Shown here: positions 1 to 35,658 of the stretch, piece by piece | Layout of the letters: every line of letters begins with the position of its first letter | How positions within the stretch are numbered: position 1 is the stretch's first letter | NCBI GenBank assembly: GCA_035461305.1 | Contig: DATHVN010000237.1 | Span: 1-35,658, forward strand | DNA from: Euzebyales bacterium | GTDB lineage: Bacteria; Actinomycetota; Nitriliruptoria; Euzebyales; JAHELV01 | Direction of reading: 5' to 3' | Length of the DNA stretch: 35,658 bases | Notes under the pieces: generated by a model | What the model saw: the letters and a program-made list of their open reading frames with translations, nothing else | Database searches by the model: none | What the model was told of the DNA's origin: nothing | Made by a program: the position numbers and the translations under genes

Positions 1-500
1 GGGGGCAGGAATTCCGACCAGTAGACCGCGCCGGAAGGGCTAACGGTTGCGAACAAGGTGACCGGAACGTGCCACACCGCCCACATCGCGCCCACGATGA
101 GCCCCGTGGTGAGGACGCTGTGACGCGGCCTTACCGTGGGCACAGCGAATCCGGTCCAGCCCAACTCCTCCGAGAAGGCGCCCACAGCACCGATCGTGAG
201 CCCGGACAGAAGCAGGGCGCCGATGTTGTCTGTGGTGTAGGCGTCGGGGACAAAGACCGGGGAGATGAGCGAAAGCGCGAGGAGAATGGGCATCACCAGA
301 AGCGGCACGGTCGCGAGAGCGACCGCGTACCAGCGGGCGCCCACCCGCCACCTGAGCAACCGTGATCGGAACTCGCGAAGACCCGTTCTTCCGTGGACGA
401 AGGCGGTCATCAACGGGCCCGCCACGCTGGGGCCGGCAAACAATGCCAACCATCGCGCGGTCCGGGTTCGCCAGTGGCTCAGCGCAGGGTCGGCGGCCAC
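1..500 (-). CDS. CPBP-family intramembrane metalloprotease, partial (C-terminus beyond window)
   Basis: The reverse strand is open from position 1 to a stop at 522-524 and encodes a hydrophobic protein. It carries the CPBP (Abi, Rce1-like) signature: EELGWTGFAVP (about 181-139), with the paired glutamates that bind metal, and then GAMWAVWHVPV (about 93-61) with the second-motif histidine. Before the EE motif are one or two membrane segments and an arginine-rich loop (RSRLLRWRVGARWY), both typical of the family. The C-terminal part lies outside the window. The start is uncertain. The only reasonable in-frame start after the stop is GTG at 500-498, which gives a protein lacking the usual first membrane segment, so the 5' end may be truncated, as in other genes of this decayed region. 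CPBP proteins are membrane proteases linked to prenyl-protein processing or bacteriocin immunity; the substrate here is unknown. Confidence 0.8.
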   Translation of the reverse strand, partial: MAADPALSHWRTRTARWLALFAGPSVAGPLMTAFVHGRTGLREFRSRLLRWRVGARWYAVALATVPLLVMPILLALSLISPVFVPDAYTTDNIGALLLSGLTIGAVGAFSEELGWTGFAVPTVRPRHSVLTTGLIVGAMWAVWHVPVTLFATVSPSGAVYWSEFLP

Positions 501-815
501 ACTTGCCCCGCGAATCGTGGCTTACCGCACCTTCAGTATCGGACAACCGAGCACGGCACGTCAGGGTCGTCCGCACGGTTCGCAGGGCCCTTCGGCATGG
601 CAATCCGTCTGCATGAAGTCACGGCTCATCGCTCACCGCTCCCGGAGTGACCTCAGCCCATCGCATATCCGGAATTACCGTCGGGCTTGTTCGGTGTACT
701 CCGGACCCGTCCCGTTCACGTCGATCGCCGGCATGACAAGGTGCTTGTGACGATCCAGGCTCGCAGTTCATCCGACCGCAGCCTCACGGGTGGGGCGTCA
801 GCGCCGCTTGCGGCG

Positions 816-1040
816 TCATGGTTCATCACGATAGCGCCGCGGGCCTTTAAGGACCCGCGCGGGCAGGCGGAGGAGGTCCTTGATGCGATCAAGGATCGCA
901 CCGACGGAGATGCCCACCCGCCGCAGCGGTCTCGAGAGCAACCACACGATGGGATACAGGAGGAGCGCGAGCAGAGCCAGCAGCAGAGCCACCGGCAACG
1001 CAACCACCAGCAGGACCAGCCAGAGCAGGAACTTGACCAT
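816..1040 (-). CDS. small hydrophobic membrane protein, 74 aa
   Basis: A 74-residue protein starts at ATG 1040, preceded by a very strong ribosome binding site (GAGGAGG, about 6 bases upstream), which decides this start over longer upstream frames. Residues about 3-35 form a Leu/Val/Ala-rich stretch long enough for one long or two short membrane passes (FLLWLVLLVVALPVALLLAL and onward). A basic, amphipathic tail follows (DRIKDLLRLPARVLKGPRRY), probably at the cytoplasmic membrane face. I recognise no named family. Such short membrane proteins with basic tails are common in actinobacteria, usually without known function. It stands alone, with about 300 bases of apparent non-coding DNA on its left and 265 bases on its right. 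Confidence 0.75.
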   Translation of the reverse strand: MVKFLLWLVLLVVALPVALLLALLALLLYPIVWLLSRPLRRVGISVGAILDRIKDLLRLPARVLKGPRRYRDEP

Positions 1041-1305
1041 GGTGCCTCCTCCTCGACACACGCCCCATGGGATTAATTGCACCGTACAAGCCGGAGGGCA
1101 CCGGTACCAAGGTCCGTCACGACCGCATGCGGCGTAGCGCAGCCGCCAACGCCGGAAGACCGCTGCAACCGGCGGCAACCCCGGCTACAGCATGCTTATC
1201 GCAGCGCGGCGTCGGCGACCATCGTCGCGCTTGCCCTTCATTTGGCGGATGATCCGCGCCACACCCGTCGGTGGAGACGTGCTGCGTCAACGGGTGACCC
1301 TGGCG

Positions 1306-1901
1306 TCAGCGCGGCGGATCCTCACCGGTGAGCCCGTCGACCGACTCGCGGGTGAGATCGGCGTGACCGACGTGCCGCGCGTACTCCTCGATGATGTCGA
1401 TCAGGACGCGACGCAGACTGGGTGCGTCATCCCAACCGGTAAATCTGACCAGTTGCCCGAGATCGCCGTCGGCCAGCACTGCGGTGACCGCCGCGCGGGA
1501 GCGCTCCACGGCATCCTGCCAGAGCGCGAGCAGTTGTTCTGGCGAGTCGCTCGCGGCCGAGTGCCACTCCCAGTCGGGGTCATCGAAGTCGGCGTCCGGC
1601 CACAGCGATCGCATGTCCCGACCGAGCAGACGTCGCGAGAAGTAGACGTCCTCGATCAGAGCCAAGTGCTTGACCAGCCCACCCAGCGTAATCGTTGATG
1701 CGCCGACGGTCGCCTGCATGCCAGAGCGTCCAGCCCAGAGCACTTCCACGCGAAGGTCGCGCGCTGCCGTTCGAGGGAGCCCAGCAGCGTGGTCGTCTCG
1801 TCGCCGGCCACAGGCGGCTCCCGGAGGACGTTCTCGTTTGTGTCAGCCCACGCCCGCGACGGTACTGCACGCCTGCGCACGACACAGGTTGCGCCTGCCA
1901 T
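1306..1901 (-). pseudogene. DUF664/DinB-superfamily protein, frameshifted
   Basis: Two overlapping reverse-strand frames together give one DUF664 protein of the DinB/mycothiol-dependent metal-binding superfamily. The N-terminal frame (from about 1901) reads PPVAGDETTTLLGSLERQRATFAWKCSGLDA. The other frame, from about 1722 to the stop at 1306, reads GMQATVGASTITLGGLVKHLALIEDVYF, then PDWEWHSAASDSPEQLLALW and a tail with EEYARHVGHADLTRES. The histidines in LVKHL, EWHS and ARHVGHAD are the family's putative metal ligands. Between the codons for LDA and GM there are two bases (1723-1724) where family members have one codon, so one base is missing. ATG 1901 has a possible AGGA ahead of it, but the true start is uncertain. 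Either this is a recent pseudogene or a single-base sequence error. Confidence 0.75.
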
Positions 1902-2150
1902 GACCGATCCTACGAAGCCGTCAGCACCGCCTGGCGGATGACTCCGGCGCTGGTCGTGCACACACTCAAAACAACATCACGGCGCTGTGCCGCTTCTCAA
2001 CCGCGAAATGAAGTCGTAGGCGCCGTCACACACCGTCCCGTCCCAGCGCAGCGTGACGCACGCGCCGGTGGCGTGTGAACAGCAACCTCGACGTGGGCCT
2101 CAGCCTGCCGCGGGCGCGCCCGCCACGCTGCTGCCCGGGAGGAGCCGCAG

Positions 2151-2511
2151 TTAGGCGGCGTCGCGATCATAGGGCGTGACCGGCATCGCGCGCACGCTTC
2201 CGTCCTGTCCCACCTCGAGTTCGACGGTGACACGCGTCGTCGGCGGTCGAAGCCCCTCAGCGATCAACTGCCGCGCGAGTGTCGTGTGGCCGATCGTGGT
2301 GCCCGACACGCGGCTGCGTCGTTCGGCCTCGCGCGACAACGCTTCCGCCAGGTCTGGGTCAATCCGCACACTGAGCACGGCGCCCAGACGCTTGCTGGGC
2401 GGCGGCGCGTCCGACTCCAGTGGAGGAACCTTCCCAGGTGTCAAGGTCTTCGTCGCCGCGTTCGATGCGCTCGACCAGCTCCTGCTCCTCGTCCGGCGTC
2501 ATCCGTGGCAT
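2151..2511 (-). pseudogene. ribbon-helix-helix antitoxin, frame-disrupted
   Basis: From ATG 2511, with AGGCGAGG just upstream, one frame reads MPRMTPDEEQELVERIERGD then EDLDTWEG. This is a typical acidic N-terminus of CopG/BrnA-like antitoxins. That frame soon loses sense, and a frame shifted by one base continues with LGAVLSVRIDPDLAEALSRE and TTLARQLIAEGLRPP. This is a ribbon-helix-helix DNA-binding segment: a beta strand followed by two helices. The change of frame falls around 2395-2425, within or near a run of GCC/GCG repeats, and corresponds to one extra base. Alternatively translation starts at TTG 2444 and yields only a 97-residue protein with the DNA-binding part. The gene follows a toxin-like gene that is also broken, so the module is probably dead unless both breaks are sequence errors. 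Confidence 0.6.
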
Positions 2512-2792
2512 GACCTCGCCTGCCTTTCCACGCGGTCACCGCCCCGCAGCCCCGAGCCGCCTCGTCGGCCCAGGTCACCAGGACCCGCAGCGACCGACCG
2601 GCATCGGTGCGACCGTCCATCGCGTACTGTGGCGCGGCCGCGCTTGTTGCGCCGCCACGTTGGCTCGTCGGCGAGCACCCGCTCGACTTCCCGTGCTGTG
2701 AGCCCACGCCGGGCGAGGTGCTGCTCGCTGGTGTCCCAGTCGAAGAACGCTGGATAGGGCGGGTCGGGAGAACTCTCGCAGCGACGTAGCAC
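2499..2792 (-). pseudogene. BrnT/DUF4258-like toxin, frame-disrupted
   Basis: The frame from GTG 2792 encodes FFDWDTSEQHLARRGLTARE then VERVLADEPTWRRNKRGRAT. This resembles the N-terminal half of small BrnT/DUF4258-type ribonuclease toxins: the F-D-W-D entry, a helix with HLARRGL, then an E-V-x-x-V-L turn. After the RGRAT codons the sense moves to a neighbouring frame that reads YAMDGRTDAGRSLRVLVTWADE and ends with VTAWKG, the usual beta-strand C-terminus of these toxins. Removing one G near 2620 restores a continuous protein. The stop is unclear because the downstream frame runs into the antitoxin. Toxin then antitoxin, with a short overlap, is the order in BrnTA operons. The family assignment is from motif memory and is moderately secure. 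Confidence 0.55.
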
Positions 2793-3003
2793 ATTGTATG
2801 ACACCGAGACCCGGGGTCGACAGCCTACACGACGGCCGCGCGCCTGTGCGTAGCATGTGCCTATGTGGCAGGCGCCGTCATAGGGCGGACACGGCCGTAC
2901 ACCGAACCTACGAAACCCCAGCTCAGCGGCACGCGATGCCCTGCCGGGCGCGCCTCGACTGGCCTGACACCAACGCACGCCGATCGACGACTGCTCGCCG
3001 TGC

Positions 3004-3186
3004 TCAGCCAGCGAGGGCGGCGAAGACTTCGTAGACCATGAAGGCTGGCCAGAACAGTCCCTGGACCACGGCCAGCACATACTCCCAGAAGGTGTCCGCC
3101 TGTTGCCAGAAGAACACCAAGGCTCCGAAGATGCCCAGACCGTAGATGGCACCGCCACCGGCGGCGCCCGCTGTGCTGTTGCTCAT
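3004..3186 (-). CDS. small membrane protein, 60 aa
   Basis: ATG 3186, with AGGAAG about 6 bases upstream, opens a 60-residue protein starting MSNSTAGAAGGGAIYGLGIF. A longer in-frame version exists, but only this start has a ribosome binding site. After a Gly/Ala/Ser-rich lead there are two hydrophobic segments, IYGLGIFGALVFFW (about 14-27) and VLAVVQGLFWPAFMVYEVFA (about 37-56), separated by QQADTFWEY, suggesting a membrane hairpin. The W-rich pattern with a short acidic turn is found in many small conserved membrane proteins of bacteria and archaea without a known function. It is intact while its neighbours on both sides are broken. Confidence 0.75.
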   Translation of the reverse strand: MSNSTAGAAGGGAIYGLGIFGALVFFWQQADTFWEYVLAVVQGLFWPAFMVYEVFAALAG

Positions 3187-3313
3187 CGGACTTCCTATCT
3201 GTCGAGGCACGTGGCCGCGACTGCGAGCGATCCGAATGGTCTTCGGCAGCGAAGCATGCCGAGTTGGAGTGGCCACGGCGAGCTTTCCGGGTTCGCCGCC
3301 AAACCCGGCCCCT

Positions 3314-3766
3314 TCAGGTCCCGGATGCGCCGTGCGCGACGTCGCCGATGACCGCGGCGAGCTCCTGCGGGCGCGACCACATCGGCCAGTGGCTCGTCGG
3401 CAGGTCGACGTACGTCACATCGCGCAACTCGGCCAGGGTCGAGTGCGCCCGTCGCCGGGCCGGGGTCGACGTAGACCATCGCCGCGATCCGCTCCGACAT
3501 GCGGTCGGCGACCGCATGGCCGGGGCCCCGGTACCGCTGTGCACGGCAAGCACAACGGGACGCCCGGCCACTGTGACCGCCTCACAGATCGCGTCGACGT
3601 GGTCGGCAAGCGTGATCGAGGACCGATCGGCGTCTGCCGACTCGAGACCGGGCAACGTCAGCGCCGTGACGTCGTGACCGTCGGCGCGCAGGGCAGCGGC
3701 GACCTCGTCCCACGCCCATGCTCCGAGCCAGAACCCGGGAACCAGGACAATCGGTGCGGTGTTCAC
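3314..3766 (-). pseudogene. alpha/beta hydrolase, internal deletion and frame changes
   Basis: From GTG 3766 (GGAG 5 bases upstream) the frame reads APIVLVPGFWLGAWAWDEVA, DGHDVTALTLPGLE and VVLAVHSGTGAP. This is the N-terminal half of a short alpha/beta hydrolase: an oxyanion-hole HG-like PGFW loop, then a nucleophile elbow with serine in HSGTG. Around 3522, in a GGGGCCCC run, sense moves to another frame (GHAVADRMSERIAAMVYVD). It then returns to the first frame near 3440 with LRDVTYVDLPTSHWPMWSRP, the C-terminal catalytic-histidine region. The cap and acid-loop regions that normally separate these parts (about 60-80 residues) are missing. Because of this deletion, a simple sequence error cannot explain the damage, and I call it a true pseudogene. 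Confidence 0.75.
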
Positions 3767-4598
3767 GTCTCCGATCCTTAGGTCAGTGACCGACGTTCCG
3801 AGTCCTGGGGACGGCCCACAGAACAGGCGGTTGCGACCGTGAACGCCAGCCCGACTGCCGGTTCGCACCTCCACCCACCGCGTTCTCCGGCAGCGCCAAC
3901 CGCCTGGGTGCCAAGGCGAAGCCCAACGGAGTGCCGTGACGCGGACGCGCCTCATGCAGCGTCGTGATGAGCTCGCGTCATCGGTTGCCCTGGAAATCGG
4001 TCTGCACATCGTACAGCGCCTGCAGCTTCAACCAGAACCGTGGCCGAGACTCCGACGGCTTGGCCGCTCGAGTGCACTTCAGGAACGCGGGGCACTGGTC
4101 TGTCGGATCCGTTGTCCGGACCGCCGCCGCCTGAAGAGCGCGACAAGGACGTGCTGGCGGTCCTGAACGCCAGCGGACTCTGATCGCGCGGTGCTCGCGG
4201 GCGTGTCCGAGGGATGTGCCTCGCCACAGTGTCCGCGCGACCTATCCGAAGCGCACGCGAGCGATGGTCTTGTGCGGGCCGATCGTCGGTGGACCGACGG
4301 CGGACCACCCGTCAGTGAGCGGTGGCTACAGGGGCCGCGCAGTCCAAGGGTGCGCTCGAGCACTGGGTGATGGCAGGACGCTCAGGCTGGGGTCGCCCAC
4401 ATCGGCGGGGACCAACGACCAGCTGGGATGGTCGAGCGGGTACGGCGAGCCCATGCATGGCCAGGGAGCTCCATCGAGGTGTGGACGCGGATCGACCTGC
4501 GTGACGTGCTCGGCGTGCCCGCCCCGCGGCTGGGACGAGATGAACACCGGACGCGTCGGCGGGCATCGTGGCCGAGTCGCTGACTGCCCGCGGGCGGC
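3767..4598. other. 830-base stretch without an intact gene
   Basis: No frame here reads like a protein over any length. The many open frames are arginine/proline-rich and lack ribosome binding sites. On the reverse strand two short patches look protein-like: a HigA-type antitoxin tail (listed separately) and a patch at about 4247-4325 reading LTDGWSAVGPPTIGPHKTIA followed by RVRFG and a stop, which I cannot assign. The stretch is probably degraded DNA continuing the pseudogene-rich region. Confidence 0.5.
4001..4110 (-). pseudogene. HigA-type antitoxin C-terminal remnant
   Basis: The reverse strand ending at the TGA at 4001-4003 reads RFWLKLQALYDVQTDFQGNR. This matches the end of HigA/VapI-type Xre-family antitoxins, where the last helix carries F-W-L-x-L-Q-x-x-Y-D. 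Just upstream, the words AK and AVGVSA, which would belong to the preceding helix (RLAKAVGVSARFW in an intact protein), are found only by switching frames. At least two indels are therefore needed. The helix-turn-helix region is not recognisable further upstream and no HigB toxin was found. This is a relic, called from a short motif. Confidence 0.4.
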
Positions 4599-5114
4599 TC
4601 AGGCGGCGTCCGATGCCGACGGCTGCTGGGGTGCGAGCATGGGGTGGCAGCCTTCGGGAACGTCTTCGAGGTGGGCCAGGACGGTGCGGAAGATGTCGCG
4701 CAGATGGTGGACCTGGTCCCGGTCGAGATGATCGAACAGCGCGGTCCTGACCTGTTCGACGTGTCCCGGTGCAGCGGCGACCAGCGCGTCGTAGCCGGCG
4801 TCGGTGAGTGTCGCGACGACCTGCCGGGCGTTGTCGGGGTGCCGGCACCGTCGCACCCAGCCGCGGTCCTCGAGGCGTGCCACGGCATGGGACAGCTTGC
4901 TGGGTGACGAGCGCGTGTACTCGGCGATCTGACCCATCGTCAGGGACCGCTCCGGTACCTCTCCCAGCAGTCCGAGGATGGCGTAGTAGCTGTGTGGCAT
5001 GCCGGCGTCGCGCTGCAACTGCCGGTCAAGGGACTCCTGCAGCAGGACGGCGGCGTACAGGTAGGTCCGCCAGGCCTCCTGCTGCTCGTCGTCCAACCAC
5101 CGCGGCTCGCTCAT
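4599..5114 (-). CDS. MarR-family transcriptional regulator
   Basis: This 171-residue protein has the MarR fold. A helical N-terminus (residues 1-40) is followed by a winged helix with SLTMGQIAEYTRSSPSKLSH as the DNA-reading helix-turn-helix (about 56-75), then RLEDRGWVRRCRHPDNARQV as the wing (about 80-99, with the family's D-x-R motif) and a C-terminal dimerisation helix. The length is slightly above the family norm because of a short C-terminal tail. The gene is divergent from a quinone-oxidoreductase-like gene at 5215. The shared 100-base intergenic region contains a small palindrome, so this protein most likely represses both itself and that gene in response to a small electrophile or phenolic ligand. 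No strong ribosome binding site precedes ATG 5114. The ligand is unknown. Confidence 0.88.
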   Translation of the reverse strand: MSEPRWLDDEQQEAWRTYLYAAVLLQESLDRQLQRDAGMPHSYYAILGLLGEVPERSLTMGQIAEYTRSSPSKLSHAVARLEDRGWVRRCRHPDNARQVVATLTDAGYDALVAAAPGHVEQVRTALFDHLDRDQVHHLRDIFRTVLAHLEDVPEGCHPMLAPQQPSASDAA

Positions 5115-5145
5115 GCGCCCATCGTAACCGTGGGTGCTATCTTGC

Positions 5146-5157
5146 TTGAACCCTCAA
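5146..5157. promoter_or_regulatory. candidate MarR operator TTGAACCCTCAA
   Basis: TTGA-ACCC-TCAA is an inverted repeat located between the divergent marR (start 5114) and oxidoreductase (start 5215) genes. It lies in the only AT-richer part of the gap and next to TATCTT (5138-5143), a possible -10 element. The position and local symmetry fit an operator of the adjacent MarR protein. The arms are only 4 bp, so chance is possible. Confidence 0.4.
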
Positions 5158-5214
5158 ATGAGGCATCGACCCGGTCGGTGCGACGTCGGGGACGTCAGCG
5201 AACAGGAGCGTGTC

Positions 5215-6174
5215 ATGCAGGCAGTGGTGGTTCAGGGGCCGGACCAGGAACCGGTCATCGCCGACGTACCAGAGCCGCAGGTCTCCGCTGGACATGTGCT
5301 CGTGCGGGTGCAGGCAGCGGGACTGAACGCGATCGACAACGCGATCGCCAGCGGCATGATGCGGGGGATGATGGAGCATGACGACCCGGTGGTGCTCGGC
5401 CGCGACGCCGCCGGCGTCGTCGAAGCGGTTGGCGAGCAGGTCACCGATGTCACTGTCGGCGATGCTGTGGTCGGCCACGTGTTGCTCATCCCACCGATCA
5501 AGCACGGCACGCTGGCCGAGTACGCGGTGCTGCCCGCCCAGACGCTGGTGCCGCTGCCCGACGGGCTGGATCCGCTCATGGCGGCGGCAATCCCCTTGGC
5601 CGGGGCCGCAGCCGTCGCCTGTGTCGAGGCCGTCGGACCGCAGCACGGCGAGGCGGTGCTGATCGCCGGAGCCAGCGGTGGTGTCGGGTCCTACGCCGTG
5701 CAGCTGGCCGCACGGCGCGGCGCGACCGTCATCGCCACCGGGCTGCTTGAGGACGCCAACCGGCTCCGCCGTCTCGGTGCCGACCATGTCGTGGACTACC
5801 GCGACGACGTCGCGCAGCAGGTCAGGGCCGCCCACCCCCACGGGGTGGACGCCCTCATCGACCTGGTCAGCTTCACTCCGGATGCCCTGGTCGCCCACAC
5901 CGCGCTGTTGCGCGACGGTGGTCGCGTCGCCACGACCACGGGCAGCGCCGATCCCGACGCGCTCGCAGCCCGCGACATCACCGGCACCAACATCATGGCC
6001 ACACCTGTCGCCGACGTCGTCGGCCCCCTGGTCCAGCAGGCGGTCGACGGATCCCTGACAGTCGACGTCGGCCGGGTCCTCGATCTGCCGGACGCAATCG
6101 AGGGTCTGCGGACGTTCGCCTCCGGGCACACGCGGGGCAACATGGTCGTGCGCATCGTGGAGGCGCCGAAGTGA
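5215..6174 (+). CDS. zinc-independent MDR-family NADPH:quinone oxidoreductase-like protein
   Basis: A 319-residue medium-chain dehydrogenase/reductase. ATG 5215 is chosen over an upstream in-frame ATG because AGGAG lies 7 bases before it and the protein starts with the family's MQAVVVQGP strand. A GroES-like domain covers residues 1-120 (VLGRDAAGVVEAVGEQV at about 60-76). A Rossmann domain follows with GASGGVGSYAVQLAARRGA (152-170), the NADPH-binding A-x-x-G-x-x-G form of quinone oxidoreductases. The zinc-binding cysteines of alcohol dehydrogenases are absent. The C-terminus has the usual HTRGNMVVRI strand. The family reduces quinones or other electrophiles with NADPH. Divergence from a MarR regulator suggests induction by such a compound. 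It is intact although it sits between decayed genes. Confidence 0.9.
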   Translation: MQAVVVQGPDQEPVIADVPEPQVSAGHVLVRVQAAGLNAIDNAIASGMMRGMMEHDDPVVLGRDAAGVVEAVGEQVTDVTVGDAVVGHVLLIPPIKHGTLAEYAVLPAQTLVPLPDGLDPLMAAAIPLAGAAAVACVEAVGPQHGEAVLIAGASGGVGSYAVQLAARRGATVIATGLLEDANRLRRLGADHVVDYRDDVAQQVRAAHPHGVDALIDLVSFTPDALVAHTALLRDGGRVATTTGSADPDALAARDITGTNIMATPVADVVGPLVQQAVDGSLTVDVGRVLDLPDAIEGLRTFASGHTRGNMVVRIVEAPK

Positions 6175-6264
6175 CCTCCTTCGGCGGATCCTGCAGGGCC
6201 CCGCTCGCGGGTTTCCTCATCGCCAGGCTGATGAAGGCCGCAACTGCGTCTTGATGGCGGCGTG

Positions 6265-6655
6265 GAAGAGACGAGCTGCTCGCCAGCCACGGGGTCGTTG
6301 ATGTGGCGTTCATCGCCTCACCGACCGGTTCGGGTGCTGGGGGTTCCTCGACCTCTGGAGGACAGGTGCCGCCCCGTCATTCACCGACGACGACCTCGGG
6401 TTCCTGGCAAGGATCCGCGATCCGGTCACGACAGCGACGCGTCGCTGCCAGTTGGCGAGGGCCTACGACCTCAGTGCGTGCGAACGCGAGGTGCTGCAGC
6501 ACCTCATGACTCGACACACGACAGGTCGAGCAGCGGATGTACTTTCCGAGCACACCGTGCAGGACCCCCCCGAAGACGTCCTTCCACAACGGACGACCCT
6601 GTGTCGCGAGTGCTGGACACGTGACCCCCAGCACACGCGAGCACACAGCGGGCAC
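6265..6655 (+). pseudogene. LuxR-family regulator remnant (GAF-like end plus HTH)
   Basis: Three forward frames each carry part of one protein. First VVDVAFI (about 6295), then after a frame change FGCWGFLDLWRTGAAPSF with TDDDLGFLARIRDP (about 6329-6420). Next, continuing towards the HTH, AYDLSACEREVLQHL (6455-6505), the start of a LuxR helix-turn-helix. The recognition-helix region SEHTVQD follows, and after a run of seven C (6567-6573) the sense shifts again to KTSFHNGR. The piece with CWGFLDLWR precedes the HTH in LuxR regulators of the GAF-plus-LuxR type. The usual linker and sensory domain are missing. At least three frame changes make this a pseudogene. Confidence 0.6.
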
Positions 6656-6667
6656 GGGGAAGCAACG

Positions 6668-7459
6668 TCACGCCGTCGGGTCACGGTTGAACAGGTGCCT
6701 GGACCACGCGTACCCGCCGAGACCGATGGCGACGGACCACAGGACCGCCAGCACGCCGTCGCTGCCGATCGCGGTGCCGAGCAGGAGCCCGCGGACGGTG
6801 TTGATGATCGGGGTGAACGGCTGATGCTCGGCGAACCAGCGCATCGCCGCCGGCATCGAGTCCGTCGGGACGAACCCGCTACCAAGGAACGGCAGCAGCA
6901 TGAGCGGCAGTGGCAGGTTGCTGGCCGCCTCCACCGTGCGGGACACCAGCCCGAGCGCGACCGCCAGCCAGATCACGGCGAGGCTGATGCCCACCAGGAG
7001 GACGGCCGCGGCCAGCCACTCGACCCAGTCGGCCGTGGGGTCGAAGCCCAGGAGCAGCGCCACACCGATCACGAAGGCGAGCGCGATCACCGTCTGGATC
7101 AGGTTGCCGAGCACGTGCCCGGTCAGGACCGATGCCCGGGCGATGGCCATGGTTCGGAAGCGGTTCATGATGCCCTCGGTCATGTCCATGGCGACCGAGA
7201 TCGCCGCTCCCTGGGCGGCACCGGCCACGGAGATGAGCAGGATCCCGGGGGTGATGTAGGCCAGGTAGTCGTCCCGCCCACCGGATACTCCGACGAGACC
7301 GGCACCCATCGTGTCGCCGAAGACGCTGACGAAGAGCAACAGCAGGACGATCGGCACGCCGATGGTGGAGGCGGGACCGACCGGATAGCGCAGGTTGCGA
7401 CGCAGGTTGCGACGCAGCATCGTCGTCGAATCGCGGACGGCATGCGGCAGGGCGCTCAT
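6668..7459 (-). CDS. ABC-2 type transporter permease (DrrB-like)
   Basis: This 263-residue membrane protein has about six hydrophobic segments (near residues 30-48, 70-88, 112-138, 143-172, 185-200 and 235-255), as in ABC-2 permeases of the DrrB/daunorubicin-resistance type. The loop with GAAQGAAISVAMDMTEGIMN and RFRTMAIAR (about 81-109) is the conserved coupling region that contacts the ATPase. The start ATG overlaps the stop of the ATPase gene by four bases (ATGA), implying translational coupling and a two-subunit exporter. It is the last gene of the four-gene operon beginning at 9859. The substrate (drug, lipid or envelope component) cannot be read from the sequence. Confidence 0.92.
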   Translation of the reverse strand: MSALPHAVRDSTTMLRRNLRRNLRYPVGPASTIGVPIVLLLLFVSVFGDTMGAGLVGVSGGRDDYLAYITPGILLISVAGAAQGAAISVAMDMTEGIMNRFRTMAIARASVLTGHVLGNLIQTVIALAFVIGVALLLGFDPTADWVEWLAAAVLLVGISLAVIWLAVALGLVSRTVEAASNLPLPLMLLPFLGSGFVPTDSMPAAMRWFAEHQPFTPIINTVRGLLLGTAIGSDGVLAVLWSVAIGLGGYAWSRHLFNRDPTA

Positions 7460-8433
7460 CGCGGGCGCTCCTGCTGCGTGCTGCTGCCGGTAAGCGCCAG
7501 GAAGACGTCGTCGAGGTCGGGCGTGTGGACCGACAGCTCGCCGACCGCAATCGCCTGGCGGTCCAGCTGATCGAGCAGCTCCCGCAGCGACCGCAGGCTG
7601 CCGTCGCTGGGGACCTGCAGTGCGAGGGCTCCGTCGTCCCGTGCGACCGCGCCGAGGTGGCGGACGGCCGCCTCGAGGCCGCTGGGGTCAGAGAACCGGA
7701 GGCGGATGTGACCGCCGCGGACGCGACGCTTGAGCTCGGCTGCGGTTCCCTCCGCGACGAGCCGTCCGCGGTCCAGCACCCCGATGCGATCGGCGAGCTG
7801 GTCCGCCTCCTCGAGGTACTGGGTCGTGAGGAAGACCGTGACGCCGCCGGCCACGAGTCGGCGGATGATCCGCCACATGGTGTGGCGGCTGCGTGGGTCG
7901 AGGCCGGTCGTCGGCTCGTCGAGGAAGATCAGGCGCGGCGTGCCGACGAGCGTCATCGCCAGGTCGAGGCGGCGGCGCATGCCACCGGAGTAGGTGGCGG
8001 CCGGCTTGCCGGCGGCGGCGGCCAGGTCGAACAGGTCGAGCAGCTCCTCGGTGCGCCGACGGCCCTCCTCCCTGTCGAGGTGGTGCAGGTCGGCCATGAG
8101 CCTCAGGTTCTCCTCACCGGTGAACAGCTCGTCGATCGCCGAGAACTGTCCCGTGACGCCGATCATCCCGCGGACCGCATCGGGGTCACGGGCGACGTCG
8201 ATGCCGGCGATGCGTGCCTCGCCGGCCTCGGCACGGATGAGCGTCGACAGGATCTGGATCATGGTCGTCTTGCCGGCGCCGTTGGGGCCGAGCAGCGCGA
8301 AGACGGTTCCCTCGGCAACGTCGAGGTCGATGTCGTCGAGGACGACCTGATCGCCGAAAGATCTGGTGAGACCGGTCACCGCGATGGCAGGCGTGGGGTG
8401 GGCCACGGGAGCCTCGTGTGTGTCAGCGCTCAT
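7456..8433 (-). CDS. ABC transporter ATP-binding protein (DrrA-like)
   Basis: A 325-residue ATPase with Walker A GPNGAGKTT (49-57), Q-loop around Q96 in VTGQFSAIDE, signature YSGGMRRRLDLA (148-159), Walker B LIFLDEPTTGLD (168-179) and the switch histidine replaced in the segment TTQYLEEADQLADR. That segment is the Q-Y-L-E-E-A form typical of DrrA. Residues after about 230 form the DrrA C-terminal domain, ending in DLDDVFLALTG. ATG 8433, with GGAG 8 bases upstream, is preferred to an in-frame GTG at 8445. It overlaps the end of the DUF4097 gene by 11 bases. With the downstream permease it forms an exporter; membership in the same operon as a DUF4097 protein is a common actinobacterial arrangement. 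Confidence 0.95.
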   Translation of the reverse strand: MSADTHEAPVAHPTPAIAVTGLTRSFGDQVVLDDIDLDVAEGTVFALLGPNGAGKTTMIQILSTLIRAEAGEARIAGIDVARDPDAVRGMIGVTGQFSAIDELFTGEENLRLMADLHHLDREEGRRRTEELLDLFDLAAAAGKPAATYSGGMRRRLDLAMTLVGTPRLIFLDEPTTGLDPRSRHTMWRIIRRLVAGGVTVFLTTQYLEEADQLADRIGVLDRGRLVAEGTAAELKRRVRGGHIRLRFSDPSGLEAAVRHLGAVARDDGALALQVPSDGSLRSLRELLDQLDRQAIAVGELSVHTPDLDDVFLALTGSSTQQERPR

Positions 8434-9289
8434 GGATCGCTCCACTGGGACGGCGGATCACGATCTCGCCGATGGATGTGCGGGCGCGCACCCTGACGGT
8501 CGCGACCGATGGATCCGGGTCACCGGCGGCGTCGAGCGTGTTGCGGACCTTGCCGGCCGTCGCGCTCACGTCGAGCCAGGCGGCGGTGCCCTCCCGGATC
8601 CCGACCTCCAGGTCTCCCACCTGGGTCTCGAGCACGACCGAGCCCTGCACCACCTCATCCAGCCTGACGTCACCGTTGGCGGACTTGGCGCCCACGCCGG
8701 CACGCGCGCGGCCGACCGCGATGTCACCGTTGGCTGCTCGGACGCGCAACTCGTCGTTGGCGTCACCGATCCAGGTGTCGCCGTTGGAGTTCTTGACCAC
8801 CGCGGTGCCGCCGAGCTCCCGCAACCGCACGTCACCCGAGCCGGCGATCACATCAGCGTGGCCCGTCACGCACTCCACGGTGATGTCGCCGGAGCCGCTC
8901 TTGAGGCTCAGCACACCGGTGTCCTGGAGTTGGATGTGACCGACGCCGGTCTTGATCCGGCAGTCACCGAGGCGACCGGTGCCGTGGACGTCGGCGGACC
9001 CGACGACGGCGTGCAGGTGCGAGCCGCTCGGCAGCTGGATCGTCACGTCGATCGATCCGCCGCCGGTCCGGCTCCACCAGGAGCGCAGCTTCGGAGCCTT
9101 CACCAGGAGCCGGTCGTCGACGAGCTCGACGCGTGTCTGGTCGGCGGCCCGGCGGTCCTCGTCGTTCGAGGCGTCGCTCGGAGCCACCTCGACGACCGTG
9201 GCATCGCGGTCGCCGGCGCTGACCCGGACGCTGCCGAGGACGAGATCGATCGTGGCCGAAATGGGCTCGGGGGTGTCGAAGGTCGGCAT
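8423..9289 (-). CDS. DUF4097-family beta-strand repeat protein
   Basis: A 288-residue protein built of repeated short beta strands from about residue 75 on. Repeats contain G-S-G-D-I/V or N-G-D motifs (LKSGSGDITV, IAGSGDVRLR, KNSNGDTWIG, RAANGDIAVG, KSANGDVRLD), which predict a right-handed beta-helix or beta-roll, as in DUF4097/DUF4098 (YvlB-like) proteins. There is no signal peptide or membrane segment, so it is probably cytoplasmic or membrane-peripheral. Its start has AGGAGGG 8 bases upstream. The family is often encoded beside ABC-2 exporters and envelope-stress regulators; the molecular role is not established. Here it lies between an RHH regulator and an ABC pair in one operon. Confidence 0.88.
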   Translation of the reverse strand: MPTFDTPEPISATIDLVLGSVRVSAGDRDATVVEVAPSDASNDEDRRAADQTRVELVDDRLLVKAPKLRSWWSRTGGGSIDVTIQLPSGSHLHAVVGSADVHGTGRLGDCRIKTGVGHIQLQDTGVLSLKSGSGDITVECVTGHADVIAGSGDVRLRELGGTAVVKNSNGDTWIGDANDELRVRAANGDIAVGRARAGVGAKSANGDVRLDEVVQGSVVLETQVGDLEVGIREGTAAWLDVSATAGKVRNTLDAAGDPDPSVATVRVRARTSIGEIVIRRPSGAIHER

Positions 9290-9352
9290 GGGGATGACCC
9301 TCCTGTTGTCACGGTGTGCAACGGTGGCGGTCGGAGCGGGACGGCGGCACCA

Positions 9353-9859
9353 TCAGCGGACCCAGCCGGTGTAGGCCTCACCGACCCGACCGCCGCGCTG
9401 GCGTGGTCGCCCGTCCCGGTCGCCGCGCGCCACGGCTGATGCGACCAGCCGCACGAGCCAGGTGTTCACCGACAGGCGCTCGCGGCCTGCTGCCTGCTCG
9501 ACGGCGGCCTTCAGCTGCTCGGGTAGGCGAAGGTTGATGCGCGCGGTCGCACCGTCGTCGTCCGGTGGCGCGGACGGCATGGGCACGTCCGCGCTCGGTG
9601 CCACCGCGTCGTCGGTCGGCGGCGGTGTCACGATGAAGTCCGGCTCTCCTGCGCGCAGGCGCAGCTCGACGGAGCCGGGTGCGAGCTCGCGGGTGATCTC
9701 GTCGGCGGCGTCGGACAGCACGTCGAGCAGCATCAACCTGATTGCGGAGCCCAGCGGAGCGGTGAGGCGCTCGGCGAGAGCGCGGGCGTCCTCCCCGCCG
9801 GCCTCGGCGGCCACGGACAGCTCGCGACGAAGGTTCTCGGCATAGGGCGTCAACTCCAT
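9353..9859 (-). CDS. ribbon-helix-helix regulator with long N-terminal region, operon head
   Basis: A 168-residue protein. Residues 1-55 are helical (MELTPYAENLRRELSVAAEA, a clamp- or dimer-like segment), then a short strand region, and an acidic Pro/Asp-rich linker. A C-terminal ribbon-helix-helix follows: ARINLRLPEQLKAAVEQAAG then SVNTWLVRLVASAV (about 109-145), as in Arc/HicB-type DNA-binding proteins. The tail is basic and Gly/Arg-rich. I prefer ATG 9859 because a promoter with a -10 at 9867-9872 puts the transcription start on or next to this codon, giving a leaderless message. ATG 9868 lies inside that -10. The three ACAYCAARGTG repeats over the promoter are the obvious binding sites for this protein, suggesting autoregulation of the operon RHH-DUF4097-ATPase-permease. 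Confidence 0.8.
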   Translation of the reverse strand: MELTPYAENLRRELSVAAEAGGEDARALAERLTAPLGSAIRLMLLDVLSDAADEITRELAPGSVELRLRAGEPDFIVTPPPTDDAVAPSADVPMPSAPPDDDGATARINLRLPEQLKAAVEQAAGRERLSVNTWLVRLVASAVARGDRDGRPRQRGGRVGEAYTGWVR

Positions 9860-9866
9860 GACCGCC

Positions 9867-9895
9867 ATAATGGCATCACTTTGGTGTCGATGCAA
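9867..9895 (-). promoter_or_regulatory. promoter of the RHH-DUF4097-ABC operon (leaderless)
   Basis: On the reverse strand, TTGCAT (9895-9890) and CATTAT (9872-9867) are separated by exactly 17 bases, matching -35 and -10 elements. The -10 ends seven bases before ATG 9859, so transcription should begin at or within a base of the start codon. This explains the lack of a normal ribosome binding site. Repeat 3 of the operator lies in the spacer. Confidence 0.55.
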
Positions 9896-9921
9896 GTGGC
9901 ACTTTGATGTCACCTTGATGT
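9877..9921 (-). repeat. three 11-bp direct repeats, ACAYCAARGTG (operator)
   Basis: Reading the reverse strand, ACATCAAGGTG (9921-9911) and ACATCAAAGTG (9910-9900) are directly adjacent. ACACCAAAGTG (9887-9877) follows after a 12-base gap. Start-to-start distances are 11 and 23 bases, about one and two helical turns, so all copies face the same side of the DNA. Copies flank and occupy the spacer of the promoter at 9867-9895. This is the layout of cooperative ribbon-helix-helix operators. Confidence 0.65.
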
Positions 9922-10242
9922 TCCTTCTGGCTGTCGCATGGTGAGCAGGGGCGTCGGCACCACCGTGATGGCGGCAGCGGACGCGGCGCGGCGGGGGGAC
10001 GTCGGTGGATCACGCGTGGCCGTGATGACCACGGCGTGCGGGAGCACCTGCCGGGCCTGACGGTCGTCCGGGCGTCCGTCGTCGGTCATGGTGATGCCGT
10101 CCGTGTGCGCGTCGGAGGGCCGGTGGTCGACGAGGGCCCGGTCGACGCTCCACGACGCACGGGGTGGGAGCGCGGGGGTAGGTTGACACAGACCCGGACG
10201 CCGGACATCGACGGCGTCGGCGATGACGTTTCCGGAGTCCAC
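9922..10242. other. intergenic region, no gene seen
   Basis: Between the RHH operon promoter and the esterase gene both strands have open frames, but these have no ribosome binding sites and no recognisable protein features. Apart from CGGAG just before ATG 10243 I see no clear signal. Confidence 0.5.
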
Positions 10243-11055
10243 ATGGCACACCTGCGCTGCGACTTCTTCTCCGATGCGCTCGAGCTGTCGACGTCGATGA
10301 CGGTCGTCCTGCCGCAGCCCACCACGTCACAGATCGGCATGACCGGGACGGCACCGGCAGGCGATCCTCCCGTGCTCTACCTGCTGCACGGGTTGTCCGA
10401 CGACGACACGATCTGGCTGCGGCGCACGTCGATCGAGCGGTACGTCGCGCCCCTCGGCCTGGCGGTCGTGATGCCACAGGTCCACCGCAGCTTCTACCTC
10501 GACGGTGTGCACACCGGCCGCTACTGGACGTTCGTCGCCGAGGAGCTGCCCGACATCGTCGCGCGGTTCTTCCGCGTGTCGGTTCGCCGTGAGGACACGT
10601 TCGTGGCCGGCCTGTCGATGGGCGGGTACGGTGCGCTGCGCCTGGCGCTTCACCAGCCCGAGCGTTTCGCCGCCGCCGCCAGCCTCTCGGGCGTGCTGGA
10701 CGTGCCGTCGTTGCAGCAGCAGAGCGGCCGCGACCAGCTGATGACGGCGGTGTTCGACGGTCGCGACGCGGCCGGATCCGACGACGACCTGATCGACCTG
10801 CTCGGTCGGGTGGACGCGGCGACGCTGCCGGCGCTGTACGTCGCGTGCGGCACGGAGGACCCGGTGGTCGACGGCAACCACAGGTTTGTCGAGGCCGCCT
10901 GTGACCACGGGGTCGACGTGACCCCGTCGTTCGGGCCCGGCGAGCACGAGTGGGAGCTGTGGGATACGACGATCCGGGACGTACTTGCGTGGCTGCCGCT
11001 CGCTTACCACGGCACGACGTCGGCCGATGGGACGATCCGGCCGGCGGGCACGTGA
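10243..11055 (+). CDS. alpha/beta-hydrolase esterase (esterase D / tributyrin esterase type)
   Basis: A 270-residue serine esterase. The N-terminus MAHLRCDFFSDALELSTSM is characteristic of the EstA/FrmB-like (Esterase D, PF00756) group, which fixes the start at ATG 10243 with CGGAG about 8 bases upstream. LLHGLSDDDTIWLRR (48-62) is the oxyanion-hole segment. The nucleophile elbow is GLSMGGYGA with Ser125. ACGTEDPVVD carries the acid Asp206, and GPGEHEWELW the catalytic His235. The group hydrolyses short acyl esters, S-formylglutathione or equivalents. No signal peptide is present, so it acts in the cytoplasm. It lies 69 bases upstream of the lactate dehydrogenase gene on the same strand and may share a transcript. 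Confidence 0.88.
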   Translation: MAHLRCDFFSDALELSTSMTVVLPQPTTSQIGMTGTAPAGDPPVLYLLHGLSDDDTIWLRRTSIERYVAPLGLAVVMPQVHRSFYLDGVHTGRYWTFVAEELPDIVARFFRVSVRREDTFVAGLSMGGYGALRLALHQPERFAAAASLSGVLDVPSLQQQSGRDQLMTAVFDGRDAAGSDDDLIDLLGRVDAATLPALYVACGTEDPVVDGNHRFVEAACDHGVDVTPSFGPGEHEWELWDTTIRDVLAWLPLAYHGTTSADGTIRPAGT

Positions 11056-11124
11056 CCATCGGCCCGGCCGGGGAGCGCGGGACGCCGTACGGTTCCGACC
11101 ACGCCATCGACCATGGAGGGTTTC

Positions 11125-12066
11125 ATGACAGCAGGCAGGATCGCGATCGTCGGCGCCGGCAGCGTGGGCGCCAACCTGGCCTACGCATGCCTCATCCGAG
11201 GCGTCGCATCGCAAGTGGCCATGTTCGACCTCAACGCTGCGAAGGTCGGCGCCGAGGTGCTCGACCTGAACCACGGCCTGCAGTTCGTGCCGTCGGCGAC
11301 CGTGGTCGGCTCCGATGACATCGCGGTGTGCGCCGATTCGGACGTGGTGGTCATCACCGCGGGCGCGAAGCAGAAGTCCGGCCAGAGCCGGCTGGACCTC
11401 GCCGGCGCCAACGTCCGGATCTGCCGCGAATTGGTCCCGGCCCTCCTCGACGTAGCGCCGGACGCGCTCCTTCTGCTCGTGACGAACCCGGTCGACGTGC
11501 TGACCTACGCGACCCTGAAGTTCTCGGGCCTGCCGCCCAACCGGGTGCTGGGGGCGGGCACGGTGCTCGACACGTCGAGGCTGCGCCTGCACGTCGCACG
11601 CCACTGCCGTGTCGCCGTCCAGAACGTGCACGCCTACATCGCTGGTGAGCACGGCGATTCCGAGATCCCGCTCTGGAGCTCGGCCACGATCGGCGCGGTG
11701 CCTCTGCTGGAGTGGAGCGCCCCGGACCGTCCCGCCTTGGACGAGGCCGCCCGTGACCGCATCTTCCGCGATGTCGTGACCGCTGCCGAGACGATCATCC
11801 GTGGCAAGGGCGCGACCAACTACGCAATCGGCCTCGCCGGCGCCCGCATCCTCGAGGCAATCCTACGCGCTGAGCAGGCGGTACTGCCGGTCAGCTCACT
11901 GCTCAGCGGCGACGGGCTCGACGACGTGTGCCTGTCCATGCCCTCGATCGTAGGCCGGCATGGTGTGGCGGGCAGGCTGCCGGTCCCGCTGTCCGACGAC
12001 GAGCTCGCCGGTCTGCGCGCTTCGGCCGACACCGTCAGGGGCGTCATCGGGTCCCTCGGCCTGTGA
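11125..12066 (+). CDS. ldh: L-lactate dehydrogenase
   Basis: A 313-residue NAD-dependent L-lactate dehydrogenase (pyruvate + NADH to L-lactate). The dinucleotide motif is GAGSVGANLA (10-19). Gln83 in AGAKQKSGQSR is the lactate-type specificity residue (malate dehydrogenases have Arg here). Arg89 (GQSR), Asp149 and Arg152 (LDTSR) and the catalytic His176 in AGEHGDSE are all in place, and the length is normal. ATG 11125 has GGAGGG 5 bases upstream and is preferred to an in-frame ATG at 11113. A 13-bp perfect hairpin 44 bases after the stop terminates it. The allosteric fructose-1,6-bisphosphate site cannot be judged by eye. Confidence 0.95.
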   Translation: MTAGRIAIVGAGSVGANLAYACLIRGVASQVAMFDLNAAKVGAEVLDLNHGLQFVPSATVVGSDDIAVCADSDVVVITAGAKQKSGQSRLDLAGANVRICRELVPALLDVAPDALLLLVTNPVDVLTYATLKFSGLPPNRVLGAGTVLDTSRLRLHVARHCRVAVQNVHAYIAGEHGDSEIPLWSSATIGAVPLLEWSAPDRPALDEAARDRIFRDVVTAAETIIRGKGATNYAIGLAGARILEAILRAEQAVLPVSSLLSGDGLDDVCLSMPSIVGRHGVAGRLPVPLSDDELAGLRASADTVRGVIGSLGL

Positions 12067-12109
12067 CCCGAGGGGCCCCGGCGTCCCGTCCCGTGTCCGG
12101 ACATGAATG

Positions 12110-12149
12110 CGAGGGTGCGGGGACTCCGAAGAGCATCCCCGCACCCTCG
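12110..12149. terminator. perfect 13-bp hairpin, bidirectional terminator
   Basis: CGAGGGTGCGGGG (12110-12122) pairs perfectly with CCCCGCACCCTCG (12137-12149) around a 14-base loop. It lies between the convergent ldh (stop 12066) and DoxX-like (stop 12162) genes. It lacks a U-tract, as is usual in actinobacterial terminators. Confidence 0.75.
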
Positions 12150-12161
12150 ATGCGTCGCGGG

Positions 12162-12719
12162 CTATTCGAGGAAGCGGTACCGCTGCACCAGCGGCAGCTG
12201 CTCCCACGCGCGACCAAGGCCCCAGGTCCGACCGGCGGCGGCGATCGCGAGCACGCCCAGGACGAGCGCGTAGATGATGTGGTCGTCCATGAACGGGTTG
12301 TTCTCGAGCGGGAGCTCGGCCGCCCACATCAGCATCAGCATGATCGCGCCCGACACGGCGGCGATGCGCATGCCGATCCCCAGGATCAGCGCGAGCCCGA
12401 CGCCGAGCAGGCCGATCATGAACAGCCAGTCGGCGAATGGGCTTGACAGGCCGGCGAAGAAGTCGTGGAAGGTCTTGCCCTCGGTCGCGAAGTTCAGGAA
12501 GCCGAACGTCGGCGACCCTCCGTTGATCCAGGCGTCAGCGGGCTCTGTCGCGAACCCCAGCCCGAACGTCTTGTCGAGGAATGCCCACAGGAACACCCAT
12601 GCGAGCGAGATCCGGACCACCGCCATCAAGCGGCGGGCGGCCAGGAGGCGCGCGGCATCGCCGGAGTCGGCCCGCGCATCGGCATGCGAGGCCGCCCCGG
12701 GTGTGGCGATGGTTGCCAT
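12162..12719 (-). CDS. DoxX/DoxD-like membrane protein
   Basis: ATG 12719 has AAGGAGGG upstream and opens a 185-residue protein. A polar N-terminus (1-30) precedes four membrane segments: VRISLAWVFLWAFLDKTFGL (about 35-54), WLFMIGLLGVGLALILGIGM (about 97-116), AVSGAIMLMLMWAAEL (about 119-134) and HIIYALVLGVLAIAAAGRTW (about 146-165). The pattern, with W-A-F-L-D-K in helix 1 and a final W-x-L-G-R, is that of DoxX-family proteins, annotated as thiosulfate:quinone oxidoreductase large subunit-like. Archaeal DoxD takes part in thiosulfate oxidation, but most bacterial DoxX relatives have no proven activity, so a sulfur role is not established despite the sulfur locus 6 kb away. It is convergent with ldh. 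Confidence 0.8.
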   Translation of the reverse strand: MATIATPGAASHADARADSGDAARLLAARRLMAVVRISLAWVFLWAFLDKTFGLGFATEPADAWINGGSPTFGFLNFATEGKTFHDFFAGLSSPFADWLFMIGLLGVGLALILGIGMRIAAVSGAIMLMLMWAAELPLENNPFMDDHIIYALVLGVLAIAAAGRTWGLGRAWEQLPLVQRYRFLE

Positions 12720-12951
12720 GGTGTCGCCCTCCTTCTGCTCCGAAGCGATCACCGCACACCATCCCGGAGCGACGCCCGCCATGCCGGGCCGTGTGCACCG
12801 CCACCGACGGGACCTTCGGCGGCGTCCGCCGGACGTTTGCGCGTGGCCGCGCGCGGACATGACCATCCGCGATGATCGGCGGGACCATCGTCCCTCCTGG
12901 GCCCGAGCGGTCGGGTGAGACTGCGGTTGACGCCAGACGACTGGGGGCACC

Positions 12952-13359
12952 GTGACCACGAGCGACGATCTCGTCGAGCTGTCGAACGAGGAGTGCCTGC
13001 GGCTGCTGACGGCACACCGGCCACGACTGGGTCGGCTGGGCTTCATGTCGCAGGGCCGGGTCCTGGTGTTCCCGATGAACTTCGTACTGATCGACCGCCG
13101 CCTATACTTCCGCACCGCACCGGGATCGAAGCTGCTTGCCGCGCTACGCATCGACCGGGTCACGTTCGAGATCGATCACGTCGACGAGGTCTGGCGCGAG
13201 GGCTGGAGCGTGCTGGCGTTCGGGCGCCTGCGGCAGGTCACCGACCCGGAGGAGCTCGCCGAGCTCGCGGAGCGGCCCCTGCGGCCGTGGGCGAAGGGCG
13301 ACCGCCCCCACTACCTGCGCATGGACATCGACGAGCTGTCAGGACGCCGGATCGACTGA
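12952..13359 (+). CDS. FMN-binding split-barrel protein (pyridoxamine 5'-phosphate oxidase-like)
   Basis: A 135-residue protein from GTG 12952, with GGGGG 4-8 bases upstream. Residues 8-60 read LSNEECLRLLTAHRPRLGRL then VLVFPMNFVLIDRRLYFRTA PGSKLLAAL in short segments. This is the N-terminal pattern of the pyridoxamine-phosphate-oxidase-like flavin-binding split barrel, common in actinobacteria. VTFEIDHVDEVWREGWSVLAFG (about 69-90) is the second conserved strand pair, in which H and W sit over the flavin. The family uses FMN or F420 in reductases of unknown substrate. The region between it and the divergent DoxX-like gene (12720-12951) contains no further gene. Confidence 0.85.
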   Translation: MTTSDDLVELSNEECLRLLTAHRPRLGRLGFMSQGRVLVFPMNFVLIDRRLYFRTAPGSKLLAALRIDRVTFEIDHVDEVWREGWSVLAFGRLRQVTDPEELAELAERPLRPWAKGDRPHYLRMDIDELSGRRID

Positions 13360-13404
13360 CCGGCATGCTGCCGTCCGGCAGGGACCGGACGGCATCATGG
13401 TCAT

Positions 13405-13620
13405 GTGAGCGCAGACACCGTCTCCCGGGTCCTGATCGTGGCAGGCGTGGCTGCGATCGTGATCGGACTGCTCGTGCGCACGGGCGCGCTGGGGTGGTTC
13501 GGCAACCTACCGGGCGACATCCGCATCGAGTCGGAGCGCACCCGCGTGTTCATCCCCATCACGTCGATGCTGCTGGTCTCGATCGTGCTGAGCCTGCTGG
13601 CGTCGCTGTTCCGGCGCTGA
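13405..13620 (+). CDS. DUF2905-family small membrane protein
   Basis: A 71-residue protein from GTG 13405. It has two membrane segments, VLIVAGVAAIVIGLLVRTGA (about 9-28) and FIPITSMLLVSIVLSLLASL (about 49-68). Between them lies the loop LGWFGNLPGDIRIESERTRV (about 29-48) that defines DUF2905 (G-x-L-P-G-D-I-x-I-E). The family is widespread and uncharacterised. The gene ends 7 bases before the convergent LysM gene. Confidence 0.88.
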   Translation: MSADTVSRVLIVAGVAAIVIGLLVRTGALGWFGNLPGDIRIESERTRVFIPITSMLLVSIVLSLLASLFRR

Positions 13621-13626
13621 GCCCGA

Positions 13627-13965
13627 TCAGGGGATCGTCAGCTCCTGGCCGACGTCGATGATGTCGGGATCGGCGATGTCGTTCGCCTCCACGAGCTCCA
13701 GGACCGCCGTGTCGAACCGCTCGGCGATCTCCGTCAGCGTGTCACCGGACTTCACGACGTAGGTCCGAGGGCCGTCGGAGCGATCCTCGCCGTCACCGGC
13801 AGCCTGCTCACTTGTGGCCGCATCAGAGGACGTTGCCCGCGACTCGGTTGGCGGCGCGCTCGCCTGATCGCCATCGCCGCCACCGCCGTCCCCGCCGCAG
13901 GCGGCCGCAACCAGCCCGAGCACGATCACCAGGACCGCCCACCAACCGCTGCGACGTGCCCACAT
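13627..13965 (-). CDS. LysM-domain lipoprotein
   Basis: A 112-residue protein from ATG 13965. A basic N-terminus (WARRSG) is followed by a hydrophobic core WWAVLVIVLGLVAAAC with lipobox A-A-A-C (Cys at about 22), so it is predicted to be a lipoprotein at the outer face of the membrane. A Gly/Asp/Ser/Thr-rich low-complexity linker (about 23-65) leads to a single C-terminal LysM domain: TYVVKSGDTLTEIAERFDTA, then LVEANDIADPDIIDVGQELTIP. LysM binds peptidoglycan GlcNAc. No catalytic domain is present, so it may tether to or sense the cell wall. Confidence 0.88.
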   Translation of the reverse strand: MWARRSGWWAVLVIVLGLVAAACGGDGGGGDGDQASAPPTESRATSSDAATSEQAAGDGEDRSDGPRTYVVKSGDTLTEIAERFDTAVLELVEANDIADPDIIDVGQELTIP

Positions 13966-14217
13966 GCCGGACGCCTCTCCACCCGGGCGCACGGGACCGG
14001 GCTGTTCGCTCGGACGCAGTGCAAGTGTGCACCATCCTGTCGCCAACGGTCCATAAGCGCCGCTGATCGTGAGATGAAGCAGCCATCGCGGTATGTGATG
14101 ACCCGCACGGTTACCGTTGTCCCGGCAACGTCACCACCGTCGCTGCGCGTCGCGGTGCCGGACGCCGTGACCGAATTCCGCCGGTGCGCCGGCGCCACGG
14201 ACCCAGGATCGACGACG

Positions 14218-15213
14218 ATGCGCGAACCGACGTCACCAGCTCCTCCCACGACGGCCACAACGACGTCACCATCGCGGCGCCGCCTCGTGGAGACCACGGG
14301 TGGCACCACGAGCGACGCGTTCCGGATCGCCGAGTGGGGGCTGCTGACCGGCGTCGCGCTCATCTGGGGATCGTCGTTCGTCTTCATCGCGATCGGGCTG
14401 GAGGCGCTCGCGCCAGGGGTCGTGACCATGGTGCGGGTCGCGCTCGGCGCGCTCACGCTGGGACTCGCGCCACGAGCGCGCACCGCGATCGACCGCGACG
14501 ACTGGCCACGCGTCGCGTTGCTGGGCATGACCTGGGTCGCCGTGCCACTGAGCCTGTTCCCGATCGCGCAGCAATGGATCGACTCGTCCGTCGCCGGCAT
14601 GATCAACGGCGCCGTGCCGATCACGACCGCCCTGTGGTCGACCGTGCTGCTGCGACGGCTGCCCGGCCGGATCCAGCTGCTCGGCATCGCGCTGGGGTTC
14701 GCCGGCGTGGTCGCCATCTTCCTACCGGAGCTGCGCGGGTCGTCTGCGACGGCCCTGGGCGCCGGCCTGGTGGTCCTGGCGATCGTGCTCTACGGGCTGT
14801 CGGCGAACATGGTCGTGCCGCTGCAGCAGCGCTACGGTGCCCTGCCCGTGCTGCTGCGCGCGCAGCTGGCGGCGCTGGCGGTCGTCGTGCCGGTCGGGCT
14901 GTGGCAGCTGCCCGAGTCGACGTTCGCGTGGCGGTCGGTGCTGGCGATGGTGCCACTCGGCGCACTGAGCACGGCGCTCGCGTTCGTGTTGATGGCGACC
15001 CTGGTCGGCCGGGTGGGTGGACCCCGCGGCGCGGTCGCGATCTACTTCGTCCCCGTCGTCGCCGTCGTCCTGGGCGTCGTCATGCTGGGGGAGCGGATCG
15101 CGCCGCTCGCCGCGGTCGGCACCGTCCTGGTCCTCGTCGGCGCGTGGTTCACGTCACGCCGCGAGCAGCGGCGCCAGCCACCGGGCAACGCCACCGGGGG
15201 ACATGCGGCATGA
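14218..15213 (+). CDS. EamA/DMT-family transporter
   Basis: A drug/metabolite-superfamily transporter with ten predicted membrane helices in two EamA repeats. Helix 1 is WGLLTGVALIWGSSFVFIAI and includes the family's W-G-S-S-F motif. The first repeat ends near FAGVVAIFLPEL and the second begins near ALGAGLVVLAIVLYGLSANM. The C-terminus has the P-V-V-A-V-V-L-G-V-V-M-L-G-E motif of the last repeat. ATG 14218 gives 331 residues with a short polar lead. The frame is open to ATG 14074, but the extra 48 residues look non-coding, and no start here has a good ribosome binding site. The substrate is unknown; amino-acid or metabolite export is usual. It is followed 52 bases later by gcdH. Confidence 0.85.
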   Translation: MREPTSPAPPTTATTTSPSRRRLVETTGGTTSDAFRIAEWGLLTGVALIWGSSFVFIAIGLEALAPGVVTMVRVALGALTLGLAPRARTAIDRDDWPRVALLGMTWVAVPLSLFPIAQQWIDSSVAGMINGAVPITTALWSTVLLRRLPGRIQLLGIALGFAGVVAIFLPELRGSSATALGAGLVVLAIVLYGLSANMVVPLQQRYGALPVLLRAQLAALAVVVPVGLWQLPESTFAWRSVLAMVPLGALSTALAFVLMATLVGRVGGPRGAVAIYFVPVVAVVLGVVMLGERIAPLAAVGTVLVLVGAWFTSRREQRRQPPGNATGGHAA

Positions 15214-15265
15214 TGGCATGTCGGTCACCGAGACCGACGGGTCATCGAAGCCGGAAGGACCTCCA

Positions 15266-16450
15266 ATGACTGCGACCGCCACAGGCCAGCGGATCGACCC
15301 CGTCGACCTGCTCGACGTGGACGCACAGCTCGACGACGACGAGCGCATGCTGCGTGACACCGTCCACCGGTTCGTTCGCGAACGCGTCCTGCCGGAGATC
15401 CACGAGTGGTATGAGGCCGGCGTCCTGCCTCGAGCCGTGATCACCGACCTCGCCAGGTTGGGTCTGCTGGGGATGCACCTGGACGGCTACGGGTGCGGCG
15501 GATCCACGGCGACGATGTACGGCGTCGTCTGCCGCGAGCTCGAGGCCGGGGATTCCGGGCTGCGCAGCGCCGTGTCGGTCCAGGGCTCGCTAGCGATGTT
15601 CGCGATCCACCGTTTCGGTTCCGAGGAGCACAAGACCACGTGGCTGCCGGTCATGGCACGCGGTGAGGCCATCGGCTGCTTCGGGCTGACCGAGGCGGAC
15701 AGCGGCAGCGATGCGGGCAGCATGCGGACGACGGCGCGTCGCGACGGTGATGACTGGGTGCTGCACGGATCGAAGATGTGGATCACCAACGGCGGGATCG
15801 CCGATGTCGCCGTGATCTGGGCCAGAACCGACGAGGGCATCCGGGGGTTCCTGGTCGCGACCGACACACCGGGCTTCGAGGCGCACGAGATCCCACGCAA
15901 GCTGTCGCTTCGGGCGTCCGTGACGTCGGAGCTGACGCTGCAGGACTGCCGCGTGCCGTCCTCCGCGATGCTGCCGGGGTCACACGGCCTCGGGTCGCCG
16001 CTGGCCTGTCTGCACGAGGCGCGGTTCGGCATCGTGTGGGGCGCCGCCGGGGCCGCGCGAGCGTGCTACGAGGCCGCCCTGGACCACGCACGGACGCGCA
16101 CGCAGTTCGACCGCCCGATCGGCGGGTTCCAGCTGACCCAGCGCAAGCTCGTCGAGATGCTCGTCGCGACCAACCAGGCCTCGCTGCTCGCGCTGCACCT
16201 GGGACGCATGAAGGACGCCGGCACGCTGTCCCACGAGCACGTGAGCTTCGGCAAGCTGGCGAACGTCCAAGCCGCGCGCACCGTCGCCGGAACGGCGCGT
16301 ACGATCCTCGGCGCCAGCGGCATCACGCTGGACTACCCGGTGATGCGCCACATGAACAACCTCGAGTCGGTGTACACCTACGAGGGCACTCACGAGGTCC
16401 ACACGCTGATCCTTGGGCACGCGATCACCGGGCTGAATGCCTTCCGTTGA
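15266..16450 (+). CDS. gcdH: glutaryl-CoA dehydrogenase (acyl-CoA dehydrogenase family)
   Basis: A 394-residue FAD enzyme oxidising and decarboxylating glutaryl-CoA to crotonyl-CoA in lysine/tryptophan degradation. Evidence for the glutaryl type within the large acyl-CoA dehydrogenase family: the catalytic base Glu373 in YTYEGTHEVHTLILGHAITG, and Arg100 in GDSGLRSAVSVQ, the equivalent of the arginine that binds the glutaryl carboxylate. FAD/substrate segments CFGLTEADSGSDAGS (138-152) and KMWITNGGIADVAVIWAR (170-187), and RTQFDRPIGGFQLTQ (278-292), are complete. ATG 15266 has GGAAGGA 9 bases upstream. No other lysine-catabolic gene is adjacent. Electrons would pass to ETF. Confidence 0.9.
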   Translation: MTATATGQRIDPVDLLDVDAQLDDDERMLRDTVHRFVRERVLPEIHEWYEAGVLPRAVITDLARLGLLGMHLDGYGCGGSTATMYGVVCRELEAGDSGLRSAVSVQGSLAMFAIHRFGSEEHKTTWLPVMARGEAIGCFGLTEADSGSDAGSMRTTARRDGDDWVLHGSKMWITNGGIADVAVIWARTDEGIRGFLVATDTPGFEAHEIPRKLSLRASVTSELTLQDCRVPSSAMLPGSHGLGSPLACLHEARFGIVWGAAGAARACYEAALDHARTRTQFDRPIGGFQLTQRKLVEMLVATNQASLLALHLGRMKDAGTLSHEHVSFGKLANVQAARTVAGTARTILGASGITLDYPVMRHMNNLESVYTYEGTHEVHTLILGHAITGLNAFR

Positions 16451-16453
16451 CCC

Positions 16454-16467
16454 AGGTCATCTGACCT
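16454..16467. terminator. short hairpin between convergent gcdH and queA
   Basis: AGGTCA-TC-TGACCT is a 6-bp inverted repeat in the 36-base gap between the convergent stops. The loop is only two bases, so this is a weak candidate. Confidence 0.3.
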
Positions 16468-16486
16468 ATCGCTTCGCTGTCTAAGG

Positions 16487-17527
16487 TCACGGCAGCAGCA
16501 GGCACGAGTCGCCGAACTCGTGCCACAGGTACGGCCCGGCCAGCGCGCCGTCGTAGGCGCGGTCGACCAGCGCGGCGCCGGCGACCGCCTCGAGCAGCAG
16601 CAGGTGGGACGCGTCGGCCTCGTGCCATCCCGTCACCAGGCCGTCGACGATCCGGGCGGGTCGGTCCGGACCGAGCAACAGGTCGGTCCACCCTGCTCCC
16701 GGCGTCAACCGTCCGTCGACGCCGGCGATCGTCTCCAGCGCCCGCGTGACCGTCGTGCCGACGGCGACGACCCGCCCGCCGGCCCGCCTGGTGGCGCTCA
16801 CCTGCGCGGCCGTGGTCGCAGGGACCTCGTACCACTCGTCAACGGGGGGCTCGTGGGCCTCCAACGACGACACGCCGGCGTGCAGCGTCACCGGCGCGAC
16901 GGCTACGCCGTTCCGCACGAGGTCGGTGACCATGCGATCGGTGAACGGGCGCCCGGCCGAGGCCATCTCGGCGCTGCCGGGTCGCATCGCGAACACCGGC
17001 TGGTAGGCCGACAGTGGCCACCGGCGGACGGGTCTCCCGTAGGTGATCGGGCGGCCGTGCACGGCCATGTAGCCGTCGACGGCACCCCCGGGTACGACGA
17101 CGCGTGCCCGCCACAGCCGGCGGGCGTCGGTGACCGGCCGCACGAGCTCGACGCACGCGTCGCCGGGCAGGTCGACCACGTCGCCGACGTCACGGTCGAG
17201 GACCGGGCCGTCGCCGTCGGCGCGGCGGAGCTCGACGACCCAGGCGCCGTCCGCCTGCGCCGTTGCGAGGTGCACAGTGACGGGGCGGCCGTCGAGGGCG
17301 CCGTCGACCGCTGCGGGGCGGGTGGCGGACGTGTTGACGACGACCAGGTCGCCGGGACGCATGAACCGCGGCAGGTCGCCGAAGCGCACGTGATCGATGC
17401 GCTCCGGGCGCGCGACCAGCAGGTTCACGCCGTCACGCGGCAGGCCCCGGCGCTCCGGCGGGTCGCTCGCGATCCGGTCCGGCGGGACGTCGAAGCGGCG
17501 GGACGGCCGGACGAGCGTCGGCGTCAT
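16487..17527 (-). CDS. queA: QueA-like S-adenosylmethionine:tRNA ribosyltransferase-isomerase
   Basis: A 346-residue protein of normal QueA length. Hallmarks: LVVVNTSATRPA (about 61-72, the N-D/T-T-x-V-x-P-A strand), a central YQPVFAMRPGSAEMASAGRPFT region (the SAEMPSAGRPFT motif), VTLHAGVSSLEAHEPPVDEWYEV and GGRVVAVGTTVTRALE (the V-A-V-G-T-T-x-x-R-x-L-E signature). QueA transfers and isomerises the ribosyl group of SAM to preQ1 in tRNA, giving epoxyqueuosine. Motifs are recognisable but somewhat diverged. The start ATG overlaps the upstream SDR stop by four bases, so the two genes form an operon behind a SoxR-type promoter. No tgt, queG or queC-F gene is in the window, so the tRNA role is inferred from family only. 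Confidence 0.85.
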   Translation of the reverse strand: MTPTLVRPSRRFDVPPDRIASDPPERRGLPRDGVNLLVARPERIDHVRFGDLPRFMRPGDLVVVNTSATRPAAVDGALDGRPVTVHLATAQADGAWVVELRRADGDGPVLDRDVGDVVDLPGDACVELVRPVTDARRLWRARVVVPGGAVDGYMAVHGRPITYGRPVRRWPLSAYQPVFAMRPGSAEMASAGRPFTDRMVTDLVRNGVAVAPVTLHAGVSSLEAHEPPVDEWYEVPATTAAQVSATRRAGGRVVAVGTTVTRALETIAGVDGRLTPGAGWTDLLLGPDRPARIVDGLVTGWHEADASHLLLLEAVAGAALVDRAYDGALAGPYLWHEFGDSCLLLP

Positions 17528-18255
17528 GCCCCGGTCACCGATCCACCGGCCGGGGTACCGATGTCCGCGGCACGCAGGCGCCCGCTGGGTGGTCGGGCGT
17601 CGATCAGCGCGAGGATCGCGGGCACGACCGACGCGGGATCCGGGCGATCCGAGATGTCGTCGTCAGGGAACGCGGCCTGGTGCATCGCCGTCCGCATGTC
17701 GCCGGGATCGAGCGCGTAGACGCCCAGGTCGGGGTGTTCAGCCGCGAGCACGTTCGTCAGCTGGTCGAGGGCGGCCTTGGACGAGCCGTAGACGCCCCAG
17801 CCCGGCCATGGCCCCGTGGCGGCGTCGGAGGTGATGTTGATCACCGTTCCACCGGCCGCCTCGAGCGCGGACATGACGACCTGGAAGACCATGAGCGGCG
17901 CAATGACGTTGGCGCGGTAGACGTCTGCGAGCGTCGCCTCGTCCACGGTGGCCAGGGCCGGCAGCGGGCTCGGCCCGAGCGCACTGGCGTTGTTGACCAG
18001 CAGGTCGAGCCGGCCGGCGTCCGCGACGGCGGCGGCGAGTGCCGCGCGGTGGGCAGGGTCGGTCACGTCCCCGACGACGGGTCTCGCCCGAGTGTGGCCG
18101 GCCGTCGCGCCGTGCAGCAGGTCGGCGGCACGGCCGTCGGTGATCACGCGCCAGCCGCGTGCGAGGAGGCCGTCCACGAGCGCCCGTCCGAGGCCCCGCG
18201 AACCACCCGTGACGAGGGCGACAGGGGTGTCGGATGCAGGAGTGTGCGTCATCAT
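17524..18255 (-). CDS. short-chain dehydrogenase/reductase (SDR), SoxR-promoter target
   Basis: A classical SDR of 243 residues. The cofactor motif is TGGSRGLGRAL (16-26), followed by LVNNASALG (the N-N-A-S/G motif) and INITSDAATG with the catalytic serine. The catalytic Y-x-x-x-K is in WGVYGSSKAALDQL. The loop DPGDMRTAM follows, in place of the usual PG-x-V-x-T. Two ATGs (18255 and 18252) are adjacent. A promoter with a -10 at 18268-18263 places the transcription start at or just before them, so the message is probably leaderless. The promoter contains the SoxR palindrome, implying redox-cycler or NO induction. It is followed by queA with an ATGA overlap. The substrate is unknown. Confidence 0.9.
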   Translation of the reverse strand: MMTHTPASDTPVALVTGGSRGLGRALVDGLLARGWRVITDGRAADLLHGATAGHTRARPVVGDVTDPAHRAALAAAVADAGRLDLLVNNASALGPSPLPALATVDEATLADVYRANVIAPLMVFQVVMSALEAAGGTVINITSDAATGPWPGWGVYGSSKAALDQLTNVLAAEHPDLGVYALDPGDMRTAMHQAAFPDDDISDRPDPASVVPAILALIDARPPSGRLRAADIGTPAGGSVTGA

Positions 18256-18262
18256 GGTCCAC

Positions 18263-18293
18263 ACGGTAGAACTTGAAGTTGACTTCAAGTCAA
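18263..18293 (-). promoter_or_regulatory. SoxR-type promoter, 19-bp spacer, facing SDR-queA
   Basis: On the reverse strand, TTGACT (18293-18288) and TACCGT (18268-18263) are separated by 19 bases. That is the over-long spacer that MerR-family activators such as SoxR correct by bending DNA. The dyad at 18271-18290 fills the spacer. The -10 lies seven bases before ATG 18255. Confidence 0.7.
18271..18290. promoter_or_regulatory. SoxR operator, perfect 8-bp dyad
   Basis: ACTTGAAG-TTGA-CTTCAAGT is a perfect inverted repeat between the SDR and soxR genes. Known SoxR boxes are dyads around CTCAAGTT-AACTTGAG, and this one shares the CAAGTT/AACTTGA-like core. It lies 18 bases before the soxR start, so it may also control soxR. 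Confidence 0.75.
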
Positions 18294-18307
18294 GAGGTGA
18301 GTTCGAG

Positions 18308-18769
18308 ATGGCGGACCGCATGACCGTCAGCGAGGTCGCGGAGCGCAGCGGGTACGCCGACTCGGCGCTGCGCTACTACGAGCGCAAGGGACTGATCTCG
18401 GCGGAGCGCACGGCCGGCAACCAGCGCCGATACCACCGGGACGTGCTGCGGCGGCTGGCGTTCATCGCCGCGGCGCGCCACGTCGGGTTGTCGCTGGACG
18501 AGATCAGGGCGGCGCTGGACATGCTGCCGCACGGCCGCGCTCCCACACGTCGGGACTGGACGCGCATCTCGCGCAGCTGGCAGGCCCGGCTCGACGAGGA
18601 GATCAACGCGCTCCGCACGCTACGGGACGGCCTCGACAGCTGCATCGGCTGTGGCTGTCTGTCGCTGGACCGCTGCATGATCTCCAACCCGGGCGACGCC
18701 GTCCGTGACCGCGGGCCCGGCGCGGTCTTCCTGCCCCGGCCCCTCCACCCCTCCGACCGCGACGCCTGA
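18308..18769 (+). CDS. soxR: redox-sensitive transcriptional activator SoxR
   Basis: A 153-residue MerR-family regulator. The winged helix-turn-helix is TVSEVAERSGYADSALRYYERKGLI (6-30), followed by a dimerisation helix. The [2Fe-2S] site is complete: C112-x2-C115-x-C117-x5-C123 (CIGCGCLSLDRC), exactly the SoxR spacing. Other MerR proteins lack it. ATG 18308 follows AGAGGTGAG. SoxR is activated by cluster oxidation by redox-cycling compounds. In actinobacteria it typically controls a few reductases and transporters, and here the divergent SDR-queA pair with the dyad in its promoter is the evident target. Confidence 0.95.
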   Translation: MADRMTVSEVAERSGYADSALRYYERKGLISAERTAGNQRRYHRDVLRRLAFIAAARHVGLSLDEIRAALDMLPHGRAPTRRDWTRISRSWQARLDEEINALRTLRDGLDSCIGCGCLSLDRCMISNPGDAVRDRGPGAVFLPRPLHPSDRDA

Positions 18770-18780
18770 CCGGGAACAGC

Positions 18781-20160
18781 TCAGCTGGTCGTGGTGAGGT
18801 CCAGTTCGACGGCGCGGTCGTACTCGTCGTCGATCAGCACAGGCGTTCGGCCGGCACGCGCCAGCAGCGACGCGGCGATCGAGGCGCGGTAGCCGGTGCG
18901 GCAGTGGACCCACACCTCGCCGGTCGGCACGTCGGCCATCCGACGCTCCAGTCGGTGCAGTGGCACGTGGACCGCGCCCTCGACGCGGCCCTCAGCCCAC
19001 TCGTCGTCGCGGCGTACGTCGAGGATCGCCGGCATGTCGCTGCCCCTGCGCACCGCGGCCAGCGCGGAGAAGTCGACGATGCGGTATGAGCCGCGTTCGC
19101 CGCCGTCGGCGTAGGCGTCGACGCCACCGGCCGCCGCCGCCGCGGGGCGGTCGATCCCGATGCGCACCAGCTGGCGCTGTGCCGCGGCGATCTCCTCCGG
19201 CGTGTCACCGACCAGCGTGATCGGCACGTTCCACGGCACCAGCCAGCCGACATACGTCACGAACGAATCGCTGAGCTCGACGTTGATCGTCCCCTGCAGG
19301 AAGTCGACCGCGTAGACCGTGCGGTCGCGCAGGTCGACGACCCACTCGCCGGCGTGGATGCGCGCCTGGATCTCGACCGCGTCCGCCTCGACAGGCGGCG
19401 ACAGATCGATCGGCTCGGGGCCCAGCCGGTTTCGGGGCGCCATGTGGACGTAGTAGCGGGGATAGGCATCGAGCCCACCGAGCAGGAGCTCGACGAACCT
19501 GTCCTCGTCCAGGGTGGTCAGGGCCATGTTCGCGCGACGCTCGTCACCGATGGTGGACATCTCGTCGCCATCGTCACCGTCGGCGTCGCTGGCCACCGAC
19601 GAGCAGAAGCTGCCGAAGCCGTGGGTCGGCAGCACGGCGACGTCGTCGGCCAGCAGGTCGGCGATCCTGCGGACCGATCGGTGCTGGCGCCGGGTGAGCT
19701 CCTCGGCCATGGCGCGCGAGATGAGGTCGGTCCGCCCGACCGTGCCGTACAGCATCGAGCCGCCAGTGAAGACCGCGACGTCGCGACCGTCGGCGTGCGC
19801 GACGTAGGACAGGTGGGTCGGGGTGTGGCCGGGTGTGTGAAGCGCTCTGATCGACAGGTCGTCGCCGATCTGCACGACGTCGCCGTCGATCAGCGTCTCG
19901 TGGTCGAAGTCGACCTCGTCGTCGGCGTTCAGGAGGTACGCGGCGCCGGTCGCGCGTGCCAGCTGGTAGCCACCCGTGACGTAGTCGTTGTGGATGTGGG
20001 TCTCGAACACGTGGGTGATGCGGACGCCACGCTCGTCCGCCAGGTCGAGCACGCGATCGATGTCGCGCTGCGGATCGACGACGGCGGCGACCGCGCCGTC
20101 GGTGATCAGGTAGCTGCGGTCGCCGAGGCTCGTCGTCTCGATGGTGATGATGTCAACCAC
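18781..20160 (-). CDS. MBL-fold persulfide-dioxygenase-like protein with two rhodanese domains
   Basis: A 459-residue protein from GTG 20160 with AGGAG 6 bases upstream. Residues 1-230 form an ETHE1-type metallo-beta-lactamase domain with the metal motif THIHNDYVTGG (His55, His57, Asp59), LHTPGHTPTHLSYV (second metal histidine) and a late histidine in LPTHGFGSFC. Members oxidise glutathione or other low-molecular-weight persulfides to sulfite with iron and O2. Residues about 265-350 are a degenerate rhodanese domain without an active cysteine. Residues about 365-455 are an active one, with Cys420 in VHCRTGYRAS. The gene follows sulP with an 8-base overlap and is divergent from the molybdoenzyme operon, so it probably feeds sulfite to it. 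Confidence 0.88.
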   Translation of the reverse strand: MVDIITIETTSLGDRSYLITDGAVAAVVDPQRDIDRVLDLADERGVRITHVFETHIHNDYVTGGYQLARATGAAYLLNADDEVDFDHETLIDGDVVQIGDDLSIRALHTPGHTPTHLSYVAHADGRDVAVFTGGSMLYGTVGRTDLISRAMAEELTRRQHRSVRRIADLLADDVAVLPTHGFGSFCSSVASDADGDDGDEMSTIGDERRANMALTTLDEDRFVELLLGGLDAYPRYYVHMAPRNRLGPEPIDLSPPVEADAVEIQARIHAGEWVVDLRDRTVYAVDFLQGTINVELSDSFVTYVGWLVPWNVPITLVGDTPEEIAAAQRQLVRIGIDRPAAAAAGGVDAYADGGERGSYRIVDFSALAAVRRGSDMPAILDVRRDDEWAEGRVEGAVHVPLHRLERRMADVPTGEVWVHCRTGYRASIAASLLARAGRTPVLIDDEYDRAVELDLTTTS

Positions 20161-21705
20161 GCTGCGCTCCTTGCTGTTCGTGGCGGCGGCCGCGCTGCTC
20201 ACCGCAACGGTCGGGCATGGTGGGCTCGTCGAGCGTCCGTTCAACGAGCGGGCCGGACCGGTCAAGCGCGTGCAGCGCCGTCGGCACGTCCGGATCGATC
20301 CGCCCCGCCAGCGTCGCGGCCACACCGGCCCGCTGCAGAGCATCGTGGACCGGGCCGCGCACCGTGGCCGGTCGGAGCTGCACGGAGGGCGAGGCCAGCG
20401 CGCGGTCGAGCGCGGCGACGGCGTGCACGCCGGCCGCGTCGATGGCGCCGACGGCGCTCATGTCAGCGATCATCGCGTCCGTATCGGGCCGGCCGGCCAG
20501 CAGGCCCTCGATCCACGTCTCGACGTGCCGGCTGTTGGCGTAGAACAACGGGCCGTCGACGCACACGATCGCGACCCGTGGGTCGCCGACGGTGTCGTAA
20601 CGGTCCCGGTTTGCGGTAGATGTCCGCACCCCGCACCCGCCCGAGCTCAGCGATGTGCGGCCGACCGGTGCGCACGAGGAACAACGCGATGCTGACGACG
20701 ATGCCGGCGACGATGCCCTGCTCGACGCCGACGACCACCGTGACCAGCGCCGTGAGCAGCCACGTGGCTCCGTCCCAGTGGTCGACCCGCCAGGTGCTTC
20801 GCGCGTCGACCACGTCGACAGACCGACGACGGCGACCACGACGACGGCCGCCGGCACCACAGTGGGCAGGACCGCCAGCGCAGGCGCGGCCACCGCCACG
20901 GCCAACGCGACGACCGCCGCGGTCACGAGGCCGGCCGGGGGCGTCCGCGCACGCGCATCGAAGTTGACGGCGGTGCGTGAGAACCCACCGGAGACGGGGA
21001 ACGCCTGGAACGGCCCGGCCGCCAGGTTGGCACCGCTGCTGGCGAACAGCTTCTGCGTGGCGTCGACCGGCTGGTGCATCCGCACGGCCAGAGCGCGGGC
21101 CACGCTGATGCCCTCCAGGTAGGCCAGCAGCGCGATCGTGGCCGCGCCCGGCAGCAGCGCGGTGGCGGCCGGGGGATCGATCCCTCGCAGTGACGGCATC
21201 GGCAGCCCCGCCGGCACCGTGACGAGCACGGCGATGCCCGCAGCCTCGAGACCCAGCACCACGATCGCGAGGCCGGCACCGAGCACGACCAGCAGGGCGA
21301 CCGGGGGGCGCGAGCGGCGCCACCGGGCGAGTCCGAGGAGGGCGACCGCCAGGACGCCGAGCACGGTGGGACCGTGCGCCTCGGGGAGCTGCCGGGCGAC
21401 GGCGGAGATCCGTGCGATGATGGTCTCGGCGAGCAGCGCTGCCAGGCCGGCGTACGAGGCCGGATCGCCACCCGCGAGCGGCCCGACCGTCGATGTGGTC
21501 AGCAGCGACACGATGACCACCGGCCCGACGTGCCGAGCACGGCGTAGACCACGAGCGGCACCGTGGCCGTGACCGCCGACATGCCGGCGAGCGCCGCGTA
21601 CGCCATGGGCCTGGGGATCAGCATGGCCGCGACGGTGAGCCCGGCGACCACGTCGTCCCGCAGACTGACGCGGTCCAAGCGGCGAAGCCAGTCGATCAGC
21701 GGCAC
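20153..21705 (-). pseudogene. SulP-family anion transporter with STAS domain, three frame breaks
   Basis: Start GTG 21705 (GAGGG upstream). Frame A reads RLDRVSLRDDVVAGLTVAAM then YAVLGTSG. Near 21527 it must change to frame B, which reads GPVVIVSLLTTSTVGPLAGG and onwards through the membrane domain to VVVVAVVGL. Near 20819 one G is missing (CT for CTGG), and a third frame carries VDVVDARSTWRVDHWDGATW to RVRGADIYR. Near 20611 one extra A (AAA for AA) returns the sense to frame B (NRDRYDTVGDPRVAIVCVDG), whose C-terminus is a STAS domain with ADMSAVGAIDAAGVHAVAAL. Apart from these breaks the protein is complete and well conserved: 10-12 membrane segments, then STAS. SulP proteins carry sulfate, bicarbonate or other anions. 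It is either very recently inactivated or affected by sequence errors. Confidence 0.85.
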
Positions 21706-21753
21706 ATGCCCTCACGCGGCCGGATGGGGTGAGATCGCCGGCCACCATGGCGG

Positions 21754-21785
21754 TTGACACCCTGTAGCGGCCGTGCTCATATAGT
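21754..21785 (+). promoter_or_regulatory. possible promoter of the molybdoenzyme operon
   Basis: TTGACA (21754-21759) matches the -35 consensus. TATAGT (21780-21785) resembles a -10, but the spacer is 20 bases; TCATAT (21777-21782) gives 17. An over-long spacer would suggest an activator. It is the only AT-rich patch between sulP and the Fe-S/NrfD gene. Confidence 0.4.
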
Positions 21786-21800
21786 ACGCACATTTCGTAC
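21784..21800. promoter_or_regulatory. inverted repeat GTACG-N7-CGTAC, candidate operator
   Basis: GTACG (21784-21788) and CGTAC (21796-21800) form a 5-bp dyad with a 7-base centre. It overlaps the possible -10 and the start region of the operon transcript. It may be bound by the GntR-type regulator at the operon end, but no direct support exists. Confidence 0.35.
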
Positions 21801-21842
21801 GGATGTCTCGGCCACCCAACGGGCGGCCGCTCGGAGCGGTGC

Positions 21843-23444
21843 ATGAGCGTGGTGCCGGAGGGTCCGATCCGGGCGCTGCCGCTGGTCGACGGCGAGGCGC
21901 GCAGCCCCCGTCTGGTCAAGGTGCTCGACCAGACGACGTGCATCGGATGCCACGCCTGCACGACGGCGTGCAAGTCTGAGCACGAGGTCCCGGTCGGCGT
22001 CACGCGCACCTACGTCAAGGCGGTCGACGTGGGCGAGTTCCCGCACGTTCGCCGCAGGTTCCAGGTGACCAGGTGCAACCAGTGCGCAGACGCACCGTGC
22101 GTGACCGCCTGTCCCACGTCCGCGATGTTCCAACGCGCCGACGGCATCGTCGACGTCGACAAGCAGGCCTGCATCGGCTGCAGGGCCTGCATGGCGGCGT
22201 GCCCGTACGACGCGATCTTCATCAACCCCGACGACCACGCAGCCGAGAAGTGCAACCTCTGTGCGCACCGGATCGACATGGGCCTCGAGCCGGCGTGCGT
22301 CGTCGTGTGCCCTGTCGGGGCCATCCTGGTCGGCGACGTCAACGATCCGATGTCGGCGGTCGCCCAGGCGATCGGGCGCAGCCCGACGGCCGTGCGGCGG
22401 CCCGAGAAGGGCACCCGACCCGGGGTCCACTACAAGGGCGCGAGTCAGGCGACGCTGGACCCGCTCGCCGCCCACCGCCCCGACGTCGACATCTTCGCGT
22501 GGGCCCAGCAGCACCCGCAGACCGACCCGCACCGCATCAACGCCGGCGTGCCGATCGACCCCGTCGACCAGCGCGACGGCACGGGCGCGCCCACCACGTC
22601 GTCGGCCGCGGCGCTGCTCAGCTACGACGTCGGCCACGCCGTGCCGTGGGACTGGCGCGTCGGCCTGTACACGTGGACCAAGTCGATCGCCGCGGGCGTG
22701 TACCTGGTCGCCGCCACGCTCGTGCTGCTGGGACGGCTCGACGGCGACGGGGCGCTGTGGCGCTGGGTCGTTCCCCTGCTCGCCGTGACCTTCCTGGCGC
22801 TCACCGGGGCGATCCTCATCTGGGACCTCGAGCACCCGGCGCGCTTCCACTACGTCTTCACCCGCCCCCAGTGGCGCAGCTGGCTGGTCCGTGGTGGCGT
22901 GATCATCACCTCGTTCGGCGCCGTGCTCGCCGTCCACCTCGCGCTCGCCGCGGTCGGAGCCACGGACGCGCAGACCGACCTCACGGCGCTGGGCGTCCCG
23001 GCGGCGCTGCTCACCGCCGTGTACACGGCGTTCCTCTTCGCCCAGGCCCGGGCGCGTGACCTGTGGCAAAGCCCGCTGCTGCCACCGCACTTCGCGGTGC
23101 AGGCTGTGCTCGCCGGCGCCGCGGTGCTGCTGCCGCTCACCGCGTGGCTCGCGCCCGATTCGGCCCCAACCGTCGCGCTTGCGCTGGCCGGTGGCGCAGT
23201 CGTGCATCTGCTGCTCGTCGCGGGCGAGATCACGCTGACCCATCCGACCCACCACGCACGGCTGGCGGCCCACGCCATGACCGCCGGACGCCACGCTCGG
23301 CTGTTCCGGGCCGGCCTCGTGCTGGTCGCGCTCGGGGCCGCCGCGCCGTGGCTCGGGATCGGCGTCGCCCCGCTGGCACTGGCCGGCCTGCTCGCCCACG
23401 AGCACGTGCACGTCCAGGCCGGGCAGTCGGTGCCGCTCGCGTGA
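21843..23444 (+). CDS. fused four-cluster ferredoxin / NrfD-type membrane subunit (SoeB-SoeC-like)
   Basis: A 533-residue fusion. Residues about 25-165 are a DMSO-reductase-type electron-transfer subunit with four [4Fe-4S] motifs: C33-x2-C36-x2-C39-x3-C43, C78-x2-C81-x4-C86-x3-C90, C110-x2-C113-x2-C116-x3-C120 and C137-x2-C140-x11-C152-x3-C156. A polar linker spans about 170-270. From about 277, eight membrane segments follow, with WDLEHPARFHYVFTRPQWRS WLVRGG after helix 2. That is the NrfD/PsrC quinone-site region, and the protein ends with HVQAGQSVPLA. Normally these are two proteins. Fusion would fix the electron wire from the molybdoenzyme to the quinone pool. The start ATG 21843 has CGGAGCGG upstream. 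It precedes the molybdoenzyme by 39 bases. Confidence 0.92.
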   Translation: MSVVPEGPIRALPLVDGEARSPRLVKVLDQTTCIGCHACTTACKSEHEVPVGVTRTYVKAVDVGEFPHVRRRFQVTRCNQCADAPCVTACPTSAMFQRADGIVDVDKQACIGCRACMAACPYDAIFINPDDHAAEKCNLCAHRIDMGLEPACVVVCPVGAILVGDVNDPMSAVAQAIGRSPTAVRRPEKGTRPGVHYKGASQATLDPLAAHRPDVDIFAWAQQHPQTDPHRINAGVPIDPVDQRDGTGAPTTSSAAALLSYDVGHAVPWDWRVGLYTWTKSIAAGVYLVAATLVLLGRLDGDGALWRWVVPLLAVTFLALTGAILIWDLEHPARFHYVFTRPQWRSWLVRGGVIITSFGAVLAVHLALAAVGATDAQTDLTALGVPAALLTAVYTAFLFAQARARDLWQSPLLPPHFAVQAVLAGAAVLLPLTAWLAPDSAPTVALALAGGAVVHLLLVAGEITLTHPTHHARLAAHAMTAGRHARLFRAGLVLVALGAAAPWLGIGVAPLALAGLLAHEHVHVQAGQSVPLA

Positions 23445-23483
23445 ACCGACCGCCCACGACCCCACAGCCACACGGAGCCCACG

Positions 23484-26429
23484 ATGGAACGTGACCTCGA
23501 CGGGTTGAACGCCCGCGTGTCGGCAGCGCGGGCCGCGACCGAGGCACGCGGTGAGACCTTCTACCCCGGACCCAGCAGGGTGCACCTGGCCATGTTCCCA
23601 CCGAAGGAACGGTGGGACGACTGGGTCGAGTACGACGCGAGGACATGGCCACGTAAGGACGAGCGGCGCTTCATGCTGGTGCCGACGACCTGCTTCAACT
23701 GCGAGGCGGCGTGCGGCCTGCTCGCCTACGTCGACCGCGAGGCGCTGCAGATCCGCAGGTTCGAGGGCAACCCCGAGGCGCCCGGATCACGCGGCCGCAA
23801 CTGCGCGAAGGGACCCGCCACCATCACCCAGGTGACCGACCCCGACCGCATCCTGCATCCGCTGCGCCGCGTCGGGGAACGCGGTGGCGGACGGTGGGAG
23901 CGCGTGTCGTGGGACGACGCGCTCGACGGCATCGCCGCGCGCATCCGTGCCGCCATCGTCGAGGAACGCCGCGACGAGGTCGTCTACCACGTTGGGCGCC
24001 CGGGCGAGCTCGGGTTCACCGAGGAGGTCCTGGCGGCTTGGGGCGTCGACGGCCACAACTCCCACACCAACGTCTGCTCCTCGGGGGCGCGTGCGGGCTT
24101 TCAGTTCTGGTGCGGACAGGATCGGCCGAGCCCCGACCACGCCAACGCCGAGGTCATCCTGCTGATCTCCAGCCACCTGGAGGCCGGGCACTACTTCAAC
24201 CCCCACGCGCAGCGCATCATGGAGGGCCGGGTCAACGGCGCGAAGCTGATCGTCATGGACGTCCGGCTGTCCAACACGGCGACCCACGCCACCCACTGGC
24301 TGGCACCCTGGCCGGGATCGGAGGCGGCGATCTGCCTCGCGATCGCGAACCACCTCATCCAGACCGGCGCGTACGATCGGGAGTTCGTCCGTCGCTGGTG
24401 GAACTGGGAGGAGTACCTGCGGGCCGAGCACCCCGACCGCGACCCGGCGTTCGAGGTGTTCACCGAGCTGCTCGGGACGTTGTACGCCGAGTACACCTTC
24501 GCGTTCGCCGCGGCCGAGTCCGGCGTCGACGTCGCGACCCTGGAAGCCGTGGCCGCCGACGTGGCGGGCGCTGGCAGGCGGCTGTCGACCCACAACTGGC
24601 GGTCGGCTGCCGCGGGCAACGAAGGCGGGTGGCAGGTGGCCCGCACGCTGTTCCTGCTCAACGCGCTGCTCGGTGCCGTCGCGGTGCCCGGCGGGTTCTA
24701 CCCGAACGGCTGGAACAAGGTGTCACCGAAGACGCCGGTCAACCCAGACCGTCCCGCGGTCTGGAACGACCTCCACCTGCCGCTGGAGTACCCGCTGGCC
24801 ATGTACGAGCTGTCGTTCCTGCTGCCACACTTCCTGGCCGAGGGCCGCGGCCGCATCGACACGTACTTCACGCGGGTCTACAACCCGGTATGGACCAACC
24901 CAGACGGGTTCAGCTGGATCGAGGCGCTGACCGACCACGAGAAGGTGGGCTGTCACGTGGCGCTGACGCCGACGTGGAACGAGACGGCCTACTTCGCCGA
25001 CTACGTCCTGCCGATGGGGCACAGTTCCGAGCGCCACGACCTCGTCAGCGGCGAGCAGTACGACGGGCAGTGGATCGGGTTCCGCCAGCCCGTGCTGCGT
25101 GTCGCACGCGAACGGCTGGGCGAGGCGGTGACCGACACCCGCCAGACCAACCCGGGCGAGGTGTGGGAGGAGAACGAGTTCTGGATCGAGCTGACGTGGC
25201 GAATCGATCCCGACGGGTCACTGGGCGTCCGCCGCCACTACGAGGCACCCGACCGACCCGGCCAGAAGATGACGGTCGACGACTACTACGGCTGGGTGTT
25301 CAACCATGGCGTGCCGGGCCTGCCTGAGGCCGCCGCCGCGCAGGGGCTCACGCCGCTGGCCTACATGCGCCGCTACGGGGGCTTCGAGGTCAGCCGGGGC
25401 GTCGGGCAGATCCACGAGGAGCGGGTGCCCGACGCCGAGCTGGACGACGTCCGCGTCAGTGAGCTCGGTCGGGTCTACAGCCGGGCGCCGACGCCGGACA
25501 TGAGCTACGCGACGGGCGCGAGTCCCGACCCCGACGCCGAGGGCCGCCGCGCCGCGGGTGTCATGGTGAACGGGGTGGTGCGACGCGGGTTCCCGACCCC
25601 GTCAGGCCGTCTGGAGTTCTGGTCGTCGACGCTCGCGGCCTGGGGCTGGCGCGAGTACGCGCTGCCGACCTACATCCGCAGCCACGTGCACCCGGAGCGA
25701 CTGGCGGACGACGAGGTGCCGCTGATCTCGACGTTCCGGCTGCCCGTCCAGATCCACACCCGCAGTGCGAACGCCAAGTGGCTCAACGAGCTGGCTCACA
25801 CGAACCCGCTGTGGATCCATCCCAGCCACGCCCGCCGGCTCGACATCGTCACCGGCGATCTCGTCCGCGTCGAGACACGCGCCGGACACTACGTCGTCAA
25901 GGCATGGGTGACCGAGGGCATTCGTCCGGGCGTCGTCGCCTGCAGCCACCACATGGGCAGGTGGAAGCCGCGGGGCGAGACCGAGGGTCACGACCGACCG
26001 CGCCAGCGCATGCAGACGTCCGACGTGACGCTGGACAACCAGGGCAGCCGCTGGCGGATGGCTGACAGGTCGCCGCACCGGCCGACCGGCGACGACCCGG
26101 ACCTGCGTCGCATCTGGTGGTCCGACATCGGGGTGCACCAGAACATGACGTTCCCGGTGCATCCTGATCCGGTCTCGGGACAGCACTGCTGGCACCAGGC
26201 GGTGCGGATCCGTCCTGCCGGCCCGTCCGACGCCTACGGCGACGTCGTGGCCGACACCGATCGGATGCGCGAGATCTACCGCGAGTGGCTCGCGAAGACG
26301 CGGTCGGCCGCCATCGTCTCGCCCACCGGGGAGCGGCGCCCGCACTGGCTCCAGCGGCCGCTCCGGCCTCAGCGTGCGGCGTGGGCGCTGCCGCCCGACC
26401 GGGCACGAGCGCCGGACGCCGCCCAGTGA
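23484..26429 (+). CDS. molybdopterin oxidoreductase catalytic subunit (SoeA-like)
   Basis: A 981-residue bis-MGD enzyme. The N-terminal [4Fe-4S] cluster ligands are C70-x2-C73-x3-C77-x29-C107. The predicted Mo ligand is Cys198 in NSHTNVCSSGARAGFQFW. LISSHLEAGHYFNPHAQRIM, VMDVRLSNTATHATHWLAPW (cofactor) and a late domain IHTRSANAKWLNELAHTNPL with WIHPSHARRLDIVTGDLV (MGD-binding beta barrel) complete the family. There is no Tat signal, so the enzyme is predicted to be cytoplasmic. That argues for the sulfite-oxidising SoeA type and against periplasmic polysulfide or tetrathionate reductases. Its size is also near that of SoeA. Neighbours (Fe-S/NrfD fusion, chaperone, TauE exporter, persulfide dioxygenase) agree. 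ATG 23484 has GGAG upstream. The substrate remains inference. Confidence 0.88.
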   Translation: MERDLDGLNARVSAARAATEARGETFYPGPSRVHLAMFPPKERWDDWVEYDARTWPRKDERRFMLVPTTCFNCEAACGLLAYVDREALQIRRFEGNPEAPGSRGRNCAKGPATITQVTDPDRILHPLRRVGERGGGRWERVSWDDALDGIAARIRAAIVEERRDEVVYHVGRPGELGFTEEVLAAWGVDGHNSHTNVCSSGARAGFQFWCGQDRPSPDHANAEVILLISSHLEAGHYFNPHAQRIMEGRVNGAKLIVMDVRLSNTATHATHWLAPWPGSEAAICLAIANHLIQTGAYDREFVRRWWNWEEYLRAEHPDRDPAFEVFTELLGTLYAEYTFAFAAAESGVDVATLEAVAADVAGAGRRLSTHNWRSAAAGNEGGWQVARTLFLLNALLGAVAVPGGFYPNGWNKVSPKTPVNPDRPAVWNDLHLPLEYPLAMYELSFLLPHFLAEGRGRIDTYFTRVYNPVWTNPDGFSWIEALTDHEKVGCHVALTPTWNETAYFADYVLPMGHSSERHDLVSGEQYDGQWIGFRQPVLRVARERLGEAVTDTRQTNPGEVWEENEFWIELTWRIDPDGSLGVRRHYEAPDRPGQKMTVDDYYGWVFNHGVPGLPEAAAAQGLTPLAYMRRYGGFEVSRGVGQIHEERVPDAELDDVRVSELGRVYSRAPTPDMSYATGASPDPDAEGRRAAGVMVNGVVRRGFPTPSGRLEFWSSTLAAWGWREYALPTYIRSHVHPERLADDEVPLISTFRLPVQIHTRSANAKWLNELAHTNPLWIHPSHARRLDIVTGDLVRVETRAGHYVVKAWVTEGIRPGVVACSHHMGRWKPRGETEGHDRPRQRMQTSDVTLDNQGSRWRMADRSPHRPTGDDPDLRRIWWSDIGVHQNMTFPVHPDPVSGQHCWHQAVRIRPAGPSDAYGDVVADTDRMREIYREWLAKTRSAAIVSPTGERRPHWLQRPLRPQRAAWALPPDRARAPDAAQ

Positions 26430-27289
26430 TGGAGCTGCTGCGCGCGCTCGGCGCGCTCGCCGAGGAGCCAGGGCCGGCGCACGAACCGCTCGCCGCGCTG
26501 CTCCACCTGCCGCGCGCACCCGACGCTGCGGCGTTCACCGACTGCTTCATGTTCAACCTGTACCCGTACGCCAGCGTGTATCTGGGCGCCGAGGGCAAGC
26601 TGGGCGGCGCCGCGCGTGACCGCGTCGCGGGCTTCTTCCGGGCGCTGGGGGCGGTGCCGGACACCGAACCCGACCACCTGACCCTGCTCGTGACTGCCTA
26701 CGGGCAGCTGCGGGACGTGCCGGCCGACGGTCCGGCCGGCCACGCCGCCGCCGCACTGCTGCACGAGCACCTGGTCCCGTGGCTCCCGCTGTACCTCGCC
26801 CGCGTGCGTGCCCTCGCACCGGCGCCCTACCCGCAGTGGGCGCAGGTGCTGGCCGACGTGCTGCTGGCTGACGCCGGAGGCGTCGCCGATGCGGTGGACC
26901 CGCCCCTGCACCTGCGTGACGCACCTGCGCTGCCCGATCCGCGCGCCGCCGGTCACGACGCGTTCGTCGACGGCCTGCTGAGCCCTGTGCGGGCGGGCGT
27001 GATCCTGACCGGCCGGGACCTGTTGCGGGCGTCCCGCGAGCTGCGGCTGGGCCTGCGTGTCGGTGAGCGGCGGTTCGTGCTCGACGCGCTGTTGGCCCAG
27101 GACGCCGCCGCGACGTTGCGCTGGCTGGCCGGGCACACGCGCACGACCGGCGACGCGTGGGCGCCGTGGACCGAGGTGGCACCCACGACGGCGACGTGGT
27201 GGTCCACGCGCGCCGACGCGACCCTGGGGCTGCTGCACGAGCTGGCACTGGAGGTCGACGGCGTCCACCCGGCGGAGGTCGGTGGATGA
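26429..27289 (+). CDS. TorD/DmsD-family molybdoenzyme maturation chaperone
   Basis: A 286-residue, mostly helical, Ala/Leu-rich protein. Its start ATG shares one base with the molybdoenzyme stop (TGATG). The segment TEPDHLTLLVTAYGQL (about 74-89) is the family motif (E-x-D-H-L), and EHLVPWLPLYLARV (about 114-127) is the second conserved helix with the W-L/P-x-F-like pattern. Members bind the apo-catalytic subunit, protect it until the molybdenum cofactor is inserted, and stay in the cytoplasm. It is longer than typical TorD (about 200 residues) by a C-terminal extension of about 100 residues with TGRDLLRASRELRL and RTTGDAWAPWTEVA. Cotranscription with its client gene is certain from the overlap. 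Confidence 0.82.
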   Translation: MELLRALGALAEEPGPAHEPLAALLHLPRAPDAAAFTDCFMFNLYPYASVYLGAEGKLGGAARDRVAGFFRALGAVPDTEPDHLTLLVTAYGQLRDVPADGPAGHAAAALLHEHLVPWLPLYLARVRALAPAPYPQWAQVLADVLLADAGGVADAVDPPLHLRDAPALPDPRAAGHDAFVDGLLSPVRAGVILTGRDLLRASRELRLGLRVGERRFVLDALLAQDAAATLRWLAGHTRTTGDAWAPWTEVAPTTATWWSTRADATLGLLHELALEVDGVHPAEVGG

Positions 27290-28101
27290 GCAGCCTGGTC
27301 CTCGCCGCCCTGTCGTTCATCGCGGCCGGCATCGGCGCGCTCGGTGGGCTCGGCGGCGCGGTCCTCCTGGTCCCCGCGCTCGTGGTCGCCGGGATGGCGC
27401 CGGCCACGGCCGCGCCCCTCGGCCTGCTGACGGTCGCCGCCAGCTCACTGTCGGCCTCCTCGACGCAGCTCGACGAGGACACCGTCAACCATCGGCTGGG
27501 CGTGACGTTGGAGGTCTCGGCCAGCGCCGGCGCCGCGGCCGGCGCGTTGCTGTCGGCCGTGGTGAGCGCCACCGTCCTTCAGTGGGTGCTGGCCGTCGCC
27601 GCCATCGGGGCTGGCATCGCGAGCGCTGCCCGCGGCGGGTCACGTCATCGCGAGACACGCGACACGGGCGCGATGCCAGGCGAGCGCCGTGGCCGCCTGG
27701 CCGGCGCCTACCAGGAAGACCGGGGTGTGATCGAGTACCGGGCCCGCAATGTGCCCGCCGGTGTCTCGGTGATGGGTGCCGCGGGTCTGATCGCGGGCAT
27801 GACCGGCACGAGTGGGGGCTTCATCAAGACCCCCGTGATGACCGAGCTCATGCGCGTGCCGATCAAGGTCGCCGCGTCGACGACGGTGTTCATGGTCGGG
27901 GTCACCGCGGCGTCGGCGCTGCTGGTGTACGCCGTCCAGGGCCGGATCGACCCGGCCGCGGCTGGCACGGTCGTGGTCGGTGGGCTCGCCGGCGGGCGCG
28001 CGGGCGCGATGATGCAGGCCCACCTGCCGCCGCTGCTCGTCCGCCGCTTCCTCGGCGCGATCCTCGTACTCGTCGGTGTCGTCCTACTGGTCCGCGACTG
28101 A
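27286..28101 (+). CDS. TauE/SafE-family sulfite or sulfur-anion exporter
   Basis: A 271-residue transporter with two halves, each beginning with a Gly-rich motif: SFIAAGIGALGGLGGAVLLVP (about 9-29) and GAAGLIAGMTGTSGGFIKTP (about 165-184). These are the hallmarks of TauE/SafE (PF01925). About eight membrane segments are predicted. A polar loop at about 108-160, with many charged residues, separates the halves. The start overlaps the chaperone stop by four bases (ATGA), so it is coupled to the molybdoenzyme operon. Family members export sulfite, sulfoacetate or other sulfur organics. In this operon, removal of toxic sulfite or of sulfate product is the natural role. Confidence 0.87.
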   Translation: MSSLVLAALSFIAAGIGALGGLGGAVLLVPALVVAGMAPATAAPLGLLTVAASSLSASSTQLDEDTVNHRLGVTLEVSASAGAAAGALLSAVVSATVLQWVLAVAAIGAGIASAARGGSRHRETRDTGAMPGERRGRLAGAYQEDRGVIEYRARNVPAGVSVMGAAGLIAGMTGTSGGFIKTPVMTELMRVPIKVAASTTVFMVGVTAASALLVYAVQGRIDPAAAGTVVVGGLAGGRAGAMMQAHLPPLLVRRFLGAILVLVGVVLLVRD

Positions 28102-28382
28102 TGTCCCGGTCACGCAACCCCGCACGACGCCGGCTGAGCGCGGTCCTGAACCGCGAGGTCCCGGTCGTGCTCGCGCTCGGGGCCGTGGCATGGCTGGCCC
28201 CCGGCCCCGTGTCACGCCTCGCGGGATGGGCGATGGTGGGAGTGCTGATCATCACGCCGATCGCACGGGTCGGCTGGCTGGCCACGCGCTGGATGGGGTT
28301 CGACCGTCGCTTCGCCTGGGCCGGTTGGGCGCTGCTCAGCGCGGTCGCCTCGGGAGCGGTCGCGGCGGTGATGCTCAGATGA
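28101..28382 (+). CDS. DUF1634-like small membrane protein
   Basis: A 93-residue protein whose ATG shares one base with the TauE stop (TGATG). A basic lead (MSRSRNPARRRLSAVLNRE) is followed by three membrane segments near residues 21-38, 40-56 and 72-92. The middle one ends with VGVLIITPIARVGWL, a segment resembling DUF1634, whose members are encoded next to TauE/SafE genes. It may be an accessory subunit of the exporter. Assignment rests on this segment and on context. Confidence 0.7.
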   Translation: MSRSRNPARRRLSAVLNREVPVVLALGAVAWLAPGPVSRLAGWAMVGVLIITPIARVGWLATRWMGFDRRFAWAGWALLSAVASGAVAAVMLR

Positions 28383-28407
28383 CCGACGCATGGAGAGGAC
28401 CCCGCTG

Positions 28408-29211
28408 ATGGCCGGCGCCGAACCGCTGTGGGAGCAGGTGCTCAACGACATCAAGCGCAGGCTGGCGTCCGGTGAGATCCGCGACCGGTTCCCGACGGAC
28501 CGCGAGCTGGTCGAGACGTACGGCGTCAGCCGGCACACCGTGCGCGAAGCCGTCCGCCGCCTCCACGCCCTGGGTGTGATCGAACGCGAGCGCGGACGCG
28601 GCAGCATCGTCCGCCACACCGCGTTCGTCCAACCGCTGGGCACCCTCTACAGCCTGTTCCGCGAGATCGAGGCGCGAGGGGTCACCCAGCGGAGCACGGT
28701 CCTGTCCTTCGAAGCCTGCCCGGACCCCGTCGCCGCGGCCAGGTTCGGCCTGCCCGCCGACACCGCCATCGTCCACCTCGAACGCGTCCGGCGTGCAGGC
28801 GACCAGCCGCTGGCGCTCGACACCGCCTGGCTGCACCCCGAGGTCGGCCTGTCCGTCCTGGGCGCCGACATGACCCACACGGCCCTGTACGACGAGATAG
28901 AACGGCGCGCCGGCGTGCGGATCACCGGCGGCGAGGAGACCATCAGCGCGCGCATCCCCGACGCGCAACTGCGCGACGTGCTCGAACTCGAGGAGGACGA
29001 GGCGCTGTTGCGCATCGACCGGACCGGCGAGGCCGACGGGCGGGTCGTCGAGTGCCGCGTCACCCTGGTCCGGGCGTCGCTGTTCGCACTCGTCATGCGC
29101 TGGCCGAGCTACGGCGCGGTGACCTCGCGGTTCTCACCGGACGGCGACGGCGGCGGCGGGCTGTCCGCACCGCCCGCCGAGGACGGCGACAGCCCAGGCA
29201 CCATGGCCTGA
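28408..29211 (+). CDS. GntR/HutC-family transcriptional regulator
   Basis: A 267-residue regulator. The GntR winged helix spans 1-75 (LWEQVLNDIKRRLASGEI, then FPTDRELVETYGVSRHTVRE AVRRLHALGVI as separate helices). The UTRA ligand-binding domain spans about 85-245, with FEACPDPVAAARFGLPADTA, LERVRRAGDQPLALDTAWLH and the late VVECRVTLVRASLFALVMRW, the standard UTRA core with the E-x-R segment. A Gly/Pro-rich tail follows. I choose ATG 28408 over 28390 because GGAGAGGA lies about 10 bases upstream. Placed 25 bases after the DUF1634-like gene, it is probably cotranscribed and may control the operon. The ligand is unknown. Confidence 0.9.
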   Translation: MAGAEPLWEQVLNDIKRRLASGEIRDRFPTDRELVETYGVSRHTVREAVRRLHALGVIERERGRGSIVRHTAFVQPLGTLYSLFREIEARGVTQRSTVLSFEACPDPVAAARFGLPADTAIVHLERVRRAGDQPLALDTAWLHPEVGLSVLGADMTHTALYDEIERRAGVRITGGEETISARIPDAQLRDVLELEEDEALLRIDRTGEADGRVVECRVTLVRASLFALVMRWPSYGAVTSRFSPDGDGGGGLSAPPAEDGDSPGTMA

Positions 29212-29259
29212 GGCGGCGTGCTCACCCACAGCGCGCCGCACCGGGCGTCCGTCGATCCG

Positions 29260-29673
29260 TCAGCTGATCGGCTGGAGGGTGGCGAGCAGGCAGTCGACGG
29301 ACGTGATGATGCCGACGAGCCTGCGGCCGTCGTCCACGACCGGCAGGGCGTTGATCTGGCGGGACACGAGGAGCCGCGCCGCGGCCTCGATCGTCGACCC
29401 TTCCTCGATCACGTGCGGGTCGCGCGACATCACCGCCTCGACGGGCCGGTCGTCGTCGATCAGGTCACCGACGGTGTGGCTCCGCACGGCGGCACGGAGC
29501 GCGCGGGGGTTGATCGCGACGTCACGGTCGCTGACGATGCCGACGAGCGTCCCGCCGTCCACCACCGGCAAGTGGCGGAAGCCGTGCTCAGCCAGCAGCT
29601 GACGGGCCTCGCTCACCGGTGTCTGCGGCGCGACGGTGATCGGATCGGGGCTCATCCACTCACGAACCTGCAC
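29260..29673 (-). CDS. tandem CBS-domain protein
   Basis: From GTG 29673 a 137-residue protein with two CBS domains: first VREWMSPDPITVAPQTPVSE ARQLL to LVGIVSDRDVA (about 3-54), then VEAVMSRDPHVIEEGSTIEA to LVGIITSVDCLL (about 77-132). Both have the G-I-V/T-S-D-R/V-D end that binds adenosyl ligands. There is no further domain, so it is a free-standing Bateman module like mycobacterial Hrp1. Such proteins sense AMP/ATP or SAM and regulate partners. The partner is unknown. A longer in-frame ATG at 29703 exists, but AAAGG is placed for the GTG. It converges with the GntR gene. Confidence 0.88.
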   Translation of the reverse strand: MQVREWMSPDPITVAPQTPVSEARQLLAEHGFRHLPVVDGGTLVGIVSDRDVAINPRALRAAVRSHTVGDLIDDDRPVEAVMSRDPHVIEEGSTIEAAARLLVSRQINALPVVDDGRRLVGIITSVDCLLATLQPIS

Positions 29674-29921
29674 CTCTCGACCTTTCGTCCGGCCACATCG
29701 CATCGCGCCGCGAGGGCTCGATGACCTGGTGGCGACCTCTCCCTGAAGCCTGCGTCCGGTCCGTGCGGCCCGCCGCGACGATCGGCCCCGCGCGGCGAGC
29801 CGATGGTCCCGGGCGTGCCGCGCGCCGGCAGGCGCGTTGAACGAACTTGGTCAATTGTGCGTATGACTTTCACACGAGTTGCGTTGACGCTGGTGACCAC
29901 AGGATCTGAGGGAGGGGCAAG

Positions 29922-30812
29922 ATGTATGATCAGACCTCGAGACGACAGCACCATCGCCCCGGGGCGACAGCGCGGGGCCGTCACCATCCGGCCAGCGGCG
30001 AAGCGGTCCTCCACCTTCGGCCGATCCCCTCGCGTACGGGTGACGAACCCCTGTCCGTCCGACGAGGTCGCGGGACCTCTTCGATGACCGCAGCCGTCTC
30101 CGAGCTCGAGTACCGGCCGTTTGTCGTGCAGCTCAGGCATGCCCTGGTGTGGGACCGTGACAGGGAGGTCGCGGCGAAGGTCGCACACGCGCTGCGCCGG
30201 CACGGCCATGACGTGCACGCGGTCACGACCGGCGACGCCGTCGAGACGTGCCTCGACGGTCACCAGCCGGAGCTCATGATCGTCGGGTGCTCCCAGGCCC
30301 AGGACCTGCGGTGCGTGCGGCGGCTGCGGGCCGTGTTCAGTGGACCGCTGCTCTGCTACAGCGCGACAGCCGGCGCACGGGATCGAATCGAGCTGCTGGC
30401 TGCGGGCGTCGACGACGTGGTGCCGAGCCCGTTGTCCTACGAGGAGCTCGCGCTGCGGGTCCAGGCGGTCGCGCGGCGGTCCGATCTCACCGACCCCGAG
30501 CAACTCGATGAGCTGACGTGTGGTCCGGTCAGGGCCGACGGCGGGACCCACCAGGTCCACCTGCGTGGCGAGTGGGTCCAGCTGACCGCGGTCGAGTTCT
30601 CGCTGCTGGCCTTCCTCATGCGCAACCCCCGCGTGGCCTTCACGCGCCGCGACCTCCTGCGGAACGTGTGGGGCTACGAGATCGGTGACACGTCGACCGT
30701 GTCGGTCCACATCCGCCGGCTCCGCCGCAAGCTGGAGCAGGACGCCACGCGCCCGGAGATGATCCGCACGGTGTGGGGCTCCGGGTACTACTTCGACCCC
30801 TCCGCCGACTGA
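29922..30812 (+). CDS. OmpR/PhoB-type regulator with pseudo-receiver domain
   Basis: A 296-residue protein from ATG 29922, which has GGAGGGG 5 bases upstream. An in-frame ATG at 30084 (242 residues) lacks a good site, but conserved sequence begins only after it, so the first 54 Arg-rich residues may be untranslated. The receiver-like domain runs from RHALVWDRDREVAAKVAHAL to SYEELALRVQAVARR. At the phosphorylation site the usual L-x-L-D is ELMIVGC (no Asp), and the conserved K-P is S-P (VPSPLSYEEL). The C-terminal winged helix is canonical: LTAVEFSLLAFLMRNPRVAF, RRDLLRNVWGYE, VSVHIRRLRRKLE and TVWGSGYYF. It should bind DNA without classical phosphorylation. No histidine kinase is adjacent. Confidence 0.88.
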   Translation: MYDQTSRRQHHRPGATARGRHHPASGEAVLHLRPIPSRTGDEPLSVRRGRGTSSMTAAVSELEYRPFVVQLRHALVWDRDREVAAKVAHALRRHGHDVHAVTTGDAVETCLDGHQPELMIVGCSQAQDLRCVRRLRAVFSGPLLCYSATAGARDRIELLAAGVDDVVPSPLSYEELALRVQAVARRSDLTDPEQLDELTCGPVRADGGTHQVHLRGEWVQLTAVEFSLLAFLMRNPRVAFTRRDLLRNVWGYEIGDTSTVSVHIRRLRRKLEQDATRPEMIRTVWGSGYYFDPSAD

Positions 30813-30909
30813 GCACGACCGCATCCGCCGGCGATCCGCCGGACGCGGCGGTGTGGCACCCTTGTCGCACCCGCGGTGCAGCGGGCACCAGTGCGACGAG
30901 GAGGCGGCC

Positions 30910-32379
30910 ATGCCCGACCACGGTGTCCGGTTCCCGATGGTCGACGGGCGCCGCAGCACCCAGCGCACCGGTCGCGACGTGTTCGCGGCCGCGGCGGCCG
31001 CGGTCGACCCCGGCCTCGCCGCCGAGATCCGCGCCGAGCGGTCGTGGCGCAGCGCCTACCCTCGTCACCTGCGGCTGCTGACCGAGGCCGCCGCGGCCTC
31101 GCCGGCCGCCGGGCTGTCGGTCGCACGGTCCGGACTGGACCGCGTGCACACGACGTTCGAGCACACCGACGGGGCGACGACCATGCCGGTGCCGACCGCC
31201 GTCGCGACGCACGCCGGCGCGATCCCGCCGACGCACACCGCGGCGGGGGCCGGCACGGCTGACGACGAGCTCGTCATCCCCGTCGACGGCCGGAAGTTGC
31301 GAGGCGACGCCCTGCTCGCGACGATCGACGGGTGGGTCGCCCGTGGCGTCGTCGAGCCACCGCTGCGTGCGGCGATCGGGGACCTGGTCGAGCGTCCCGG
31401 GTGGCTCGACCTGCGCGGCACGTGGTTCGCTGTGCTGGGAGCCGGCGCCGAGATGGCCCCGACCGCCCAGCTGCTGCGTTGGGGCGCCGACGTCGCGGCC
31501 GTTGACCTGCCGAGCGGCGACGTCTGGTACCGGCTCGAACGGGCAGCGGTCGCCGGCACGGGCCGCCTGCACGCGCCGGTGGCGGACGACGGCAGGCCGC
31601 CGGGCGCCGACCTGATCGTTGCCGCGCCGGCCGTCCGTGCCTGGCTCGCGTCGCTCGACCACCCCCTGGTCATCGGCAACTACGGCTACGCCGAAGGCGC
31701 CACGTTCGCCAGGCTGTCGGTCGCCGCGGACGCGGTGATCGCGAACCTGCTCGAGCACCGCGACGACCACGGTGTGGTGTGCCTCGCCACGCCGACCGAC
31801 GTGTTCGCCGTGCCGGCGCACGTGGCGACGGCCACGCGCGCCCGCGCGCACAGCATCCCGGCGCGCACGCTCGCGCCCGTGCTGCGCGCCGCGAGCGGCG
31901 GCCGGCTGCTGCAACCCAACCACCGCACCACCGTGCGCACCGCGGCTGGTGACGAGGTGGGCATCGCCGACAGCCTCGTCCCCCAGCAGGGGCCCAACTA
32001 CGCGTTCGCCAAGCGCCTGCAGCGCTGGCGCGCCCTGACCGCCCACGCCGACGGTCGCTTCGCCGCCGTCCACGTGGCACCACCGACCCGGACCCGGTCG
32101 GTCGTCAAGAACCGCGTGCTCGCCGCCGCCTACGGCGGTGCGTCGCTGTTCGGCGTCGAGGTCTTCGCGCCGGAGACCAGCCGCGCGCTCATGGCGGCGC
32201 TGGTCGTCCACGGCCTGCGGACGCATGCGGCTGGACACGCGCCGACACCACCGACCGACGAGCACGTGCTGACCGCCGCCGCGGCCCACGGCGGCCTGTG
32301 GCGGGTCGCGTGGGAGACGCGCACGGCCTTCCCGCTGGTGATCGTCCGGGGTGCACCCGCGTTGTTACGGCGCGGGTGA
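30910..32379 (+). CDS. 489-residue protein of unknown function with a Rossmann-like segment
   Basis: From ATG 30910, with GAGGAGG 6 bases upstream, a 489-residue soluble protein without signal peptide or membrane segments. I do not recognise the family. Visible: residues about 30-60 helical; TWFAVLGAGAEMAPTAQLLR followed by WGADVAAVDLPSGDVW (about 173-208) resembles the beta-alpha-beta and acidic second strand end (V-D) of a dinucleotide-binding fold, with G-A-G-A-E instead of the strict G-x-G-x-x-G. GNYGYAEGATFARLSVAADA, LATPTDVFAVPAHVATAT and KRLQRWRALTAHADGRF are conserved-looking blocks. The C-terminus FGVEVFAPETSRALMAALVV suggests an amphipathic helix. It may be an NAD(P)- or SAM-dependent enzyme. 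It is followed by a DUF4126-like gene 100 bases later. Confidence 0.8.
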   Translation: MPDHGVRFPMVDGRRSTQRTGRDVFAAAAAAVDPGLAAEIRAERSWRSAYPRHLRLLTEAAAASPAAGLSVARSGLDRVHTTFEHTDGATTMPVPTAVATHAGAIPPTHTAAGAGTADDELVIPVDGRKLRGDALLATIDGWVARGVVEPPLRAAIGDLVERPGWLDLRGTWFAVLGAGAEMAPTAQLLRWGADVAAVDLPSGDVWYRLERAAVAGTGRLHAPVADDGRPPGADLIVAAPAVRAWLASLDHPLVIGNYGYAEGATFARLSVAADAVIANLLEHRDDHGVVCLATPTDVFAVPAHVATATRARAHSIPARTLAPVLRAASGGRLLQPNHRTTVRTAAGDEVGIADSLVPQQGPNYAFAKRLQRWRALTAHADGRFAAVHVAPPTRTRSVVKNRVLAAAYGGASLFGVEVFAPETSRALMAALVVHGLRTHAAGHAPTPPTDEHVLTAAAAHGGLWRVAWETRTAFPLVIVRGAPALLRRG

Positions 32380-32480
32380 CCCGGCGGCATCCGCTCGCCG
32401 CGGTGCGGTGTCGCTATGCCGGCTGCGGGGCACGCTGGGCGGGGTGCGGGCGACGGCCGGCGTGATGAAGGACCAGACGG

Positions 32481-32948
32481 ATGTGGCGTTCGGTGATGCT
32501 CGGGGTGGTCACGGGGCTGCGGTCCCAGCTGCCGGCAGTGGTGCTGGCATGGCGCCAGTCGCAGCACCAGCTGCCACAGCGCGTCGCGGGTCCGGCACGC
32601 ATCCTGCGCCGGCGCGGGGCCGTCCCGGCGCTGGCGCTGGCGGCCGTCGGTGAGCTGCTCGCCGACAAGCGCCCGGAGACGCCGAGCCGGCTCGACCCGG
32701 GTCCATTCCTCGGCCGCCTGTCGCTCGGAGCCACGGCGGGTGCCGGCGTCGCGTCGGCGTTCGGGCGGTCCCGCATCCTGGGCGGAGTGCTCGGGATCGC
32801 CGGCGCGGCCGCGGGGAGCTACGCCGGCGCGCGGTACCGCGCCCTCGCCGCCGAGCGCACCGAGGTTCCCGACGTCGTCTGGGCGATCGCCGAGGACGCC
32901 GCGGCGATCACGCTGGCGCTGGCTGCCACCCGCGTCCGGGCCCGCTAG
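32481..32948 (+). CDS. DUF4126-like membrane protein
   Basis: A 155-residue protein from ATG 32481. It contains GVVTGLRSQLPAVVLAW (8-24), then VGELLADKRPETPSRLDPGP (about 56-75), the E-L-x-A-D-K-x-P-x-T-P-S-R block of DUF4126, then FLGRLSLGATAGAGVASAFG and GVLGIAGAAAGSYAGARYR, Gly/Ala-rich helices probably in the membrane. Family members are uncharacterised small membrane proteins. It ends before a perfect 32-base palindrome. Confidence 0.82.
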   Translation: MWRSVMLGVVTGLRSQLPAVVLAWRQSQHQLPQRVAGPARILRRRGAVPALALAAVGELLADKRPETPSRLDPGPFLGRLSLGATAGAGVASAFGRSRILGGVLGIAGAAAGSYAGARYRALAAERTEVPDVVWAIAEDAAAITLALAATRVRAR

Positions 32949-32951
32949 GGC

Positions 32952-32983
32952 CGGGTCGCGCGGGGTGCACCCCGCGCGACCCG
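32952..32983. terminator. perfect 32-base palindrome, bidirectional terminator
   Basis: CGGGTCGCGCGGGGTG (32952-32967) is followed at once by its exact reverse complement (32968-32983). It stands between the convergent DUF4126-like (stop 32948) and proX-like (stop 32991) genes. As RNA it makes an extremely stable hairpin with the central TGCA as loop. No U-tract follows. Confidence 0.75.
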
Positions 32984-32990
32984 TCGCGGC

Positions 32991-33995
32991 TCAGCTCCCG
33001 ATCCACTCCTCGACCTTGTCCCGGTTCTCCTCGACCCACTTCGCGGCGGCGTCCTCGGGCGACATCTTGTCCTCGGCGATGTACTTCGCCACGAGGTTCT
33101 GGTCGTCGTTGGTCCACGAGAAGTTCTTGACCAGGTCGTAGGCGGGACTGCCCGACTCGGCGAACTCCTTGCTCACGATCTTGTCGAGCTCGTACTCGGG
33201 GTAGTCGCACGCGACCTTCTCGGGGTCCGCATCGCAGCCCTCCTCATACGGCGGCAGATCGACCCTGACAAGCGGGACCTCCGACAGGAACCACTGCGGC
33301 TCGTAGAAGTAGCCGATGAACCAGTCCTTGTTGGCCTCCGCCTGGCGGAACGCCTGGATCAGGCCGGGCTCGCTGCCGGCGTGGACCACCTGGTAGTTGA
33401 GGTCCAGGTTCTCGACGAGCGCCTCGTCGTGGGTGACGAACGACGGATCACCCGTGAGGAACTGCCCCTTGCCCCCGGACTCAGAGGTCTGGAACTCGTC
33501 GGCGTACTTGTTCAGGTTCTTCCAGTCCGTGATGTCGGGATGCTCCTCGGCGAGCCACGGCGGCACATACCAGCCGATGATGCCGATGTTGCCGGTCGGG
33601 CCCGCCTCGACGGCGACGTTCTGGTTCTCGATGAATTTCTCCTTGAGGTCCTCGTGGCCCCAGTTCTCCACGATCGCGTCGACCTCGCCGGTGCCGAAGC
33701 CCTGCCACGCCACCTCCTCCTTCAGGTCCTTCTTGGTCACGTCGCAGCCCAGGTCGTTCTCGGCCACGTGGGCGACGACGGCCGCGTTGGCCTCGTAGCC
33801 GACCCAGGGGTTGACCGCGAGGTTGAACTCACCGCAGTCGGCGCCCGCGGCCTCGCCTCCACCCTCGCCGCCGCCGTCCGACGCCTCCTGCACCGTCGCG
33901 CCGCCACAGCCCGCGAGCAGCATGAGCAGCGTGAAGGACACCACCACGCCGCCGCGCGCTCGCGGCCACCTTTCCAACACAGTGGTCCGTCCCAC
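32991..33995 (-). CDS. glycine-betaine/choline-type ABC transporter substrate-binding lipoprotein
   Basis: A 334-residue protein from GTG 33995 with AGGAGGT 5-6 bases upstream. Lipoprotein signal: basic start (ERWPRARGG), then VVVSFTLLMLLAGC with Cys30 as lipid site, followed by a Gly/Glu-rich linker. The mature part is an OpuAC/ProX domain (PF04069): FNLAVNPWVGYEANAAVVAH (aromatic W and Y near the ligand), TGEVDAIVENWGHEDLKEKF and NIGIIGWYVPPWLAEEHPDI, with many Trp/Tyr for cation-pi binding of quaternary amines. It binds the osmolyte outside the membrane and delivers it to the permease encoded just upstream. Asp/Glu-rich composition fits a secreted protein. Confidence 0.93.
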   Translation of the reverse strand: MGRTTVLERWPRARGGVVVSFTLLMLLAGCGGATVQEASDGGGEGGGEAAGADCGEFNLAVNPWVGYEANAAVVAHVAENDLGCDVTKKDLKEEVAWQGFGTGEVDAIVENWGHEDLKEKFIENQNVAVEAGPTGNIGIIGWYVPPWLAEEHPDITDWKNLNKYADEFQTSESGGKGQFLTGDPSFVTHDEALVENLDLNYQVVHAGSEPGLIQAFRQAEANKDWFIGYFYEPQWFLSEVPLVRVDLPPYEEGCDADPEKVACDYPEYELDKIVSKEFAESGSPAYDLVKNFSWTNDDQNLVAKYIAEDKMSPEDAAAKWVEENRDKVEEWIGS

Positions 33996-34013
33996 GTTCG
34001 ACCTCCTGTCGTC

Positions 34014-34030
34014 GCCACCGACCCGGTGGC
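34014..34030 (-). other. intercistronic stem-loop between permease and binding-protein genes
   Basis: GCCACCG (34014-34020) pairs with CGGTGGC (34024-34030) around ACC. It lies 19 bases before the binding-protein start and after the permease stop (34076). Such hairpins often stabilise the downstream binding-protein message. Confidence 0.4.
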
Positions 34031-34075
34031 ATCCGGCGGATCGCGCCGTTGGGGCTGATCCGCGTGTCCGATTGC

Positions 34076-35658
34076 TCACTGCCTGCGTGCGGCCGCCTGT
34101 GAGATGCGGTCGAGCATCACGCCCAGCAGCACGATCGCGACACCCGCCGCCAGGCCCTTGCCGAACAGCTCGCCCTGCGAGAAGCCCGCGACGACGTCGT
34201 AGCCCAGCGCGCCCGCGCCGACGAGGCCGCCGACGACCACCATCGACAGCACGTAGATCAGGCCCTGGTTGGTCGCCAGCGTCAGCGCACGGCGTGACAT
34301 CGGCACCTGAACCTTGCTGATCGTCTGCCACGTGTTCGACCCGGCCGCGACGCTCGCCTCGACGGTCGTGGGAGACACGGCCCGGATGCCGTCGGCGACG
34401 ATCTTGACGGCGACCGGCGCAGCGTAGACCACCGCGGCAACGATCGCCGTGAAACGGCTGGCGGAGAACAGGGCGAGGAACGGCACGAGGTAGACGAACG
34501 GCGGCATGACCTGGCCGGCGTCCAGGAACGGACGCACGACCCGGTCGGCGCGGGCGTCGCGGCCCATCCACACACCCACCACCACGCCGAACGTCATGAC
34601 CAGCGTCGTCGCGACGAGCGTCGACGCCAGCGTCGTCATGGTGTCGCTCCACAGCCCCGTGGCGATGATCAGCGCGAGGCAGATCCCCGTCGTCGCCGCC
34701 GCGCGGGCTCCGCCGAGCACCGCGGCGATGGCAACGAGCGCGCTGGCGACCAGCCACCACGGGCTGTCGGTCAGCAGGGACTCGAAGGGGTTGAGCAGCC
34801 AGACCGTGGCGACGTCGCGGATCGTGTTGGTGACGCCCGCGAAGCTCGTCTGCGCCCAGAGGGTCACCGCGTCGGCGCCGCCGGCGATAGCGGGCCCGAT
34901 CAACACGGTGTCGGGGAACTCCGCAGCCCACAGGTAGGTGTAGGAGAACCACACGCAGACCAGCGTCGCGACGCCGGTGACGACCAGCAGCGGGCGGCGC
35001 AGCCGCGCCGCCGTCGCCGCCCTGCCCGCGGGCCGGGTGGGATCGACGCCCGCGCTGGCCGCCGTGGTGATCCGGTCCAGCACGATCGCCATGACGACGA
35101 GCGCGAGCCCCGCGTTGAACGCCGTGCCGACGTCCAGCGACTCCAGGGCGTTGAGGACCGTCTTGCCCAGGCCCGGGGCGTCGATGAGCGCGGCGATCGT
35201 CACCATCGACAGCGCCGCCATGATCGTCTGGTTCACGCCCAGCACGATCGTACGCCGCGACATCGGCAGCAGCACCTTCGTCAGCGTCTGGCGCCGGGTG
35301 GCCCCCATCGACGTCGCCGCCTCGACCGTCGTCGGCGACACCGAGCGGATCCCGTGGGCGGTGATGCGGATGACCGGCGGTGCCGCGTAGATCAGCGTCG
35401 CGATCGTCGCCGACGCAGGACCGATCAGGAAGAACAGCGTCAACGGCGCCAGGTAGACGAACGTCGGCATCGTCTGCATGAAGTCCAGCACCGGCGTGAT
35501 CGTCCGCTCGACGCGGTCGGACAGCCCGGCCCACACACCGAGCGGGATCCCGAACGCCAGCGCGATGGTGACGGCCGCGATCGTCAGCGCCAGCGTGTCC
35601 ATGCTCTCCGTCCACAGGCCCTGCAGCCCGAAGCACAGGAACCCCAGGCAGGCCAGCA
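34076..35658 (-). CDS. tandem ProW-type betaine ABC permease, 5' end beyond window
   Basis: The frame is open through the right edge; at least 526 residues are visible (18 codons before the internal ATG at 35602). Two homologous permease units are present. Unit 1 has MDTLALTIAAVTIALAFGIP LG, DFMQTMPTFVYLAPLTLFF and SPTTVEAATSMGATRRQTLT KVLLP. Unit 2 has LASTLVATTLVMTFGVVVGV, DAGQVMPPFVYLVPFLALF and SPTTVEASVAAGSNTWQTIS KVQVP. In each, the E-A-(A/S)-x-x-x-G-(A/S) loop is the site that contacts the ATPase. A poorly conserved membrane region (about residues 195-300 from the internal ATG) joins them. A single chain therefore replaces a permease dimer. The ATPase gene is expected to the right of the window. 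Confidence 0.92.
   Translation of the reverse strand, partial: LACLGFLCFGLQGLWTESMDTLALTIAAVTIALAFGIPLGVWAGLSDRVERTITPVLDFMQTMPTFVYLAPLTLFFLIGPASATIATLIYAAPPVIRITAHGIRSVSPTTVEAATSMGATRRQTLTKVLLPMSRRTIVLGVNQTIMAALSMVTIAALIDAPGLGKTVLNALESLDVGTAFNAGLALVVMAIVLDRITTAASAGVDPTRPAGRAATAARLRRPLLVVTGVATLVCVWFSYTYLWAAEFPDTVLIGPAIAGGADAVTLWAQTSFAGVTNTIRDVATVWLLNPFESLLTDSPWWLVASALVAIAAVLGGARAAATTGICLALIIATGLWSDTMTTLASTLVATTLVMTFGVVVGVWMGRDARADRVVRPFLDAGQVMPPFVYLVPFLALFSASRFTAIVAAVVYAAPVAVKIVADGIRAVSPTTVEASVAAGSNTWQTISKVQVPMSRRALTLATNQGLIYVLSMVVVGGLVGAGALGYDVVAGFSQGELFGKGLAAGVAIVLLGVMLDRISQAAARRQ

Follow-up and report, generated by a model that had tools for sequence, protein, structure and literature searches.

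The window, which is the whole 35,658-nucleotide stretch of the Euzebyales bacterium contig DATHVN010000237.1 (GCA_035461305.1) analysed here, contains at positions 18,781-29,211 a locus coding for a membrane-anchored molybdenum enzyme and its accessory proteins (Table 1). Domain matches and motifs bear out the Fe-S/NrfD fusion, MopB subunit, NarJ/TorD-type chaperone, TauE permease and GntR regulator that had been read from the sequence. The start-stop overlaps said to tie the enzyme, chaperone, exporter and small protein together are likewise real, with base 26429 common to the mopB and chaperone genes, a four-base overlap (27286-27289) between the chaperone and TauE genes and base 28101 common to the TauE gene and that of the 93-aa protein. 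The latter had been called DUF1634-like, an identity which falls away as the DUF1634 profile gave no match to it even at E 5. Among the 32 stretches clustered, this protein occurs adjoining TauE at four same-genus loci, while GntR/UTRA homologues are found near the complex at seven loci of the set, including the window.

Table 1. Features of the molybdoenzyme locus in the Euzebyales bacterium window.
Feature	Position	Strand	Domains and remarks
MBL-fold + rhodanese protein	18781..20160	-	PF00753, PF00581; type III persulfide-dioxygenase-like
SulP-family anion transporter remnant	20153..21705	-	two pieces, different frames
Fe-S/NrfD fusion, 533 aa	21843..23444	+	PF13247, PF03916; four-cluster 4Fe-4S domain (PsrB/TtrB/NrfC-like) and NrfD-type quinone anchor
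Catalytic Mo-bisPGD (MopB) subunit, 981 aa	23484..26429	+	CxxCxxxC...C site, no Tat signal
NarJ/TorD-type chaperone, 286 aa	26429..27289	+	PF02613
TauE/SafE permease, 271 aa	27286..28101	+	PF01925; candidate sulfite/sulfonate exporter
Small hydrophobic protein, 93 aa	28101..28382	+	without significant Pfam match
GntR/UTRA (HutC-type) regulator	28390..29211	+	domain match

The plus-strand genes had been described as divergent from the gene for the MBL/rhodanese protein. The plus-strand genes are real, but a minus-strand gene of the SulP family, overlooked originally, lies between them and the MBL gene. It carries at least one frameshift, and its two pieces in different frames imply that it is either broken here or mis-assembled; the homologue in a genome of the same genus is intact, with 564 aa and both Sulfate_transp and STAS domains. 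The longest open reading frame of the MBL gene extends to 20343. Its GTG start is, however, probably near 20160, as judged from two same-genus homologues called at 453 and 455 aa.

The Fe-S part of the fusion contains 16 cysteines in four cluster motifs, as read from the sequence, and its best solved match is 2VPW_B, while the anchor is matched by the NrfD profile PF03916 and not by PF04976. In the MopB subunit a cysteine occupies the Mo-ligand position and the N-terminal [4Fe-4S] site is present. The predicted lack of a Tat signal was confirmed and extends to the family, with none in the 30 window-family MopB rows, three of which have cut N-termini. A loose RR pattern flags 11 of these rows, none of which has a hydrophobic core behind the RR. 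Tat signals were found in the Ttr (6/6), Arx/Arr (5/6), Phs (1/1) and Dms-type (6/6) references. Among the fusions longer than 480 aa, to which the topology set was restricted (n = 22), Arg and Lys are in excess on the side of the NrfD part where the Fe-S domain lies in all except one (L039), although hydropathy gave six or seven helices instead of eight in 16 of them, and such a miscount can shift the parity of the charges. The charge pattern is reversed in the NrfD proteins of two Tat-type relatives. Missing Tat signal and positive charge together suggest that the complex probably faces the cytoplasm with its Fe-S side inward. It shares the NrfD-type anchor and PsrB-like Fe-S domain with PsrABC/PhsABC, but PhsA bears a Tat signal and the PsrC termini are placed outside in the part of PMC8076601 concerned with PsrC; by comparison, the window complex appears turned round, and its B and C parts are fused.

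The complex had originally been assigned to SoeABC, with grouping with SoeA in a MopB phylogeny as the expected support. SoeABC of Allochromatium and Aquifex indeed resembles it in being cytoplasmic, lacking a Tat signal, combining MopB with a four-cluster Fe-S subunit and an NrfD-superfamily anchor and belonging to a sulfur-oxidation setting, and the MopB length is like that of SoeA (964-1032-aa frames). The phylogeny, however, shows no such grouping. The window-family MopB proteins form their own clade (support 100/100), whose sister is a Tat-bearing proteobacterial family of the Azoarcus sp. KH32C type (support 99 and 100/99), with the proviso, from a warning of the tree program, that long branches meet at this join, at that of SoeA with TtrA and at others, and such joins may be false. 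A joint clade of the window family with SoeA was rejected by the AU test (p = 0.00164) on 28 rows chosen after viewing the 78-row tree, the SoeA question itself having come from the original prediction. The SoeA references derive from Sulfuricella (2), Sulfuritalea, Hydrogenophilus thiooxidans, Thiohalomonas, Hydrogenophilales, a Chromatiaceae MAG and two gammaproteobacteria, with none from Allochromatium vinosum or Aquifex; they were picked by synteny with a DmsC-type gene, an adjacent PF04976 match being present for eight of the nine and L217 being placed by similarity only. Plasmid matches in Phaeobacter and Variovorax, considered as candidate SoeA, have no Soe-type neighbours, and a Caballeronia match lies on a record without annotation. 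The window-family MopB is 27-30% identical to SoeA-type proteins over approximately 260 residues, versus 35-37%, along most of its length, to a different family of the genomes that encode those proteins. Where SoeABC comprises three separate subunits, the Fe-S and membrane parts are here one protein with a PF03916 rather than a DmsC-type PF04976 anchor, and PF04976 was found in none of the 28 genomes having the enzyme, SoeC being taken as the PF04976 type from synteny and PMC8076601. The SoeC survey in that paper, as far as its relevant part goes, includes no Actinobacteria. Judged by its sequence, the catalytic subunit is not SoeA, and membership of the complex in SoeABC is rejected as highly improbable.

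The sister family of uncharacterised proteobacterial proteins has a similar MopB-NrfD-FeS-TorD gene set, but differs in being exported (Tat motif) and in having separate B and C proteins. A divergent two-component system is present in most of its loci viewed, and the third cluster cysteine is replaced by aspartate in the two rows viewed. The name ArxA was considered for the Azoarcus KH32C complex (L025) and discarded, as the proteins matched by the ArrA model NF041714 are on another branch and the gene order differs. The ArxA/ArrA and TtrA references, found with NCBIfam models at scores below their cut-offs, form starred clades apart from the window protein. The grouping with arsenic enzymes that the original prediction named as contrary evidence was thus not found, and homologous operons do carry sulfur genes; enzymes named for formate or nitrate, cited there likewise, are not part of the tree.

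Automatic annotation would label the enzyme phsA, and it is conceivable, although quite improbable, that the complex is a thiosulfate/polysulfide reductase. PhsA is the top NCBIfam model for the MopB subunit, but its 191.7 bits are far below the cut-off of 694, and the sole PhsA in the tree, which includes no PsrA, joins away from the window protein with weak support. The parts of a soda-lake study dealing with Egibacter and Nitriliruptorales actinobacteria report phsA in both, under the study's own label (PMC6704655). Against a reductase also speak the cytoplasmic location indicated by signal and charge and the oxidative sulfur genes adjoining the enzyme, in Rhodococcus jostii and haloarchaea as well. 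R. jostii is an aerobe.

The sulfur context of the complex is strong. Of 27 related stretches, 25 carry sulfur-type genes, which make up 60 of the 395 genes counted; the stretches are mutually related, and the neighbourhood clusters themselves were defined on them. By contrast, none of the 131 genes is of this type at 12 control loci, which surround DmsC-type anchors. The controls, 11 of which have a MopB match, are PF04976 loci with DMSO-reductase-like matches from ten genomes of the phylum, called with a slightly different gene finder version. The 27 stretches represent 26 of the 28 genomes with the enzyme, G048 and G061 being left out for their short contigs, and the count excludes rhodanese-cluster members shorter than 300 aa, with which it rises to 76 genes in 26 stretches. 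The sulfur partners of the complex vary with lineage, with MBL proteins and SulP in 16 stretches each, DsrE in seven, TauE and SQR-like proteins in six each, TusA in five and FCSD-like proteins in three. One run in R. jostii pRHL3 reads DsrE-TusA-(FeS-NrfD)-MopB-Mrp, and a haloarchaeal Halomicrococcus plasmid encodes rhodanese-TauE-(FeS)-MopB-MobA-anion permease. The complex is also present in Thermomicrobium roseum, for which up-regulation of an hdrABC-tusA-dsrE cluster is described in the pertinent section of PMC6776052; in the passages of PMC6397845 on such hdr clusters, soeABC is reported in all of the analysed proteobacterial genomes that carry one. Genome-wide, the enzyme co-occurs only weakly with DsrE2, which was found in 15 of the 28 enzyme-bearing genomes and in 43 of the 122 others (Fisher p 0.087). 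The absent Tat signal, the charge pattern and the neighbours support the view that the complex is of the CISM type, faces the cytoplasm and belongs to a sulfur setting.

These neighbours bear on two further alternatives. The complex could oxidise TusA- or DsrE-bound or low-molecular persulfide directly to sulfite, as a Mo counterpart of sHdr/rDsr, with TauE exporting the sulfite. The contiguous R. jostii genes, the adjacency of TusA and DsrE near the complex in five stretches (L030, L033, L034, L038 and L048), the presence of TauE in the operon, which is easier to explain with sulfite as the product, and the thiosulfate/polysulfide reductase 2VPW among the closest solved homologues of the MopB subunit are consistent with this. 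However, 20 of the 27 stretches, including the window, have neither TusA nor DsrE nearby, and no Mo-bisPGD enzyme is known to oxidise persulfide sulfur to sulfite, so that direct persulfide oxidation is considered unlikely. The substrate might, alternatively, not be a simple sulfur species at all (but, for instance, arsenic, selenium or an organic sulfonate), with the sulfur neighbours detoxifying the same stress. The substrates of MopB families are diverse, sulfonates too are carried by permeases of the TauE type, and four of the short rhodanese-cluster proteins near the complex proved by Pfam to be ArsR-type regulators, including one with a fused rhodanese. No arsenic or selenium genes are, however, among those recurring neighbour clusters that were named by Pfam, and the Arx/Arr-type references are placed elsewhere in the tree, making this alternative improbable.

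The MBL/rhodanese protein predicted beside the operon was matched by both domain profiles and has the architecture of 3R2U and 3TP9 (CstB-like/type III persulfide dioxygenase). The rhodanese active-site cysteine (HCRTGYR) and both histidines of the iron site are present, but the aspartate ligand of 3R2U and 3TP9 is replaced by glycine (TGGSML), leaving the 2-His-1-Asp site typical of type III persulfide dioxygenases incomplete. The glycine type occurs in 11 of the 19 MBL proteins of the set, and the aspartate is likewise absent from all three matches to the window protein in its own genome (E 1e-8). Proteins 51-55% identical to it are encoded in MBL-rhodanese-TauE-regulator operons on three Streptomyces plasmids, which places its look-alikes in Streptomyces-type pdo operons; SCO0618 of S. 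coelicolor, from this kind of operon, is an active persulfide dioxygenase (PMC7533328). Given that the window protein and its three genome matches have no such aspartate, the MBL protein does not settle the source of sulfite. A separate Mo-co_dimer (sulfite-oxidase-type, SUOX-type) protein is encoded in 15 of the 28 genomes with the enzyme, including that of the window; with this and the missing iron ligand, the complete persulfide-to-sulfate locus originally proposed remains unproven.

With SoeA not a close relative, sulfite cannot be carried over as the substrate by homology. With roughly even confidence, the complex is proposed to be a cytoplasm-facing, membrane-anchored Mo enzyme oxidising an inorganic sulfur compound, most likely sulfite, and passing the electrons to quinone. 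The compound would be oxidised at the cytoplasmic Mo subunit, matured by the TorD-type protein, and a chain of five [4Fe-4S] clusters would lead the electrons to the NrfD part, where quinone, probably menaquinone, would accept them. Sulfite, yielding sulfate, may derive from persulfide sulfur via sulfur-transfer and dioxygenase proteins encoded nearby or farther away; TauE may release excess sulfite or a sulfonate, SulP (broken here) may carry sulfate or another anion and the GntR protein is a putative regulator. The chances appear about balanced that the complex is an inverted Psr-like sulfite:quinone oxidoreductase without a name so far, with sulfite as its presumed substrate. Neither a paper describing it nor a report on the activity of any family member was found in full-text searches of an open-access library.

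Tentatively, and with a little less than even confidence, this separate family of cytoplasmic sulfur-compound:quinone oxidoreductases (likely sulfite) may have arisen, independently of SoeABC, from a Psr-type NrfD complex that was inverted in the membrane and had its Fe-S and membrane parts joined, and may supply the so far missing step of sulfite oxidation in many actinobacteria, and perhaps also in Thermomicrobium and haloarchaea, that have no SoeABC. It would then be a second, independent NrfD-superfamily complex with its catalytic side toward the cytoplasm, and the fusion, by fixing the orientation of the NrfD-type anchor, would render the coupling of such anchors to proton movement testable. 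In some actinobacteria and some haloarchaea, gene surveys based on SoeABC would overlook a cytoplasmic sulfite oxidase, while counting the enzyme as a thiosulfate/polysulfide reductase would reverse its place in the sulfur cycle.

The original prediction equated the complex of the Fe-S/NrfD fusion and the MopB enzyme with SoeABC. SoeA references were reached via the genomes of named loci, in eight of which a 964-1032-aa MopB frame without a Tat signal adjoins a DmsC-type anchor (PF04976); these eight loci are taken, on synteny, to be SoeABC, and a ninth reference was placed by similarity. Identity between the window MopB and these references is 27-30% across some 260 residues (E 5e-30 to 2e-26). 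With the BG family, the Tat-bearing proteobacterial complex of the Azoarcus sp. KH32C type found in the same genomes, it is 35-37% along most of the window protein (E 9e-121 to 6e-106). In a quick tree of 78 rows, the actinobacterial, Thermomicrobium, haloarchaeal and Sulfurovum proteins form one group (support 100) which is sister to BG (99), while SoeA falls beside TtrA (92). A careful tree of 28 of these rows agrees (100/100 for the window group, 100/99 with BG, 81/95 for SoeA and TtrA), and a joint clade of the window family with SoeA is rejected (p-AU 0.00164). The tree program warned of long branches meeting at several joins, which makes the sister-group placements less certain than the separation itself. 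The window anchor matches NrfD without a DmsC match, and a DmsC-type protein is found in none of the 28 genomes with the enzyme. On the separate clade, the AU test and the anchor type, identity with SoeABC is rejected. Passages of two surveys list SoeC from Proteobacteria, Clostridia and Aquificae (NrfD-like anchors; PMC8076601) and place bSreA/SoeA in a lineage separate from PsrA/PhsA/SrrA (MopB; PMC10100899).

The BG complex occurs in beta/gammaproteobacteria at L025 and 65 further loci (L099-L163), with the L025 gene order FeS-NrfD-MopB-TorD-three small genes-FeS-small gene. Next to it lies a divergent sigma-54 two-component system, which comes with a PhnD/SsuA-like binding protein. Asp replaces the third cluster Cys (CHVCNIQDG) in the two BG MopB rows viewed. 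Five loci (L090-L094; genomes G032, G039, G009, G188 and G315) also have frames of 578-692 aa in which a DmsC match is combined with an Fe-S part, adjoining a MopB frame in four; these are a second kind of B-C fusion.

Tat signals were scored as an RR pair with a hydrophobic, uncharged core behind it. Their predicted absence from MopB extends to all 30 family rows, including three with cut N-termini (L021, L031 and L036), and none is found in the nine SoeA-type rows. The signal is present in the Ttr (6/6), Arx/Arr (5/6), Dms-type (6/6) and Phs (1/1) references and in 10 of the 12 BG rows, with the same TRRTFLK motif visible by eye in the remaining two. In 21 of the 22 fusions longer than 480 aa, most loop Arg/Lys residues are found at the Fe-S side (12 vs 1 in the window fusion; 11-20 vs 0-2 in the six fusions with all eight helices found), while the NrfD proteins of two Tat-type relatives show the opposite pattern (2 vs 10 and 5 vs 15). 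According to a review, PsrC has its two ends at the outer side (PMC8076601); by charge pattern, the window complex appears turned round relative to PsrC, an arrangement which the N-terminal position of the fusion allows.

Gene calling bears out the predicted start-stop overlaps exactly, while the Pfam search gave no DUF1634 match for the 93-aa protein. The MBL-rhodanese gene (type III persulfide-dioxygenase-like) does lie on the opposite strand to the operon, but a SulP-family gene in the gap had been overlooked. The latter matches an intact same-genus homologue (Sulfate_transp and STAS) in two pieces in different frames, and is therefore either broken or mis-assembled in this contig. One same-genus genome (G002) has it intact at the same place; in two others (G001 and G003), the stretches surrounding the complex gave no SulP match.

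Features of the window and of compared loci (L-numbers)
Feature	Position	Strand	Basis or remark
MBL-rhodanese gene	18781 to about 20160	-	gene calling + Pfam
SulP-family transporter gene	20153-21705	-	most of gap between MBL gene and operon
Fe-S/NrfD fusion gene	21843-23444	+	gene calling + Pfam
MopB subunit gene, 981 aa	23484-26429	+	gene calling + Pfam
NarJ/TorD-type chaperone gene	26429-27289	+	gene calling + Pfam
TauE/SafE permease gene	27286-28101	+	gene calling + Pfam
93-aa hydrophobic protein gene	28101-28382	+	gene calling
GntR/UTRA regulator gene	28390-29211	+	gene calling + Pfam
QueA-like protein	16487-17527		150 bits vs NCBIfam cut-off 324; adjoins short-chain dehydrogenase gene
~500-aa protein	30853-32379		no Pfam match; downstream of response-regulator gene; conserved at same-genus loci L026 and L028
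TGGS/SGGS-type MBL-rhodanese loci	18781-20160; L026, L028-L030, L033, L034, L038-L040, L022, L252-L256
BG complex	L025:5939-14252
5'-nucleotidase C-terminal-domain protein (SoxB-like?)	L239:2269-4059		upstream of haloarchaeal rhodanese-TauE-complex cluster

Across 27 actinobacterial stretches (the window and 26 loci, representing 26 of the 28 genomes), 60 of the 395 called genes fall into sulfur-type families, with at least one in 25 of the stretches: MBL (16), SulP (16), DsrE (7), TauE (6), SQR-like (6), TusA (5) and FCSD-like (3), the SQR- and FCSD-like labels being based on Pyr_redox matches and one sub-threshold FCSD match. A search for these families gave no hit in the 131 genes at 12 control loci surrounding genes for DmsC-type anchors; a MopB match is present at 11 of these loci. 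In R. jostii, DsrE-TusA-fusion-MopB-Mrp form a single run with several MBL genes close by, and a Halomicrococcus plasmid has the order rhodanese-TauE-FeS-MopB-MobA-anion permease. Beside the Thermomicrobium complex the only sulfur-type gene is an adjoining metal-sensitive-type regulator, and the Natrinema plasmid has Mrp and no named sulfur gene. A further point against the sulfur link is that the genome-wide occurrence of DsrE2 shows only a weak association with the enzyme (15/28 genomes with it vs 43/122 without, p 0.087).

The window MopB has Cys at the Mo-ligand position and one cluster, and the fusion has four; electrons would pass from Mo through these clusters to a quinone in the NrfD portion. 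As the neighbours produce or transport persulfide sulfur and sulfite, the best candidate substrate is sulfite; the main rival is that the complex oxidises persulfide directly. Even with sulfite as substrate, the complex need not be the sole sulfite oxidase, since 15 of the 28 genomes, the window's among them, encode a Mo-co_dimer protein. The closest PDB entries to the window MBL-rhodanese protein are 3TP9 and 3R2U, the latter being S. aureus CstB. Both His ligands are kept and the Asp ligand is replaced by Gly, as in its genome's second MBL-rhodanese protein; Gly occurs in 11 of the 19 MBL proteins of the set and Asp in the other eight. This subfamily, with TGGS/SGGS instead of the TGD iron-ligand motif, is also seen in sulfane-sulfur operons of Streptomyces and Rhodococcus plasmids. 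Three Streptomyces plasmids encode Gly-type proteins in operons of the order MBL-rhodanese-TauE-'metal-sensitive regulator', which in make-up resemble the S. coelicolor SCO0618 circuit, described in part of one report as a CsoR-like factor, PDO, rhodanese and sulfite transporter, with persulfide dioxygenase activity measured for SCO0618 (PMC7533328). Weighing the Asp to Gly exchange against these operons, conversion of persulfide to sulfite by the window protein is plausible.

MopB matches at E 1e-60 or better occur in 28 of the 150 genomes searched, including the window's own, with 87-88% identity within the genus and 56-68% in other families of the phylum. In the plasmid collection, Thermomicrobium roseum, Rhodococcus jostii RHA1 pRHL3 and five haloarchaea match at 50-60% and Azoarcus sp. 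KH32C at about 31%; the Sulfurovum mangrovi match (37%) is a broken copy with a Tat motif in its first part. While the label SoeABC or PhsA looks ordinary, it would mask a family that is distinct and widespread and has a strong sulfur context, and for which sulfite is a testable substrate.

Follow-up and report, generated by a model that had tools for sequence, protein, structure and literature searches.

The characterised Psr, Ttr and Arr enzymes are outward-facing. SoeABC is known from Allochromatium and Aquifex, and it has been proposed also for Sulfobacillus and Acidithiobacillus. Reviews of the NrfD family treat the ferredoxin and the membrane anchor as separate subunits (PMC8076601). The group that protonates the quinone is Asp76 in Wolinella PsrC, and His65 in Aquifex SoeC and E. 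coli DmsC (PMC8076601). An inverted orientation of SoeC in the membrane has only been hypothesised (PMC8076601, PMC4378227).

We analysed a stretch of 35,658 nucleotides from a Euzebyales bacterium (contig DATHVN010000237.1; hereafter, the window), in which a ferredoxin part and an NrfD-type anchor are encoded as one protein, here called BC, next to the gene for a molybdoenzyme, here called A.

Domain layout and quinone site of the fused chain

The ORF listing contained a single frame of 533 codons at 21843-23444 (+), with an ATG start and without an internal stop. The ORF, Pfam matches and homologous loci identify its product as a single-chain ferredoxin-NrfD protein of 533 amino acids. The initial annotation had seen four [4Fe-4S] motifs and eight NrfD-type helices in this one protein, with the electron wire and the quinone anchor on one chain directly upstream of the molybdoenzyme, and this description was borne out by the ORF, Pfam, AlphaFold2 and Foldseek. 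Pfam placed Fer4_11 at amino acids 73-165 (1.9e-22) and NrfD (PF03916) at 266-496 (5.8e-13), each match exceeding its gathering score. DmsC gave no Pfam match on the anchor, where NrfD was matched instead.

The B part (amino acids 22-200; 21906-22442, +) is of the PsrB/NrfC type with four [4Fe-4S] motifs and matched 2vpw_B in phmmer (E 4.6e-48); in Foldseek, the N-terminal half of BC matched the same PsrB chain at 41% identity. The cluster cysteines are at 33, 36, 39 and 43; 78, 81, 86 and 90; 110, 113, 116 and 120; and 137, 140, 152 and 156. All 16 were invariant in an alignment of 49 sequences, so that, together with the PsrB homology, BC has the four-cluster ferredoxin part of a complex iron-sulfur molybdoenzyme (CISM).

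The C part (amino acids 263-533; 22629-23441, +) is an eight-helix quinone module of the NrfD/PsrC type by Pfam, AlphaFold2 and Foldseek. AlphaFold2 predicted membrane helices at 271-295, 304-328, 347-371, 381-400, 413-436, 438-464, 485-498 and 501-529, mostly with pLDDT >90; the model was poor in the B half, and the docking of B on C is not visible in it. When the NrfD half alone was compared with the PDB, phmmer gave no match at E <= 1, but the fold search matched PsrC (2vpw_C, TMt 0.72).

Three elements of a quinone site were recognised in this module. Asp328 (22824-22826, +) is invariant and aligns with TtrC Asp75, the position of the quinone-protonating Asp76 of Wolinella PsrC. Tyr394-Thr395 (23022-23027, +), also invariant, match by motif Tyr159-Thr160 in the quinone site of the Wolinella protein. 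In helix 1, Tyr276 and Lys280 (22668-22682, +) are both invariant in the fused chains; Lys280 was present also in Sulfurovum and absent from the other split anchors compared. The C part likewise has the marks of a CISM anchor, namely an NrfD fold of eight or more helices and the quinone-site residues Asp328, Tyr394 and Thr395. BC is best explained as the subunit that transfers electrons and anchors the complex in the membrane, in a CISM encoded by two genes.

The label SoeC, which the initial annotation had given to the anchor, fared less well. Pfam assigns the anchor to NrfD rather than to DmsC, and the position of His65 in Aquifex SoeC is occupied by Asp328, as mapped via TtrC Asp75. The quinone site is thus of the PsrC type, and the name SoeC is doubtful and not established.

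Distribution and frame continuity

The BC chain was present in three congeneric genomes at 76-78% identity. A scan of species genomes, from which 80 loci were kept, found it at 48-68% identity in Actinomycetota, Acidobacteriota, Gemmatimonadota, Chloroflexota, Planctomycetota, Myxococcota and Bacillota; the set of 104 loci spans these seven phyla and haloarchaea. Isolates with the fused chain include Mycolicibacterium chlorophenolicum, Amycolatopsis acididurans and Alicyclobacillus. Full-length BC was encoded in one frame at 101 of the 104 loci, and the other three were truncated by contig ends. The A gene lay downstream of BC on the same strand at 97 of the 104, usually with 12-150 nt between the BC stop and the A start. 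Across 296 evenly sampled Actinomycetota genomes, A (counted at E <= 1e-60) was detected in 33 and fused BC in 33; the two lists of genomes were identical, with both genes on one contig in 32.

Fused chains are also present in annotated records, such as those of Rhodococcus jostii RHA1 (WP_050787739.1), Thermomicrobium roseum (WP_012642954.1) and the archaeon Natrinema halophilum (WP_343233126.1), all three on annotated plasmid records. These are 38-47% identical and are followed by the same molybdoenzyme gene. Their public annotation is generic: '4Fe-4S dicluster domain-containing protein' or 'NrfD/PsrC family molybdoenzyme membrane anchor subunit'. A search of a phage collection gave short ferredoxin matches only. 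A full-text literature search, with subscription journals mostly outside its scope, turned up no account of Fer4 and NrfD joined in a single chain next to a molybdoenzyme.

An oddity of this one genome was rejected, with the same chain found in the congeneric genomes, the species scan and the Actinomycetota sample. In a widespread molybdoenzyme subfamily, of which we found no functional study, the fused chain is the rule. As a finding in one genome, the fusion is ordinary; it had been proposed as unusual, with the proviso that proof of its being standard in the family would overturn the proposal, and it is standard at 101 of 104 loci and in the identical sets of 33 Actinomycetota genomes.

Between the two parts, amino acids 201-262 (22443-22628, +) form a linker with weak conservation and low model confidence, which is coding over its whole length. 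It has about 60 residues, and not the roughly 100 first estimated: homology to PsrB ends near residue 200 and the NrfD part begins near 262. The aligned span 200-265 had a median of 55 amino acids (range 49-136) in 92 sequences. GC content at the three codon positions was 0.75/0.53/0.98 in the linker, and 0.66/0.52/0.93 and 0.79/0.52/0.93 on the flanking sides. The frame through the linker is real, because codon-position GC is continuous and the congeneric genomes keep a single frame at 76-78% identity; a stop or frame change there, raised earlier as a possibility, was looked for and none was found. The antisense frame is also open across the BC stretch, which is expected at so high a GC content and has no bearing on the fused chain.

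The draft source genome is split into 237 contigs, and the adjacent SulP gene is disrupted by frame changes, so one might suppose that an error of sequencing or assembly removed the stop codon separating soeB from soeC and so produced the fusion. The same single frame in 101 loci, isolates and finished plasmids among them, and the unbroken GC pattern by codon position leave this explanation a negligible chance. With the fused frame conserved in independent records, we rejected a frameshift or assembly artefact.

Orientation, gene neighbours and origin

The A gene (23484-26429, +) encodes a molybdopterin oxidoreductase of 981 amino acids without a Tat signal, with an N-terminal Fe4S4 motif from Cys70 and a candidate Mo-ligand, Cys198 (SHTNVC). 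Pfam matched PF00384, PF01568 and PF04879. The N-terminal CxxCxxxC...C motif, as in a CISM catalytic subunit, was present in 73 of 73 A proteins. Matches to models of PhsA, ArrA, PsrA and the DMSO-reductase family were all below cut-off, and the nearest solved relatives were weak matches to ArrA and PsrA. The A stop codon overlaps the ATG of a TorD-like chaperone gene (Nitrate_red_del, PF02613; 26429-27289, +).

Upstream of BC, Pfam identified a protein with a metallo-beta-lactamase fold and a rhodanese domain, a probable persulfide dioxygenase (18781-20343, -). A SulP-type anion (sulfate) permease gene (20237-21708, -) is broken into pieces in the assembly; it is intact in a congeneric genome (L112 11148-12872), and either gene decay or an error of assembly may account for the broken copy. 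Among the 96 loci with flanks, the neighbourhood of BC contained a persulfide-dioxygenase-like gene in 26, SulP in 15, DsrE in 12, TusA in 9 and TorD in 46. In the genome of the window, the dioxygenase-like gene and SulP each have just one further full copy, so that chance would place each of them at less than one locus. In Rhodococcus jostii RHA1 the gene order is DsrE-TusA-BC-A. Apparent SulP matches antisense to every BC gene were discarded as BC antisense only, the SulP ORF having been overextended at its start. A GntR/UTRA regulator gene lies downstream of the molybdoenzyme operon (28390-29211, +), with a similar regulator in 10 of the 96 loci; as GntR families are common, this may be chance. 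Elsewhere in the window of this actinobacterial draft genome, a c-di-GMP-II-GCG riboswitch aptamer was found at 451-534 (-), with 50.3 bits against an Rfam gathering score of 47.9.

No Tat-like motif was found in the A proteins beside fused chains (0 of 73). Split relatives, in which B and C are separate adjacent genes, include Sulfurovum mangrovi and Azoarcus sp. KH32C, both on annotated plasmids and both with the order B-C-A-TorD. A Tat signal was present in A of all seven split relatives with a readable N-terminus (Azoarcus, Sulfurovum, L104, L105, L120, L121 and L122); the Sulfurovum motif, SRRSFLKG, precedes a frameshift in its record. On this Sulfurovum plasmid (L097 6010-9178) the molybdoenzyme gene is frame-broken and no gene is listed, the Tat signal lying upstream in another frame.

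Lys and Arg in the NrfD loops were more numerous on the ferredoxin (near) side than on the far side in each of 42 fused chains (mean 8.8 versus 1.0), and in all 92 of a larger fused set. Of 11 split or TtrC anchors none had a near-side excess; eight were clearly opposite and three were near-ties. Because A has no Tat signal and the charges are reversed, we infer a cytoplasm-facing arrangement of the fused complexes, in which the NrfD module would be upside down and the N-terminus of the C part would lie in the cytoplasm.

As to the substrate, persulfide oxidation by persulfide dioxygenases yields sulfite. Since persulfide oxidation makes sulfite, and given the neighbouring genes, cytoplasmic oxidation of sulfite to quinone with export of sulfate is the best reading; sulfite oxidation is a likely function that rests on gene neighbours, and we know of no measured substrate for any member with a fused chain. 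We put at about two in three the probability of a cytoplasm-facing two-gene A-BC complex with an inverted NrfD module, most likely a sulfite:quinone oxidoreductase. Sulfite would be supplied by the adjacent persulfide dioxygenase, electrons would run from the Fe4S4 cluster of A along the four B-part clusters to a quinone at the NrfD part of BC, and sulfate would leave via SulP. If this holds, many Actinomycetota, Acidobacteriota, Gemmatimonadota and haloarchaea would have a probable direct sulfite:quinone oxidoreductase that now carries a generic name.

The Asp328 quinone site, unlike that of characterised SoeC, counts against this reading. The same architecture and orientation could instead serve polysulfide, thiosulfate, tetrathionate or arsenite as the substrate of A, or A could act as a reductase; the PsrC/Ttr-like quinone site is consistent with this, as are the matches of A to PhsA, ArrA, PsrA and DMSO-reductase-family models, all below cut-off. 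However, A has no Tat signal, whereas the characterised enzymes of these types (Psr, Ttr, Arr) work on the outer side, and the neighbours indicate persulfide oxidation and the handling of sulfite and sulfate, so we consider another substrate a lesser possibility, though one to be taken seriously. It is improbable that the whole complex faces outward like PsrABC, with export by an undetected route and a misleading charge pattern. Such a route might be suspected from the Tat signals of the split relatives and from dual Sec-Tat fusions such as NapH-NapG (PMC5449189), but the lack of a Tat-like motif in every one of the 73 A proteins, the short gap between BC and A, and the reversal of charges in each of the 42 chains argue against it.

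The trees bear on the origin of the fusion. In the C tree the fused sequences grouped in a single clade (SH-aLRT 93), and the split Sulfurovum protein was its sister (joint branch 99); in the B tree the fused sequences and Sulfurovum together made up one clade (98). Long branches blur the placement of Sulfurovum. A single fusion event would fit both trees, and there was no sign of repeated independent fusion. Adjacent B and C genes may have been joined in a single event that either followed or accompanied the loss of Tat export. Fusion would be tolerated once export was lost, because a folded B exported by Tat is hard to tie to an anchor inserted by Sec; the linker would merely hold the wire next to its quinone site. 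Loss of Tat, charge reversal and fusion were correlated once, in what is essentially one transition, and a causal order among them is suggested rather than demonstrated. We give even odds to the broader proposal that the fused chains are an undescribed, widespread class of cytoplasm-facing molybdoenzymes with NrfD upside down, in which loss of Tat permitted fusion and fusion marks the orientation of NrfD. A covalent ferredoxin-anchor chain free of export signals would fix the orientation of the anchor and make the hypothesis of SoeC inversion experimentally testable.

Comparison with known systems

Natural fusion of subunits in a quinone/Fe-S complex has a parallel in the fused NapH-NapG polyferredoxin of MLMS-1 (PMC5449189), and the ActB chains of Alternative Complex III, of about 930-1040 residues, also carry a ferredoxin domain. 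In both, other parts are joined than in BC, and the NapH-NapG fusion requires both Sec and Tat. A separate two-gene complex was seen in related Actinomycetota, where a ferredoxin-rich protein with a terminal PsrB-like domain lies beside an NrfD-molybdopterin fusion of 1160-1490 amino acids (L099 5173-11652; L100 3800-10241; L101 1511-7780, -; L102 6216-11627; L103 2506-8850, -; L124 6979-13452, -). In five of these six fusions an internal RRR motif (for example, RRRFL) directly precedes a hydrophobic stretch between the domains, resembling dual Sec-Tat proteins such as Sco3746 (PMC5449189).

With PsrABC of Thermus thermophilus (2vpw), BC shares a B part homologous end to end with PsrB and a C part with the eight-helix PsrC fold; with Wolinella PsrC, it shares the invariant Asp, Tyr and Thr at the quinone-site positions. 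In PsrABC, however, PsrB and PsrC are separate and the catalytic subunit is exported by Tat and faces outside, whereas here there is one chain, A has no Tat motif and the charges are reversed.

SoeABC (PMC8076601, PMC4378227) is similar in having a molybdoenzyme without a signal peptide that faces the cytoplasm, a four-cluster B subunit, an NrfD-like C subunit and a setting of sulfur oxidation; the fused complexes agree with it in lacking Tat-like motifs (0 of 73) and in the near/far charges, from which their cytoplasmic side is deduced. They differ from it in that SoeB and SoeC are separate proteins and BC is a single chain, and in that Aquifex SoeC has His65 where BC has Asp328.
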